In this document: piece by piece, positions 1 through 53,449 of the stretch
How positions within the stretch are numbered: position 1 is the first letter of the stretch
Layout of the letters: each line of letters opens with the position of its first letter
Assembly: GCF_004364155.1 (NCBI RefSeq)
Contig: NZ_SOAZ01000022.1
Coordinates: 1 to 53,449, forward strand
Direction: 5' to 3'
DNA from: Fonticella tunisiensis
Lineage (GTDB): Bacteria; Bacillota; Clostridia; Clostridiales; Caloramatoraceae
Length of the DNA: 53,449 nt
Notes under the pieces: model-generated
What the model was told of the DNA's origin: nothing
The model's database searches: none
What the model saw: the letters and a program-made list of their open reading frames with translations, nothing else
Position numbers and translations under genes: made by a program

Positions 1-111
1 GGCCTTTTTCCCTTCCAAAATTTCAATAAAATAGAAAAAATCTAATTTCCTATAAAGAAAAAAGCTTTACTGGAAATTAGATGCGAAATCTCTGAATCAT
101 TGAGAATTTTC

Positions 112-140
112 TTGACATAAGATTTCATATAGATTATTAT
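112..140 (+). promoter_or_regulatory. Sigma-A promoter upstream of the iclR-type gene
   Basis: TTGACA at 112-117 and TATTAT at 135-140 are separated by exactly 17 bases. This is a near-consensus vegetative promoter about 100 bases upstream of the regulator start. An imperfect hairpin at about 44-82 lies just upstream. Confidence 0.7.
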
Positions 141-203
141 TTACTCAAAGGGATAATTTATATATACAGAAATGTATAACATTAATTTTTATAAATTAAA
201 ATA

Positions 204-230
204 AGAACATTGTTTGATAATGCAGAACAA
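204..230. promoter_or_regulatory. Candidate IclR operator, copy 1
   Basis: This 27-base element begins AGAAC and ends AGAACAA, and contains ATTGTT and AACAAT as inverted half-sites. A second copy with 21 of 27 identical positions lies at 1071-1097, directly after the regulator gene. Copies on both sides of the regulator, between the promoter and the start codon here, suggest autoregulation. The site assignment is inference. Confidence 0.5.
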
Positions 231-254
231 TATAATCTTAGATAGGTGGATATG

Positions 255-1040
255 ATGGAAAACAGAGCTAAGACTAAATCAAATCTTATTCAATCTGTGG
301 ATAGGGCATTGCAGATACTTGAATGCTTTTCAAGGGAGAATAGGGAGCTTGGAGTTACTGAGATTTCAAAATATTTAGGACTGCATAAAAGCACTACCTT
401 CGGCCTCCTATCTACACTGGAGAGCCGTGGGTATGTTGAACAAAACCTTGATAATGGCAAATACAGGCTTGGACTTAAGTTGTTTGAACTTGGTAATTTG
501 GTACATGAGGGGCTTGATCTCAGGAAACAGGCCTATCCTTTTCTTAAGGAGTTAGTAGACAAGTACCAGGAGACCGTGCATCTCGTAGTTAATGATCGTG
601 GAGAGGCTGTTTATATAGATAAGGTAGAAGGGCCTGGAGCTATACGAATGTATTCTCAGGTTGGCAAGAGGCCTCCAATGTACTGTACAGGTGTTGGCAA
701 GGCAATATTAGCCTATATGCCTGACAAAGAGGTGGATAGAATATTGTTCGAAAAAGGTTTAAGGCCCTTTACACCTAATACAATAACAGATGTAGATAAA
801 CTAAAAGCACATCTAGCCGAAATAAGAGAGCAAGGCTACAGTTTTGATAATGAAGAAATTGAAATTGGACTTAGATGTGTAGCAGCTCCAATAAAAAATC
901 ATAAGGGAGAAGTTATAGCTGCCATAAGCGTTGCAGGTCCTTCAACCCGTATGACCTGGGAAAAGATGAATATTCTTGCAATATCAGTAAAAGAGGCCGC
1001 AGTTAATATATCCAGGAGAATGGGATATAAGGGAATATAG
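255..1040 (+). CDS. IclR-family transcriptional regulator
   Basis: A 261-residue protein of normal IclR length. Residues about 10-70 form the winged helix-turn-helix, with QSVDRALQILECF and VTEISKYLGLHKSTTFGLLSTLE. The rest is the ligand-binding domain, including CTGVGKAILAYMP, GYSFDNEEIEIGLRCVAAPI and a C-terminal AAISVAGP strand. ATG 255 is preferred over in-frame starts at 246 and 252 because GGTGG at 245-249 is spaced correctly only for it. IclR proteins usually control adjacent catabolic genes and sense a pathway intermediate. The catabolic cluster begins 500 bases downstream in the same direction, and a related 27-base repeat flanks the gene on both sides. The ligand is unknown. Confidence 0.9.
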   Translation: MENRAKTKSNLIQSVDRALQILECFSRENRELGVTEISKYLGLHKSTTFGLLSTLESRGYVEQNLDNGKYRLGLKLFELGNLVHEGLDLRKQAYPFLKELVDKYQETVHLVVNDRGEAVYIDKVEGPGAIRMYSQVGKRPPMYCTGVGKAILAYMPDKEVDRILFEKGLRPFTPNTITDVDKLKAHLAEIREQGYSFDNEEIEIGLRCVAAPIKNHKGEVIAAISVAGPSTRMTWEKMNILAISVKEAAVNISRRMGYKGI

Positions 1041-1057
1041 AATAGTATAACTATTCT
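1039..1057 (+). other. Short hairpin at the end of the iclR-type gene
   Basis: TAGAATAGT and ACTATTCTA pair around a three-base loop and include the regulator's stop codon. No run of T follows, so it is not a convincing intrinsic terminator. It may protect or process the mRNA end. Confidence 0.35.
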
Positions 1058-1070
1058 ATATTCATTAATT

Positions 1071-1097
1071 AGAACGATGTGCGACAATGTAGAACAA
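1071..1097. promoter_or_regulatory. Candidate IclR operator, copy 2
   Basis: Shares 21 of 27 positions with the element at 204-230, including the AGAAC start and the AGAACAA end. It lies about 440 bases upstream of the first catabolic gene. A weaker related stretch (TGCAACACTTGTT) follows at about 1099-1111. Function is inferred from position and duplication. Confidence 0.45.
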
Positions 1098-1226
1098 AAT
1101 GCAACACTTGTTAATTTAAAATAATATTCTTAGCAATAATTAATTCAAAGTCTATCATAAGGGGGTGTAGGGTATTGAAGAAAATTATCAAAGAAGGTTT
1201 AACAACATGCAGGAGGAGTTAGGAAA

Positions 1227-1455
1227 AACAATATTGACATGATGCAGTTTACTGACAGGGAAAATCTTATCTACTATCTTGGAATGACTGAAATTGAATA
1301 CATGGGCATTACACTGCAGAGAAACATGGTAATTGACTTGATATTTCTAACTATATACAAAAAAGGGAGTTGATGGACCAAGAGTGACAGATACCCTTTA
1401 TGTTGGACAGAATTCAGCTGAAATATTAGCAAAATTTTCATATGAGATAATGTAA
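1227..1455 (+). pseudogene. Possible decayed coding fragment of unknown family
   Basis: This lies in the 500-base gap between the regulator and the ferredoxin gene. One open frame covers 1227-1373 (48 codons, including ENLIYYLGMTEIEYMGITLQ). A second, shifted frame covers about 1366-1455 (including GPRVTDTLYVGQNSAEIL). The two overlap near 1366-1371, as if a single frameshift split one reading frame. A GGGGGTG ribosome-binding-like sequence at 1161-1167 precedes a TTG that runs only 16 codons. Composition is protein-like, but the family was not recognised. It may be the decayed start of a gene once first in the cluster. Confidence 0.35.
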
Positions 1456-1539
1456 AAATAATTTAAATAATTTTAGCCATTCTTTGTGAAAGCATAATGC
1501 TTTATTTACATAATTTTATGTATAGGGGGGTTTATGTTA

Positions 1540-2157
1540 ATGAGATTAGTAACATTGCTGGCAGAAGTCGATACTGAAAAATGTACAGGCTGTAGGACCT
1601 GCCAAAAAGTATGTCCAACACTTGCTATCAAGGTTGAAAACAGAAAAGCTGTTGTGGATTCAGAAAAATGCCGAGGATGTAATAACTGCGAACAGCGCTG
1701 TCCTGTATATGCAATAAAAATGGTTAAAAGGGTAAATCCGGTTAGGGTTTATGTTGATCCGTCAACAGTGGATAGAAGTGAAGTTGAAGCTTTGTGTAAG
1801 AAGGCAAGATTTAATCCTGAACAAATAATTTGTTACTGTACTGAAACAAGAGCTGAAGAAGTTGCAGCAGCAATACTTAAGGGGGCAGATACCCCTGAAA
1901 AGCTTTCATTAGAAACGGGAATAAGAACAGGATGTAAGGTTGAATGTATTCAGCCTATATTAAGGCTTCTTGAAGCAGCTGGTATAACACCTGAGAGACC
2001 AGATGGATATCAGTGGTATGGACGTACTCCAACTGTTTGGGACATTCCAGAAGAAATAAAGGAAAAATATTCACACAGAGGATTCTATTTTGATCAGGAC
2101 ATCAAAGTGCTTAACAAAGTAGCTGAAGGAAAAAAATCTCTTGAGGAGGCGAGATAA
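1540..2157 (+). CDS. Two-[4Fe-4S] ferredoxin with BFD-like [2Fe-2S] domain
   Basis: A 205-residue electron carrier. Residues C15, C18, C21, C25 and C44, C47, C50, C54 form two classical CxxCxxCxxxCP clusters. Residues about 95-142 form a BFD-like [2Fe-2S] domain with C98, C100, C132 and C136 (CxC-x31-CxxxC). The last 55 residues match nothing recognised. ATG 1540 is chosen over ATG 1534 because the GGGGGG ribosome binding site at 1525-1530 is too close to 1534. It ends one base before the LarA-like gene, so the two are almost certainly co-translated. BFD domains usually hand electrons to flavin or molybdenum enzymes. Its partner here is unknown; a redox role next to a racemase-family protein is unusual. 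Confidence 0.85.
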   Translation: MRLVTLLAEVDTEKCTGCRTCQKVCPTLAIKVENRKAVVDSEKCRGCNNCEQRCPVYAIKMVKRVNPVRVYVDPSTVDRSEVEALCKKARFNPEQIICYCTETRAEEVAAAILKGADTPEKLSLETGIRTGCKVECIQPILRLLEAAGITPERPDGYQWYGRTPTVWDIPEEIKEKYSHRGFYFDQDIKVLNKVAEGKKSLEEAR

Positions 2158-2158
2158 T

Positions 2159-3592
2159 ATGAGAAAACCTATAACGCCTATGAAACCAAGGGTTTCACAA
2201 TATGGAGTTGATCCTAAGTATGTAACAAAAAGAATGGCAGATTATGAAAATATAACTTCCCTTATGCTAAAAGACCTTTTTCCGGATACACCGGATGTTA
2301 TATTCCCGAGTGACAAGGGTGTGGAGGCTATAAGGGAAGCTGCTGAAAAGGCACTTGAAAATGTTGATATGAGTATGATTAAACCAGAGCATTCTGTAAA
2401 TATCTGTGCATCACACCATGGTTTTACGCTTCTTGGTGGTGAGCCCTATGCGGAACTGTTAAAAACCGTTAGAGATGTAATAGCAAGAAGAACGGGAACA
2501 GAAAACATAAGACTGAGAGCTGGAGTAGGATTAAGATTTAGAGAAACAGAGGAATACATTAAGTCCTTTGGACTTGATAAATATTTCAATGGAAAGGCCA
2601 AGGGAGTTGCTCCTGTTGATGAAGGAATAGCAATAGAAACAGAGATTGGTACACTATATGGAATAAAAGCGATTTACGATGCTGATTGGATAGTTCATGT
2701 TCATAATAGCGACGTTAGAGAAGTACATTTCCATAGGCAAGTAGATAGAGCTGTAAAACCCTTTGGAATGTCATATGCAAGAATAGAAACACGATCAACA
2801 TATCACCAAAATCTTGGACCAAGAGGAGCTAACTTTACAGCAAGAGCAATATTTAATTCAGATTTTGTACAGAAAAAATTTGCGTTTACAGTGTTCCTAA
2901 ATATGTCCCCAGCAGGAGTTGTAAGTGTAGATGCAGACAATAATTTATATGCACTTAATGACAGATTAACAGTTGATGGATGTAAGTATTATGGAAAGAT
3001 AATGACCCTTTTAGGAGAAATTGATGAATGCATAGTAGGGCTTGACTTCCCTTGCCCTGTACCATATGTATTTGCTGCGGGGGTTATATATGCTAACTTT
3101 ACTGGAGCGAATGTAGACCTGTTTGATCTTGATGGGCCACTGCCGCCATATACATGGTATACAGAAGCCTTCTATGGCAAAGATGGAAAGCCACTTATAG
3201 ATAATGTACCACCTGTTAATCCTGCAATTAAAATGGTTGTACATAATTATGCATGGGGTGGATACCCAAGTGCCTTCTTCAGCAATCACTGTCCAACAAT
3301 AGTAGTTGGAAGGGAACAGGCTGATTTATTGAATAGGGACCCACAAAACCTACAATATATGGAACATGCGGTAATTGCTGATAACCTTGATGCAGCTATG
3401 GAGTTTGCATACAGGGTAGCAAAAACTGATAAGGTAATCATTTTTGACGGTGCAGTTGGCGGCATAAATGTAAGTACGAGCCTTGCCAAGCTTCTACTAG
3501 AAAAAGCCCCAATAGTAAGTAAGAGAGTTGATGAAGAGCTTCTTCCAAAATGGCTGAAACAGAGGGGAATTAATCCGGATATACTTAAATAA
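2159..3592 (+). CDS. LarA-like protein (nickel-pincer hydroxyacid racemase superfamily, divergent)
   Basis: A 477-residue protein. Overall similarity to lactate racemase LarA is remote, but three key residues fall in register. H190, K200 and H216 are spaced 10 and 16 residues apart, the spacing of LarA H174 (catalytic), K184 (cofactor attachment) and H200 (nickel ligand), with a constant offset of 16. The stretch LRAGVGLRFRETEE (118-131) matches the LarA ATGTH region, but the second catalytic histidine (H108) is replaced by G or R. TEIGTLYGIKAIYDADWIVHVH (161-182) resembles the strand before the LarA active site. ATG 2159 is used: GAGGAGG at 2143-2149 fits it, whereas TTG 2141 overlaps the ribosome binding site. 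Expected chemistry is racemisation, epimerisation or another hydride transfer on a 2-hydroxy acid. The exact reaction is not predictable. Confidence 0.55.
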   Translation: MRKPITPMKPRVSQYGVDPKYVTKRMADYENITSLMLKDLFPDTPDVIFPSDKGVEAIREAAEKALENVDMSMIKPEHSVNICASHHGFTLLGGEPYAELLKTVRDVIARRTGTENIRLRAGVGLRFRETEEYIKSFGLDKYFNGKAKGVAPVDEGIAIETEIGTLYGIKAIYDADWIVHVHNSDVREVHFHRQVDRAVKPFGMSYARIETRSTYHQNLGPRGANFTARAIFNSDFVQKKFAFTVFLNMSPAGVVSVDADNNLYALNDRLTVDGCKYYGKIMTLLGEIDECIVGLDFPCPVPYVFAAGVIYANFTGANVDLFDLDGPLPPYTWYTEAFYGKDGKPLIDNVPPVNPAIKMVVHNYAWGGYPSAFFSNHCPTIVVGREQADLLNRDPQNLQYMEHAVIADNLDAAMEFAYRVAKTDKVIIFDGAVGGINVSTSLAKLLLEKAPIVSKRVDEELLPKWLKQRGINPDILK

Positions 3593-3663
3593 CCTTTAAA
3601 ATATATGAGAAAAGCAAGCCTCTTAATCTTATAAAAAGTATTTAATTTATAAGGGGGATAATA

Positions 3664-4932
3664 ATGAGCACTCAGCCAACGATAAAAGTTACCTCTATGA
3701 AAGACATGGTATTTGAAAAGGGAGTTGGATTTTTAGCAAGTCTTAAGGATTTGCCTAAGCATATAAACACAAAGACTATAACTGCCGGCGTAGTAGCTGC
3801 GATTTTTGGATGTACGGGGCCTGCGCTGCTGGTTATTAAAGCGGCTAATGATAGTGGCTTAACTCATGCACAAGCAATTTCATGGCTTTTTTCAATTTAC
3901 TTCTTTAGTGGGCTAATTAGTATCTTTCTTGCACTTAGATATAAGTTACCAATAAATGGTGCGTATAATATCCCGGCAGCAGTTATGCTTATAGATGCTT
4001 TAAAGGGACTGAGTATAAACGAAGCTGCAGGAGGATATTTTATTGCAGGCGTTATAGTGCTCATTTTAGGACTATCAGGCCTTATAGGAAAAATAATGAA
4101 AAGAATACCTCTCCCGATTGTTATGGCAATGATTGCAGGTGCGATGATACGTTTTGGTACAGATATTATAAAATCAACCCAGGCAGCACCAATAATAGGT
4201 ATGGCAGCATTATTTGGATATCTTGTGCTTCCAAGAATAGTTAAAAAGATTCCTCCTGTGCTGGGAGCTCTTATGCTTGGTATAATCGCTACTGCCTTAA
4301 CAGTTGGTTTTAAAACAAGTGGTATTGATTTTAAATTTGCAGGTCCACAGCTTATAATGCCGCAATTTAGTTTAAATTCAATTTTTGCAATTGGAATACC
4401 TCTAGCTGTTTTGGTTATAGGGTCTGAAAATGCACAGGCTATTGGTGTTTTAATGGCACAGGGTTATAAGCCTCCAATTAACTTTATGACCATTATAAGC
4501 GGTATTGGTTCAATGATTACTTCATTCTTTGGTGGACATAATGCAAATATTGCAGGTCCTATGACTGCTATATGCGCCTCAGAGGAAGCAGGGGAAAATA
4601 AGGAAGGGCGTTATGCTGCAACTGTTGTAAATGGCATACTATTTTCATTATTCGGTATATTTGCGAGTATAGCTCTTGCTTTTGTTTCAATATTACCTAA
4701 AGATCTTATAAATGTACTTGCTGGATTAGCTATGATAAATGTTTTAATCAGTACTTTCCATGATGCATTCTCATCAAAGCAATTTAAAATAGGTGCTTTC
4801 TTTTCTCTGATTATAGCTATGAGTGGAGTTGTTATATTAAAGATTAGCGCTCCATTATGGGCTTTGCTTGGAGGAGTAATTGTATCCTACATAGCTGAAC
4901 CAGGTGACTTTAAAAAGGCAGCTTCAAACTAA
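3664..4932 (+). CDS. BenE-family benzoate/H+ symporter-like permease
   Basis: A 422-residue integral membrane protein with about 12 hydrophobic segments and BenE family signatures: VAAIFGCTGPALLVIKAA near residues 44-61, a glycine- and isoleucine-rich middle, and FFGGHNANIAGPMTAICASEEAG near 290-312. BenE proteins import benzoate-type carboxylates by proton symport, and they share the nucleobase/uracil transporter fold. A good ribosome binding site (AGGGGGATAATA) precedes ATG 3664, 71 bases after the LarA-like gene. Its position inside the catabolic cluster suggests it imports the pathway substrate, probably a hydrophobic or aromatic carboxylate. Exact specificity cannot be read from sequence. 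Confidence 0.85.
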   Translation: MSTQPTIKVTSMKDMVFEKGVGFLASLKDLPKHINTKTITAGVVAAIFGCTGPALLVIKAANDSGLTHAQAISWLFSIYFFSGLISIFLALRYKLPINGAYNIPAAVMLIDALKGLSINEAAGGYFIAGVIVLILGLSGLIGKIMKRIPLPIVMAMIAGAMIRFGTDIIKSTQAAPIIGMAALFGYLVLPRIVKKIPPVLGALMLGIIATALTVGFKTSGIDFKFAGPQLIMPQFSLNSIFAIGIPLAVLVIGSENAQAIGVLMAQGYKPPINFMTIISGIGSMITSFFGGHNANIAGPMTAICASEEAGENKEGRYAATVVNGILFSLFGIFASIALAFVSILPKDLINVLAGLAMINVLISTFHDAFSSKQFKIGAFFSLIIAMSGVVILKISAPLWALLGGVIVSYIAEPGDFKKAASN

Positions 4933-4955
4933 TTTATAATAAAGTAACTTTATAT

Positions 4956-4990
4956 AGCAGAGTAAGAGGCCTCTGCTTTTCTCTTTATTT
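4956..4990 (+). terminator. Weak internal terminator or processing hairpin after the permease gene
   Basis: AGCAGAG and CTCTGCT pair around an eight-base loop and are followed by TTTTCTCTTTATTT. The stem is short (7 bp), so read-through into the NadC-like gene at 5086 is likely. It may lower expression of the downstream genes. Confidence 0.5.
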
Positions 4991-5030
4991 AAATATGATA
5001 TACAAATATTTGCCAATATAAATTTATTCA

Positions 5031-5056
5031 TGACCGGAAAACTTACCGGGCATGAG
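5031..5056. other. Imperfect inverted repeat upstream of the NadC-like gene
   Basis: CATGACCGG and CCGGGCATG are inverted with one mismatch around an eight-base spacer, within the 153-base gap upstream of 5086. It could be an operator or a leader hairpin. No known riboswitch pattern was recognised. Confidence 0.35.
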
Positions 5057-5085
5057 ATAAAATTTAATTTCAGGGGGAAAGATAG

Positions 5086-5895
5086 ATGCATCAAGGTATT
5101 GTAAAGGATGTAAGAGATATTGTTTTCTCTTCCATTATGTATAAAAGAATTACAGCTCAAATTACAGTTCAGGGAGACGGGATAATCTCTGGTGTTAAAA
5201 GTGCAGGAGAAAAGCTTAGGGAGCTTGGGGTTGAAGCAGAATTTTATGTAACTGATGGAGATAGAGTGAAAGCTGGAGATATAGTTTCAAAGATCATAGG
5301 AACACCGAAGCAAATAACCTCAGCAGAGGATATGGCAATAGGAAAGATGGCAAAGGCATCAGGTATAGCAACTGCCACCAGCAGAGCTGTTGAATTAAGT
5401 GAAGGGAAAATAAGAATAGTATCAGGTGCATGGAAGAAGATGCCTGGTGAGATTAAGGAAATGGTAAGAGAAGCAGTAAAAAATGGAGGCGCATCATTTA
5501 GAATTGTTGATACTCCATTTATGTATCTTGATAAAAATTATGTTCGTATATTTGGTGGAATTGTTGATACACTTAAAGCTACAAAGGAACTGGGCAATAT
5601 TTGCAGAGTAATCCAACTAAGGGGAGAAACAAAATCTATAAGGGAAGAAGCAGTTGAGGCTATTTCTGAAGGAGCAGATGTCCTTATGATAGATACGGGT
5701 AATGTACAAGATGCAGTTGAAGTTATAAACCTTTTAAATGAAATGGGAATCAGACAAGAAAAGAAAGTAGCCTTTGCAGGGGAGATTAGAATTTCTGACA
5801 TACCACTTTATTCAAGTATGAATATTGATATCCTTGACATAGGTAAACAAATTGTAGATGCTCCACTCCTTGACATGAAACTGGATGTTGTATAG
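5086..5895 (+). CDS. Divergent NadC-like (quinolinate phosphoribosyltransferase family) protein
   Basis: A 269-residue protein of NadC length and fold. Family landmarks remain: AEDMAIGKMAKASGIATATS (80-99), GGIVDTLKA, EGADVLMIDT and the terminal LDMKLDV. Residues that normally bind quinolinate and phosphoribosyl pyrophosphate have changed. The usual DTRKTxPG is SGAWKKMPG (113-121), HR is FR (138-139), xKDNH is LDKNY (148-152), and SGGI is AGEI. It is therefore unlikely to be an ordinary NadC. NadC-family paralogues such as ModD also occur outside NAD synthesis. Here it sits between a permease and a MoCF protein in a catabolic cluster. A role in making or salvaging a pyridine nucleotide, for example a precursor of the LarA-type nickel cofactor derived from nicotinate, is a guess. 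Start ATG 5086 follows AGGGGGAAAG. Confidence 0.7.
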   Translation: MHQGIVKDVRDIVFSSIMYKRITAQITVQGDGIISGVKSAGEKLRELGVEAEFYVTDGDRVKAGDIVSKIIGTPKQITSAEDMAIGKMAKASGIATATSRAVELSEGKIRIVSGAWKKMPGEIKEMVREAVKNGGASFRIVDTPFMYLDKNYVRIFGGIVDTLKATKELGNICRVIQLRGETKSIREEAVEAISEGADVLMIDTGNVQDAVEVINLLNEMGIRQEKKVAFAGEIRISDIPLYSSMNIDILDIGKQIVDAPLLDMKLDVV

Positions 5896-5939
5896 ATGAA
5901 GAGGGATATGCTGAATCATATATTTAAGGGGGTTATCCT

Positions 5940-6833
5940 ATGGAACTAAATTTACTTCATAAAACTGAACTGTGGATTAATAATATCAAGCTTGAAGGCG
6001 CTAATTTAACTAGAGTAGCTGAAGTAGTAGCAGAAGTTATGAATATTCCAAGGGAAAAGGTGCTTGTAGTTGATGTCAGGGAAAATCATATTACTCTTGA
6101 TATTCTGCAGCAGGAACTTCAGGCAGAATATGTTTTTGGAAAGAAGAAAGAAATATTAAATAAATTAAGGGATATACCGGGAGTTAATATTTTTGATAAT
6201 ACAGACATACATTCCGATGGAATCTTAGGCATGATAGGGCTTGACGAAGATGAAGCCAAAGAGGTTTTAATGAGAACAAAGACAATGAGTAGTAACATAA
6301 AAAACAGAATTGCCAGGAGAGTTATTGTATTTCCAACTGGATTTGAAGTTAAAAGAGGCATGATTGAGGATACCAATACCCCCCTTATAGCTAACATTTT
6401 AAAGGATAAGGGTTATCAGGTAAACCAGGGAGAGATATTAGACGATGATGAAATTCTTATAGCAGGGAAAATCAGACAGGCTGTAGATAACGGCTATGGA
6501 CTTGTTATAACTACAGGGGGAGTGGGAGCTGAAGACAAGGATAAAACTGTTGAAGGTATTTTAAGGGTGGATCCTTCTGCAGCTGTGCCTTATATCGTTA
6601 AGTTTAAAAAGGGAACGGGAAGGCATGAAAAGGAGGGAGTAAGGATTGGGGTTGGACAGGTTGGGCAGACATTGATAGTTGCTCTTCCAGGTCCCAATGA
6701 TGAGGTGAAAATAGGAATCGAAGTGATAATGGATGCTCTTGACAAAGGGCTTAGTAAGGAAGCAATTGCCTATAATTTAGCTGAGGCGTTGCGTGATAAG
6801 CTTAGGAGCAAGATGCATCACCACCATCACTAG
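5940..6833 (+). CDS. MoCF/CinA-type molybdopterin-binding domain protein with C-terminal His5 tail
   Basis: A 297-residue protein. Residues about 1-115 form an N-terminal region of unknown function. Residues about 122-285 form the MoaB/MogA/CinA-type fold, with FPTGFEVKRG, a Rossmann-like EILDDDEILIAGKIRQAVDNGYGLVITTGGVGAEDKDKT block, and LPGPNDEVKIG. The fold occurs in molybdopterin enzymes and in nucleotide-processing CinA proteins. The sequence ends KMHHHHH (291-297), encoded by mixed CAT and CAC codons immediately before TAG. Terminal His runs in bacteria often bind nickel or zinc, as in SlyD and HypB. It sits between the NadC-like and hydratase genes (44- and 38-base gaps). Function is unknown; cofactor handling is the most reasonable guess. 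Confidence 0.7.
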   Translation: MELNLLHKTELWINNIKLEGANLTRVAEVVAEVMNIPREKVLVVDVRENHITLDILQQELQAEYVFGKKKEILNKLRDIPGVNIFDNTDIHSDGILGMIGLDEDEAKEVLMRTKTMSSNIKNRIARRVIVFPTGFEVKRGMIEDTNTPLIANILKDKGYQVNQGEILDDDEILIAGKIRQAVDNGYGLVITTGGVGAEDKDKTVEGILRVDPSAAVPYIVKFKKGTGRHEKEGVRIGVGQVGQTLIVALPGPNDEVKIGIEVIMDALDKGLSKEAIAYNLAEALRDKLRSKMHHHHH

Positions 6834-6871
6834 ATTCTTTATATAAATGATGAAGTATAGGGAGGGAAAAT

Positions 6872-7657
6872 ATGAAACCTGAGGATATTAAACTTGCAGC
6901 AGATACTTTGTTTGATGCTGAAAGGAAGGTTCAGGCTGTTGAAGCCTTAACAAAAGAATTTGTAGATATTAAAGTTGAAGACGCCTATAAAATTCAGCTT
7001 GAAAATATAAATAGGAGGCTTCAGATGGGAGCCAAGATTATAGGTAAAAAAATTGGGCTTACAAGCAGGGCAATGCAGGAAATGCTCGGAGTTCCAGAAC
7101 CGGATTATGGACATTTGTTAAACGACATGATAGTTAATGAAGAGGTACCAGTAAAGATTTCATGCCTTCTTCAGCCTAAGGTTGAGGCTGAAATCGCCTT
7201 TATACTAAAGGATGAACTAAAAGGTCCTGGAGTCACTACATCGAAGGTCCTTCAGGCTACGGAAGGAGTAATGCCTGCCTTTGAGATAATCGATAGTAGA
7301 ATAAAGGACTGGAAAATAAAGATACAGGATACAGTTGCAGACAATGCCTCAAGTGCTATGCTCGTTTTAGGAGGCAAGATAACTCCAGTTAGTGACCTGG
7401 ATTTGAGATATATAGGGCTTGTACTCGAGAAAAATGGTTATGTAATTGATACAGCGGCAGGGGCTGCTGTTTTAGGACATCCTGCTGCAGCAGTAGCATG
7501 GCTTGCTAATAAACTGGCAGAATATGATATAGCCCTTGAGCCAGGGGAGATAATTCTGTCAGGATCTTTAACTAAAGCATATCCAGTTAAAGGAGGAGAT
7601 GTATTTAGAGCAACCTTTGATAGGTTGGGAAGTGTAAAGGTAATATTTGAAGACTAA
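6872..7657 (+). CDS. mhpD: 2-oxopent-4-enoate hydratase / 4-oxalocrotonate decarboxylase family
   Basis: A 261-residue enzyme of the MhpD/DmpE/DmpH family (fumarylacetoacetase-type fold). Hallmarks are GKKIGLTSRAMQEMLGVPEPDYGHLLNDM (58-86), the metal-ligand region QPKVEAEIAFIL (101-112, acidic residues E105 and E107), EGVMPAFEIIDSRI, and GEIILSGSLTKAYPV near the end. Hydratases add water to 2-hydroxypenta-2,4-dienoate to give 4-hydroxy-2-oxovalerate. The close paralogue DmpH decarboxylates 4-oxalocrotonate, and sequence reading alone cannot separate the two. With aldolase and acylating dehydrogenase directly downstream, the hydratase role is favoured. GGAGGG precedes ATG 6872 at ideal spacing. 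Confidence 0.85.
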   Translation: MKPEDIKLAADTLFDAERKVQAVEALTKEFVDIKVEDAYKIQLENINRRLQMGAKIIGKKIGLTSRAMQEMLGVPEPDYGHLLNDMIVNEEVPVKISCLLQPKVEAEIAFILKDELKGPGVTTSKVLQATEGVMPAFEIIDSRIKDWKIKIQDTVADNASSAMLVLGGKITPVSDLDLRYIGLVLEKNGYVIDTAAGAAVLGHPAAAVAWLANKLAEYDIALEPGEIILSGSLTKAYPVKGGDVFRATFDRLGSVKVIFED

Positions 7658-7675
7658 TGTTAAGGAGTGGTTATT

Positions 7676-8545
7676 GTGTCTGATAAGATAAAAGCAGCAA
7701 TTATAGGTCCTGGTAATATAGGTATGGATTTAATGTATAAAATTAAAAAAAGCAAGTACATTGAACTGGATACGGTTGTAGGAATAGATCCAAACTCAGA
7801 AGGACTTGCACTTGCAAGGAAGGAAGGATACAAAACATCCCATGAGGGTATCAAATCAATAATAGGGAAAAAGGACATAAAAATCGTCTTTGACGCTACT
7901 GGAGCAAAGCCCCATTCCGTACATGCGCCTTTATTGAAGGAGGATGGTAAAATAGCAATTGATCTAACTCCTGCTGCAGTTGGGCCCTATGTAGTTCCTG
8001 TAGTAAATCTCCATGAGAATTTTGAAAGTGAAAATATAAATATGGTTACATGTGGGGGACAAGCTACAATTCCAATAGTTTCTGCGATAAATAGCGTAGC
8101 CAATGTAACCTATGCGGAAATTGTAGCAACTATTTCAAGTAAAAGTGCTGGACCGGGTACAAGACAGAACATTGATGAGTTTACAGAAACCACTGCAAAG
8201 GCACTTGTTAAAGTTGGTGGAGCCGATAGGGCTAAGGCAATTATCATTTTAAATCCTGCTGAACCACCTATTATGATGAGAAATACCATCAATACAAGGG
8301 TTGAAAATGTGGATAAAGATGCGATTACAAGAGCAGTTGAGGAAATGGTAAAAAGGGTTAAAGAGTATGTACCGGGATATAAATTAAAAGTACCTCCAAT
8401 TTTTGATGGGGATAGGGTTACAGTTATAGTAGAGGTAGAAGGCGCTGGAGATTATCTGCCAAAGTATGCAGGAAACCTTGATATAATCACATCAGCGGCA
8501 GTTGCTGCAGCAGATAAAATTGCATACAGGCTTTTGAAGAAATAG
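7676..8545 (+). CDS. mhpF: Acetaldehyde dehydrogenase (acylating)
   Basis: A 289-residue enzyme of the MhpF/DmpF family, oxidising acetaldehyde with CoA and NAD+ to acetyl-CoA. The N-terminal Rossmann motif reads [11 protein letters not shown], and the catalytic cysteine is C126 in [24 protein letters not shown] and the C-terminal [11 protein letters not shown] are family signatures. The start is GTG 7676, eight bases after AAGGAG (7662-7667); the upstream in-frame GTG at 7667 overlaps that ribosome binding site. Family members form a complex with the aldolase, channelling acetaldehyde directly. The aldolase gene follows after 11 bases, consistent with that. Confidence 0.93.
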
Positions 8546-8556
8546 GAGGGATTATG

Positions 8557-9561
8557 ATGAATAGGAAAATTCGAGTTATAGATACAACTTTAAGGGATGG
8601 AATGCATGCGGTAAGCCATCAGTTTACTCCGGAGGATATGGCAGAGATTGCACAAAAGTTAGATGAGGCCGGCGTTGATACCATTGAGGTAGGTCATGGG
8701 GATGGACTGGGGGGTTCTTCATTCCAGTACGGTTTTGCAGCAGCATCTGATAGGGAGTATATAAAGGCAGTTTCAAGTGTACTTAAAGGAGCAAAGCTTG
8801 ATGTTCTATTGATTCCGGGGATTGGGACAATAGAAGATCTTGAAGTAGCTGCAAAATATGGGGCGAAGGTTGTTAGGGTTGCTACCCACGTTACTGAGGC
8901 CGATGTTGGGGAGCAGCATATAAAATATGCAAAGAAAATAGGCATGGAAGCAATAGGCTTTTTAATGATGTCCCATATGGCTGATGTTAATAAAATTGTT
9001 GAACAGGCAAAACTCTTCGAAAGCTATGGTGCAGATGCTATTTATGTGACAGACTCTGCAGGGGCATTAACCCCGGCGGGAGTTGCAGAAAGAATAAGGG
9101 CTGTAAAGCAGGCAGTTAAAGTTCCCGTTGGGCACCATGCACACAATAACCTTGGACTTGCCATAGGAAATACCCTGGCAGCAATAGAGGCGGGGGCAGA
9201 TATAGTAGATGGAACCTGCAAGGGGCTTGGAGCAGGGGCTGGAAATGCCCAGATTGAGGTTTTAATTGCTGTTTTAGATAAACTTGGATATGAAACAGGT
9301 GTAGACCTTTATAAAATAATGGATGTTGCGGATGATATCGTTGCGCCAAAGATGAAAAGACCGCAGGTTATAGATAAGGATTCCCTGAGCATTGGTTATG
9401 CCGGAGCATATGGAAGCTTCCTCCTCCATGCCAGAAGGGCAGCTCAGAAGTTCGGAATAGACGCAAGGGATATATTAATAGAAATGGGTAGAAGAAAAAC
9501 AGTTGGAGGTCAGGAGGATATGATTATAGACGTCGCATATGAACTCAGCAGAAGAAAATAG
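8557..9561 (+). CDS. mhpE: 4-hydroxy-2-oxovalerate aldolase
   Basis: A 334-residue DmpG/MhpE-type class II aldolase, splitting 4-hydroxy-2-oxovalerate into pyruvate and acetaldehyde. RVIDTTLRDGMHAVSHQF (6-23) carries metal ligand D14 and the active-site R13 and H21 region. GHHAHNNLG provides the two metal ligands H194 and H196. The C-terminal part (from about residue 260) is the DmpG communication domain that binds the dehydrogenase. ATG 8557 is preferred to ATG 8554 because AGGAGG at 8544-8549 fits it better. It closes the operon; remnants and a terminator follow. Confidence 0.94.
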   Translation: MNRKIRVIDTTLRDGMHAVSHQFTPEDMAEIAQKLDEAGVDTIEVGHGDGLGGSSFQYGFAAASDREYIKAVSSVLKGAKLDVLLIPGIGTIEDLEVAAKYGAKVVRVATHVTEADVGEQHIKYAKKIGMEAIGFLMMSHMADVNKIVEQAKLFESYGADAIYVTDSAGALTPAGVAERIRAVKQAVKVPVGHHAHNNLGLAIGNTLAAIEAGADIVDGTCKGLGAGAGNAQIEVLIAVLDKLGYETGVDLYKIMDVADDIVAPKMKRPQVIDKDSLSIGYAGAYGSFLLHARRAAQKFGIDARDILIEMGRRKTVGGQEDMIIDVAYELSRRK

Positions 9562-9596
9562 TATAGCATAAGTAAGAGCACAGGGAAAGGCGGTCG

Positions 9597-9830
9597 GTAA
9601 TTACTCCTTTTACTGTGGAGGAGAAAATAAAGCTAATTATATTTAGGAAAACAACAACGATTGGGAATAAGGAAGATAAATTTTGAAGAAACCATCTTAA
9701 AATCAGCCATGAAAACCTTGAAACGAAATTTGGAAATATCTCCATTAAAGTTTCAAGGTATAGGGGTGAGGTTGTAAACGTAAAACTAAAATACGAGGAT
9801 ATAAAAAAGCTTCTAAGAAGTTTAACATAA
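9597..9830 (+). pseudogene. larC: Remnant of larC (nickel-pincer cofactor nickel-insertion protein, C-terminus)
   Basis: A 78-codon stretch in one frame ends at TAA 9828-9830 and carries an internal TGA at 9684-9686. The translation keeps the conserved C-terminal LarC (DUF111) pattern: IIFRKTTTIG, then LETKFGNISIKVSRYRGEVVNVK, then KYEDIKKL, against the family pattern FRETTTIG...YG.V.VKV...G.V.NV.PEYEDCKKLA. No start codon or upstream two-thirds of the gene is present. LarC is a CTP-dependent enzyme that inserts nickel into the LarA cofactor. Finding it decayed directly after an operon with a LarA-like gene suggests that an intact larC once belonged here. Degenerate reading frames continue to about 9958 without a recognisable family. 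Confidence 0.75.
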
Positions 9831-9970
9831 TAATGAAAAGAATATATGCACAGATATATGAAAGGATATTTAAAATATATGATAGATAAAAATGTTTATT
9901 CATCAATAAAATAAGTGAAGATGCCGCTGAGTTTTTAGGTAAAGCTTATATTCTTTAGTAAGATGTTAAA

Positions 9971-9999
9971 AAAGGGAGGTAGTTTTTATCTCCCTTTTT
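9971..9999 (+). terminator. Intrinsic terminator closing the catabolic cluster
   Basis: AAAGGGAG (9971-9978) pairs with CTCCCTTT (9990-9997) around an 11-base loop and runs into TTTTT. The group II intron stub begins immediately after the T-run. Confidence 0.85.
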
Positions 10000-10112
10000 G
10001 TGCGCCCAGTGTGTCTGTTGAGCCGATAGGCTGAAAGAAGCCTTGTCGCCTTATGAGCGGGAAGACAACTCGTAAGCAAGGGCATAATCGGCGACGGTTA
10101 TGTCTGATAAAT
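10000..10112 (+). mobile_element. Truncated group II intron, 5' end only
   Basis: The segment starts GTGCGCCCAG, the typical 5' boundary of bacterial group II introns. It continues with a domain I-like sequence of paired G- and C-rich blocks (GCCGATAGGC, CTTGTCGCC, AGCAAGGGC, CGGCGACGG, TATGTCTG). Its GC content is clearly higher than its surroundings. No reverse transcriptase and no domain V or VI 3' end are present, so it is a dead stub. It sits exactly at the 3' edge of the terminator T-run, the insertion preference known for class C group II introns. Confidence 0.65.
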
Positions 10113-10242
10113 CCATAGTGTTGTATAAAAATTAAAATTATAGGATAATCAAATTATAAAATCATAAAAAATGTTTGCTGCCCGCTGGGCATTTGAATAA
10201 ATGTAAAATATTATGTTAACAAATGATATAGGTGGTGTTCAT

Positions 10243-12741
10243 ATGAAAATAACCTTTTGCGGCGGTGCAGGAGAAGTTGGAGCAAGCTGCATACTTTTGA
10301 ATTTAGATGGTAAAAATATACTTTTAGATTGCGGAGTTAGGCCGAAGGGAGGAAAGGATAGTCTGCCTGACCTCGGAATTATTCAAAGGTCAGGGGGGGT
10401 TGATGCGATAATAGTAAGCCATGCACATCTAGACCATACCGGGGCCCTGCCTGTTATAAGCAGAGAGTATCCCGATGCCAGAATATATATGACCCATATG
10501 ACAAAGGGACTCGTTAGGGTTCTTTTATACGACAGCCTTAAAATAATGAACAGGGGTGAGGAGGAAATACCAATATATGCTGAAAAGCATGTTTTAGATA
10601 TGCTTGGAAGGGCTGTGTGCTTCTCTCCCCAGTTTACCTTCAGGCCATTTAATGATAGCGATATAAAGATTACCTTTTACCCTGCCGGGCATGTAGCAGG
10701 GGCAGTTATGGCGTATATCGAAGGGCGTGAAGGAACAGTTCTTTATACAGGCGATATATCGGGAACCGACCAGAGAACTGTACCAGGGGCATCCCTTCCA
10801 AGACTCAGGCCCGATGTCCTCATAATGGAGTCGACCTATGGGGATAAGCTTCACTCAAATAGACAGGTTGAGGAGGAGAGGCTTGTACAAACAGTTAAGG
10901 AGGTTATATCAAGGGGAGGGAGGATATTAATCCCCGCCTTTGCCCTTGGAAGGGCCCAGGAGGTTATACTTATTCTTAAAAAGGCTATGAACAAGGGGGA
11001 ACTTCCTTCCTTTAAAATATATGTTGATGGAATGGTTAAGGATATTAACAGGGTATATAGGATGTACCCTAATTATCTAAAAAACGATCTGGCTAAGAAG
11101 GTTCTTAGGGGTATAGATATTTTCTATGATGACAATATAGCCCCTGTTGAAAACAATGAAATGAGGGATGAAATATTAAACTCTAAAGAACCTCTATGCA
11201 TAATATCAAGTTCGGGAATGCTGACTGGGGGCCCAAGCCCTTCCTATGCCGAAAAGTTTGCAGGTGATGAGAGAAATTTCATCGCAATAACAGGATATCA
11301 GGATGAGGAAGCCCCCGGTAGGGAGATACTTGAGATGCTAAACGATATCGACAGGGAAAGGGAGCTAAATATAAATGGTAAAACAATACCACTAAAGTGC
11401 GGCATAGGACAGTACGGGCTTTCAGCCCACTCTGACAAGGGGGAACTTCTTGGAATTATAAACAGAACCACCCCTAAAAGAGTTTTCCTGGTCCACGGAG
11501 ATAGGGAAATAATACAGAGCTTTGGGAAGTGGTTAAACGGCGAGATAAGGTCAAGCATTTATGCACCAGTTAGCGGGGAAAGTTTTGATTTTTCGATTGT
11601 AAATCCTAGAAAGCAGCTCCATCTAAGGGATAAAATAAAGCCTCTAAATATTGAAGAAAGTTTTTCAGAAGACAATGCACTGAAACTATGGGAGTATTTA
11701 TTTTCATTACATGGCACATTAAGGTCATATTCCGTTGAAGAGCTCATGGAGATATGGGGAGGAGAGAGGGACTACTTAGAGGATGAGGTTTACAGCTTCA
11801 GGGATGTTTTAAACAGGTCAAAATATTTCACAACTGATTTAAGAAGGATGTTTCTATACAGGCCTGTTGATAAGGAAGAGATAAAGGACGATGATGGTCC
11901 TATGGAAGTTAATGAAATGCTGAGGTTTGTAGAGAGCGTATTCCCCGAGGAGGCAAGGCTCTATAAAAAAGGCGCAAGGCAGGATGAGAAAAAGGTACTT
12001 TTATATTTCAGCTTTCCTCAGGCAGCAAAGGAAAAATACAGCCATTTAATTGAAAGGGTGGAGAAGGAAACTGGATGGGAGGCCATAGTAAACAGGGAAT
12101 GCAACCTCATAGAAGCAGAAAGCCTTGTAAAGTCGCTCCTGCCTGAAGGAGCCGTACTTAAGAAGTTTTCTTACTTTAGAGATGAAGGATATTTTATGGT
12201 TGAAATTGATGGGGAAGTTCATAATTTTGAAGCTGTAAGGAATGATTTTAAGGAAACTACAGGCCTTGATCTTAAATTAAAATCGGAGAAAAGGGCAGAG
12301 GAAAATGAGGTTTTAAACATAGGCAAGTTCGAAAATATGATGGAGCAGAACATGGCCTTTGAATATATTGAAAATGCATTTAAAAATGAAAGGCACAGGA
12401 TATATAAAAAGAGCAAAAAAGTGCATGATGGAATTCCATACATTGAGCTTTCATTCATTACTCCTGAAGTTGGAGAAAAATATAGGAAAAAAATTGATGC
12501 TCTGCAAAAGGAAACAGGCTGGAGCATAGTAATAGGTAAAAATCCGAATCAGAACGAGATAATAAAAGTCGCAAAGGAGATATGCAGCAGTATAGGTATA
12601 ACATTAATTAAAAATCCAAGCATTTATACATCAGAAAAAGCTGTTAAGATAAAGGTGGCTGTTGAGGTTGAAGAGAATAAAAGGAGGATATTGGAGGATA
12701 GATTTAAGGAAGAGACAGGGTATGAGGTTATAATAGTGTGA
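10243..12741 (+). CDS. Beta-CASP metallo-beta-lactamase protein with C-terminal repeat modules
   Basis: An 832-residue protein. Residues 1 to about 450 form an RNase J/CPSF73-like metallo-beta-lactamase plus beta-CASP core: HAHLDHTG (60-67), YTGDISGTD, GRILIPAFALGRAQE, SSSGMLTGGPS and FLVHGD. This predicts an RNA endo- or exonuclease. From about residue 575 the protein holds four related modules of 55-60 residues, recognised by the repeated endings EKETGWEAI, KETTGLDLK, QKETGWSIV and KEETGYEVI. ATG 10243 is chosen because GGTGGTG lies just upstream and homology begins there; ATG 10213 adds ten unsupported residues. The gene appears monocistronic. The C-terminal modules may bind RNA, which is inference. 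Confidence 0.85.
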   Translation: MKITFCGGAGEVGASCILLNLDGKNILLDCGVRPKGGKDSLPDLGIIQRSGGVDAIIVSHAHLDHTGALPVISREYPDARIYMTHMTKGLVRVLLYDSLKIMNRGEEEIPIYAEKHVLDMLGRAVCFSPQFTFRPFNDSDIKITFYPAGHVAGAVMAYIEGREGTVLYTGDISGTDQRTVPGASLPRLRPDVLIMESTYGDKLHSNRQVEEERLVQTVKEVISRGGRILIPAFALGRAQEVILILKKAMNKGELPSFKIYVDGMVKDINRVYRMYPNYLKNDLAKKVLRGIDIFYDDNIAPVENNEMRDEILNSKEPLCIISSSGMLTGGPSPSYAEKFAGDERNFIAITGYQDEEAPGREILEMLNDIDRERELNINGKTIPLKCGIGQYGLSAHSDKGELLGIINRTTPKRVFLVHGDREIIQSFGKWLNGEIRSSIYAPVSGESFDFSIVNPRKQLHLRDKIKPLNIEESFSEDNALKLWEYLFSLHGTLRSYSVEELMEIWGGERDYLEDEVYSFRDVLNRSKYFTTDLRRMFLYRPVDKEEIKDDDGPMEVNEMLRFVESVFPEEARLYKKGARQDEKKVLLYFSFPQAAKEKYSHLIERVEKETGWEAIVNRECNLIEAESLVKSLLPEGAVLKKFSYFRDEGYFMVEIDGEVHNFEAVRNDFKETTGLDLKLKSEKRAEENEVLNIGKFENMMEQNMAFEYIENAFKNERHRIYKKSKKVHDGIPYIELSFITPEVGEKYRKKIDALQKETGWSIVIGKNPNQNEIIKVAKEICSSIGITLIKNPSIYTSEKAVKIKVAVEVEENKRRILEDRFKEETGYEVIIV

Positions 12742-12796
12742 TAGGTTTATTTAGTCATGAGCGAAAACCTGAAATCCAGGATAGAATAAGACGTAT

Positions 12797-12838
12797 ATAA
12801 ATCGCCCACAACTTGTTTATAAGTCGTGGGCGATTTAT
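12797..12838. terminator. Bidirectional terminator between convergent genes
   Basis: A long inverted repeat with arms ATAAATCGCCCAC and GTGGGCGATTTAT, extended by ACTT/AAGT, has A/T-rich flanks on both sides. It lies between the plus-strand nuclease gene and minus-strand azlD, so it can serve both. Confidence 0.8.
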
Positions 12839-12884
12839 TATCTTATGTATTAAATATAATGCAGTCACTATTATTTCATGACTT

Positions 12885-13187
12885 TTACATCAGTGTCTGA
12901 TACAAATATACCCCGAGTATTCCTCCAAGAACAACAATCACAACGTTTACTCTGAAAAAAGCTAAAACTACAGATATTAAAGTCCCCATAACAGCCGATT
13001 TTTCATCTCCGGTTGATGATATTATCCCGGGGAAAATGAGGGCACCAAGTGCCGCAAATGGGATAAACTCGAAAAAGGATTTAAAAAATGGAGGAAGCTT
13101 TAAATCCTTCAGTACAACCATTGGAAGCATTCGAGGCAAATACGTTAGCACTGACATGCCAATTAAAACTATAAAAAATTTACTCAT
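12885..13187 (-). CDS. azlD: AzlD-family branched-chain amino acid export subunit
   Basis: A 100-residue membrane protein with three or four hydrophobic segments and the AzlD pattern: LIGMSVLTYLPRMLPM, PPFFKSFFEFIPFAALGALIFPGII, and a C-terminal RVNVVIVVLGGILGVYL. The small AzlD subunit partners with AzlC to export branched-chain amino acids or their analogues. The start at 13187 is supported by AAGGGGTG upstream, and its ATG overlaps the azlC stop by eight bases (ATGAGTAA), indicating translational coupling. The longer frame to 13220 lies inside azlC. Confidence 0.9.
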   Translation of the reverse strand: MSKFFIVLIGMSVLTYLPRMLPMVVLKDLKLPPFFKSFFEFIPFAALGALIFPGIISSTGDEKSAVMGTLISVVLAFFRVNVVIVVLGGILGVYLYQTLM

Positions 13188-13935
13188 TTGTATACACCCC
13201 TTTAGGATACAATAATGCACCGGCTGTTGAGGCGATTATTGTAGTGATTATGATGCTCCACCCAGATGATAATCCTGAAAAAATAGGAAGATAGTGAAGC
13301 AGGGTATGTATAAGCATTGAGAGCACTGCAACTATGCATACGGACATTGACTTTCTTAAGGAAGGGACTAAAAGCCCTATAAACATTGAGTATAAAGCAA
13401 TTCCCATGCTGGATTTTATGGATTCAGGAAGGCCGGAAGCAACAAATATACCTGCGATTGTTCCTAAATTCCAGGCTGCAAAGGCGATAGAATTCAGCCC
13501 AAAGAGGAACATGGGATTTAATTCTCTATCCTCCCTGAGTGAGGCAACTGTAAAGGTTTCATCAGTTATTCCAAAGGATAAAATGGACATCCACTTTTTT
13601 GACAGCCCCTTCATAATCCTTTGGGATATGGATGCGCTCATAAGAAAGTGACGAAGGTTTAGTATGAATACTGCAAGAACTATTTCAAAGGAGGGTGTAC
13701 CTATGCTTATTAAATTAACCGCCATGAACTGGCTTGCTCCTGCAAACACCGTAAGCGACATCAATATACTCACATAATTTGGAATAGCAAGGGATTTTGC
13801 CAAAAGGCCAAAGGCCATGCCAATAGGTATGTATCCTATGGCGATTGGAATTCCGGATTTAACTCCCTGCAGCAGATATGATTTCTTATCTATTATTGGT
13901 AAACCTCTTTCTTTAATGGCTGCATTATTATCCAT
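13180..13935 (-). CDS. azlC: AzlC-family branched-chain amino acid permease
   Basis: A 251-residue integral membrane protein with the AzlC signatures GIPIAIGYIPIGMAFGLLAKS, MSLTVFAGASQFMAVNL, LNLRHFLMSAS and FGITDETF. It is the large subunit of the AzlCD exporter, and azlD overlaps its 3' end. AAGGTGGTGG precedes ATG 13935. The pair is divergent from the pirin gene, leaving 278 bases of shared control region. Confidence 0.92.
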   Translation of the reverse strand: MDNNAAIKERGLPIIDKKSYLLQGVKSGIPIAIGYIPIGMAFGLLAKSLAIPNYVSILMSLTVFAGASQFMAVNLISIGTPSFEIVLAVFILNLRHFLMSASISQRIMKGLSKKWMSILSFGITDETFTVASLREDRELNPMFLFGLNSIAFAAWNLGTIAGIFVASGLPESIKSSMGIALYSMFIGLLVPSLRKSMSVCIVAVLSMLIHTLLHYLPIFSGLSSGWSIIITTIIASTAGALLYPKGVYTNE

Positions 13936-14075
13936 TAACCCACCACCTTTCGAATTCTATTTTGTATAATTTGTAGTATATCATAATTATACAATCTAAA
14001 CTGTTATCATATCTATAGTATCTCAATTTAATATTTATACAGTGATTTAGAAAAAATATAAAATAGATTTATTAC

Positions 14076-14122
14076 TTGACATAACATAGTTACTTTTAGT
14101 ATTATACTTACATAAAGTAAGT
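14076..14122 (+). promoter_or_regulatory. Pirin promoter with overlapping inverted-repeat operator
   Basis: TTGACA (14076-14081) and TATTAT (14100-14105) are 18 bases apart. The inverted repeat ACTTAC-ATAAA-GTAAGT at 14106-14122 sits over the expected transcription start, and TTACTTTTAGTA lies in the spacer. Such short TTAC/GTAA repeats resemble MarR- or HxlR-type redox or electrophile sensor sites. The regulator is not in the window. Confidence 0.55.
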
Positions 14123-14213
14123 TATATATCTTATTTTATTTAAGTATAATACGATTACCAGATACAAGGGATAATATAAAATAAATCTGTTCATATTATT
14201 GGAGGTATTTTTT

Positions 14214-15029
14214 ATGATAAAACTATTTAAAGGACAGAAGGTAGTTGATGGAGCAGGGGTAAAGCTCAACAGGGTTATAGGTACCAGGTTTCTAGACAAT
14301 GCAGATCCATTTTTTCTATTAGATGAGTTTAGGAGCGATAATAAAAATGACTATATATCCGGTTTTCCTATGCACCCACATAGAGGGATAGAAACGGTAA
14401 CATATATGATTGAAGGTAACTTTATTCACAGGGATTCAAAGGGAAATGAAGGTAATTTAAAAGCTGGAGAGGTTCAGTGGATGACTGCCGGCAGGGGAAT
14501 ACTGCATGAGGAAATGCCCTTAATGGAAGAGGGGCAGCTCTGGGGCTATCAGCTCTGGATCAACCTTCCTTCAAGGCTAAAGATGACAGAACCGAAGTAC
14601 AGGCATATAAAGAAAGAGGATATTCCCGTGATAAAGAGGGATGGGCTTGAGGTTAAAATCATCTCGGGAGCATTTGATGGAATAGAAGGCCCGGTAAAGC
14701 CCAATTCTCCAATTGATTATATGGATGTAAGATTAAATAATGGAATATTCAGAAGAGACGACATCAAAGGTGTAAATCTTATATATGTACACACTGGAAA
14801 AGTAACGGTATTGGCAGGAAATGAACAAATTGAATCGGAGGCAGGAAACCTTATTCTGGTTGAAGAAGTTTCGGAGATTGAGGTAAGGGGAGATAATGGA
14901 GGCTTTTTATATATCAGCGGTGAGCCCCTTAAGGAACCCGTTTCAAGATACGGACCCTTTGTAATGAACACAATGGATGAAATTCTAAAGGCAATAGATG
15001 ATTACAAAAATGGGGTTTTAGATAAATAA
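14214..15029 (+). CDS. Pirin-family bicupin protein
   Basis: A 271-residue protein. The N-terminal cupin (about 1-130) carries the pirin metal motif FPMHPHRGIETVTYMIEG and MTAGRGILHEEMP. The C-terminal cupin follows from about residue 160 (LIYVHTGKVTVLAGN). Some pirins have quercetinase-like activity; others act as iron-dependent regulators. In bacteria they often respond to oxidative or electrophile stress, which fits the operator-like repeat upstream. ATG 14214 follows GGAGGT at 14201-14206; the longer frame from 14199 includes the ribosome binding site and is rejected. Confidence 0.92.
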   Translation: MIKLFKGQKVVDGAGVKLNRVIGTRFLDNADPFFLLDEFRSDNKNDYISGFPMHPHRGIETVTYMIEGNFIHRDSKGNEGNLKAGEVQWMTAGRGILHEEMPLMEEGQLWGYQLWINLPSRLKMTEPKYRHIKKEDIPVIKRDGLEVKIISGAFDGIEGPVKPNSPIDYMDVRLNNGIFRRDDIKGVNLIYVHTGKVTVLAGNEQIESEAGNLILVEEVSEIEVRGDNGGFLYISGEPLKEPVSRYGPFVMNTMDEILKAIDDYKNGVLDK

Positions 15030-15072
15030 TTCTACAATCTAATGATGATTAGATATATTTGTATTAAATGAA

Positions 15073-15120
15073 AAACAGAAAGCACCATCAAACCCTTTGA
15101 AGTTGATGGTGCTCCTGTTT
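15073..15120. terminator. Bidirectional terminator between pirin and NUDIX genes
   Basis: AGCACCATCAA and TTGATGGTGCT form an 11-bp stem, extended by AAACAG/CTGTTT outside small bulges. It serves pirin on the plus strand and the NUDIX gene on the minus strand. The core closely resembles the terminator at 27388-27426. Confidence 0.85.
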
Positions 15121-15726
15121 TTATAGAACAATGTCCCTTCCTAGTTCAGCAAAGCTTTTTAGAACTAGATATGCCTTTACATCAAACTTGACATCTTCAT
15201 TTAAAAGCTTCTTTGCCTCTTCCTGTGATACCAGTATAACTTCTAAATCCTCGTCATCCTCAAGGTATTTTGTTGATGCTTCACCATCACATAAACAGTA
15301 AACCAGGGCTATGGATTCATCCGTCATGCCGGGAGATACATATATGGGTAAAGGCCTTTTAGCATTATCGATAGATATAAGATTTAGTCCTGTCTCCTCC
15401 ATAAGTTCCCTTTCAACTGCTGTAAATACTTCTTCTCCATCGTCTATGAGCCCGGCAGGAAGCTCATATATGTAATCGTTTATGGGAACCCTGTACTGCT
15501 TTACAAGTACAAGCTTATTTAATGTCCTGTGAACTGCTGCAATAACTACAGCATCTATCTTTTCTTTTTTTCCTTCGAAAATTTGGGCCCTTAGTGTTTC
15601 TTTATCCTTTCTTGAAGCCATTGCCCAGTGCTTGGTATTGCCCTTTTTATTTGTATATTCTGCATCATAGAGGCTTAAAAACTTCGTTTCTGCAAGTGGC
15701 TTTACGCTTTTAATTCTCGTCTTCAT
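15121..15726 (-). CDS. NUDIX hydrolase, ADP-ribose pyrophosphatase-like
   Basis: A 201-residue protein with a complete NUDIX box, GLIDDGEEVFTAVERELMEETGL (G-x5-E-x7-RE-x2-EE-x-G), preceded by YELPAG as in ADP-ribose pyrophosphatases. It probably hydrolyses ADP-ribose or a similar nucleoside diphosphate derivative. The start is ambiguous. ATG 15726 has GGGGA at suitable spacing; ATG 15741 would add five residues but has only a weak AAGAA upstream. It is transcribed alone, convergent with the pirin gene. Confidence 0.88.
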   Translation of the reverse strand: MKTRIKSVKPLAETKFLSLYDAEYTNKKGNTKHWAMASRKDKETLRAQIFEGKKEKIDAVVIAAVHRTLNKLVLVKQYRVPINDYIYELPAGLIDDGEEVFTAVERELMEETGLNLISIDNAKRPLPIYVSPGMTDESIALVYCLCDGEASTKYLEDDEDLEVILVSQEEAKKLLNEDVKFDVKAYLVLKSFAELGRDIVL

Positions 15727-15911
15727 AATTCTATTCCCCATTTCTTAATTGAAGTTTAAAATTCCTATTGTATATATTATAACTCCAAAAAGAGGAATTT
15801 TTATAGTTTCTTCTGGAAAACGTAAAAGTTTATATTGTGTTTACCCTGCCATTGTATGTTTCCGGTTTCATTATAAAGTGGAAGTTTGCCAGGGCTGGAA
15901 GCAAATAATTT

Positions 15912-15936
15912 AAAGGGACTGCACCGCAGTCCCTTT
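15912..15936 (-). terminator. Terminator downstream of the VOC gene
   Basis: AAAGGGACTGC and GCAGTCCCTTT form a perfect 11-bp stem with a three-base loop. It lies eight bases past the stop of the minus-strand VOC gene and is followed on that strand by a T-rich stretch. Confidence 0.75.
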
Positions 15937-15944
15937 GATATGTA

Positions 15945-16319
15945 TTACTTCTTTTTTGCAGGAACTATTTCTATCCAGTAGTCATCAGGGTCGTTTATAA
16001 AGTATATACCCATGTCTTTGTTTTCATAGCATATGCATCCCATCTTCTTGTGATGTTCATATGCTGCTTCAAAATCGTCAACCACTAATGCGATATGGAA
16101 TTCATTATCACCGAGGTCATAGGGTTCCTTTCTATCCCTGAGCCATGTAAGTTCCAGTTTATGATTAGTTGTTCCATCGCCAAGGTATACAAGTATGAAG
16201 CTCTTATCCTCCGGCTCATACCTTCTAACCTCCACAAGCCCAAGGGCTTCCTTGTAGAAGGCTAGGCTCTTTTCAAGGTCAAGAACGTTTATGTTGTTGT
16301 GGTCAAATGTGAACTTCAT
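15945..16319 (-). CDS. Glyoxalase/VOC-superfamily protein
   Basis: A 124-residue protein of typical single-chain glyoxalase I length. It has the VOC start FDHNNINVLDLEKSLAFYKEALGL (H7 is a likely metal ligand), KLELTW (metal ligand glutamate), EFHIALVVDDFEAAYEHHKKMG and FINDPDDYWIEIVP (second-half glutamate). Lactoylglutathione lyase annotation is common for such proteins, but clostridia usually lack glutathione, so the thiol substrate is uncertain. AAGGAGG lies ten bases upstream of the start. Confidence 0.85.
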   Translation of the reverse strand: MKFTFDHNNINVLDLEKSLAFYKEALGLVEVRRYEPEDKSFILVYLGDGTTNHKLELTWLRDRKEPYDLGDNEFHIALVVDDFEAAYEHHKKMGCICYENKDMGIYFINDPDDYWIEIVPAKKK

Positions 16320-16451
16320 TTTTCGTTTACCTCCTTATACTTTTAGTTATTTTATTATAGAATAAAAGTAAATAAATTTAAACCTCTAAACCACAAGCAA
16401 CTATAAAAATAAACAATATTTATAAAATTTTCATTATTTGAGGTGATGTGT

Positions 16452-17186
16452 GTGAAAAAATTTGGTGTAAAAATAAATTATTTATATAATAGTGGATTTA
16501 CAGTTGAAACTGAAAAACATTTTTTAATATTTGATTATTTTAAAGACTCAGTGGAAAGCGGTGAAAAAAACATTTCAAACGGGGCTATTGCCTTAAGGGA
16601 TTTAAATGTAGGAAAAGATATTTTAGTATTCTCATCCCACAGCCATGAAGACCATTTCAATCCGGTAATTTTAAGTTGGTTAGATGAGGTGGATGATATA
16701 AATTATATATTGAGCAGCGACATAGATATAAAAGAAAAGGATGAAAGGATCCATATGATTTCGGCCTATGAGGACATGAACGTTAAAGATGCATATGTAA
16801 AGGCCTGCGGTTCCACAGATATAGGAATTTCCTTCCTGGTTAAGGTCGATGGAAAAACTATTTTCCATGCCGGAGATTTAAACTGGTGGTACTGGTGGGA
16901 TGATACTGAGGAGGAGATTGAAAGGGCAGAGAAATGGTTTAAAGAGGAGATAGAAAGAATAAAGGGAGAAGAAATAGATATAGCCTTCTTCCCTGTTGAT
17001 CCAAGGCTTGAACATAATTATCATCTTGGAGGAGAATATTTTGCGAGAGAAATAAGGCCAAGGGTTTTAATTCCTATGCACTTTGGAGAGAATTACTGGG
17101 TTACAGGAAAGTTCTCAGAAAAAGTCAAGGATATTCCCGTAAGGGTTGTTGAGATATCCCACAGAGGACAGGAGATTGTTCTTTAA
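16452..17186 (+). CDS. Metallo-beta-lactamase-fold hydrolase
   Basis: A 244-residue protein. The metal-binding motif is SHSHEDHF (HxHxDH), with HAGDLN and IPMHFG as later metal-ligand motifs. This is the UlaG-like branch of MBL hydrolases without extra domains. It carries a tryptophan-rich insertion (NWWYWWDD) and a long acidic helix before the third motif. The substrate is unknown. GTG 16452 is chosen because GAGGTGAT (16440-16447) serves as its ribosome binding site; earlier in-frame starts lie within that site. Confidence 0.82.
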   Translation: MKKFGVKINYLYNSGFTVETEKHFLIFDYFKDSVESGEKNISNGAIALRDLNVGKDILVFSSHSHEDHFNPVILSWLDEVDDINYILSSDIDIKEKDERIHMISAYEDMNVKDAYVKACGSTDIGISFLVKVDGKTIFHAGDLNWWYWWDDTEEEIERAEKWFKEEIERIKGEEIDIAFFPVDPRLEHNYHLGGEYFAREIRPRVLIPMHFGENYWVTGKFSEKVKDIPVRVVEISHRGQEIVL

Positions 17187-17330
17187 AATAAACCTAAAGG
17201 GCGTATATGGGCTGTAATAAGAACAGATATAGTTAAAAACCTTCTTAGGCAGCAAATAAAATGTTGAAATGTTGGATGGCAGGGTTATTATATATATTAG
17301 GTATATGGTTAAAATACAGAGGAGGAAAAA

Positions 17331-18230
17331 ATGGAAGGATTTAAGCCGATAGAAATAGAAGACAGGGATATTTTTCTAAAATATCTTGGAGACTATAATT
17401 TTAACACATATGAATATTCCTTTTTGACATTGTATCTGTGGAGAAAGCTGTGCAGGGTGGAATATTCAATAATAGATGGTGCCTTAATAGTTAAAAAAAC
17501 AGAAAAAAGTAAAGGAACTTATTTTATGCAGCCCATAGGATGCCCCGACAACAGGTTAAAGGATCTTGTCGTGAAGTTAAACAGCATAAAGGAAAAAAGT
17601 CCTGATATGAAATGCCTTTTCAGAGATGTAGAGAAGCCTTTCCTTGAGAAGCTTATAAATATATTTGGAGAAAGAATAAGAAGCTTTGAAGATATAGACA
17701 ATTTCGATTATATATATGAAAGCAAAAAGCTTATATCATTATCCGGAAGAAAACTTCATGGAAAGAAAAACCATTACAATCAATTTATAAACAGTTACGA
17801 TGCTGAATGCAAGGATTTAAAGGATAAGGAAGTCAGAAAGGACTGTATGGATTTTCTTATGAGGTGGTATGAAAAAAAAGAAAATAAAGATGAACAGCTT
17901 AAGTTTGAACTGGATGGTACAAGGGACATATTAATTGATTTTGACAAACTAAATGCCTTAGGCATGGCTGTATATATAAACGGCAACATAGAGGCCTTTA
18001 CAATTGGGGAAAAGGTTAATAAGGATATGGGAATTATTCATATCGAAAAGGGTAATCATGAGTTTCGTGGAATATATGCATATATTAATAAGACCTTTGC
18101 TGAAAAATATTTGAGCGACGTAAAATTTATAAATCGGGAGGAGGATTTAGGTATTGAAGGACTTCGAAGGGCTAAATCCTCCTATCATCCTGTTAAGCTT
18201 GAGAAAAAATATATAGTTGAGCTGGTATAG
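17331..18230 (+). CDS. DUF2156-family protein (GNAT-like fold)
   Basis: A 299-residue protein matching the DUF2156 pattern: YNFNTYEYSFLTLYLWR near the start, LSGRKLHGKKNHYNQF (140-155), FTIGEKVNKDMGIIHIEKGN and NREEDLGIEGLRRAKSSYHPVKLEKKY at the C-terminus. DUF2156 forms the aminoacyl-transferase half of phosphatidylglycerol lysyltransferases; standalone soluble versions like this one have no settled function. The GNAT gene follows after nine bases, so the two are probably co-transcribed. GAGGA precedes ATG 17331. Confidence 0.85.
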   Translation: MEGFKPIEIEDRDIFLKYLGDYNFNTYEYSFLTLYLWRKLCRVEYSIIDGALIVKKTEKSKGTYFMQPIGCPDNRLKDLVVKLNSIKEKSPDMKCLFRDVEKPFLEKLINIFGERIRSFEDIDNFDYIYESKKLISLSGRKLHGKKNHYNQFINSYDAECKDLKDKEVRKDCMDFLMRWYEKKENKDEQLKFELDGTRDILIDFDKLNALGMAVYINGNIEAFTIGEKVNKDMGIIHIEKGNHEFRGIYAYINKTFAEKYLSDVKFINREEDLGIEGLRRAKSSYHPVKLEKKYIVELV

Positions 18231-18239
18231 AGGTGTAAT

Positions 18240-18794
18240 ATGAGAAAGCTTTTAATAGGAGATAAAATAAAATTAACTTCCATAAGGGATGATGATTTGG
18301 AGATAATTGAAGAGTGGTTTAACGATGTGGAATTTATGAGATATTACGATATGCTCCCTGCTATTCCTAAAACCTCAAAGGATGTAAAGGAAATGATTGA
18401 CGGATTTTCAAACACAGATGAAAGATACGTATTTGCAATAAGGGATAAAGAATCAAGTAAAATTATTGGAATAACAGGCTTTGATGAAATAATATGGAGC
18501 AGTGGAGTTGCTACAATATTTATTGGGATATGGGATGAAAATTACAGAGGCATTGGAATTGGAAAAGAGGCTATGAGCCTAATTTTAGATTTTGGTTTTA
18601 ACGAACTTAATTTTCATAGAATCCAGCTTAACGTAATATCATATAACGAAAGAGCCATAAGGCTATATGAAGGCCAGGGGTTCGTAAAAGAGGGCACCTG
18701 TAGAGAGTTTATATATAGGGATGGAAAAAGATATGACCTTCATTTCTATGGACTGTTAAGAAGTGAGTGGAGTTGTAGAAGGTTCGGAAATTAA
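18240..18794 (+). CDS. GNAT-family N-acetyltransferase (RimJ/RimL type)
   Basis: A 184-residue acetyltransferase. IFIGIWDENYRGIGIGKEAMSLILDFGFNELNFHRIQLNV carries the acetyl-CoA-binding R/Q-x-x-G-x-G/A pattern, and NERAIRLYEGQGFVKEGTCRE is the RimJ/SpeG-like C-terminal motif. The target may be a protein N-terminus, a polyamine or another amine. Its stop codon lies inside the terminator stem at 18778-18810. Confidence 0.88.
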   Translation: MRKLLIGDKIKLTSIRDDDLEIIEEWFNDVEFMRYYDMLPAIPKTSKDVKEMIDGFSNTDERYVFAIRDKESSKIIGITGFDEIIWSSGVATIFIGIWDENYRGIGIGKEAMSLILDFGFNELNFHRIQLNVISYNERAIRLYEGQGFVKEGTCREFIYRDGKRYDLHFYGLLRSEWSCRRFGN

Positions 18795-18816
18795 TTATTT
18801 CCGAACCTTCCAATTT
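18778..18816 (+). terminator. Terminator overlapping the GNAT stop codon
   Basis: GAAGGTTCGGAAAT and ATTTCCGAACCTTC form a perfect 14-bp stem with a five-base loop, followed by CCAATTTT. The last codons and the TAA of the acetyltransferase lie in the left arm and loop. Confidence 0.85.
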
Positions 18817-18852
18817 TATCTTTTACGACTTATTAAAAAATTTCAGAAAATA

Positions 18853-18911
18853 TTGACTAACTTATACGTACAAGTTATAATAAATTATGAAGAAACTTGT
18901 ACGTATAAGTT
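18853..18911 (+). promoter_or_regulatory. Trehalose operon promoter with two TreR-type operators
   Basis: TTGACT (18853-18858) and TATAAT (18876-18881) are 17 bases apart. The spacer is filled by the operator AACTTATACGTACAAGTT (18859-18876). A second operator, AACTTGTACGTATAAGTT (18894-18911), is its exact reverse complement, and the centres are 35 bases apart. A repressor bound here would block polymerase directly. TreR, encoded downstream, is the obvious candidate. Confidence 0.85.
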
Positions 18912-18999
18912 GAGTTATAGATAATAATTTTATATCCCGGGAAAGTCTAGATGCATAAATGGTTATACTATATATGAAAAAATATAAGGGGGTAGTAAA

Positions 19000-20424
19000 A
19001 TGGGCAAATTTTCAAATGACGCCAGACAACTTTTAGAATACGTTGGCGGAAAGGAAAACATTGCCGCGGTATCACATTGTGCAACAAGGATGCGTTTTGT
19101 ATTGAGGGATACTAAAAAAGCAGATGTAAAGAAGATAGAGGAGATGAAGGTTGTAAAGGGAACCTTTACACAGGCAGGACAGTTTCAGGTGATAATCGGA
19201 AATGAAGTATCAACCTTTTATAACGACTTTATGGAAGTGAGTGGAATTGACGGAGTTAGCAAGGAGGAAGTAAAGGCTGCTGCTAAGAACAATATGAATT
19301 TTCTTCAGAGGCTTCTGGCTAACCTTGCTGAGATATTTGCACCCCTCATCCCGGCGCTTGTAGTTGGAGGTTTGATATTAGGCTTCCGCAACGTGATAGG
19401 TGACATCAAGCTTCTCGAGGGAGGCACCAAAACATTAACACAGGTTTCACAGTTCTGGTCAGGTGTGCATTCATTCCTGTGGCTTATTGGTGAAGCTATA
19501 TTCTTCTTTCTACCTGTAGGAATTACATGGTCCATCTCAAAGAAGATGGGAACAACTCAGATACTTGGAATTGTACTTGGTATTACATTAGTTTCACCGC
19601 AGCTTTTAAACGCTTATGCTGTAGCAGGAGCAAAGGAGATTCCGGTATGGAACTTTGGATTTGCCAAGGTTCAGATGATAGGGTATCAGGCACAGGTTAT
19701 CCCAGCCATGCTTGCAGGATTTTTACTTGCAATACTTGAAAAAAATGTTCGTAGAATCGTTCCGGAATATATTTCAATGATTTTAGTGCCATTCCTGGCC
19801 CTTGTTCCAACGGTGCTTATAGCCCATACAGTTTTAGGGCCAATAGGCTGGAAGATAGGCGCTGCTATATCAAGTGTAGTATACGCAAGCTTAACATCAT
19901 CAGTTAAATGGTTGTTTGCAGCAGTATTTGGATTCACATATGCACCACTTGTTATAACGGGTCTTCACCACATGACAAATGCTATTGACCTTCAGCTTAT
20001 GGGACAGTTTGGTGGCACTAACCTCTGGCCAATGATTGCATTATCCAATATTGCACAGGGTTCAGCAGTTTTAGCTATTATTTACTTGCACAGAAAGGAC
20101 GAAGAGGAAAAGCAGATATCCATTCCAGCAACAATTTCTTGCTATCTTGGTGTAACTGAACCTGCTATGTTCGGTATCAACTTAAAATATGCATATCCGT
20201 TCCTTGCAGCTATGATAGGTTCAAGTATTGCTGCAGTGATATCAGTGGGTTCTGGCGTTATGGCAAACTCAATCGGGGTTGGAGGAATTCCCGGTATACT
20301 TTCAATTAAACCCCAGAACATGCCAATGTTTGCAGTGGCAATGTTAGTAGCAATTGTTGTTCCATTCATATTAACGATAATCTTTAACAAGAGAAAAGTA
20401 GCATTAAACAGCACAGAATGTTAA
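19000..20424 (+). CDS. treP: PTS system trehalose-specific EIIBC
   Basis: A 474-residue membrane permease. Residues 1-80 are the EIIB domain with phosphorylation-site C27 in SHCATRMRFVL. The rest is the glucose-family EIIC domain, including AEIFAPLIPALVVGGLILGFRN and FGFTYAPLVITGLHHMTNAIDLQL. No EIIA domain is fused, as is usual for trehalose permeases, which borrow EIIA from another system. The product delivers trehalose-6-phosphate to the hydrolase encoded next. The ribosome binding site is AAGGGGG. Confidence 0.92.
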   Translation: MGKFSNDARQLLEYVGGKENIAAVSHCATRMRFVLRDTKKADVKKIEEMKVVKGTFTQAGQFQVIIGNEVSTFYNDFMEVSGIDGVSKEEVKAAAKNNMNFLQRLLANLAEIFAPLIPALVVGGLILGFRNVIGDIKLLEGGTKTLTQVSQFWSGVHSFLWLIGEAIFFFLPVGITWSISKKMGTTQILGIVLGITLVSPQLLNAYAVAGAKEIPVWNFGFAKVQMIGYQAQVIPAMLAGFLLAILEKNVRRIVPEYISMILVPFLALVPTVLIAHTVLGPIGWKIGAAISSVVYASLTSSVKWLFAAVFGFTYAPLVITGLHHMTNAIDLQLMGQFGGTNLWPMIALSNIAQGSAVLAIIYLHRKDEEEKQISIPATISCYLGVTEPAMFGINLKYAYPFLAAMIGSSIAAVISVGSGVMANSIGVGGIPGILSIKPQNMPMFAVAMLVAIVVPFILTIIFNKRKVALNSTEC

Positions 20425-20431
20425 ATTAAAT

Positions 20432-20463
20432 AAAAGGGGAGGGGTTAAACTTCTCCCTTTTTA
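20432..20463 (+). terminator. Partial terminator between treP and treA
   Basis: AAAAGGGGAG pairs imperfectly with TTCTCCCTTTTT over a short loop, eight bases after the treP stop. It probably reduces rather than abolishes read-through into treA; a TATAAT at 20529-20534 may add a separate promoter. Confidence 0.55.
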
Positions 20464-20560
20464 TGTTTAGTTAAGTCATATTATTGAATATATGGAATAT
20501 CGATACTGCTGATCTACTTAATTTTCGTTATAATTTGTAAAGCTTAAAGGAGTAGATGAC

Positions 20561-22234
20561 ATGAAAGATTTTAAAAAGAGCGTAGTTTATCAGATATATC
20601 CTAAATCCTTTAACGATTCTAACGGAGACGGTTTTGGAGACTTAAAGGGGGTTACAAATAAGCTTGATTACTTAAAAAAGCTGGGAGTGGATTACATATG
20701 GCTAACGCCATTTTACATATCTCCCCAGAGGGATAATGGATATGATGTGGCTGATTACTGCAGCATTGACCCACGATTTGGAACTATGGAAGACTTTGAA
20801 GAGATGGTTTCAGAGGCTAATAAACGCGGCATAGATATAATGCTTGATATGGTGTTTAATCACACATCCACAGAACATGAATGGTTTAAAAATGCCCTCA
20901 AGGGGGATAAAAAATATAAAGATTATTATATATTCATGGGGCCTAAAGACGGCAGGGAACCAACGAACTGGATATCCAAGTTTGGTGGTTCTGCGTGGGA
21001 ATATGTAGAGGAGTTTGATGAATATTATCTTCACCTGTTCGATGTCACCCAGGCAGACCTTAACTGGAAGAATCCGGAGGTTAGAAGGAAAGTTTTTGAT
21101 GTTATAAATTTCTGGATTAAAAAAGGTGTAAAGGGCTTCAGGTTTGACGTTATAAACCTCATTTCAAAACCAGAAAAGTTTGAGGATGATTATGAGGGAG
21201 ATGGGCGCCGATTCTATACCGATGGGCCCCATATACATGAGTATTTGAAGGAACTCAACAGGGAAACCTTTGGAAGATTTAAAGATATCATTACAGTTGG
21301 GGAAATGTCATCAACAACAATAGACAATTGTATAAAGTATTCAAACCCTGATGAAAAGGAGCTTTCTATGGTGTTTAACTTCCACCACTTAAAGGTTGAC
21401 TATAAAGGTGGAGATAAATGGACCCTTATGGAATTTGACTTCAGGAGGTTGAAGGAAATATTTAATTCCTGGCAGGTTGGAATGCAGAAGGGGGGAGGAT
21501 GGAGCGCACTGTTCTGGAACAACCATGACCAACCAAGAAGCATATCGCGTTTTGGAGATGATATAAAATACCACAGGGAATCCGGGAAAATGCTTGCAAC
21601 TACAATACATATGATGAGGGGGACTCCATATATATATCAGGGCGAAGAGATTGGAATGACAAATCCATATTTTGATAAAATTGAGCTTCACAGGGATGTA
21701 GAATCCATTAATTACTACAATATACTTAAAGAACAGGGCAAGGATGAAGACGAGATAATCAGGATTTTACAGGCTAAATCAAGGGATAATTCACGCACAC
21801 CTATGCAATGGGATTCAAGTGAAAATGGAGGTTTTACAACAGGCACTCCGTGGATATCACTGGCCGAAAACTATAAGAAAATCAATGTTGAAGCAGACCT
21901 TAAGGATAGGGACTCCATATTTTATCACTATCAAAGGCTTATTAAGCTAAGAAAGGAATACGATATAATTGCTTATGGGGACTATGAGCCGCTGCTTGAA
22001 GAGCACGAGGATATATTTGCATATATGAGGAGCTACAATAACGAAAAGCTTCTTGTGGTAAACAATTTCTACGGAAGGGAAACCCTATTTGAACTTCCCT
22101 CAAATTTAAACCTTGATGGATACCAATGCAAAATACTTATATCAAATTATAATGATTCACCTGAGGAATTTAAAAAGATTAGGCTAAGGCCATATGAATC
22201 CATTGTTTACTACCTTGTAGAAAAAGGGGTATAA
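20561..22234 (+). CDS. treA: Alpha,alpha-phosphotrehalase (trehalose-6-phosphate hydrolase)
   Basis: A 557-residue GH13 enzyme splitting trehalose-6-phosphate into glucose and glucose-6-phosphate. N-terminal VVYQIYPKSFNDSNGDGFGDLKG and LTPFYISPQRDNGYDVADY are typical. Catalytic residues lie in GFRFDVINLIS (nucleophile Asp), TVGEMSS (acid/base Glu) and NNHDQPRS (transition-state Asp). The length equals that of Bacillus TreA. Context with treP and treR makes the trehalose assignment firm against oligo-1,6-glucosidase paralogues. AAAGGAG precedes ATG 20561. Confidence 0.94.
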   Translation: MKDFKKSVVYQIYPKSFNDSNGDGFGDLKGVTNKLDYLKKLGVDYIWLTPFYISPQRDNGYDVADYCSIDPRFGTMEDFEEMVSEANKRGIDIMLDMVFNHTSTEHEWFKNALKGDKKYKDYYIFMGPKDGREPTNWISKFGGSAWEYVEEFDEYYLHLFDVTQADLNWKNPEVRRKVFDVINFWIKKGVKGFRFDVINLISKPEKFEDDYEGDGRRFYTDGPHIHEYLKELNRETFGRFKDIITVGEMSSTTIDNCIKYSNPDEKELSMVFNFHHLKVDYKGGDKWTLMEFDFRRLKEIFNSWQVGMQKGGGWSALFWNNHDQPRSISRFGDDIKYHRESGKMLATTIHMMRGTPYIYQGEEIGMTNPYFDKIELHRDVESINYYNILKEQGKDEDEIIRILQAKSRDNSRTPMQWDSSENGGFTTGTPWISLAENYKKINVEADLKDRDSIFYHYQRLIKLRKEYDIIAYGDYEPLLEEHEDIFAYMRSYNNEKLLVVNNFYGRETLFELPSNLNLDGYQCKILISNYNDSPEEFKKIRLRPYESIVYYLVEKGV

Positions 22235-22260
22235 TGGTAAAATATCTTAGGTGATAAAAT

Positions 22261-22974
22261 ATGGCAAGTAAATACATGAAAATCTATAACGAAATAGTGT
22301 CAGAAATACAAAATGGAAATATTGAGCCCCGTTCAATGCTTAAATCGGAAAGTGAACTGATGCAGGAGTATAGTGTATCCAGGGATACCGTAAGGAAGGC
22401 TTTGAACTTGCTTGAGAGGGATGGATACATTCAAAGGCTTCAGGGCAAGGGCTCAATCGTCCTTGATATAAACAAATTTGACTTTCCTGTTTCAGGGCTT
22501 ACAAGCTTTAAGGAACTATCTGAAAGGATGGGTGGAAGGACAAGAACATATGTAAAGGAGCTTGCTCTTGTTAAGCCCAATGATTTTCTAATGAAACACC
22601 TTAATGTATCTAAGGACGATGAAGTTTGGAAGGTTGTTAGGGTAAGGGAAATAGGTGGTAAGAAAATCATACTGGATAAAGATTATTTTAACAGGAAGTT
22701 TGTACCTGCGCTTACCCGGGAAATATGTGAAGACTCAATATATGAATACATTGAAAATAAACTGGGGCTTAAAATTGGATATGCAAAAAAAGTAATAACT
22801 GTACAGAAAGCTTCGGAAGAGGATATTAAATATCTTGACTTTGATAAGTTCGACATGATCGTAGTTGTAAAAAACTATGTTTATCTTGAGGATACAACTT
22901 TATTCCAGTATACCGAATCAAGGCACAGGCCGGACAAATTCAGGTTTGTGGATTTTGCAAGAAGAAGCAGGTAA
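22261..22974 (+). CDS. treR: Trehalose operon repressor, GntR family
   Basis: A 237-residue GntR/HutC-type regulator. Residues 1-70 are the winged helix (KYMKIYNEIVSEIQNGNI, LMQEYSVSRDTVRKALNLLERDGYIQRLQGKGSIV). Residues about 85-235 are the UTRA effector domain ending YTESRHRPDKFRFVDFARR, as in TreR. The effector is expected to be trehalose-6-phosphate. Two palindromes in the treP promoter are the likely binding sites. It starts 26 bases after treA. Confidence 0.93.
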   Translation: MASKYMKIYNEIVSEIQNGNIEPRSMLKSESELMQEYSVSRDTVRKALNLLERDGYIQRLQGKGSIVLDINKFDFPVSGLTSFKELSERMGGRTRTYVKELALVKPNDFLMKHLNVSKDDEVWKVVRVREIGGKKIILDKDYFNRKFVPALTREICEDSIYEYIENKLGLKIGYAKKVITVQKASEEDIKYLDFDKFDMIVVVKNYVYLEDTTLFQYTESRHRPDKFRFVDFARRSR

Positions 22975-23036
22975 AAGTACCAGCACTTGGAGATAGGGAA
23001 GATAAGTAGTTTAATCCCATGTGCTAGTACTTTTTT
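22973..23036 (+). terminator. Terminator after treR
   Basis: AAGTACCAGCAC pairs with GTGCTAGTACTT (one mismatch) over a loop of about 30 bases and runs into TTTTTT. It closes the trehalose locus. Confidence 0.75.
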
Positions 23037-23082
23037 CGTTTCCAAATAACATGGACAATTATATTCCCATTAATTATTTGGA

Positions 23083-23208
23083 GCCTTAGAACTTCTTTGC
23101 TAAGCGTACTGATGAATGAAATATATTTTTTACCGCAGCATCGATCTGTAGGTATTTTCTGATTTTATTCCAATGGGCTTTTCAGAGTAGTACAACGGAT
23201 TAAATTAA
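23083..23208. repeat. Dispersed intergenic repeat, copy A
   Basis: About 126 bases beginning GCCTTAGAACTTCTTTGCTA are strongly similar to 44922-45048, the first 20 bases being identical and most of the rest matching. The 5' part can fold (CTTAG with CTAAG). It lies in a gene-free gap directly upstream of the helicase promoter. It contains no reading frame and no clear terminal inverted repeats. Confidence 0.75.
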
Positions 23209-23211
23209 TCA

Positions 23212-23302
23212 TTGCATATTTATTATATAAATGTTATACTTGGTTAGTGCCTGTGAGAAAAGTTCTGTTAACCCCATGAGAATAATTCTTATGGGGTTTT
23301 TA
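23212..23302 (+). promoter_or_regulatory. Helicase promoter and leader with terminator-like hairpin
   Basis: TTGCAT (23212-23217) and TATACT (23235-23240) are 17 bases apart. About 30 bases into the expected transcript, AACCCCAT...ATGGGGTT with an inner AGAAT/ATTCT stem (23270-23298) is followed by TTTTT. The helicase start is 93 bases further on. This arrangement suggests attenuation of the helicase mRNA. Confidence 0.6.
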
Positions 23303-23394
23303 TCTATAGATTTTTCATTTACTAGCCTGGTGATGAAAATATATAAATCTAGAAATACTATTAAAGAGATTAGTTTTTGGAGGAAAGAAGTAGT

Positions 23395-24963
23395 ATGGAA
23401 AACAAAAAATTCAGTGAATTAGGCCTTAATGAGAATATACTTAAGGCAATAGATGATATGGGCTTTGAGGAGCCTTCAAAAATTCAGGCAGAGGTCATAC
23501 CTGTTCTTTTGGAAGGTTATGATGTTATAGGGCAAGCACAAACAGGAACCGGTAAGACGCTCGCCTTTGGAGCCCCTATTTTGAGTAAATTTGAAAGGTC
23601 TGAGGGAAAAATATTTGCTATAATACTGACTCCCACAAGGGAGCTGGCTGTTCAGGTAAACGATGAAATTAACCGTATAGCAAAATATACAAGGGTTAAG
23701 CTGCTTCCAGTGTATGGAGGACATCCTATTGAAAGGCAAATAAATGCCCTTAGAAAAGGAGTAGACATAATTGTAGGAACACCGGGAAGAGTTTTAGACC
23801 TTATAGGAAGAGGTATAATTGACCTGAGCAGCATAAAATTCCTTGTTCTTGATGAAGCAGATGAAATGCTTAATATGGGCTTTATAGATGATATAGAGGA
23901 GATAATCAATAACTGCAACAGTGACAGGCAGACCCTTCTATTTTCTGCAACGATGCCGGAGGAAATTAAAAAACTTGCTAAAAGATATATGAAGTCCGAT
24001 ACAAAGCATATATCCATAGTGAAGAACTCCATAACAGTGTCAACCGTAAAGCAGTATTATTATGAAGTTAAACAACAGGATAGATTCGAATCCCTTTGTA
24101 GAATACTGGATGTTGATGAGCCGTCTTTAGCTATTATTTTCTGCAAAACCAAAAAGGGAGTAGATGAACTTGTTGAAGCAATGCAGGCAAGAGGATATAA
24201 CGTTGAAGGAATGCATGGTGATATGAGTCAAAACCAGAGGCTGAATACCCTAAGAAAATTCAGGGAAGGGAACCTTGAATTCTTAGTGGCCACCGATGTT
24301 GCAGCAAGGGGTATTGATGTTGAAAACGTGACACATGTAATAAACTATGACCTTCCACAGGATACTGAATCCTATGTTCACAGAATTGGAAGGACAGGAA
24401 GGGCAAATAGAGAAGGAGTAGCCTATACCCTTGTTACGCCAAGGGAATACAGGGCTTTAAAACAGATTGAAAGGGAGACAAAGGGAAGGATAAAAAGAAA
24501 GGAAATACCAACCATTGACGATATATTCCTTGCAAAGTACAGAAGCATGGTTGGAAGGATAAGAGAAACTCTGGAAGGCGAAAAATATAAGAGATTCGTG
24601 CCCCTGGCTGCAGAGCTTGATGAAGAATTCAACCTTGTGGATGTGGCAGCAGCCTTAATGAATATGGTGTATACTAAAGAGATTAGCTACGAGTATACTG
24701 AAAATATATTAGGTGGAACTTTGGAATATACAAGATTATTCTTAAACGTAGGACGAGTGGATAAGCTCAATCCAAAGCTGCTAATTCAATTTTTAAACGA
24801 TAAAGCTCAAGTAGATAAGGATGATATAGGTGATATAGACATTCTTCAAAAGTTTACGTTTATGGATGTAACGGAGAAAGCAGCAAAATCTATATTGAAA
24901 CACTGCAGGGGAAAAAAACTTATGGGAAGAAAGGTTAATATTGAAATATCAAAGAAAAAGTGA
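23395..24963 (+). CDS. deaD: DEAD-box RNA helicase (DeaD/CshA type)
   Basis: A 522-residue helicase. Domain 1 has AQTGTGKT, PTRELAVQV, TPGRVLD, VLDEADEML and SATMP. Domain 2 has IIFCKTKKGVDEL, VATDVAARGIDVENV and HRIGRTGR. The C-terminal extension from about 370 ends in a DbpA-type RNA-binding domain (ILKHCRGKKLMGRKVNIEIS). Such helicases act in ribosome assembly and mRNA turnover, often more at low temperature. ATG 23395 follows GGAGGA (23379-23384); the upstream in-frame start at 23377 lies across the ribosome binding site. The terminator-like leader suggests regulated expression. Confidence 0.93.
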   Translation: MENKKFSELGLNENILKAIDDMGFEEPSKIQAEVIPVLLEGYDVIGQAQTGTGKTLAFGAPILSKFERSEGKIFAIILTPTRELAVQVNDEINRIAKYTRVKLLPVYGGHPIERQINALRKGVDIIVGTPGRVLDLIGRGIIDLSSIKFLVLDEADEMLNMGFIDDIEEIINNCNSDRQTLLFSATMPEEIKKLAKRYMKSDTKHISIVKNSITVSTVKQYYYEVKQQDRFESLCRILDVDEPSLAIIFCKTKKGVDELVEAMQARGYNVEGMHGDMSQNQRLNTLRKFREGNLEFLVATDVAARGIDVENVTHVINYDLPQDTESYVHRIGRTGRANREGVAYTLVTPREYRALKQIERETKGRIKRKEIPTIDDIFLAKYRSMVGRIRETLEGEKYKRFVPLAAELDEEFNLVDVAAALMNMVYTKEISYEYTENILGGTLEYTRLFLNVGRVDKLNPKLLIQFLNDKAQVDKDDIGDIDILQKFTFMDVTEKAAKSILKHCRGKKLMGRKVNIEISKKK

Positions 24964-24973
24964 CTTAATGAAT

Positions 24974-25002
24974 AAACCCGGATTAGCAATCCGGGTTTTA
25001 AA
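24974..25002 (+). terminator. Terminator after the helicase gene
   Basis: AAACCCGGATT and AATCCGGGTTT form a perfect 11-bp stem with a three-base loop, followed by TAAATTT. It lies ten bases after the stop codon. Confidence 0.85.
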
Positions 25003-25238
25003 TTTAGGAAATTTAAAAAATGGGGGACAGTTCACAAAAGCTTTCTCAACCTGTATATTTTCCAAAAGCTCTGGCAATAATAGAAAAAATCAAGTAGTGT
25101 CTTATGTCAAGGGCTGCACGCATTAAAAGCACCGATTTAATTTATTACATCATTGTAAGGAGCAACGGAGGGGAGGGCCTATATTTCAAAGATATTTGGG
25201 AAAATTAAACTTGAAGAAATAATGAAAGGAGAAGGTAT

Positions 25239-26114
25239 ATGAACGAAGATATGGCTATGAATTTTCCAAAGTCATTTCCTGCCCAGAAGCAGGATAAACA
25301 GCCTGGAATTGAGGAAAATATGAACCCCAGGCCTGTATTTGACGACCCAAATTATGTAGCGTCTGATAAACTTTTAGGAAAGGTTGCATTAATTACCGGA
25401 GGAGATAGCGGTATAGGAAGAGCTGTGGCAGTTGCCTATGCCAAGGAGGGTGCAGATATAGCAATAGTTTATCTCGATGAGCATAAAGACGCTGAAGAAA
25501 CAAAAAAGATTGTAGAAAGTGCCGGAAGAAAATGCCTCCTAATTCCTGGAGATATAGGGGATGAAAATTTCTGCAAAGATGCCATACAAAAGGTAATAAA
25601 TGCATTTGGCAGGATTGATATACTTGTAAACAACGCTGCAGAGCAGCATCCTCAAAACAGCATAGAGGATATTACAGCTCAGCAACTTGAGAGGACATTT
25701 AAAACCAATTTTTTTGGTCCATTCTATCTTACAAAGGCAGCTATTCCACATTTAAAGCCAGGAAGCAGTATCATAAATACAACATCGATAACAGCATATA
25801 GGGGAGAAAAGCAGCTTATAGACTACTCATGCACAAAAGGAGCTTTAGCTACATTTACACGCTCAATGGCAAAGTCCCTAATAAATATGAATATAAGGGT
25901 AAATGCCGTGGCGCCAGGGCCCATATGGACTCCTCTCATACCTTCATCTTTTAGAGAGCAGGATGTTGCAAAGTTTGGAAGTACAAATCCCATGGGAAGG
26001 CCAGGTCAGCCCGTAGAGCTTGCAGGAGCATATGTGTTTTTAGCATCGGCTGATTCATCCTACGTAACTGGGCAGACAATTCATGTAAACGGCGGAGCCG
26101 AAGTGAACGTGTAA
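25239..26114 (+). CDS. Short-chain dehydrogenase/reductase (YhdF/YghA/GsiB-like stress SDR)
   Basis: A 291-residue classical SDR with an N-terminal extension of about 45 residues (FPKSFPAQKQDKQPGIEENMNPRP) typical of the general-stress YhdF/YghA group. The cofactor motif is GGDSGIGRAVA, with NNAAEQHP, catalytic Ser in NTTSITAY, and YSCTKGA (YxxxK). VAPGPIWTPLIPSS and SSYVTGQTIHVNGG close the domain. The substrate is unknown; stress-related aldehyde or alcohol metabolism is typical. AAAGGAG precedes ATG 25239. Confidence 0.9.
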   Translation: MNEDMAMNFPKSFPAQKQDKQPGIEENMNPRPVFDDPNYVASDKLLGKVALITGGDSGIGRAVAVAYAKEGADIAIVYLDEHKDAEETKKIVESAGRKCLLIPGDIGDENFCKDAIQKVINAFGRIDILVNNAAEQHPQNSIEDITAQQLERTFKTNFFGPFYLTKAAIPHLKPGSSIINTTSITAYRGEKQLIDYSCTKGALATFTRSMAKSLINMNIRVNAVAPGPIWTPLIPSSFREQDVAKFGSTNPMGRPGQPVELAGAYVFLASADSSYVTGQTIHVNGGAEVNV

Positions 26115-26202
26115 AGAAATTATGAACCGTTCCTTGGTTTGATAAATCTTTTTTCTGATATATAATAAACATATACATATTTAAGGAAGGTGGGCAGCAC
26201 AC

Positions 26203-27375
26203 ATGAATAAAAAGGAACTTGGGGCTTTAAGAAAAGAATTTAAACAGGATACATATAAGCTTCAAATTAAGGAATTATATAGCGTGTATATCAAAAAAGA
26301 CAGCGGCTCAGTTATACATACTGAATTTCATTATTTTGATCAACTTGATGAGGAAATGAAGGAATTGCATTTGAAAAACTTTAAAAAAGTTTTATCGGGC
26401 ACCATAGATACAAAGCTTTTTGAGCTGGACTTTGAAAATACAGGTTATGAAAATCATACTCAGAGCATTTTATATAATGCCGTACAAAGTAATGATACGG
26501 AGGTCTTTATCCAGGAGACAAATAAAATAATTGAAAAGCTCATTGAGTGTTATAACTACGATACCGATATTGTAGCTACAATGATTAGAGCTGAATATAT
26601 GATAAATGTAAATAAGAAAGCAGCAGAGTATGATGAAGGAAGAGACGATATCATGAAGGCCTTTGACTTTATGCTTTGTAGCTTAAACAAAATCGATGTT
26701 CCAAAGAAGGCCTTAAGATTTGACTTTAGGCATAGGGAATTTAGTGTTAGTTCCGTAAACGATGCCATCATCAATTTAAACTCCCCTGTATTGGGGTTTA
26801 TGTTCCCTCTATTATCTGGTGGACAGGCTGATGTTAATAAAGTTTTATTCTATAACTCGAAGGTTAAGGAATTAAACAAAACATTTATTGAAGGTGTGTT
26901 AAACTGCTCGATAAAGATGGACGCTGAGGCGGAAAGGAATACCTTTACAACAATCCTTCAAACGGCAATTGGTGACACTATAAAGCCTGAGATTATTCAG
27001 GAAATCTATGAGAGAATAAACGAAGTGGCAGCATGCTGTGATGAAGAAGAAGGGGAAGTGCCGACGGTGGGGCTTAGGGAAATAAAGTTAATTCTTGAAA
27101 ATATAGGTGTTGGAAATAGCAATGAGCTTGAAAGGGCATTTGAAACCTATGCGGAGAAAGAATATAATTTTAAAGTACAAAACGTAGTGCCTGATTTTAA
27201 CTCAAAATCGATTAAAATAGAGAGTGAAAGCGCAAATATTACAGTTACGCCAAAGGATTTAAACACCATAAGACAGATAAAGGATAAGAGAGGAAGGAAA
27301 TGCCTGCTTATTGAGCTTACAGAGGATATTGTAATAGACGGCTTCAGACTGGAAACAGTGGAAGAAGAGATATAA
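26203..27375 (+). CDS. DUF4317-family protein of unknown function
   Basis: A 390-residue soluble protein. The start MNKKELGALRKEFKQD and the following YSVYIKKDSGSVIHTE match the DUF4317 family found mainly in Firmicutes. The protein is rich in Glu, Lys and Asn, with no signal peptide or membrane segment. The last 60 residues (NITVTPKDLNTIRQIKDKRGRKCLLIELTEDIVIDGF) look like a small beta domain. No enzyme motif is visible. It stands alone between the SDR gene and a strong terminator. Confidence 0.75.
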   Translation: MNKKELGALRKEFKQDTYKLQIKELYSVYIKKDSGSVIHTEFHYFDQLDEEMKELHLKNFKKVLSGTIDTKLFELDFENTGYENHTQSILYNAVQSNDTEVFIQETNKIIEKLIECYNYDTDIVATMIRAEYMINVNKKAAEYDEGRDDIMKAFDFMLCSLNKIDVPKKALRFDFRHREFSVSSVNDAIINLNSPVLGFMFPLLSGGQADVNKVLFYNSKVKELNKTFIEGVLNCSIKMDAEAERNTFTTILQTAIGDTIKPEIIQEIYERINEVAACCDEEEGEVPTVGLREIKLILENIGVGNSNELERAFETYAEKEYNFKVQNVVPDFNSKSIKIESESANITVTPKDLNTIRQIKDKRGRKCLLIELTEDIVIDGFRLETVEEEI

Positions 27376-27387
27376 TTTAATAGAAAC

Positions 27388-27426
27388 AAAAGCACCATCT
27401 AAACCCATTAATTTGATGGTGCTTTT
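27388..27426 (+). terminator. Terminator after the DUF4317 gene
   Basis: AAAAGCACCATC and GATGGTGCTTTTT form the stem, with an A/T-rich loop of about 15 bases. The stem is nearly the same as that at 15073-15120, 12 kb away. Confidence 0.85.
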
Positions 27427-27560
27427 TGTTTTTTTGTTGTTCTCTTCTTAGTTATATTTTTAACTAATTATATAATAAGAATATTTAATATATAAAAATA
27501 ATAAATAATAGAAGAAATATTTTTAAAATATTAAAGGGAGGTGTAACTGGCGTTCAAGGT

Positions 27561-28058
27561 TTGAATGGCCGGGATAGCGTGGGTAAAACATTAATCATTT
27601 CACCTGAAAAGTGTACAGGCTGTAGAACCTGCGAAGTGGCTTGTTCATTTAGGAAAACCGACTCCTTTAACCCACAAAATTCAGCAGTTACAGTTTACCA
27701 GTATGATGAAGCTGCAATATCCATACCTGTTATGTGTATGCAGTGTGAAGACCCTAAGTGTATGAAGGTTTGTACAACGGGAGCCATCTATAAGGATGAA
27801 AATGACACGGTTCTCATCGACAGGAAAAAGTGCATAGGATGCAAGCTGTGTATAATTGCATGTCACTTTGGGAATATAAGCTACAATTATGAGCAGAAAA
27901 CTTTAGTTAAATGTGATCTCTGCGGAGGAGACCCACAATGTGCAAAACTCTGCCCATCGGGTACAATACAGTTTAAGGAGGCTACTTCAGCACAGCTTAG
28001 TAAGAAGAAGGCACTTGCTGAAAAGTTCAAGTCCCTGCTTGAGGAGGTGGAAAAATGA
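27561..28058 (+). CDS. Four-cluster ferredoxin subunit of aldehyde oxidoreductase
   Basis: A protein of about 165 residues with four [4Fe-4S] motifs in the HycB/DmsB/AorA arrangement: [35 protein letters not shown] and [14 protein letters not shown]. It is predicted to carry electrons between the tungsten subunit and the NADH-linked subunits encoded downstream. Its stop overlaps the AOR start by four bases. The start is uncertain: TTG 27561 lies 17 bases after GGGAGGTG, and GTG 27579 is an alternative removing six residues. Confidence 0.85.
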
Positions 28059-29866
28059 TGTTTGGATGGACAGGTAAACTCATTCGAGTTAACTTAACTG
28101 ATGGAACAGTTAAGACTGAAGATTTGAATCAGGAGGATGCAAAACTCTACCTTGGCGCAAGGGGGCTTGGGACAAAGATATGGATGAACGAAGTAGATCC
28201 TAAAGTTGATCCTTTTAGTCCGGAAAATAAGCTCATTTTCATGACGGGACCACTAACAGGGACCATAGGTCCATCTGCAGGAAGATATGAGGTTGTAACA
28301 AAGGCACCTCTTACGGGAACGATAGGAGCTTCAAATTCAGGTGGACATTTTGGACCTGAGCTTAAGTTTGCAGGATATGATGGAATTATTTTTGAAGGTA
28401 AGTCTGAGACTCCTGTTTATTTGTATATAAATGACGACAAAATTGAACTTAGAAGCGCAGAGCATCTCTGGGGTAAAAAGGTTCCCGAAACAACGGATGA
28501 ACTTCTATCCGAAACGGATCCGGGGGCAAGAGTTGCGTGCATTGGGCCTGCTGGAGAGAAACTTGTTCTATATGCAACGGTAATGAATGATAAACACAGA
28601 GCAGCGGGAAGGTCGGGACTTGGCGCTGTAATGGGTTCAAAAAAATTAAAGGCTGTCGTTGTTAAGGGATCACGTTCCGTTAAAGTAGCAGAACCTAAAA
28701 AATTTATTGACGTCTGCATTGATGCAAGAATGAAGATTAAAAATCACCCTGTAACAGGCACAGGACTCCCAACCTATGGAACTCAGGTACTTATAAATGT
28801 AATAAATCAATCTGGTGCACTTCCAACCAGAAACTGGAGGGATGGAGGTGTCTTTGAAAATGCCGAAGATATCAGCGGTGAGGCACTGGCTGAGAAATAT
28901 CTGGTTAAAAATAAAGGATGCTTTGCCTGCTCTATTGGATGTGGTAGAGTTACAAAAATTAAAGATGGAAAATTCAAGGGATTTGGAGAGGGACCTGAGT
29001 ATGAGGCAGGCTGGGCACTTGGAGCAGACTGTGGGATTAAGGATCTTGCAGCAGTTTCTAAAGCTAACTTCATATCCAACGAATACGGGTTTGACCCGAT
29101 AACGCTTGGCTCAACTATCGCATGTGCCATGGAGCTTTTTGAAAAAGGTATAATCACTAAGGAAGAAGTAGGAAGGAGTTTGTACTTTGGAGATGCTGAG
29201 GCAATAGTGGAACTTGCGGAAAAGGTGGGTACAAGGGAAGGTTTTGGTGATATTCTTGCAGAGGGTTCCTATAGAATGGCAGAGAGGTATGGGCATCCTG
29301 AACTTTCAATGTCAGTTAAGAAACAGGAGATGCCTGCATATGATGGCCGCGGAGTTCAAGGAATGGCCCTCGAGTATGCAACATCAAACCGAGGTGGATG
29401 CCATGTTAGAGGTTATATGACATCTCCTGAAATACTTGGTGTTCCTGAAAAACTTGATCCATTGGTAACTGAGGATAAGCCTCAATGGCTAAAGATATTC
29501 CAGGACCTAACGGCAGTTGTGGACTCTTCAGGAATATGCCTGTTTACTACCTTTGCCCTTGGACTTCCCGAAATTTCATCTATGATTAGAACTGCATTAG
29601 GCTGGGATTGTCCGGACGAAGAGATTTTAAGAATCGGCGAAAGGATATGGAATCTGGAGAGGGTATTCAACCTTAAGGCAGGGTTTACAAAGGAAGATGA
29701 TACGCTTCCTCCAAGGCTTTTAAAGGAAGCACTTCCAGAAGGCCCTGCTAAGGGAAAGGTAGCTGAGCTTGATAAAATGCTTGGCGAATACTACAGGGTA
29801 AGAGGATGGGACGAAAATGGAGTTCCGACAGAAGAGAAACTAAAGGAACTGTCAATTAGTTTTTAA
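28055..29866 (+). CDS. aor: Aldehyde:ferredoxin oxidoreductase, tungsten family
   Basis: A 603-residue enzyme of normal AOR length, oxidising aldehydes to carboxylic acids at a tungsten bis-pterin site. [17 protein letters not shown] and [13 protein letters not shown] are the N-terminal pterin domain, and [17 protein letters not shown] follows. The [4Fe-4S] ligands are C289, C292 and C296 in CFACSIGC, plus C495 in [34 protein letters not shown] is the second pterin-binding region. It is translationally coupled to the ferredoxin gene (ATGA overlap). Substrate range cannot be told from sequence; the operon points to NAD-linked turnover rather than ferredoxin alone. Confidence 0.94.
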
Positions 29867-29889
29867 TGTGGAAACAAATGGCCTTGTTG

Positions 29890-29911
29890 GGGCTGGCCTC
29901 TGTGCCAGCCC
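29890..29911 (+). other. Strong hairpin between AOR and moaD-like genes
   Basis: GGGCTGGC and GCCAGCCC form a perfect 8-bp GC-rich stem with a six-base loop, 24 bases after the AOR stop. There is no T-run, so it is more likely an mRNA stabiliser or processing site that favours the first two products over the rest of the operon. Confidence 0.55.
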
Positions 29912-29991
29912 GAAGATACTTATGTTTTAAACTCTTCAGGATATCAACAAATGGCGTTATCCAATAATATTAATATTTAGAGGTATTGTTT

Positions 29992-30261
29992 ATGAAAGTA
30001 AAATTCTTTGCGTATTTGAGGGATTATACTAAGGCTAAAGAAATTGAATTAGAATACTGCAGTACAGTAGATGAACTTTTACATAGACTCTGCGACAGAT
30101 ATGGCGATGAAATCAGAAGGAAGTTATTTAATGGCAGTGAGCTTAGCAATGAAATAATTATACTGATTAATGGAAGACATATCGCTCACTTGGAGGGAAG
30201 AAATACAATTCTTAAGGAAGATGATGTAATATCGATTTTTCCCGTGGTGGCAGGAGGTTAA
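29992..30261 (+). CDS. MoaD/ThiS-family sulfur carrier protein
   Basis: An 89-residue ubiquitin-fold protein ending in GG (FPVVAGG), the residues that are adenylated and thiocarboxylated. Start ATG 29992 is taken from AGAGGT at 29979-29984; TTG 29986 is too close. In this operon it most likely supplies sulfur for the pterin dithiolene of the tungsten cofactor used by AOR. A dedicated MoaD copy next to aor is common in anaerobes. Confidence 0.88.
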   Translation: MKVKFFAYLRDYTKAKEIELEYCSTVDELLHRLCDRYGDEIRRKLFNGSELSNEIIILINGRHIAHLEGRNTILKEDDVISIFPVVAGG

Positions 30262-30294
30262 CAATCAATTCTTAATAGAAGGTGATAATAGATT

Positions 30295-30783
30295 ATGTAT
30301 GCACCTGAAATAAAAGACAATCTTTTTATTGCCAAGAAAATAATTGAAAAATATCCCAGGGAGCAGAGATATAGCCTCGCCGTTCTTCAGGACATTCAAA
30401 GGGAGTATAGTTATATACCAAGGGAGTGCCTGAAAATGATTTCAGAACATTTGAGGGTTCCAGTAAGTAAACTTTACAGCATGGCAACGTTTTATAAAGC
30501 CTTAAGTTTAGTGCCAAAGGGTGAAAATGTAATAACGGTATGTGATGGAACTGCATGTCATGTCAGATCATCAATGGTTTTAATTGATGAAATTGAAAAA
30601 TGTTTAAATATAAGGCCGGGGCAGACAACAGAGGATGGAAAGTTTTCACTTCAAACTGTAAACTGCCTTGGATCCTGTGCAATTGCGCCCGTTATGATGG
30701 TTAATGATAAATATTATGGTAAAGTTACGCCAAATACGTTAAGGGAGATTCTTAAGAATTATGGGGGCGTCGAAAATGAGTGA
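30295..30783 (+). CDS. nuoE: NuoE-like 24-kDa [2Fe-2S] subunit
   Basis: A 162-residue thioredoxin-like ferredoxin subunit of the NuoE/HndA/HydC family. The N-terminal helices include [26 protein letters not shown] and the [15 protein letters not shown] linker. The [2Fe-2S] ligands are in CDGTACHV and CLGSCAIAP. It pairs with the NuoF-like protein to oxidise or reduce NAD(H). Its end overlaps the next gene by eight bases. A GAAGGTGATAATAG sequence precedes ATG 30295. Confidence 0.92.
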
Positions 30784-32599
30784 TGGCTTTAATAGGAAGA
30801 GAAGAATTTTAGTGTGCTGCGGAACAGGATGCCTTGCCAATAACAGCATGAATGTATTAAGCGAAATAAAGAAGGAGATTGATAAGGCAGGCGCTGATGT
30901 TTCAGTTGAAACGGTTGTAAAGTCTACGGGCTGCAACGGTCTCTGTGAGAAGGGGCCTGTTGTTAAGATTGAGCCTGATGACATATCCTATTTTAGGGTT
31001 AAGGTAGAGGATGCAGGGGAAATAGTCGAAAAGACAATATTAAAGGGAGAAGTTATTGACAGGCTTTTATATTTTGATTTTTCACTAAAAAAAAGAGTAA
31101 AAACCCATAAGGAGAGTGAATTTTACAGAAGACAGATGAAGCTTGCCCTTAGAAATATAGGCGAAATCGATCCCGTCAGCATAGAAGATTACATAGAAAG
31201 AGGAGGATACAGAGCCCTTAAAAAAGCACTCTTTGAAATGAAAAGAAGTGATATAATTCCAGAGGTTATAAAATCCGGCCTTAGAGGCAGGGGAGGGGCA
31301 GGTTTTCCAACAGGGATAAAGTGGAAGCAGTGCGATAGTGTTAAAGCCTTTCCAAAGTATGTCATTTGTAATGGAGATGAGGGTGATCCTGGTGCTTTTA
31401 TGGACAGAAGTATAATGGAGGGTGATCCTCACAGCATAATAGAGGGGATGATCATTGCAGCCTATGCAGTTGGTGCTGAAGAGGGTTTTGCATATATCAG
31501 GGACGAGTATTCCCTTGCCATAAAAAACATGTCAAAGGCCATGGAAGAAGCAAGAAAATGCGGATATCTTGGAGAAAATATTTTGGGAAGTGGATTTAGT
31601 TTTGATATCCAAATAGTAAGGGGCGGGGGAGCATTTGTATGTGGAGAATCCACAGCCCTTATGGCGTCAATCGAAGGTAAGATTGGTGAGCCAAGGGCAA
31701 AATATATTCATTCAACTGAAAAAGGTTTATGGGGACAGCCTACCATATTGAACAACGTAGAAACATGGGTGAATATTCCTCTGATAATAGATAAAGGTGG
31801 AGAATGGTACAGCACTGTCGGTACCGAAAGGAGCAAGGGTACAAAGGTATTTTCTTTAGTAGGAAAGGTTAAAAATACAGGGCTTGTGGAGGTGCCTATG
31901 GGTACTACCCTCAGGGAGCTTATATTTGACATAGGCGGAGGGATAATAGGAAATAAAAAATTCAAGGCCGTTCAAATTGGAGGTCCTTCAGGGGGATGCA
32001 TTCCTGAGGAGCTTTTAGACCTTGAAGTTGATTTTGAATCCCTTAAAAAAGCCGACTCCATGATGGGATCCGGAGGAGTAATCGTTATGGATGAAAGGAC
32101 GTGCATGGTGGATGTGGCAAGGTATTATTTAGGCTTCCTTTCAGAGGAATCCTGCGGTAAATGCGTGCCCTGCAGGGAAGGGATAAAGAGGATGCTTGAA
32201 ATATTGAACGATATATGTGAGGGAAGGGGAGAAAGGGAGGACATAGACAGGCTTATTGAAATATCGGAAATGGTAAGTGAGGCTTCTCTGTGTGGCCTTG
32301 GAAAATCCTCACCTAATCCTGTTATTACAACTATTAAATATTTTAAGGATGAGTATCTTGAGCATATAGTTAATAAAAGATGCTCTGCCGGAGTATGTAA
32401 AAATCTTACTGAATTTATTATTGATGAAAATAGATGTACAGGCTGTGATGTATGCAGAAGGAATTGCCCAGGGGGTGCAATATCAGGGGAACTTAAAAAG
32501 AGTCATTCCATAAACCAACTAAGGTGCATTAAATGTGGAAACTGCATGGATGTTTGCAGATTCAATGCGATTAAGGTCGGACAGGGGGTGGCATTGTGA
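30776..32599 (+). CDS. nuoF: NuoF-like NADH-binding flavoprotein subunit
   Basis: A 607-residue protein with three parts. Residues about 1-110 are a thioredoxin-like [2Fe-2S] domain ([13 protein letters not shown]). Residues about 115-520 are the 51-kDa core with [13 protein letters not shown] (NADH), [20 protein letters not shown] (FMN) and [12 protein letters not shown] ([4Fe-4S]). The C-terminus is a two-cluster ferredoxin ([22 protein letters not shown]). This is the HndC/HydB layout of NAD-linked and bifurcating complexes. Start ATG 30776 overlaps the nuoE stop (ATGAGTGA) with GGGGG upstream; ATG 30761 is an alternative. Confidence 0.92.
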
Positions 32600-33345
32600 A
32601 GGTTTTTATAGATGGAAAGCCATGTGAGGCAGAGTATGGAGAATATATTCTTGATGTTGCAAAGAGGAACGGGATACATATACCAACACTGTGCCACAGC
32701 GATGCTCTTTCGGGTATAGGAAGCTGCAGACTCTGCATCGTCGAAGTGGTTGAGGGAAGCAGAAGAATGGTTGTTACTTCATGTTTATATCCTATTACAA
32801 GGGAAATAGAAGTTTTTACATCTACTGAGAAAATCAAAAAAATGAGAAAAACCATTATTATGCTTCTTTCATCAAGAGTACCACAAAATGATTATATAAA
32901 GAGGTTGAGGGAAGAATATGGAGTTAAGCCGACTTCAAGGTTTAAAGGAGATAATAATGAGCAGTGTATTCTCTGCGGTCTGTGCGTTAAGGCCTGTGAG
33001 GCCATCGGAACAAACGCCATAGCTGCTGTAAACAGGGGAATAACTAAAAAAATATCTACTCCATATGATGAAGTATCTGAGGACTGCATAGGGTGCGGTG
33101 CCTGTGCGCAGGTTTGTCCAACAGGAGCAATAGGGATGTATCAAGAGGAAGGAAAAAGAACTATATGGGGAAGGACATTTGAACTATTAAAATGTGAGCA
33201 ATGTGGAAAATATTACGCCACCAGGGAACAGCTTAAACATTCAATCGATAAACTTGATGGTAAAAAAGAAATGCTCTGTGATAGATGTAAAAAGAAGGCT
33301 GTAGCGGCAAGTTTTAAAACTATATATGAGGATATGAATTTATAA
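32596..33345 (+). CDS. NuoG/HydA N-terminal-like Fe-S protein lacking a catalytic domain
   Basis: A 249-residue protein. Residues 1-75 are a [2Fe-2S] ferredoxin domain ([15 protein letters not shown], then C in TSCLYP). Residues about 115-185 hold two [4Fe-4S] motifs ([22 protein letters not shown]). The His-ligated cluster usually found between them in NuoG and HydA is absent: the segment reads [17 protein letters not shown]. No hydrogenase H-cluster or formate dehydrogenase domain follows. Instead there is a C-terminal four-Cys ribbon (CEQCGKYY...CDRCKKK). The GTG start overlaps the nuoF stop. It probably bridges the AOR and NADH modules. Confidence 0.85.
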
Positions 33346-33475
33346 TTTTTTATTAACTCAACAATAAAAAAGGCAAACAAACTTAGCGTGTAGATTAAAT
33401 AGTTATTGGTGTTTGTGGATATTTTTTTCGAAGAGAAACAGTATTGCTGGAAATATATCATAAAGTTAGATATTT

Positions 33476-33508
33476 AAAAGTGGCTGAATATAAATTCAGC
33501 CACTTTTC
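33476..33508 (+). terminator. Terminator of the AOR operon
   Basis: AAAAGTGGCTGAAT and ATTCAGCCACTTTT form a perfect stem with a short loop, 130 bases after the last gene of the operon. Confidence 0.85.
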
Positions 33509-33782
33509 TTTGAAGATAAATGGAATAGCCATGAATTTAAAATGTTAAAAAACATGATTAATTGTTGAGCAGTTAGCTGAATTGTTTATTTATAAAAAAC
33601 AAGAAAAATGCAATAAAATAAAATATAATTGCAAAAATGTTATCTTTTAAAAATAAAGCTATTTTAAATTTGTCGAATCTCAAAGAATAAATGTAAAGGT
33701 TTAATTGCATAAAAAGTGAGTTATACGTTGAAAAATGTAGAAAAAACGCAATAATTATATATAAAAAATTTAAAAATAATGC

Positions 33783-33849
33783 TTGCAAGTTATAAAAGAA
33801 AGTATTACAATTGATTCTAAATTAAATAATTAAATTACATAACTTGCAA
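33783..33849. promoter_or_regulatory. Candidate operator pair upstream of the peptide transport operon
   Basis: TTGCAAGTTAT (33783-33793) and its exact reverse complement ATAACTTGCAA (33839-33849) are 45 bases apart, about 80 bases upstream of dppB. The spacing would suit a looping or dimeric regulator. It does not match the CodY consensus. Confidence 0.4.
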
Positions 33850-33928
33850 ATTGAAGAATTTTATTGCCTTATATTGCATAAGTATAAAATTATATTAATA
33901 TTAGAATTTATACGGGAGGGGTGGTAAA

Positions 33929-34870
33929 TTGGTTAAGTACATCTTTAAAAGGTTAATTCAATTGATCCCGGTGTTAATAGGCGTTTCCATTGCAGTTTTT
34001 TTAATGATCTATTTAATACCAGGAAATGCGGCAGAAATTATAGCCGGGCCTACGGCGACGAAGGAGGAGATTCAAAACATTACAGTCAAGCTTGGTCTTG
34101 ATAAGCCTGCATACATTCAGTATTTAAAATATATGAGTGGAGTTTTAAAGGGAGATTTAGGGTATTCCTTCCAAACAGGGCAGGCTGTATCGAAGGCCAT
34201 TGCTGTAAGGTATGTAAATACATTAAGTCTTGCAATATTTAGTGCGCTCATATCTATAATACTGGGTGTTACAACAGGAATTATTGCAGCTGCAAAACGA
34301 AATTCATGGTTTGACAGGTTGTGTATGGGTATATCTACCTTTGGGATATCGGCTCCAAGCTTCTGGATTGGACTTTTACTTATAGTGGTGTTTGGCGTAA
34401 AGTTAAAGCTATTGCCCATATCAGGCTTTAATGGAAAGATATGGACAGCAGATGGATTTATTCATTTATTAATGCCTGCTATAACTCTTGGGTTTGGTTC
34501 GTCAGCAATGATATCAAGAATGACACGTTCATCACTGCTTGAAATAATTCATCAGGATTATATACAAACAGCCAGAGCAAAGGGTGTAAAGGAAAAGATT
34601 GTTATATTGAAACATGCACTAAAGAATGCGCTAATACCAATAATCACAATAGTTGGTATAAACTTTGGAGGTCTTTTAGGCGGTGCGGTTGTAGTTGAAT
34701 CCGTATTCGCAATAAACGGCATTGGAAGGCTTATGGTTCAAGCTATAAGTGCCAGAGATTTCCCGATGATACAGGGGTCGGTACTTATGGTAGCCTTTAC
34801 ATTTGTGATAATAAACCTGATTGTGGATATTTTATATGCAGCTATAGATCCAAGAATTCAATATAACTAA
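33929..34870 (+). CDS. dppB: Dipeptide/oligopeptide ABC transporter permease DppB
   Basis: A 313-residue permease with six predicted membrane segments. FKRLIQLIPVLIGVSIAVFLMIYLIPG is the classic DppB start. The ABC-coupling loop is YIQTARAKGVKEKIVILKHALKNALIPIIT (EAA-type motif). The start is TTG 33929 after GGGAGGGGTGGT. It is the first gene of a five-component ABC operon with a sixth gene attached. Confidence 0.93.
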   Translation: MVKYIFKRLIQLIPVLIGVSIAVFLMIYLIPGNAAEIIAGPTATKEEIQNITVKLGLDKPAYIQYLKYMSGVLKGDLGYSFQTGQAVSKAIAVRYVNTLSLAIFSALISIILGVTTGIIAAAKRNSWFDRLCMGISTFGISAPSFWIGLLLIVVFGVKLKLLPISGFNGKIWTADGFIHLLMPAITLGFGSSAMISRMTRSSLLEIIHQDYIQTARAKGVKEKIVILKHALKNALIPIITIVGINFGGLLGGAVVVESVFAINGIGRLMVQAISARDFPMIQGSVLMVAFTFVIINLIVDILYAAIDPRIQYN

Positions 34871-34882
34871 GGAGGGAGCAAG

Positions 34883-35782
34883 ATGGCTGAAAGTATCAGT
34901 GCACTAAAAAATGGTGAAGTGGAAATTGAATATAAAAAAAGCAGCCAGATAAAAGAAATCTGGAGAAGGCTAAAAAGAAACAGAACAGCTGTGGTGGGCT
35001 TGTTTATAATTTCTTTCATAGCAATAATAGCTTTACTTGCTCCTGTGATATCACCCTATAATCCATATGAACAAAATCTCAATCAAAGGCTCTTAGGTAT
35101 TGGAGCCAGGGGGCATATACTTGGAACTGACGAATACGGAAGAGATTTACTCAGCAGGCTTATATACGGTGCAAGGCTTTCACTCATAGTTGGATTCTGT
35201 TCAGTAGCCTTCGGACTGGTCTTTGGAGTTCTTCTTGGACTGCTTTCGGGATATTATAAAAGGCTTGACGGTATAATAATGCGAATCATAGATATACTAC
35301 TTGCTTTTCCAGGTGTACTACTGGCTCTTGCAATAGTTTCAATACTTGGAACTGGTATTGTAAATGTTATTATTGCAGTTGGAATATGGTCAATCCCAAC
35401 CATTGCAAGGGTTGTAAGAGGAACAGTGCTTTATATAAAGGAAATGGATTATGTTACTGCTGCAAAGGCCCTTGGCGAGTCGGACTTTATGATACTTTTT
35501 AGGGAAATACTACCAAACTGTATATCCTCAATCGTTGTTTACTCTACAATGAGGCTTGCAACAGCAATTCTTTCTGCAGCTACCCTGAGCTTTTTAGGAC
35601 TTGGGGCACAGCCTCCTGTAGCTGAATGGGGGGCTATGGCATCAACAGGAAGAAATTTTATATTTCAGGCACCTCATTTAACCCTTCTTCCGGGATTTGC
35701 CATAATACTGATAGTTTATGGATTTAACTCCCTGGGAGATGGATTAAGGGATGCACTTGATCCAAACTTGAAAAACGTTTAA
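34883..35782 (+). CDS. dppC: Dipeptide/oligopeptide ABC transporter permease DppC
   Basis: A 299-residue permease. The N-terminal cytosolic segment and RRLKRNRTAVVGLFIISFIAIIALLAPVISPYNP are typical of DppC. GTDEYGRDLLSRLIYGARLSL and the coupling loop YVTAAKALGESDFMILFREILPN identify the family. It starts 12 bases after dppB with a GGAGGGAG ribosome binding site. Confidence 0.94.
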   Translation: MAESISALKNGEVEIEYKKSSQIKEIWRRLKRNRTAVVGLFIISFIAIIALLAPVISPYNPYEQNLNQRLLGIGARGHILGTDEYGRDLLSRLIYGARLSLIVGFCSVAFGLVFGVLLGLLSGYYKRLDGIIMRIIDILLAFPGVLLALAIVSILGTGIVNVIIAVGIWSIPTIARVVRGTVLYIKEMDYVTAAKALGESDFMILFREILPNCISSIVVYSTMRLATAILSAATLSFLGLGAQPPVAEWGAMASTGRNFIFQAPHLTLLPGFAIILIVYGFNSLGDGLRDALDPNLKNV

Positions 35783-35810
35783 ATCAATCAAATAAAGGGG
35801 GATGTAATAA

Positions 35811-37361
35811 ATGAAAAAGAATTTTCTAAGTAAAACTATATCTATATTTTTAGTTGCAGTAATTACTGCAGCATTGTTTGCAGGCTGTGGTTCCGAAACG
35901 AGTAAAAACTCAAGTTCAGCGCCGCAGAAGATAACTTATGTTTCTATGACTGACGCAGTTGGATTATCGCCAATTCTTACAAATGATTCAGCTTCAAGTG
36001 CTGTGATAAGAACTGTTTATGAGACCCTCTTTATGAGAGATCCAAAGACAGGAGAAATAAAGCCACTTCTTGCAGAAGGATATGAAAATCCTGATCCAAA
36101 TACCTGGATTATAAAGCTTAAGAAGAATATTAAATTCCAGGATGGAACGCCTTTTAATTCAGAAGCTGTTAAATATACCTTTGAAAAAATTTTAGATCCT
36201 AAAACAGCATCACCAAGAGCCAGTCTGTTAAAATCAGTGGATAAAATAGAGACGCCTGATGAATATACCGTTGTACTTCATACTAAAACACCCTATGGAA
36301 TAATGCTTACAGCCCTGGCTCATGACAATCTTTCGATTGTAAGTCCTAAGGCTGATAAAGCTGGAGATATAAATAAGAATGCTAAAGGAGCGGGAACAGG
36401 TCCATATATATTCGAGGAATGGGTTCCAGGAGATCATATAACCGTTGTTAAAAATAAGGATTACTGGGGTGGAGCTCCAAAGATTGATAGTATAACCTTT
36501 AAGGTGGTCCCAGAAATGGCTACAGCAGTTTCAATGGTGGAAACAGGGGAAGCTGATATGCTTGTTGGCATACCACCTGAACATCTAGAGAGGCTTAAGA
36601 ACAATGCTGATGTTGAAGTAACTCAATTACAGGGAAATTCAGTAACATATCTGGGTTTTAACTTTGAAAAGAAGCCCTTTGATAACTTAAAGGTTAGACA
36701 GGCGATTGAGCATGCAATAAACAGAGATGAATATATATCAACATTAAACGGGCTTGGAATAAGGTCTAATGGTATAATAGGGCCAAAACTGATAGGTTAC
36801 AATAGTGAAATAGAAAGTCATGGATATAAATATGATGTGGAAAAGGCTAAGGCTCTTTTAGCAGAGGCAGGTTATCCCTCTGGATTTAAGGCAACATTAA
36901 CCTACGGAAATACAGATACCTATAATAAGATTGCTCCATTCATACAGGCACAGCTTAAGAAGATAAACATAGATGTAACCTTGAATCCTATGGATTGGGC
37001 AGCGTACCTTTCCTATGCAAAGAGCGGCAAAGCAGAGATGTACCTTGGCGGATGGTCAAACGTTACTGGAGATGGTGAAGAACTCCTATATCCACAATTC
37101 TTCTCAGGCAATATAGGAGCATCAAACTATGCGAGATACAATAACCCTGAAGCCGATGCGCTTATATTAAAGACCAGAGAAACTATAGACCAGAATCAGA
37201 GAGTTGAATACCTGAGACAGGCAAACATAAAGTTTACAGATGATGTGCTCTGGGTACCATTGTATCATGGAGTTGTAACTATGGCTGTTAGAAAGAATTT
37301 AAAGGGAATAGAGCTTGAATCCAACGGAGAATTTAGATTCAACAAGGCATATAAAGAATAG
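35811..37361 (+). CDS. dppA: Extracellular peptide-binding lipoprotein (SBP family 5)
   Basis: A 516-residue lipoprotein. The signal peptide ends in the lipobox LFAGC with lipidated C26. GNSVTYLGFNFEKKPFDNLKVRQAIEHAINRDEYI is the family 5 signature, and AQLKKINIDVTLNPMDWAAYL and YLGGWSNVTGDGE follow. It captures a peptide or similar ligand (nickel chelates, opines and sugars are also known in this family) and delivers it to DppBC. Being in the middle of the operon (third) is normal for clostridia. Confidence 0.92.
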   Translation: MKKNFLSKTISIFLVAVITAALFAGCGSETSKNSSSAPQKITYVSMTDAVGLSPILTNDSASSAVIRTVYETLFMRDPKTGEIKPLLAEGYENPDPNTWIIKLKKNIKFQDGTPFNSEAVKYTFEKILDPKTASPRASLLKSVDKIETPDEYTVVLHTKTPYGIMLTALAHDNLSIVSPKADKAGDINKNAKGAGTGPYIFEEWVPGDHITVVKNKDYWGGAPKIDSITFKVVPEMATAVSMVETGEADMLVGIPPEHLERLKNNADVEVTQLQGNSVTYLGFNFEKKPFDNLKVRQAIEHAINRDEYISTLNGLGIRSNGIIGPKLIGYNSEIESHGYKYDVEKAKALLAEAGYPSGFKATLTYGNTDTYNKIAPFIQAQLKKINIDVTLNPMDWAAYLSYAKSGKAEMYLGGWSNVTGDGEELLYPQFFSGNIGASNYARYNNPEADALILKTRETIDQNQRVEYLRQANIKFTDDVLWVPLYHGVVTMAVRKNLKGIELESNGEFRFNKAYKE

Positions 37362-37369
37362 GTGATGTT

Positions 37370-38347
37370 ATGAATAGAGAAATATTATTGGAAGTTAATG
37401 ATTTAAAAACTTACTTTTATACAGTGGATGGAGTGGTTCCGGCGGTAGACGGAGTGAGCTTTACAATATCTAAAGGAGAAACGTTGGGAATTGTAGGTGA
37501 GTCAGGCAGTGGCAAAAGTGTCACTGCCCGTTCAATAATGAGGCTCATACCAAATCCTCCAGGGAAAATCGTATCGGGTTCTATAAAATTTAAAGATGAA
37601 GAGCTTCTTACGAAGAAAGATAGTGAGATGAGAATGATAAGGGGCAGCAAGATAGGGATGATATTTCAGGATCCCATGACGTCATTAAATCCTCTCTTTA
37701 CTGTAGGTGATCAAATAATTGAAGCCCTCTGCATCCATCAAAATATAGATAAAAAAGAAGCAAAGGAAAAGGCGATAGAGGCGTTGAGAATGGTAGGGAT
37801 TCCATCGCCTGAAAAAAGGATAAATAACTATCCCCACCAGATGAGCGGTGGAATGAGGCAAAGGGTTATGATTGCTATGGCCTTAGTGTGCAGTCCGGAT
37901 CTTCTTATAGCAGATGAACCAACTACTGCGCTGGACGTTACTATACAGGCACAAATTCTTGATCTTATTAAAGATATGAAAAATATGTTGAACATGTCGG
38001 TTATGATAATAACCCATGATCTGGGTGTTGTTGCAGATATTGCAGATAGCGTAATAGTCATGTATGCAGGAAAGATGATGGAATATGGAAGAGCTTTTGA
38101 TATGTTTTCAAATCCACTACATCCATATACTAAGGGGCTATTAGATTCTATACCAACTCTTTCTATGGAAGGGGACAGGCTAAAGTCCATAGAAGGAAGC
38201 CTTCCAAATGTAACTCTGGATTATAAGGGCTGCAGATTTGCAGATAGATGCAGCGAAAGATGCGAAAAGTGTTTTGTGGAAGAACCTCCACTTATAAAAG
38301 TAAATGACAGTTACGTGAGATGTCACAAATATTTGAATAGGAGGTGA
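37370..38347 (+). CDS. dppD: Peptide ABC transporter ATPase DppD
   Basis: A 325-residue ATPase. Walker A GESGSGKS, signature MSGGMRQR, Walker B LLIADEPTTALD and the switch His in MIITHDLG are all intact. The C-terminal oligopeptide domain has the usual cysteine set (CRFADRCSERCEKC and a last CHKY), which can hold an Fe-S cluster. It starts eight bases after the binding protein and ends four bases before dppF. Confidence 0.95.
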   Translation: MNREILLEVNDLKTYFYTVDGVVPAVDGVSFTISKGETLGIVGESGSGKSVTARSIMRLIPNPPGKIVSGSIKFKDEELLTKKDSEMRMIRGSKIGMIFQDPMTSLNPLFTVGDQIIEALCIHQNIDKKEAKEKAIEALRMVGIPSPEKRINNYPHQMSGGMRQRVMIAMALVCSPDLLIADEPTTALDVTIQAQILDLIKDMKNMLNMSVMIITHDLGVVADIADSVIVMYAGKMMEYGRAFDMFSNPLHPYTKGLLDSIPTLSMEGDRLKSIEGSLPNVTLDYKGCRFADRCSERCEKCFVEEPPLIKVNDSYVRCHKYLNRR

Positions 38348-38351
38348 CCAA

Positions 38352-39326
38352 ATGAGCACTTCAAATGAAGTTTTGCTTGAAGTAAAGGATTTAAAAAAGT
38401 ATTTTCCTGTTAAAAAGGGATTTATATCAAAAAAAGTAAATTATGTTAAAGCAGTTGATGGAGTTTCATTCACATTAAGAAAGGGCGAAACCCTGGGGCT
38501 TGTTGGTGAATCAGGATGTGGGAAGTCCACAACAGGAAGAACAATACTAAGGCTAATCGAACCTACAGATGGAATTATAAACTTTGATGGGGAAAATATT
38601 GTTTCTTTAAATAAGAAGGAATTGAGAAAAAAAAGAAAGGATATGCAGATAATATTTCAGGATCCATATTCTTCTTTAAATCCAAGGCTTACGGCCGGTG
38701 AAATAATTGGAAGAGCCATTGATGTTAACAACCTGGCAAAGGGGAAAGAAAGAGAAAGGAGAATTAATGAACTCCTCGATATTGTAGGACTTGGGGCAAG
38801 GTTTTATAATAGATATCCGAATGAATTTAGCGGTGGGCAAAGGCAGAGAATAGGAATTGCAAGGGCCCTTGCCTGTAACCCAAAGCTTATCGTGTGCGAT
38901 GAGCCAATTTCAGCCCTTGATGTTTCAATTCAGGCTCAAATTATAAATCTTCTCCAGGATATTCAGGATGAGTTTCAACTGACATATCTATTTATCGCAC
39001 ACAATTTAGCAGTTGTAAAGCATATTAGCGATAATATAGCCGTCATGTATCTTGGAAAGATAGTCGAGATGGCAGACAAAAATGAATTGTTTGAAAATCC
39101 CCATCACCCATACACTAAGGCACTTTTATCCGCCATACTTTCACCTAACCCAAAAGATAAAAAGGAACGGATAAAGTTAGAGGGTGATGTGCCAAGTCCA
39201 ATGAACATACCTAAAGGATGTAGATTTTATAATAGATGTCCAAATAAAAGTAAAATATGCAGCGAGGTTGAACCAGAATTAAAGGATATGGGAGGCGGCC
39301 ATTTAACAGCCTGCCACAACATTTGA
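38352..39326 (+). CDS. dppF: Peptide ABC transporter ATPase DppF
   Basis: A 324-residue ATPase. Walker A GESGCGKS, signature FSGGQRQR, Walker [12 protein letters not shown] and FIAHNLA are present; the switch His is in AHN as usual for DppF. The C-terminal cysteine domain reads [14 protein letters not shown] with a terminal CHNI. It forms the ATPase heterodimer with DppD. GGAGGTGACCAA precedes ATG 38352. Confidence 0.95.
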
Positions 39327-39340
39327 TGGGAGCTGATTTT

Positions 39341-40153
39341 ATGAATACAGAAGAAATAATGAAGTTAGCACTTGATATGGCTGGGTTTAATCATGTACCT
39401 GCTGATTCAGAAATTTATGTTAAAGGAGAGGGAATTAAAAAAATATTGTTTGGAGTAGATATTGACAGCTCAGACCTTTATTATGCAAAGGCAAATGGGT
39501 ATGATGCGGTAATAGCACATCATCCACAGGCAAACATTATTGATTCATATAAGGTTTTTGAAGATCAGGTTGCTATTATGAAAAAGTTTGGCGTACCCGA
39601 AGAGGCAGCAAAAAAAGCCATAGAGGAAAAGATAGAGATGCTAAGAATAACTGCTGTTTCCAGAAACTATGATGATACAATATCTGTAGCAAGAATGCTT
39701 AATATGCCTTTTTTAAATATTCATCAGCCATTGGACGAAATAGGAAGAAGGTTGATGCAGGAGAAAGTCGATGAGGTATGTAAAAATGAAAATGCATTAG
39801 TGAAGGATGTTGTGAATGCTCTTAGCAGCTTTGAGGAAATGAAGGCAGCAAGAACTAGGGTTGAGGTACTTGTTGGAGATGAAAATGTCAGGGCGGGAAA
39901 AACCATTGTTGCCCATGGTGCTTACACAAATGGTGGATATGATGTTGCAAATACATGTTTTGAGTATGGAATAGATACAGTCGTTTATATTCACATTGGT
40001 TATCCTGATTATGTAAGGCTGAAGAAGGAGAATAAAGGGAATCTTATTATATCTGGGCACATAGCTGGCGATTCAGTAGGAATTAATCCCTTCATTGATA
40101 AGTTAAGGGAAAGGGGTGTTGAGGTAACCACCATCAAGGGAATTATAGGATGA
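39341..40153 (+). CDS. NIF3-family (DUF34) metal-binding protein
   Basis: A 270-residue protein with the NIF3 di-metal pattern: FGVDIDSSDLYYAKANGYDAVIAHHPQ (HH ligands), FLNIHQPLDE, and a late GHIAGDSVGINP. NIF3 proteins are widely annotated as GTP cyclohydrolase I type 2, but that activity is doubtful for most. ATG 39341 is chosen with GGGAG at 39328-39332; the longer frame from 39323 would overlap dppF. Being the last gene of a peptide import operon suggests a hydrolase or metal chaperone acting on the imported compound. That is inference. Confidence 0.85.
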   Translation: MNTEEIMKLALDMAGFNHVPADSEIYVKGEGIKKILFGVDIDSSDLYYAKANGYDAVIAHHPQANIIDSYKVFEDQVAIMKKFGVPEEAAKKAIEEKIEMLRITAVSRNYDDTISVARMLNMPFLNIHQPLDEIGRRLMQEKVDEVCKNENALVKDVVNALSSFEEMKAARTRVEVLVGDENVRAGKTIVAHGAYTNGGYDVANTCFEYGIDTVVYIHIGYPDYVRLKKENKGNLIISGHIAGDSVGINPFIDKLRERGVEVTTIKGIIG

Positions 40154-40225
40154 TAATAATGGCAATAGGGTCTAGATAATTCAGAGCTGAACTTTATTAG
40201 AAATATAGAAAAAATTAAGGTGTTA

Positions 40226-40271
40226 AACAAAAAATGGACGGTAAATTTTAACTTCCGTCCATTTTTTGTTT
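40226..40271 (+). terminator. Terminator of the peptide transport operon
   Basis: AACAAAAAATGGACGG and CCGTCCATTTTTTGTT form a 16-bp stem with a 13-base loop. Strong and nearly symmetrical, so it may act in both directions. Confidence 0.85.
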
Positions 40272-40430
40272 GATAAAATAAAATTTGCAGGATTTTTTGT
40301 TGAATTTTGCAAATCTATAGGGATTAAAATCTGGATAAAACATGCAAATATGTGAAGGATAATTAACTTAGATGTAGAATTATGGATAATGAGTTTACTA
40401 TGAATTGACTTAAGGGGGATACTTTTAACT

Positions 40431-42395
40431 ATGGATCAAAAGTTAAGCTTAAATTATGACTGCAGTTTCATTGAATATCTTTCCGATGGAATAATAATAT
40501 TAAAGGGAGATAAGATCATCGGGATTAATAAAATTGCCCTTGAAAAGCTCGGGGGAGATAGGGAAAGCTATTTAAACCACGGAATACAGAAGTATATCAA
40601 TGTTCCGGAGGAATTGATAGATAAAATCAAGACAGGAAGTATAGTGCCAAGTACGTCTTATAGTGGAAATCTACTTACATCTATGGGACTCCCTGTAAGC
40701 ATTGAATATAATATTTCACGGCTTAATAATGATATGTATATACTTATAATGAACGATATTAATAATCATGGGATGCGACAGTTAGATTATGTGAACAATA
40801 CAAAAAAGTATGAAAACAGTGAAAAGATATACAAATGGCTGCTTGGAGCTATTCCCGATGGGGTGTTAATTTGTGATAAAAATCTTAATATAACCTATGC
40901 AAACAATTCTGCAGCTGTAATTGTCGGGCAAAGGGATTACAAAGAGCTTATCGGGAGGAATTTGAAAGATATAATCAACATACATCCCGAATATAAGAAT
41001 ATTGTGGTACAAAGTATGAAGAGCCTTTTAAATGGTGAAAGCACAATGCCTTTCCTCGAGCAGAAACTTATAAAAAATAATGGAGAGGTGATAATTGTCG
41101 AAGTTGCTGGAATATCCTTTTGTGAATCTGGAAACACGAACGTAATGCTCATAGTGAGAAACATAACTGAAAGAAAACAAGCTGAACAGGAGCTTGTAGA
41201 GAGCAATGACAGATATGCAAAGTTGGTTGACATGTGCCCTGATGGGGTTTTCGTATTTGATGAGGAAAGAATAATATTTGCTAACCAGGCAGGTGCAAAT
41301 ATGTTAAATGCACCGTGCCCTGAAGCGGTTATAGGAAAAAAATTTATGGATTTCACACATCCTGATTTTAAGAGCATAGTGCAGAAAAGGGTGGATGAAA
41401 TATATATTAATAACATTCATAAAAAAGCTCTGATACAAGACAAAATGATAGCCCTTGATGGAACAGTTAAGGACATTGAGATAACCAACATAGATTTCTA
41501 TGATAAGGGTAAGAAACTTATATTGAATATGGTAAGGGATTTAACGGAACGCAGAAAGGCCGAGGAAAACAAAAGACAGCTTGAAGAAGCACTTGAATAC
41601 GATAAGATAAGAACGGAATTTTTTTCAAATATATCCCATGAGTTTAAAACGCCACTTAATATAATACTTGGAGCCCTTCAGCTTATAGATTCCATGCATG
41701 GCAATAACACTGACTGTATCAGGTATCAAAGTTTTAGAAGATATTCCAGGATTATAAAACAGAACTGCTACAGGCTGTTAAGGCTTATTAATAATCTTAT
41801 TGATATCACAAGGCTTGACGCAGGATTTTTACAGATAAAGCTTTCAAATCATGATATTGTAAGTGCTGTTGAGGATATTGTACTTTCTGTTGCGGAATAT
41901 ACAAAAAGTAAAGATATTACTCTTACATTTGATACAGATGTTGAAGAAAAGATTATGGCCTTTGACCCGGATAAAATAGAAAGGGTTATACTTAACCTTT
42001 TATCAAATGCTATAAAGTTCAATAAACCTGGGGGAAGTATAGATATTAATATGTACGATAAAGGGAACAAAGTGATTATTTCTATTAAGGATACTGGAAT
42101 TGGCATCCCTGAAGATATGAAGGAAAAGATATTTGAAAGATTCAGGCGGGTTGATAATCTTTTTACCCGTTCAACTGAGGGGAGTGGGATAGGGCTTTCA
42201 CTTGTAAAATCTTTGATAGAAGCCCATGGAGGCAATATAACTGTTCAAAGTGAACAGGAAATTGGAAGCGAATTTATAATCGAACTTCCAGTGAAGTTAG
42301 TATCAAGCGACGAAGCTGTTATAAATGATGAACAATTAAAGAGGCAGGTCAATGTTGAAAGGATAAATATAGAGTTCTCCGATATATACAGCTGA
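40431..42395 (+). CDS. Cytosolic PAS-domain sensor histidine kinase (orphan)
   Basis: A 654-residue kinase with no membrane segment. PAS-like domains lie at about 10-110, 130-250 (LLGAIPDGVLICDKNLNITYANNSA, then VRNITERKQAEQEL) and 260-380 (MCPDGVFVFDEERIIFANQAG, then VRDLTERRKAEE). The dimerisation helix carries H403 in FFSNISHEFKTPLN. The ATPase domain has NLLSNAIKFN, DTGIGIPEDM, FERFRR and GSGIGLSLVKSLIEAHGG. No response regulator lies nearby, so the partner must be elsewhere. Two successive PAS domains point to sensing of a soluble ligand or redox state. Confidence 0.92.
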   Translation: MDQKLSLNYDCSFIEYLSDGIIILKGDKIIGINKIALEKLGGDRESYLNHGIQKYINVPEELIDKIKTGSIVPSTSYSGNLLTSMGLPVSIEYNISRLNNDMYILIMNDINNHGMRQLDYVNNTKKYENSEKIYKWLLGAIPDGVLICDKNLNITYANNSAAVIVGQRDYKELIGRNLKDIINIHPEYKNIVVQSMKSLLNGESTMPFLEQKLIKNNGEVIIVEVAGISFCESGNTNVMLIVRNITERKQAEQELVESNDRYAKLVDMCPDGVFVFDEERIIFANQAGANMLNAPCPEAVIGKKFMDFTHPDFKSIVQKRVDEIYINNIHKKALIQDKMIALDGTVKDIEITNIDFYDKGKKLILNMVRDLTERRKAEENKRQLEEALEYDKIRTEFFSNISHEFKTPLNIILGALQLIDSMHGNNTDCIRYQSFRRYSRIIKQNCYRLLRLINNLIDITRLDAGFLQIKLSNHDIVSAVEDIVLSVAEYTKSKDITLTFDTDVEEKIMAFDPDKIERVILNLLSNAIKFNKPGGSIDINMYDKGNKVIISIKDTGIGIPEDMKEKIFERFRRVDNLFTRSTEGSGIGLSLVKSLIEAHGGNITVQSEQEIGSEFIIELPVKLVSSDEAVINDEQLKRQVNVERINIEFSDIYS

Positions 42396-42444
42396 TTTTT
42401 ATGAAAAATTGACCTGAAAGAACATGAAGGGGCGGGGAAACATT

Positions 42445-42475
42445 CAGTGCCTGAGACTTTGGCACTGATTTTTCT
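42445..42475 (+). terminator. Terminator after the histidine kinase gene
   Basis: CAGTGCC and GGCACTG pair around a nine-base loop and are followed by ATTTTTCTTTC. Confidence 0.8.
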
Positions 42476-42555
42476 TTCTCTTGCTCTTTTTTGTTCTCTA
42501 TGTTATATAGTAAGTAAAAACGTTAGAAAACATAATTCAATTAAGGGGGATTATT

Positions 42556-43335
42556 GTGAGAAAATTGTTTGCAACGGACCTTGATGGGACACTGATAAAG
42601 CGTAAGTTAATGCCATATAATAATTATAGATACTTAAAGAAGTTAAGTAAGATGAAACACTGTCTGGCAGTGGCTACAGGGAGGGCCTATAACGAAGTTG
42701 GTTTTCTAAAGAGGATTTATAATATAAATGTGGATTATTATGTATTATTAAATGGCGCTTTAATTATGGACAATAAAAACAACGTATTAAAACATGAAAG
42801 TATACCTTTTGAAACAGTAGAAAGAATAATCAAAGAAAATTGTAATAGGAATTGGAAAGTGGTTTTTGAAACAGGTTTTACAACCATTGAATTAAGCAAC
42901 AATGGACAAAGGAGCAGGCGGCGTGGAAGAAAAATTGTTGGCGATATAAAGGATGTAAAAAACGATAAAATATCTTTAATATCCCTATACTATGAAGAGG
43001 ACAACATAAAATTTGTCGACGAAGTTTGTGAGAATATAAACAGGAAATATGGAGATAAGGTGGCTGCTTATAGAAATGTTAGATACATAGATGTCGTACC
43101 TGCAGGCTGCTCAAAGGGAAGCGGAATAAAATATGTAAAGAAAAAGGAGTCAATATTACATGAGAATACTTTTGCCATCGGTGATTCCTGGAATGATGTA
43201 TCGATGTTTAAAGCAGTGTATCATTCCTTTACGCTAAAAAATGCAGAGAAGGAGCTGCATAAAAAGGCAAAATATGTAGTAGGTTCTGTAGGAGAATGTA
43301 TTAAGGAGTATGTACTGAGCAGTGATTTATCTTAA
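42556..43335 (+). CDS. Cof-type HAD-superfamily phosphatase
   Basis: A 259-residue hydrolase. FATDLDGTLI carries the nucleophile D8 and acid/base D10. VATGRAYNE is motif II, and FAIGDSWNDVSMFKAV is motif IV; a type IIB cap lies between them (about 80-185). Cof/YidA proteins dephosphorylate sugar phosphates or vitamin precursors. GTG 42556 follows AAGGGGGA. It appears to be monocistronic. Confidence 0.9.
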   Translation: MRKLFATDLDGTLIKRKLMPYNNYRYLKKLSKMKHCLAVATGRAYNEVGFLKRIYNINVDYYVLLNGALIMDNKNNVLKHESIPFETVERIIKENCNRNWKVVFETGFTTIELSNNGQRSRRRGRKIVGDIKDVKNDKISLISLYYEEDNIKFVDEVCENINRKYGDKVAAYRNVRYIDVVPAGCSKGSGIKYVKKKESILHENTFAIGDSWNDVSMFKAVYHSFTLKNAEKELHKKAKYVVGSVGECIKEYVLSSDLS

Positions 43336-43713
43336 GGGAAAGTATCCGAGAAAGAAATTTAGAATGGAATGTTTTGTTAAAATATTAGTATAAAAAGACT
43401 TTCGCTTAAATTTTAATCTGCAAAAGTTGAGAAATTGATGCTTTATACTGGGATTTTACATGATAAGAATAAAGAGTATAAAACTGTTTAAAGCTCTGCT
43501 TTGGATGGATAATATATAAATCTATTCTTTAAATTCATTTAGCGTATTAAAATATTTCCTTGCATATCGCTTAAAAAAATGTTATTATAATTAAGTAAAT
43601 GAAACTTACATAGTTTCTTAGAAAGATTTAATATGATTACCAACTTTCCTCCTTACAGGAAGTAGTGTAAATCAGCTTTAAATCTTAAATTCTTGAAAAG
43701 GAGGAATGTTGAA
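43336..43713. other. Gene-free interval with promoter upstream of the zinc-ribbon gene
   Basis: About 380 bases with no credible gene. A promoter, TTGCAT (43560-43565) and TATTAT (43583-43588), with 17-base spacing, probably drives the small zinc-ribbon gene. The leader of about 120 bases is long for so short a gene, as seen for cold-shock-type genes. Confidence 0.55.
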
Positions 43714-43884
43714 ATGGCAGATAAGACAATTGTTTGCAAGGATTGCGGTAAAGAATTCATCTTCACTGAAGGTGAACAGGCATTCTACAGGGAAAAGGGA
43801 TTCGAGAATGAACCACAGAGATGTCCAGAATGCAGAAGAGCCAGAAAAGCTCAAAGAAGACAAAACGACGGCTTTAGAAGGTAA
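43714..43884 (+). CDS. Small zinc-ribbon protein
   Basis: A 56-residue protein with one treble-clef zinc ribbon, CKDCGKEF...CPECRR (two CxxC pairs 26 residues apart), and an Arg/Lys-rich tail (RRARKAQRRQNDGFRR). It matches the zinc-ribbon family often annotated as CxxC-x17-CxxC or probable zinc-binding domain protein in clostridia. A nucleic acid role is likely. ATG 43714 follows AGGAGG at 43699-43704; longer frames here, including one in another frame, only reuse the leader. Confidence 0.85.
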   Translation: MADKTIVCKDCGKEFIFTEGEQAFYREKGFENEPQRCPECRRARKAQRRQNDGFRR

Positions 43885-43899
43885 TAGCTTTGTCAATTG

Positions 43900-43935
43900 A
43901 ACCCTATAAGAATATATTCTTATAGGGTTTTTGTA
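43900..43935 (+). terminator. Terminator between convergent zinc-ribbon and DUF2680 genes
   Basis: AACCCTATAAGAATA and TATTCTTATAGGGTT form a perfect 15-bp palindrome, followed by TTTTG. It may also terminate the minus-strand gene, whose stop is at 43938. Confidence 0.88.
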
Positions 43936-43937
43936 TG

Positions 43938-44666
43938 TTATTGTGAATTTCCATTTTTATCATGTTTATGAGGGTTTAAACTACCATTCCATTTTTCTAT
44001 ATCTTTTTTTATCTTTGATATAATTCTTTCACCTTCTTCCTTTGTGAGTTTCCCTTCAGAAACCATTTTGTTTATAGCCTCGGTCTTTGATTTTATGATA
44101 ATTGATTTTACCTGTTCAGGTGAGAACCCCTTTTTCTCCTTTGCAAGATCAAACAGTGTTTTGCCGGACTTTTTTGCATCAGCAATATCCTTCTCAGTCA
44201 ATCCTAATTCCTTTATCGATGCAACCCATCCATGGCCTTTATCACGACGACTTAAGGAACCATCCCACTTTTTAATTCTTTCCTTCATTTTCTCTATCGC
44301 AATTTTTCCCTGTTCCTGGGTAAGCTTTCCTTGGGACACATGTTTATTAATCAAATCAGTTTCGTTTTTAATCATCATCTCCCTAACCTGATCCGGTGTG
44401 TAACCCTTGGTTTTAGCAAGATCGAATAGGGTTTTATTGCTGGCACGGGCATTTTCTATATCATGTTTTGTTAAACCTAATTGATTAATGAGATTATCAA
44501 ATGCTGCTCTTTGAGCTTCCTTTCTCTCCTTTTTTTCTTCAATTTTCTTTTTTGAGTTGTCTGTATTATCAGGAACCGGCTGCAGAACGGCAAAGGCCGT
44601 TGAACCAATTCCTATTATAAGAGTAAGGCTTAATACCAGTATCTTTTTTGAAATTTTCTTAAGCAT
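43938..44666 (-). CDS. Secreted DUF2680-type protein with two repeats
   Basis: A 242-residue protein. Residues 1-26 are a signal peptide ending STAFA. Two repeats of about 75 residues follow, each starting with GLTxxDI and containing a KTLFDLAK and GxxxxQV block, then xxINKxVSxGKLTxEqG and KWDGSL or KWNGSL. DUF2680 proteins occur in clostridia with no settled role. The second repeat ends in a His/Lys/Asn tail. A small helical domain exported or anchored outside the cell is likely. GGGAGGTCGTTAAT precedes the start. Confidence 0.8.
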   Translation of the reverse strand: MLKKISKKILVLSLTLIIGIGSTAFAVLQPVPDNTDNSKKKIEEKKERKEAQRAAFDNLINQLGLTKHDIENARASNKTLFDLAKTKGYTPDQVREMMIKNETDLINKHVSQGKLTQEQGKIAIEKMKERIKKWDGSLSRRDKGHGWVASIKELGLTEKDIADAKKSGKTLFDLAKEKKGFSPEQVKSIIIKSKTEAINKMVSEGKLTKEEGERIISKIKKDIEKWNGSLNPHKHDKNGNSQ

Positions 44667-44921
44667 ATTAACGACCTCCCATATGATTTATATTTTTACT
44701 TACAATGTTAGGTTGCTCTTAAATGTGACAATATAGTGGCAAGATTGTGAATAAATTATGAATTGTATTAAATATAAAAAAGGAAAATAACAAAAATTTG
44801 TAATGTTGGAAAACTAATAAAATACTTGATATCCGTAAACTGGATTAACTCGTCTTGCTAGCTCTCTTGTAAATAAGCGAAGATAAAATAGTATATGAAT
44901 TCACATTTTTTCAAATCCCAA

Positions 44922-45048
44922 GCCTTAGAACTTCTTTGCTAAGCGTGCTGGTGAATGAAATATATTTTTTATCGCAGCGGCGGTCTGTAGATATTTTCTA
45001 TTTTTATTCAAATATACTTTTCAGCGCAGCACAATATGTTAAATTATA
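44922..45048. repeat. Dispersed intergenic repeat, copy B
   Basis: The second copy of the element at 23083-23208. It shares the first 20 bases exactly and long later blocks such as GAATGAAATATATTTTTTA and CTTTTCAG. It also ends just upstream of a gene on the same strand (msrA). The two copies are 22 kb apart and differ by scattered substitutions. Confidence 0.75.
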
Positions 45049-45110
45049 TTCTTGATTTGTTGAAAATAATTTACTATATTTATAAGCAAGTACTTAAAGG
45101 AGGGGTAAAA

Positions 45111-45674
45111 ATGAGCAATGAAAATAAAAAATATGAAACAGCAATATTTGCAGGAGGATGCTTCTGGTGCATGGTTTCTCCCTTTGATGTTTTAGATGGG
45201 ATAGTAGAAGTTAAATCAGGATATACGGGTGGCCACAAGGAAAACCCAACATATAAAGAGGTTAAGTCACAAACCACAGGACATTATGAAGCGATAAGAA
45301 TTATATATGATCCATCAATAATAAGCTATGAAAAGCTCCTCGATGTTTACTGGAGGCAAATAGATCCTATGGATGACGGAGGTCAGTTCCATGACAGAGG
45401 AGACTCCTACAGAACAGCTATCTTCTACACAACTGAAGAGCAGAGAATAAAGGCTGAAGAATCGAAAAAAGCACTTGAGGAATCAGGGAGATTTCCAGAG
45501 CCAATAGTTACAAAGATACTTCCGGCTTCAACATTTTATCTTGCAGAGGAATATCATCAGGATTTTTACAAGAAGAGCCCCGTTGAGTATAAAGCCGATA
45601 GAAAGATTTCAGGCAGGGATGAATTTATACAGAAATATTGGGGAGACGAGTATTACAGTATATATGAGAAGTAG
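45111..45674 (+). CDS. msrA: Peptide-methionine (S)-S-oxide reductase
   Basis: A 187-residue protein with the MsrA active site [13 protein letters not shown]; catalytic C17 and C20. [39 protein letters not shown] and [10 protein letters not shown] are family motifs. It repairs methionine-S-sulfoxide. There is no fused or neighbouring MsrB. ATG 45111 follows AAGGAGGGG; the track-length extension upstream to 45036 runs through the repeat element and is rejected. Confidence 0.95.
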
Positions 45675-46042
45675 AAGGCTTTTACACGTATAAAAAATAA
45701 TCTTAATAAAATCCAGTATGCTATTGCAAATAGGTATAAATGCTTATTTGAAGCTATTGCATACTGGAATTTCTATTTATAAGTGTTTCAGGAGAATAAC
45801 AAAAAATGTATTGACGCAGACTAACACTAACATCATATATGGTGCAGGACTCTGCCCACAATATTTCGGGATTTTATATGTACAACCTCATTACAATATA
45901 TGCTTTGATAAGTTCAATGGAATTTGCTAAGCAGGGATATAAATGTTTTCATAATATTATGTTAATTCTGTGTTAGTATATTTATTAAAAGAGTCGAATG
46001 TGATAAAATTTTGTATAAATAGCCTTGGAAGGAGTGGGTTGA
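45675..46042. other. Gene-free interval with a large inverted repeat
   Basis: A 370-base gap. CCAGTATGC and GCATACTGG at 45713-45767 are arms of an inverted repeat whose interior also pairs (CAAATA with TATTTG). There is no T-run, so it is not a standard terminator. The rest has no credible gene; short open frames are not supported by ribosome binding sites. Confidence 0.5.
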
Positions 46043-48772
46043 ATGAGGGGGAATAAAGAGCATATATTAGAATTGATTGCCGAAACCTCCAGGGAGGGAA
46101 AAAAGGGTTTATCAGCAGGAGAAATTGCCCAAAGACTTAATATGCAGCGAAGCAATGTCAGTTCCATACTTAATGAATTGTACAGGCAGGGTTTAGTTCT
46201 TAAAATTAAAGGTAAACCGGTAATTTACACAACATACCCTTCTAAAAAAATTAGAGATCAATCTGTGAAGGAAAATGCCAACTTCGATATGCTTATAGGC
46301 AGTGATAAAAGTTTAAAAAAGTGCATACAACAAGCAAAGGCAGCAATTCTTTATCCCCCAAATGGGCTCCACACGCTTATTCTTGGGCCAAGCGGCGTTG
46401 GAAAAACTATGTTTGCAGAACTTATGTACAAGTTTGCAGTGGAAAATGGTATCTTCGAAATGGATGCACCCTTTATAGCCTTTAACTGTGCTGACTATGC
46501 AAATAATCCACAGCTTCTTATGTCTCATCTATTTGGAAGCAAGAAAGGAGCCTTTACCGGTGCTGATAAGGACAGGGAAGGGATAGTGGCAAAGGCGGAT
46601 GGGGGAGTTCTTTTCCTCGATGAAGTCCATAGACTTCCACCGGAAGGCCAGGAAATGTTGTTTTATTTAATGGATAAAGGCATGTATACTCCTCTAGGAG
46701 ATGAAAATAAAAAGAAGAGCAAAGTGCTTATAATATGTGCAACCACAGAGGATATTGACAACGTTCTTCTCACAACCTTTACAAGAAGAATACCTATGAG
46801 TATAAAGATACCCTCCCTTAATGAAAGGACATTATCTGAAAGGTTTGAACTTATATGTGAATTCTTTAAAATAGAGGCTGCCAGAATAGGAAAGGAAATA
46901 TCGGTTTCAGCTAATACCATAAGGCAACTGCTTCTATACAATTGTCCTGGAAATGTTGGACAGCTAAAAAGCGATATTCAGCTGGGATGCGCCAATGCCT
47001 TCTTGAATTCAATATCAAAGAGAACTAAAAATATAGAGGTTCACTGTACTGATTTTGCACATCACGTAAACCAGGGCCTTTTGCTTTATAAAAACTATGC
47101 CCAGGAGGTAGACAAGTTTATCAATCAGGATGTAAAGCTGTGCTTTACTCCAAAAGGACAGCGAAACAGCATCAGGGAAGGTGACTACTCCTTACCTGAT
47201 AATTTCTATGAAGAGATCGAAAAGAGAATGCAGGAACTCTACAGCAGAGGCATCGGTGAAAATGAAGTTAAGATGCTCATGGAATTTGACATTGAAAATC
47301 ATTTTAAAAGATTTATTAGAAATTTTGAACAGGGCATAAGGAAGGAAGAACTGTCAAAGGTTGTAGACGAAGATATTATAGATATAGTGGAGAACTTTCT
47401 GAAGGTAGCGGGAAAAAAGCTTCAAAAGATATTTCCTACCAAAGTATTTTATGGATTGTCGCTGCATGTAAGTTCCAGCATTAAGAGGCTCAAAGAAAGT
47501 AAGAATATTGTAAACTATAATTTAAGCAATATAATGGAAAAAAATAAAAAAGAGTTTGAAGTAGCCAGGGAATTGGCTCTGGCACTTGAAAAAAGATACA
47601 AAATATCCATTCCAGATGATGATATTGGTTTTATGGCTATGTTTTTAGCAGTGGATGATACAGAAATGCAGCGTATGGAGAACAGGCCTATAATCGTTAT
47701 AGCAATGCATGGAAGGTCAACGGCCTCATCCATGGCGGAGGTAGTGAATAAGTTAGTTGGAGCAAATAACGTATATGCCTATGATATGAGCCTTGACAAG
47801 AGCTCGCAGGTGGCGTATGAGGAGTTGAAGGAGCTTATAGTCAAGAAACATCAGGGGGCAGGAGTAATGCTGCTGGTGGATATGGGATCTTTAGGGGTAT
47901 TCGGAGAGTTGATCAGCAAGGAAACAGAAATAGATATTAAGGTAGTTAATATGGTATCGACTCCTGTGGCGATTGAATGTTCCAGAAAGGCCGTTATAGA
48001 TACGGATATTAACAAAATATATGATGATATCAGTTCTGCCATAAGTCAGTATACTCCTTATAATTCAGAGAAAATACTCCAATCATATAGAACAAATAGT
48101 GATAATGTTATAATTACTCTATGTACTACTGGAGAAGGAAGCGCAGTAAAGCTTAAAAATTATATAGAAAGCAGGCTCAATATAAATAGATATGGCATGC
48201 AGGTGCTTCCAATGTCCCTTAACAACAATGAGTTTACTTACAATATAATCAACAATCTTTCCAAGAAGAAAAATATTGTGGCTATCGTTGGAACGATAGA
48301 TCCTAAAATTCCTGGCATACCATATATATCAACCAGTGAAGTATTTTCAGGGAATAATTGTGGAAAACTCGGATTTATAATAGATAAATTGTATAAAACT
48401 GAATATGAAGATGAAAAACACGATGATTATAATATATTTCTTGAAACTTTAAAAAGTGAGATTTCAAATATTGACCTTTCTAATTTTGAGAAGCTTTACA
48501 GAGAATTTTTAGTAAGACTCGAACAGAAGATTAATAAAAATATAGAATACGGTATATCCATAGGGCTTATGATGCATATGGGGTGTGCAATAAGCAGTAT
48601 GGTGGAAGGAAAACAAACAGCAGCCTGTTATTCAAAGAACTTACTCAAGGAAAAGTATAACTTTGAGTTTAAGTGTATAAAAGAAAGCCTTGCTGATATT
48701 GAGAATTTTTATAATATAGATTTTAGTGATGATGAAGTATGTTTTATTATACAAAATATAATGGGTATATAA
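46043..48772 (+). CDS. LevR/CelR-type sigma-54 activator with PRD and PTS domains
   Basis: A 909-residue regulator. Residues 1-75 are a winged HTH. The AAA+ domain (about 85-320) has Walker A GPSGVGKT (115-122), GAFTGA (169-174, contacts sigma-54) and VLFLDEVHRL. PRD-I covers about 430-545. An EIIA-Man-like domain follows, with H556 in AMHGRSTASSMAE. An EIIB-Gat-like domain starts near 688 (LCTTGEGSA), and PRD-II fills the last 100 residues. Phosphorylation by HPr and the cognate EIIB tunes activity. A sigma-54 promoter and PTS genes follow directly, so these are the likely targets. Confidence 0.93.
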   Translation: MRGNKEHILELIAETSREGKKGLSAGEIAQRLNMQRSNVSSILNELYRQGLVLKIKGKPVIYTTYPSKKIRDQSVKENANFDMLIGSDKSLKKCIQQAKAAILYPPNGLHTLILGPSGVGKTMFAELMYKFAVENGIFEMDAPFIAFNCADYANNPQLLMSHLFGSKKGAFTGADKDREGIVAKADGGVLFLDEVHRLPPEGQEMLFYLMDKGMYTPLGDENKKKSKVLIICATTEDIDNVLLTTFTRRIPMSIKIPSLNERTLSERFELICEFFKIEAARIGKEISVSANTIRQLLLYNCPGNVGQLKSDIQLGCANAFLNSISKRTKNIEVHCTDFAHHVNQGLLLYKNYAQEVDKFINQDVKLCFTPKGQRNSIREGDYSLPDNFYEEIEKRMQELYSRGIGENEVKMLMEFDIENHFKRFIRNFEQGIRKEELSKVVDEDIIDIVENFLKVAGKKLQKIFPTKVFYGLSLHVSSSIKRLKESKNIVNYNLSNIMEKNKKEFEVARELALALEKRYKISIPDDDIGFMAMFLAVDDTEMQRMENRPIIVIAMHGRSTASSMAEVVNKLVGANNVYAYDMSLDKSSQVAYEELKELIVKKHQGAGVMLLVDMGSLGVFGELISKETEIDIKVVNMVSTPVAIECSRKAVIDTDINKIYDDISSAISQYTPYNSEKILQSYRTNSDNVIITLCTTGEGSAVKLKNYIESRLNINRYGMQVLPMSLNNNEFTYNIINNLSKKKNIVAIVGTIDPKIPGIPYISTSEVFSGNNCGKLGFIIDKLYKTEYEDEKHDDYNIFLETLKSEISNIDLSNFEKLYREFLVRLEQKINKNIEYGISIGLMMHMGCAISSMVEGKQTAACYSKNLLKEKYNFEFKCIKESLADIENFYNIDFSDDEVCFIIQNIMGI

Positions 48773-48782
48773 AAGTGGACAA

Positions 48783-49076
48783 TGTGTATAAATTTTATAG
48801 GCTAGTACATTAAATGAGTTTAAAAGCATAGTTGTTTATGCTTAGGAGTGATAAGGCTGAATATATATATCAGCTTTATCACTCCTTTATTTTTTCAGAA
48901 TAGAAAACTAATGTTGGAATATATTGATTGCTGTATATCGTGATATTATAAAATTTAATAAACTTCAAGAACTATATTTATACTCATTGGGCTTGCAGAT
49001 TTAAAATAAAGTTTATGTGTATAACGATGTGTTTATGTTTATGGATAAATTCTTTATATGTATATAATGTGTATAA
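48783..49076. promoter_or_regulatory. Three TGTGTATAA repeats, candidate activator-binding sites
   Basis: TGTGTATAA occurs at 48783-48791, 49016-49024 and 49068-49076, all on the plus strand, with related GATGTGTTTATG between the last two. The closest copies lie about 65 and 115 bases upstream of the sigma-54 promoter. That position fits enhancer-like sites for the LevR-type activator. The first copy lies before the terminator and may be chance. Confidence 0.45.
48844..48895 (+). terminator. Terminator after the activator gene
   Basis: AGGAGTGATAA and TTATCACTCCTT pair, with an inner GCTGA/TCAGC stem and an AT loop, followed by TATTTTTT. It separates the activator from the PTS operon. Confidence 0.85.
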
Positions 49077-49137
49077 GTTTATTCGCTACTACACAGAAAA
49101 TATCTGAAAATATGGCCTTTTTTGACTTATTAAAAAT

Positions 49138-49154
49138 TTGGCATGATATTTGCA
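49138..49154 (+). promoter_or_regulatory. Sigma-54 (-24/-12) promoter
   Basis: TTGGCATGATATTTGCA: GG at 49140-49141 and GC at 49152-49153 are separated by ten bases, matching the sigma-54 consensus TGGCAC-N5-TTGCA closely. It lies about 50 bases upstream of the EIIA start. A sigma-54 activator gene is directly upstream. Confidence 0.88.
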
Positions 49155-49205
49155 CTATATATCAATGAAACAGAAATTAAATTTAATCTAGATGGAGGAA
49201 TGGAT

Positions 49206-49547
49206 ATGTCAGAATCTATAAAGGAAACTATAAGTGAGGAGATAATCTTTCAGCTTATTTCCTATTCTGGAGATGCAAGAAGTCTTATATATGAAGCCTT
49301 TAATCTTGTTGCACAGGGGAAATGTGAAGAAGCTGAAGAAGTATTAAACAGGGCTGATGAATCAATAATAAAGGCTCACAACTTGCAAACAAAGCTAATT
49401 CAGGATGAAGCTTCAGGTAAGGTGCATGAAATAAATCTTTTAGCTTTACACTCACAGGATCATCTGATGACAACTCTTTTAGCAAAAGAGATTATGGGAT
49501 ATATGATATCCATGCAAAAACAAATAAACGGATTAAAGGAAAATTAA
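49206..49547 (+). CDS. PTS EIIA, lactose/cellobiose family
   Basis: A 113-residue helical EIIA. SYSGDARSLIYEAFNLVAQGKCEEAEEVL is the family start. The phosphorylated His is H82 in LLALHSQDHLMTTLLAKE, and D85 nearby holds the trimer metal. ATG 49206 follows GGAGGA (49194-49199). Any start at or before 49143 would precede the transcription start of the sigma-54 promoter. Substrate is a beta-glucoside or similar; chitobiose, cellobiose and lactose cannot be separated here. Confidence 0.92.
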   Translation: MSESIKETISEEIIFQLISYSGDARSLIYEAFNLVAQGKCEEAEEVLNRADESIIKAHNLQTKLIQDEASGKVHEINLLALHSQDHLMTTLLAKEIMGYMISMQKQINGLKEN

Positions 49548-49811
49548 AATAAAAATATGAAAGTTAAAATAGAATTGAAATAAAGGATGTTCAAGGCAGC
49601 ATAATATCTAATTTGGGTACAAGTTAGGTTTGTAGTGGATGGTTAGAGAAAATATATGTCATAACCTATGTAAGGAGGTGGTGGATTAAGCAGTTCCCTG
49701 AGAAAAACAGAAAGCTTTGCTATTAAATCAGCTAAAAGCAGCCTATTGGAAATGTAGATACAGAGGAAAAATTATACTGTATGAAACTAAATTTTACAGG
49801 GAGGGTTTGTA
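49548..49811. other. Interval between EIIA and EIIB genes
   Basis: A 264-base gap inside the PTS operon, longer than expected. A strong ribosome-binding-like AAGGAGGTGGTGG at 49672-49684 is followed by a GTG that stops after one codon. The rest has no clear frame, so a decayed small gene or a regulatory leader is possible. Confidence 0.4.
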
Positions 49812-50120
49812 ATGATAACTATTAGATTGTTCTGCTCCGCAGGAATGTCAACCAGCATGCTCATTAACAAAATCGAGGCAGCAGCTAAGAAGAAGGGACT
49901 TGAAGTTTCAGTAGATGCATTTCCCGAGGCTGAAATGCCAAAGAAATTGGATGGTGTAGATGTAGTTTTACTTGGACCTCAAGTTAAGTTTGCGCTGCCA
50001 AAGGCTAAAAAGCTTTGTGATGAAAGAAATATACCGGTAGATGTTATTAGCCCGGTGGACTATGGAATGATGAATGGCGAAAAAGTTCTTGATCAGGCAT
50101 TAAGATTAATCAAAAAATAA
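49812..50120 (+). CDS. PTS EIIB, lactose/cellobiose family
   Basis: A 102-residue protein. TIRLFCSAGMSTSMLINKIE carries the phosphorylated C8 with the classic CxxGMSTS loop. GVDVVLLGPQVKFALPKAKKL and PVDVISPVDYGMMNGEKVL are typical. It transfers phosphate from EIIA to the sugar in EIIC, encoded 24 bases downstream. GGGAGGG precedes ATG 49812. Confidence 0.94.
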   Translation: MITIRLFCSAGMSTSMLINKIEAAAKKKGLEVSVDAFPEAEMPKKLDGVDVVLLGPQVKFALPKAKKLCDERNIPVDVISPVDYGMMNGEKVLDQALRLIKK

Positions 50121-50144
50121 AAAGCAAAAGGAGGAAGGATTATT

Positions 50145-51470
50145 ATGAGTAAATTAATGGACAGCATGGAAAGCAAATTAATGCCTTTAGCCAGCAAAAT
50201 AGCTTCCAACAGGTATTTGGGTGCTATACGTGATGGCTTTATGCTTGCAATGCCGCTGCTTATAATTGGCGCAATTTTCCTGCTTATAGCCAACTTCCCA
50301 ATTCCAGGTTATTCAGACTTCATGGCAGGAATCTTTGGCAGCAATTGGAGTTCATTCTTTATGAAGCCATTTGATGCCACGATGAATATTATGACTATAT
50401 TCGTCGTTTTTGGTATAGCCTATAACCTTGCACGTCATTATGAACTTGAAGGAGCAAGTACTGGAGCTATTGCACTTGTTGCATTTCTTGTGCTTACACC
50501 TTTCACACTTAAGTTTACACCCGAAGGAAGCAAAGAAGTATTCTTAGTTGGAGGCAACATTCCAATGGAATGGATCGGCTCCAAGGGGTTATTCGTTGGT
50601 ATCCTTACAGCTATATTCTCAACGGAAATTGTTAGGTTTGTTGTTAAGAGAGGCTGGGTTATAAAGATGCCAGATGGCGTTCCACCAGCAGTTTCAAAGT
50701 CATTCTCAGCTTTAATACCAGCAGCTGTAACTATTATCATATTTAACTTTGTAAGGTTATTATTTTCATGGACTTCATACGAAACTATACATGGATTTAT
50801 CTATACAATACTTCAGAAACCATTAACTGCACTGGGGGATTCACTAGGTGCAACACTTATAGCAAACTTATTCATAGGCCTCTTTTGGGTATTTGGTATC
50901 CACGGTGCAAACGTTGTTGGGTCAGTTATGAGCCCAATATGGCTTGCTCTTTCAGCTGAAAACCTTGCGGCTTACCAGGCAGGTAAGGAATTGCCGCACA
51001 TAATTACTTCACAGTTCCAAGAGCTGTACCTCCAACTTGGTGGTTCAGGTTCAACGCTTTCACTCTGTATCGCCATGATAGTTCTTGGTAAGTCACAGCA
51101 AATTAAGAAGCTTGGTAAACTTGCTATATTTCCAGGGTTATTTAACATAAACGAACCAATTACATTTGGCCTTCCAGTGGTTCTTAACCCTGTGATGATG
51201 GTTCCATTTATCCTTACACCTATGATTCTAGCAGTTATATGCTATGTGGCAATTGCTATAGGGCTTGTTCCACCTCCATCAGGAGTATTAGTTCCATGGA
51301 CAACACCTCCAATAATAGGTGGATTCCTTATAGCAGGTATAAGAGGAGCCTTATTGCAGATAGTTGAACTGGTTGTAGCATTTTTAATCTATTATCCATT
51401 CCTGAGAGTTGTAGATAATCAGTATTATGCTCAGGAAAAGCAGGAAGAAGCAGCAGGTGTTTCGATTTAA
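50145..51470 (+). CDS. PTS EIIC, lactose/cellobiose family
   Basis: A 441-residue membrane permease with about ten segments. RDGFMLAMPLLIIGAIFLLIANFP (N-terminal), GIHGANVVGSVMSPIWL, SQFQELYLQLGGSGSTL and FNINEPITFGLPVVLNPVMMVPF are family signatures; the NEP region binds sugar. It completes a one-gene-per-domain EII system. A GGAGGA ribosome binding site precedes ATG 50145. Confidence 0.94.
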   Translation: MSKLMDSMESKLMPLASKIASNRYLGAIRDGFMLAMPLLIIGAIFLLIANFPIPGYSDFMAGIFGSNWSSFFMKPFDATMNIMTIFVVFGIAYNLARHYELEGASTGAIALVAFLVLTPFTLKFTPEGSKEVFLVGGNIPMEWIGSKGLFVGILTAIFSTEIVRFVVKRGWVIKMPDGVPPAVSKSFSALIPAAVTIIIFNFVRLLFSWTSYETIHGFIYTILQKPLTALGDSLGATLIANLFIGLFWVFGIHGANVVGSVMSPIWLALSAENLAAYQAGKELPHIITSQFQELYLQLGGSGSTLSLCIAMIVLGKSQQIKKLGKLAIFPGLFNINEPITFGLPVVLNPVMMVPFILTPMILAVICYVAIAIGLVPPPSGVLVPWTTPPIIGGFLIAGIRGALLQIVELVVAFLIYYPFLRVVDNQYYAQEKQEEAAGVSI

Positions 51471-51550
51471 TTAGATTAAAGACTTGTTTTCATGCGGCTG
51501 CCAGATGAGCATTCGCATGAATCTTTATAAAATATAGTGTGACTGATAAT

Positions 51551-51582
51551 AAATCCGCCGTGTTTAACACGGCGGATTTAAA
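51551..51582. terminator. Bidirectional terminator between PTS and glycosyltransferase genes
   Basis: AAATCCGCCGTGTT and AACACGGCGGATTT form a nearly loopless perfect palindrome with T-rich flanks on both strands. It lies between the convergent EIIC and glycosyltransferase genes. Confidence 0.88.
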
Positions 51583-51594
51583 TTTTTCCTGGGT

Positions 51595-52995
51595 TTAAAA
51601 TCCTTCGAGATCCCTTATTTTAATTTGTCTTGTGTGAAGTGTATGGCTCCACTCTCTGTTATTTTTATTAATGATTCCCTGTATGCTTATCGGTATCCAG
51701 GTTAATGTATAGAGGCCATAGAGTAGATACCATATAAATTCCTTCATTGATTTTCTGCCATTTAGTATGCCTGCTAGAATTATACAAAATAACAAATAGC
51801 TAATTTGTATTATTATGAAAAGCTTTCTATCTATCTGCATCCTGGAGATTATGTCCAGTACAAAAACATTTGCGGAATATAGGCCGAATACTAAAAGGAG
51901 GCGTTTCTTGAGCTTCTTTTCCAGCACCATAACAAAGGGAGTAAACAGAAACTGAAATATTCCATAGGACTTCCACAGTGCAGGAGTAAATAGGCTGGAC
52001 ATAACAAAAATGTTTGCACTTAATTTTCCATCGCCTTTCAGGTATGATAGCAAAATGGAAAGGCCAAGGGCAGCGAATACAAAGGGCTGTAGTATATATA
52101 AAGCACAGTCAAATGCAGCAAAATTTCTTTCCTTAAGTGACTTGGCTATTAGTTTAAAGAAATATCTTGTGGCAACATCTGAATACCCCTGCATCCACCT
52201 TTTTCTCTGATTCCAGGACTGCTTTAATGTTAAAGGCTTCTCATCGTAAACAACAGCATTATGGGCCCAACCGACCTTCTCGCCGTTTAATACAATTTTG
52301 CAGGTAAATTCCAAATCCTCTGTAAGGCAGGTAGCTCCCCAGCCAATGCTTTTTAAAAGTTCGGCATCGACGCAAAAACCTGTACCTCCAAGCTGATTGC
52401 TGAGTCCCAGGTTTTGCCTTGAAATCTGAAATAGTCTGTTTGAACTCCAGAAAGCAATTGAGTAGCACTGGGTAATCCAGGAGTCGGAAGGATTTTTGCT
52501 GTCAAGATAACCCTGGACAACTTTATATCCCTGCTGAAACTTGTAGTTCATTTCATTTAGAAAGTTCTTTGATACCAGATTATCGGCATCAAACACGGCT
52601 ATGACATTGTATTTTTTATCCATCTTAAATAATTTATTAAACATCCATTCAAGTGCATAACCCTTTCCGCTTTTCCTTCTGTTAAACCTTTCAAACACTA
52701 TTGCTCCACTTTCTCTTGCTATAGCAGCTGTATTGTCTGTGCAGTTATCAGCGACAACATATATATCATAAAGTTCCTTAGGATAATCCAGTGATTTAAG
52801 GCTCTCTACTATTTGACCAACAACTAACTCCTCATTATGGGCGGCAACAACAAGCGCGAAAGATTTTTCAGGTTTATATTCAATCTTTTCATTTCTTTTA
52901 TATAGGCCAAAAAAAGATATTATAAGGTAATATAGGGTAAGCATAAAAACTAATATTTGAAATATGGCAGTAACTATATAAATAAAACTCCCCAT
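51595..52995 (-). CDS. Membrane glycosyltransferase, family 2
   Basis: A 466-residue protein. One N-terminal membrane helix (5-30) precedes a GT2 domain with VVAAHNEELVVGQ, VADNCTDNT, the DxD motif VFDADN, TCLTEDLEF (catalytic base) and QRKRWMQG (QxxRW, processive type). Four or more C-terminal helices follow from about residue 290. Relatives make polysaccharides or transfer sugars to lipids. It is transcribed alone from 52995, with GGAGGGG upstream. The product is unknown. Confidence 0.9.
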   Translation of the reverse strand: MGSFIYIVTAIFQILVFMLTLYYLIISFFGLYKRNEKIEYKPEKSFALVVAAHNEELVVGQIVESLKSLDYPKELYDIYVVADNCTDNTAAIARESGAIVFERFNRRKSGKGYALEWMFNKLFKMDKKYNVIAVFDADNLVSKNFLNEMNYKFQQGYKVVQGYLDSKNPSDSWITQCYSIAFWSSNRLFQISRQNLGLSNQLGGTGFCVDAELLKSIGWGATCLTEDLEFTCKIVLNGEKVGWAHNAVVYDEKPLTLKQSWNQRKRWMQGYSDVATRYFFKLIAKSLKERNFAAFDCALYILQPFVFAALGLSILLSYLKGDGKLSANIFVMSSLFTPALWKSYGIFQFLFTPFVMVLEKKLKKRLLLVFGLYSANVFVLDIISRMQIDRKLFIIIQISYLLFCIILAGILNGRKSMKEFIWYLLYGLYTLTWIPISIQGIINKNNREWSHTLHTRQIKIRDLEGF

Positions 52996-53449
52996 GTTCC
53001 CCTCCGTATAATAAAACCCATACAGGATTTATAACTTCATATGAAATTATACCAGAAAATGTTTTGATAGCCAAACAATAATATTAATGAATGGTTAAGA
53101 ATTGCCTTGTTTTGGTAAAAAATTAACGGATTATAGAGAAGTTCTGGTTTATTTCAAAGAATATAAACAAATCTTGAGAACATTGAATTTATTTATAAAT
53201 TTTAAAGTTCCAAATATCATTATAATATTCTGTGGAAAAGTTCCAAGGATTTTTAAAGGAGATATCTAAATCTTATTATTTATATAAATATGCACATAAA
53301 GGCCAATGGTAGTATAATAGAGAATGACAAATGCTCAGAATAGAACAATATTATAACAGAAGTTTCGCAGCTAAAAAAATAAATAGGGCGTAGCCCCTTG
53401 ATATGTAATGGTTTAGATGAATAATAATTGAAATATGTAAATTCCGATT
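52996..53449. other. Gene-free window end
   Basis: About 450 A/T-rich bases upstream of the glycosyltransferase gene with no credible coding frame. A short GGGCGTAGCCC hairpin lies at 53387-53397. Its promoter region lies here but no clear pair of boxes was identified. Confidence 0.5.

Follow-up and report, generated by a model that had tools for sequence, protein, structure and literature searches.

Genes at the LARX locus

The window, which is the whole stretch of 53,449 nucleotides from Fonticella tunisiensis analyzed here, contains an operon of nine genes that all lie on the plus strand: an IclR-family regulator gene is followed by genes for a ferredoxin-type protein, the protein that we call LARX, a BenE-family transporter, a QPRTase-like (QPRT-like) protein, a MogA-like protein, a hydratase-like protein, an acetylating acetaldehyde dehydrogenase (AcDH) and a 4-hydroxy-2-oxovalerate (HOA) aldolase (Table 1). 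An AGGAGG box at position 2144 lies upstream of the LARX start. The hydratase-like protein falls below every NCBIfam cut-off, with TIGR03220 as the best of four related models, and none of the nine genes in this operon encodes a ring-cleaving dioxygenase. Further along the window, translations read by eye place a ferredoxin gene and a NuoE/NuoF/NuoG-like set at 27561-33345, as well as an aldehyde:ferredoxin-oxidoreductase-like gene at 28055-29866.

Table 1. Positions of the operon genes in the window
Feature	Coordinates	Strand	Remarks
IclR-family regulator	246..1040	+	IclR gene also near LARX in 18 of the 37 related loci, within the flanks retrieved
Ferredoxin-type protein	1534..2157	+	two 4Fe-4S motifs and a BFD-like [2Fe-2S] domain
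LARX	2159..3592	+	predicted LarA-fold protein, 477 aa; ATG at 2159, stop ends at 3592
BenE-family aromatic acid/H+ symporter	3664..4932	+	PF03594; TIGR00843 over cut-off
QPRTase-like protein	5086..5895	+	105.6 bits; NadC cut-off 198.4
MoCF-domain (MogA/MoaB-like) protein	5940..6833	+	extra N-terminal domain; C-terminal HHHHH tail
2-oxopent-4-enoate hydratase family protein	6872..7657	+	best model TIGR03220, 325 bits; cut-off 409
Acetylating acetaldehyde dehydrogenase (AcDH)	7667..8545	+	TIGR03215, 466 bits; cut-off 282
4-hydroxy-2-oxovalerate (HOA) aldolase with DmpG communication domain	8554..9561	+	TIGR03217, 536 bits; cut-off 286

We found 37 related loci, whose LARX proteins are 42-89% identical to that of the window. 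Their carriers are mostly Bacillota-type records, with further metagenome-assembled genomes (MAGs) labelled Desulfobacterales, Proteobacteria, Phyllobacteriaceae, Candidatus Solincola and Propionibacteriaceae; Aneurinibacillus and Alicyclobacillus, which are among the relatives, are presumably aerobic or facultative. In 35 of these loci LARX is immediately preceded by the ferredoxin gene, and the other two (L036 and L037) begin inside LARX. QPRT-like genes are found in 32 loci, MogA-like genes in 31, hydratase-like genes in 27, HOA aldolase in 19, AcDH and IclR genes in 18 each, and BenE in 17. Where the QPRT-like gene is missing (L013, L015, L024, L034 and L037), the contig is shorter than 6 kb or ends in LARX. 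No hydratase gene was found in 10 of the 37 loci: in six of them the contig stops near LARX (L007, L013, L015, L024, L025 and L034), while in four it goes on (L021, L030, L032 and L033).

Two other kinds of genes recur near LARX. A gene for an M24 (Xaa-Pro dipeptidase/creatinase-like) hydrolase (the cluster of L036:487-1596) is found in 13 of the 37 loci, and its product perhaps releases an acid from a conjugate. Genes for XDH-family subunits, one of which was checked, lie near LARX in L011, L012, L025 and L031, from Halobacteroidaceae and Desulfobacteraceae MAGs, with aldehyde oxidation as a possible, putative function.

Fold and active-site residues of LARX

According to an AlphaFold (AF2) model built on 36 sequences (pLDDT 87.5, pTM 0.88), LARX has the two-domain LarA fold. 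A Foldseek search with this model returned LarA-type malate racemases as its top two hits (E-values of 3.8e-8 and 2.0e-7). In VIA-align, the model reached Z scores of 18.6-20.3 over 319-362 aligned residues with 11 entries of the LarA family (the superfamily of L. plantarum LarA, the malate racemase Mar2 and I. pallida LarA), and the score dropped to 6.8 for the next best, unrelated entry; the comparison thus bears out the likeness to LarA proposed in the earlier note. Sequence searches did not recover it. The lactate racemase N-terminal family, to which the same note had looked, was matched by none of the 36 LARX members at an E-value of 10 (Lar_N, PF09861; the HMMER filters drop weak matches), LARX had no Pfam match at an E-value of 0.001 and no NCBIfam match, and no LarA chain of the PDB was matched at an E-value of 10, either by phmmer or by a profile search. 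Since these searches gave nothing LarA-like, the assignment to LarA rests on fold, residue register and gene context.

For the register, we compared LARX with LarA residue by residue. H190, K200 and H216 are all present at the constant offset of 16 from H174, K184 and H200 of LarA that had been claimed from an alignment by eye, and the segment at LarA H108 reads RAGVGLRFRE, with no histidine, as had also been claimed. A lysine with histidines at -10 and +16 occurs in 291 of 20,000 shuffles of the LARX protein, and the lysine/histidine register alone is therefore only suggestive. We further aligned 36 LARX-type and 18 LarA-type sequences jointly with MAFFT, numbering LarA on L039. This alignment places H173, K183 and H199 of L039 on H190, K200 and H216 of LARX, and further pairs H108 with R126, D70 (L039) with H86 and R73 (L039) with L91. 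An hhalign comparison of the same two sets, whose score is weak (E-value of 0.007, probability of 5%), gives the same pairs for K200, H216, R126, H86 and L91, and puts H173 of L039 on H192 instead of H190. The two methods thus agree on the cofactor lysine (K200, for LarA K184), on the nickel-ligand histidine (H216, for LarA H200) and on H108 being lost. The equivalent of LarA H174, by contrast, may be either H190 or H192. Of the histidine pair described in the earlier note, then, the loss of H108 stands in both alignments, whereas the identification of H190 with H174 does not hold firmly. D72 and R75 of LarA are not kept, with H86 and L91 in their place, although the pairing is uncertain at such low identity. 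LarA K298, read by motif as K304 of L039, falls on G326 of LARX in a C-terminal part that is poorly aligned.

Conservation was counted over the 35 full-length sequences among 38 aligned, after dropping the fragments L034, L036 and L037. K200, H216, H192 and H180 are each found in 35 of 35, and H190 and R126 each in 33 of 35. Both exceptions are the Solincola sequences (L032 and L033), which have tyrosine for H190 and glycine for R126; the fragment L034 has aspartate at position 190. These three are divergent LARX relatives (42-45% identity) with no hydratase gene seen in their loci, and they may act on another substrate. All in all, we regard the LarA fold and residue register of LARX as close to certain.

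Single-histidine members of the LarA superfamily are known. LarA Bw and LarA Sp (PMC12611868) have also lost a catalytic histidine, share with LARX the spacing between lysine and nickel-ligand histidine, and are matched in fold by the LARX model (entries 9q3j and 9q3k, Z scores of 19.7 and 19.8). The loss, however, is of the opposite kind: these proteins replace H174 by asparagine and keep H108 (PMC12611868), whereas LARX has R126 at H108 and a histidine near H174. Their gene context is carbohydrate metabolism, unlike that of LARX. More broadly, LARX differs from the LarA superfamily in having no sequence-model match, in lacking equivalents of H108, D72 and R75, and in its ferredoxin, QPRT-like and MogA-like partners and C5-oxoacid context.

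Cofactor genes and probable partners

LarA carries a nickel-pincer nucleotide (NPN), with a mass of about 449 Da (PMC12611868). We looked for larB within the loci, and for LarE and LarC across the LARX genomes. With one representative per gene cluster named by NCBIfam, larB, larC or larE was found in 13 of the 37 loci (L001, L002, L004, L005, L009, L016, L018, L019, L020, L021, L026, L035 and L036; the piece in L035 is a fragment), and L019 also encodes a NicT nickel transporter. LarE is over its cut-off in 29 of the 37 LARX genomes and LarC is present in 32. At an E-value of 1e-60, LarE occurs in 28 of the 37 LARX genomes versus 87 of 240 LARX-negative genomes of the class (Fisher 8.8e-6, for sets that differ taxonomically). 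LarE is widespread in the class, where 91 of 245 genomes have it, so that more weight falls on the larB, larC and larE genes within loci, and on the genomes that encode no Lar_N protein. Lar_N proteins are found in 31 of the 37 LARX genomes and in none of G016, G021, G023, G026, G028 and G029. Four of these six (G016, G021, G026 and G029) keep both LarE and LarC, so that LARX is the only client found there, although other undetected clients with a LarA fold may exist, given that Lar_N misses LARX itself.

LarE is below its cut-off in eight LARX genomes (G007, G010, G011, G012, G014, G015, G023 and G025), and four of these (G010, G012, G014 and G023) have neither LarE nor LarC, as far as draft genomes allow absence to be claimed. 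G010 encodes canonical LarAs alongside LARX, without LarE over the cut-off and without LarC, and the gap in this genome is therefore not peculiar to LARX. G058, which is listed as 100% complete, likewise has LARX and no LarE over the cut-off. Genomes of this kind may draw on another source of NPN, or the genes may fall into draft gaps. One locus, L021, joins larE, larB, larC and LARX to a gene of the lactate-permease family and has no hydratase gene. Its larC is split, with one part (3469-4341) just before the ferredoxin gene and the C-terminal part (8151-9329) just after the MogA-like gene, and the LARX core sits between the two. On the strength of fold, register and these genes, we think it likely, with good confidence, that LARX carries NPN or a derivative of it.

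LARX is also associated with the QPRT-like and MogA-like proteins. Among 245 genomes of the class, searched at an E-value of 1e-20 for LARX and 1e-30 for the other two, all three occur in the identical five genomes and in no other (Fisher 1.4e-10), which makes a joint function very probable. Structure comparison shows a MogA/MoaB-type domain in the MogA-like protein, with Z scores of up to 17.4 and matches that include MogA, Cnx1G and gephyrin; the matches listed all fall on this domain rather than on residues 1 to about 120. A His-rich C-terminal tail is seen in many of its homologues, though not in all; with its extra, unassigned N-terminal domain and such a tail in many members, the MogA-like protein could handle nickel or a nucleotide. 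For the QPRT-like and MogA-like proteins together, the probable role is to tailor the cofactor of LARX or to load it.

A predicted C5 oxoacid route and a proposed opening of 2-furoate

As the AcDH and the HOA aldolase of the window score far over their cut-offs, 4-hydroxy-2-oxovalerate, preceded by a C5 dienoate, is the expected intermediate. The likely source of 4-hydroxy-2-oxovalerate is the hydratase-like protein, acting on 2-hydroxypenta-2,4-dienoate (C5H6O3). In this the operon resembles the lower part of meta-cleavage pathways, with hydratase-family, HOA aldolase and AcDH genes all behind LARX; the difference is that LARX, and not a ring-cleaving dioxygenase, would supply the C5 dienoate. 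The aldolase is missing from 18 loci, and 10 of these have other genes that may act on the same C5 oxoacid: Kor-type oxoacid:ferredoxin oxidoreductase genes in L007, L024, L025, L027 and L031, a large PFOR-type gene in L014, L022 and L023, and a gene for a DHDPS-family aldolase in L017 and L018 (checked by Pfam on L031, L014 and L017). These genes could take 4-hydroxy-2-oxovalerate on to 3-hydroxybutyryl-CoA or pyruvate. In the remaining eight, no such alternative was found among the labelled genes.

Addition of two electrons and two protons to 2-furoate (C5H4O3) gives the formula of the hydratase substrate, from which it differs by exactly two hydrogens. Because of this relation we guessed, before testing, that the UbiD genes of L029, L008 and L028 may encode HmfF, an enzyme that makes 2-furoate from furan-2,5-dicarboxylate, according to the available part of a published account (PMC6644310). 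We tested two of the five UbiD genes that lie in loci. The UbiD of L029, whose gene adjoins the ferredoxin gene, best matches PtHmfF (6H6V, from Pelotomaculum thermopropionicum; assigned in an excerpt of PMC8988006) at 530 bits, with the next protein at 211, and the UbiD of L028, encoded about 5 kb from LARX, best matches the same structure at 574 bits, with the next at 207. At a preset E-value of 1e-90, HmfF-like UbiDs occur in 8 of 37 LARX genomes versus 3 of 240 LARX-negative genomes (Fisher 6.1e-6, a value that is only indicative, since the two samples overlap in genomes and are not alike in taxonomy). Within the class, 4 of 245 genomes have one, namely the LARX-positive G215 and three LARX-negative genomes at 38-40% identity. 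With a line of at least 47% identity, which was drawn after seeing the hits, the counts become 7 of 37 (G008, G019, G021, G027, G028, G029 and G035; the eighth, G004, is at 38%) versus 0 of 240. In six of these seven genomes the gene is no more than about 11 kb away from LARX: in five it belongs to the locus, and in G019 it falls just outside L019. General-family aldehyde and alcohol dehydrogenase genes are found in L008, L019 and L028. An HmfF-like gene was not found at an E-value of 1e-90 in 29 of the 37 LARX genomes, Fonticella tunisiensis included.

We propose that LARX is a nickel-pincer enzyme that is fed by ferredoxin and transfers hydride in one direction to 2-furoate, opening its ring, an identification of cofactor, substrate and reaction to which we give a little better than an even chance. 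LARX would hold NPN or a derivative on K200, would bind the nickel through H216 and would not racemize. The ferredoxin encoded just upstream would charge the cofactor with a hydride (two electrons and a proton), which would pass in one direction to C5 of 2-furoate, a vinylogous acceptor. The resulting dienolate would expel the ring oxygen from C5, and breakage of the C5-O bond would yield 2-hydroxypenta-2,4-dienoate, which the hydratase, the 4-hydroxy-2-oxovalerate aldolase and the acetaldehyde dehydrogenase would then convert to pyruvate and acetyl-CoA. As the second face requires no base, a single histidine fits such a scheme, and the substrate carboxylate could be held by Arg126. In some genomes, the entry steps would fall to BenE, to dehydrogenases for aldehydes and alcohols, and to HmfF, which converts furan dicarboxylate into furoate. 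The predicted fold, the residues, the gene linkage, the co-occurrence and the HmfF-like neighbors are observations, and NPN binding, the substrate, the electron route and the roles of the QPRT-like and MogA-like proteins are inferred from them. The components of the proposal differ in strength: a redox role of LARX with its ferredoxin is likely, while reductive ring opening of 2-furoate itself is only slightly favored. The one-sided hydride transfer or new reaction that the earlier note had drawn from the missing histidine is a putative activity, supported by the gene context more than by that residue. Counting against the proposal are the tyrosine or aspartate in place of H190 in three divergent relatives, the unconserved D72 and R75, the genomes in which HmfF-like or LarE proteins were not found over the thresholds, the low score of the hydratase-like protein, the L021 context, the eight aldolase-less loci with no alternative and the presumably aerobic or facultative relatives; the XDH-family genes, and IlvD, present in four LARX loci, have no explanation in this reading. 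We would go as far as a ferredoxin-driven, CoA-independent reductive furan opening on an NPN that the dedicated QPRT-like/MogA-like pair modifies further (adenylylation by the MogA-like protein would be one example) only tentatively, and think it less likely than not.

Three other explanations have to be weighed. A redox enzyme of the same NPN-dependent kind might act on a different heteroaromatic or unsaturated acid whose breakdown likewise leads to a C5 2-oxoacid, such as pyrrole- or thiophene-2-carboxylate, a pyrone or a substituted furoate. The restriction of HmfF-like genes to 8 of 37 genomes, the benzoate-type transporter in the operon and the inclusion of a pyrrole-2-carboxylate decarboxylase in the UbiD family (title of PMC7976604) would suit this explanation, which we nonetheless find rather unlikely, given that both tested UbiD neighbors are HmfF-like by a wide margin and that opened 2-furoate is the hydratase substrate without any further step. 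It is more improbable that LARX is an ordinary or one-way NPN-dependent 2-hydroxyacid racemase, epimerase or isomerase whose neighbors merely share its pathway. Its LarA fold, the retained equivalents of K184 and H200, and L021, whose lactate-permease-family gene makes a context compatible with lactate, would allow for such an enzyme; yet the equivalents of H108 and D72 are lost, a redox-neutral isomerase has no need of the ferredoxin gene that is so constantly upstream, and 31 of 37 genomes have Lar_N proteins besides LARX. The ferredoxin, the loss of H108 and the enzymes for C5 oxoacids also place an ordinary lactate racemase low among the candidates. Slightly more improbable still is a LarA-fold LARX that uses, in place of NPN, another cofactor of nucleotide type supplied by the QPRT-like and MogA-like proteins, for although the three proteins share their five genomes, D72 and R75 (which bind the ribose and phosphate of the cofactor in LarA) are replaced and LarE is below its cut-off in eight LARX genomes, lar genes do lie in 13 loci, four Lar_N-less genomes retain LarE and LarC, and K200 and H216 are invariant.

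The reductive opening of 2-furoate by LARX would connect two lines of earlier work. Other hydride chemistry was foreseen for LarA homologues without a catalytic histidine (Desguin 2020; PMC7583248), and the consulted portions of two papers raise non-racemase hydride chemistry by NPN as an open question and describe the characterized NPN enzymes as racemases or epimerases (PMC7583248, PMC12611868). On the furan side, 2-furoate would be the intermediate in common with HmfF and the aerobic Trudgill pathway. The Trudgill route (hmfABCDE) proceeds by CoA activation and hydroxylation of furoate, as outlined in an excerpt of PMC6604932, whereas the route proposed for LARX is CoA-free and reductive. 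The same review regards the oxygen requirement as an obvious limitation of the route and anticipates that anaerobes or fungi have different ones, and a passage of PMC11191387 mentions anaerobic conversion of furfural to furoate and on to acetate without naming enzymes. In the literature searched, which leaves most subscription papers outside, no named enzyme was found that cleaves the furan ring in furfural or furoate under anaerobic conditions; no link between LarA or NPN and furans appeared among the matches listed (titles and starts of abstracts), and the sole paper with both "nickel-pincer" and "furan" was an unrelated chemistry paper.

Furfural and furoate are abundant inhibitors in plant-biomass hydrolysates. 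If the tentative reading with a further modified NPN is true, LARX would be the first nickel-pincer enzyme to act as a net reductase rather than as an isomerase, and a single operon would combine a reaction and a cofactor variant that are both new with an anaerobic pathway that has so far been missing. The LARX operon makes both NPN chemistry and anaerobic furan opening testable with one enzyme, one substrate and a product that can be followed by UV.
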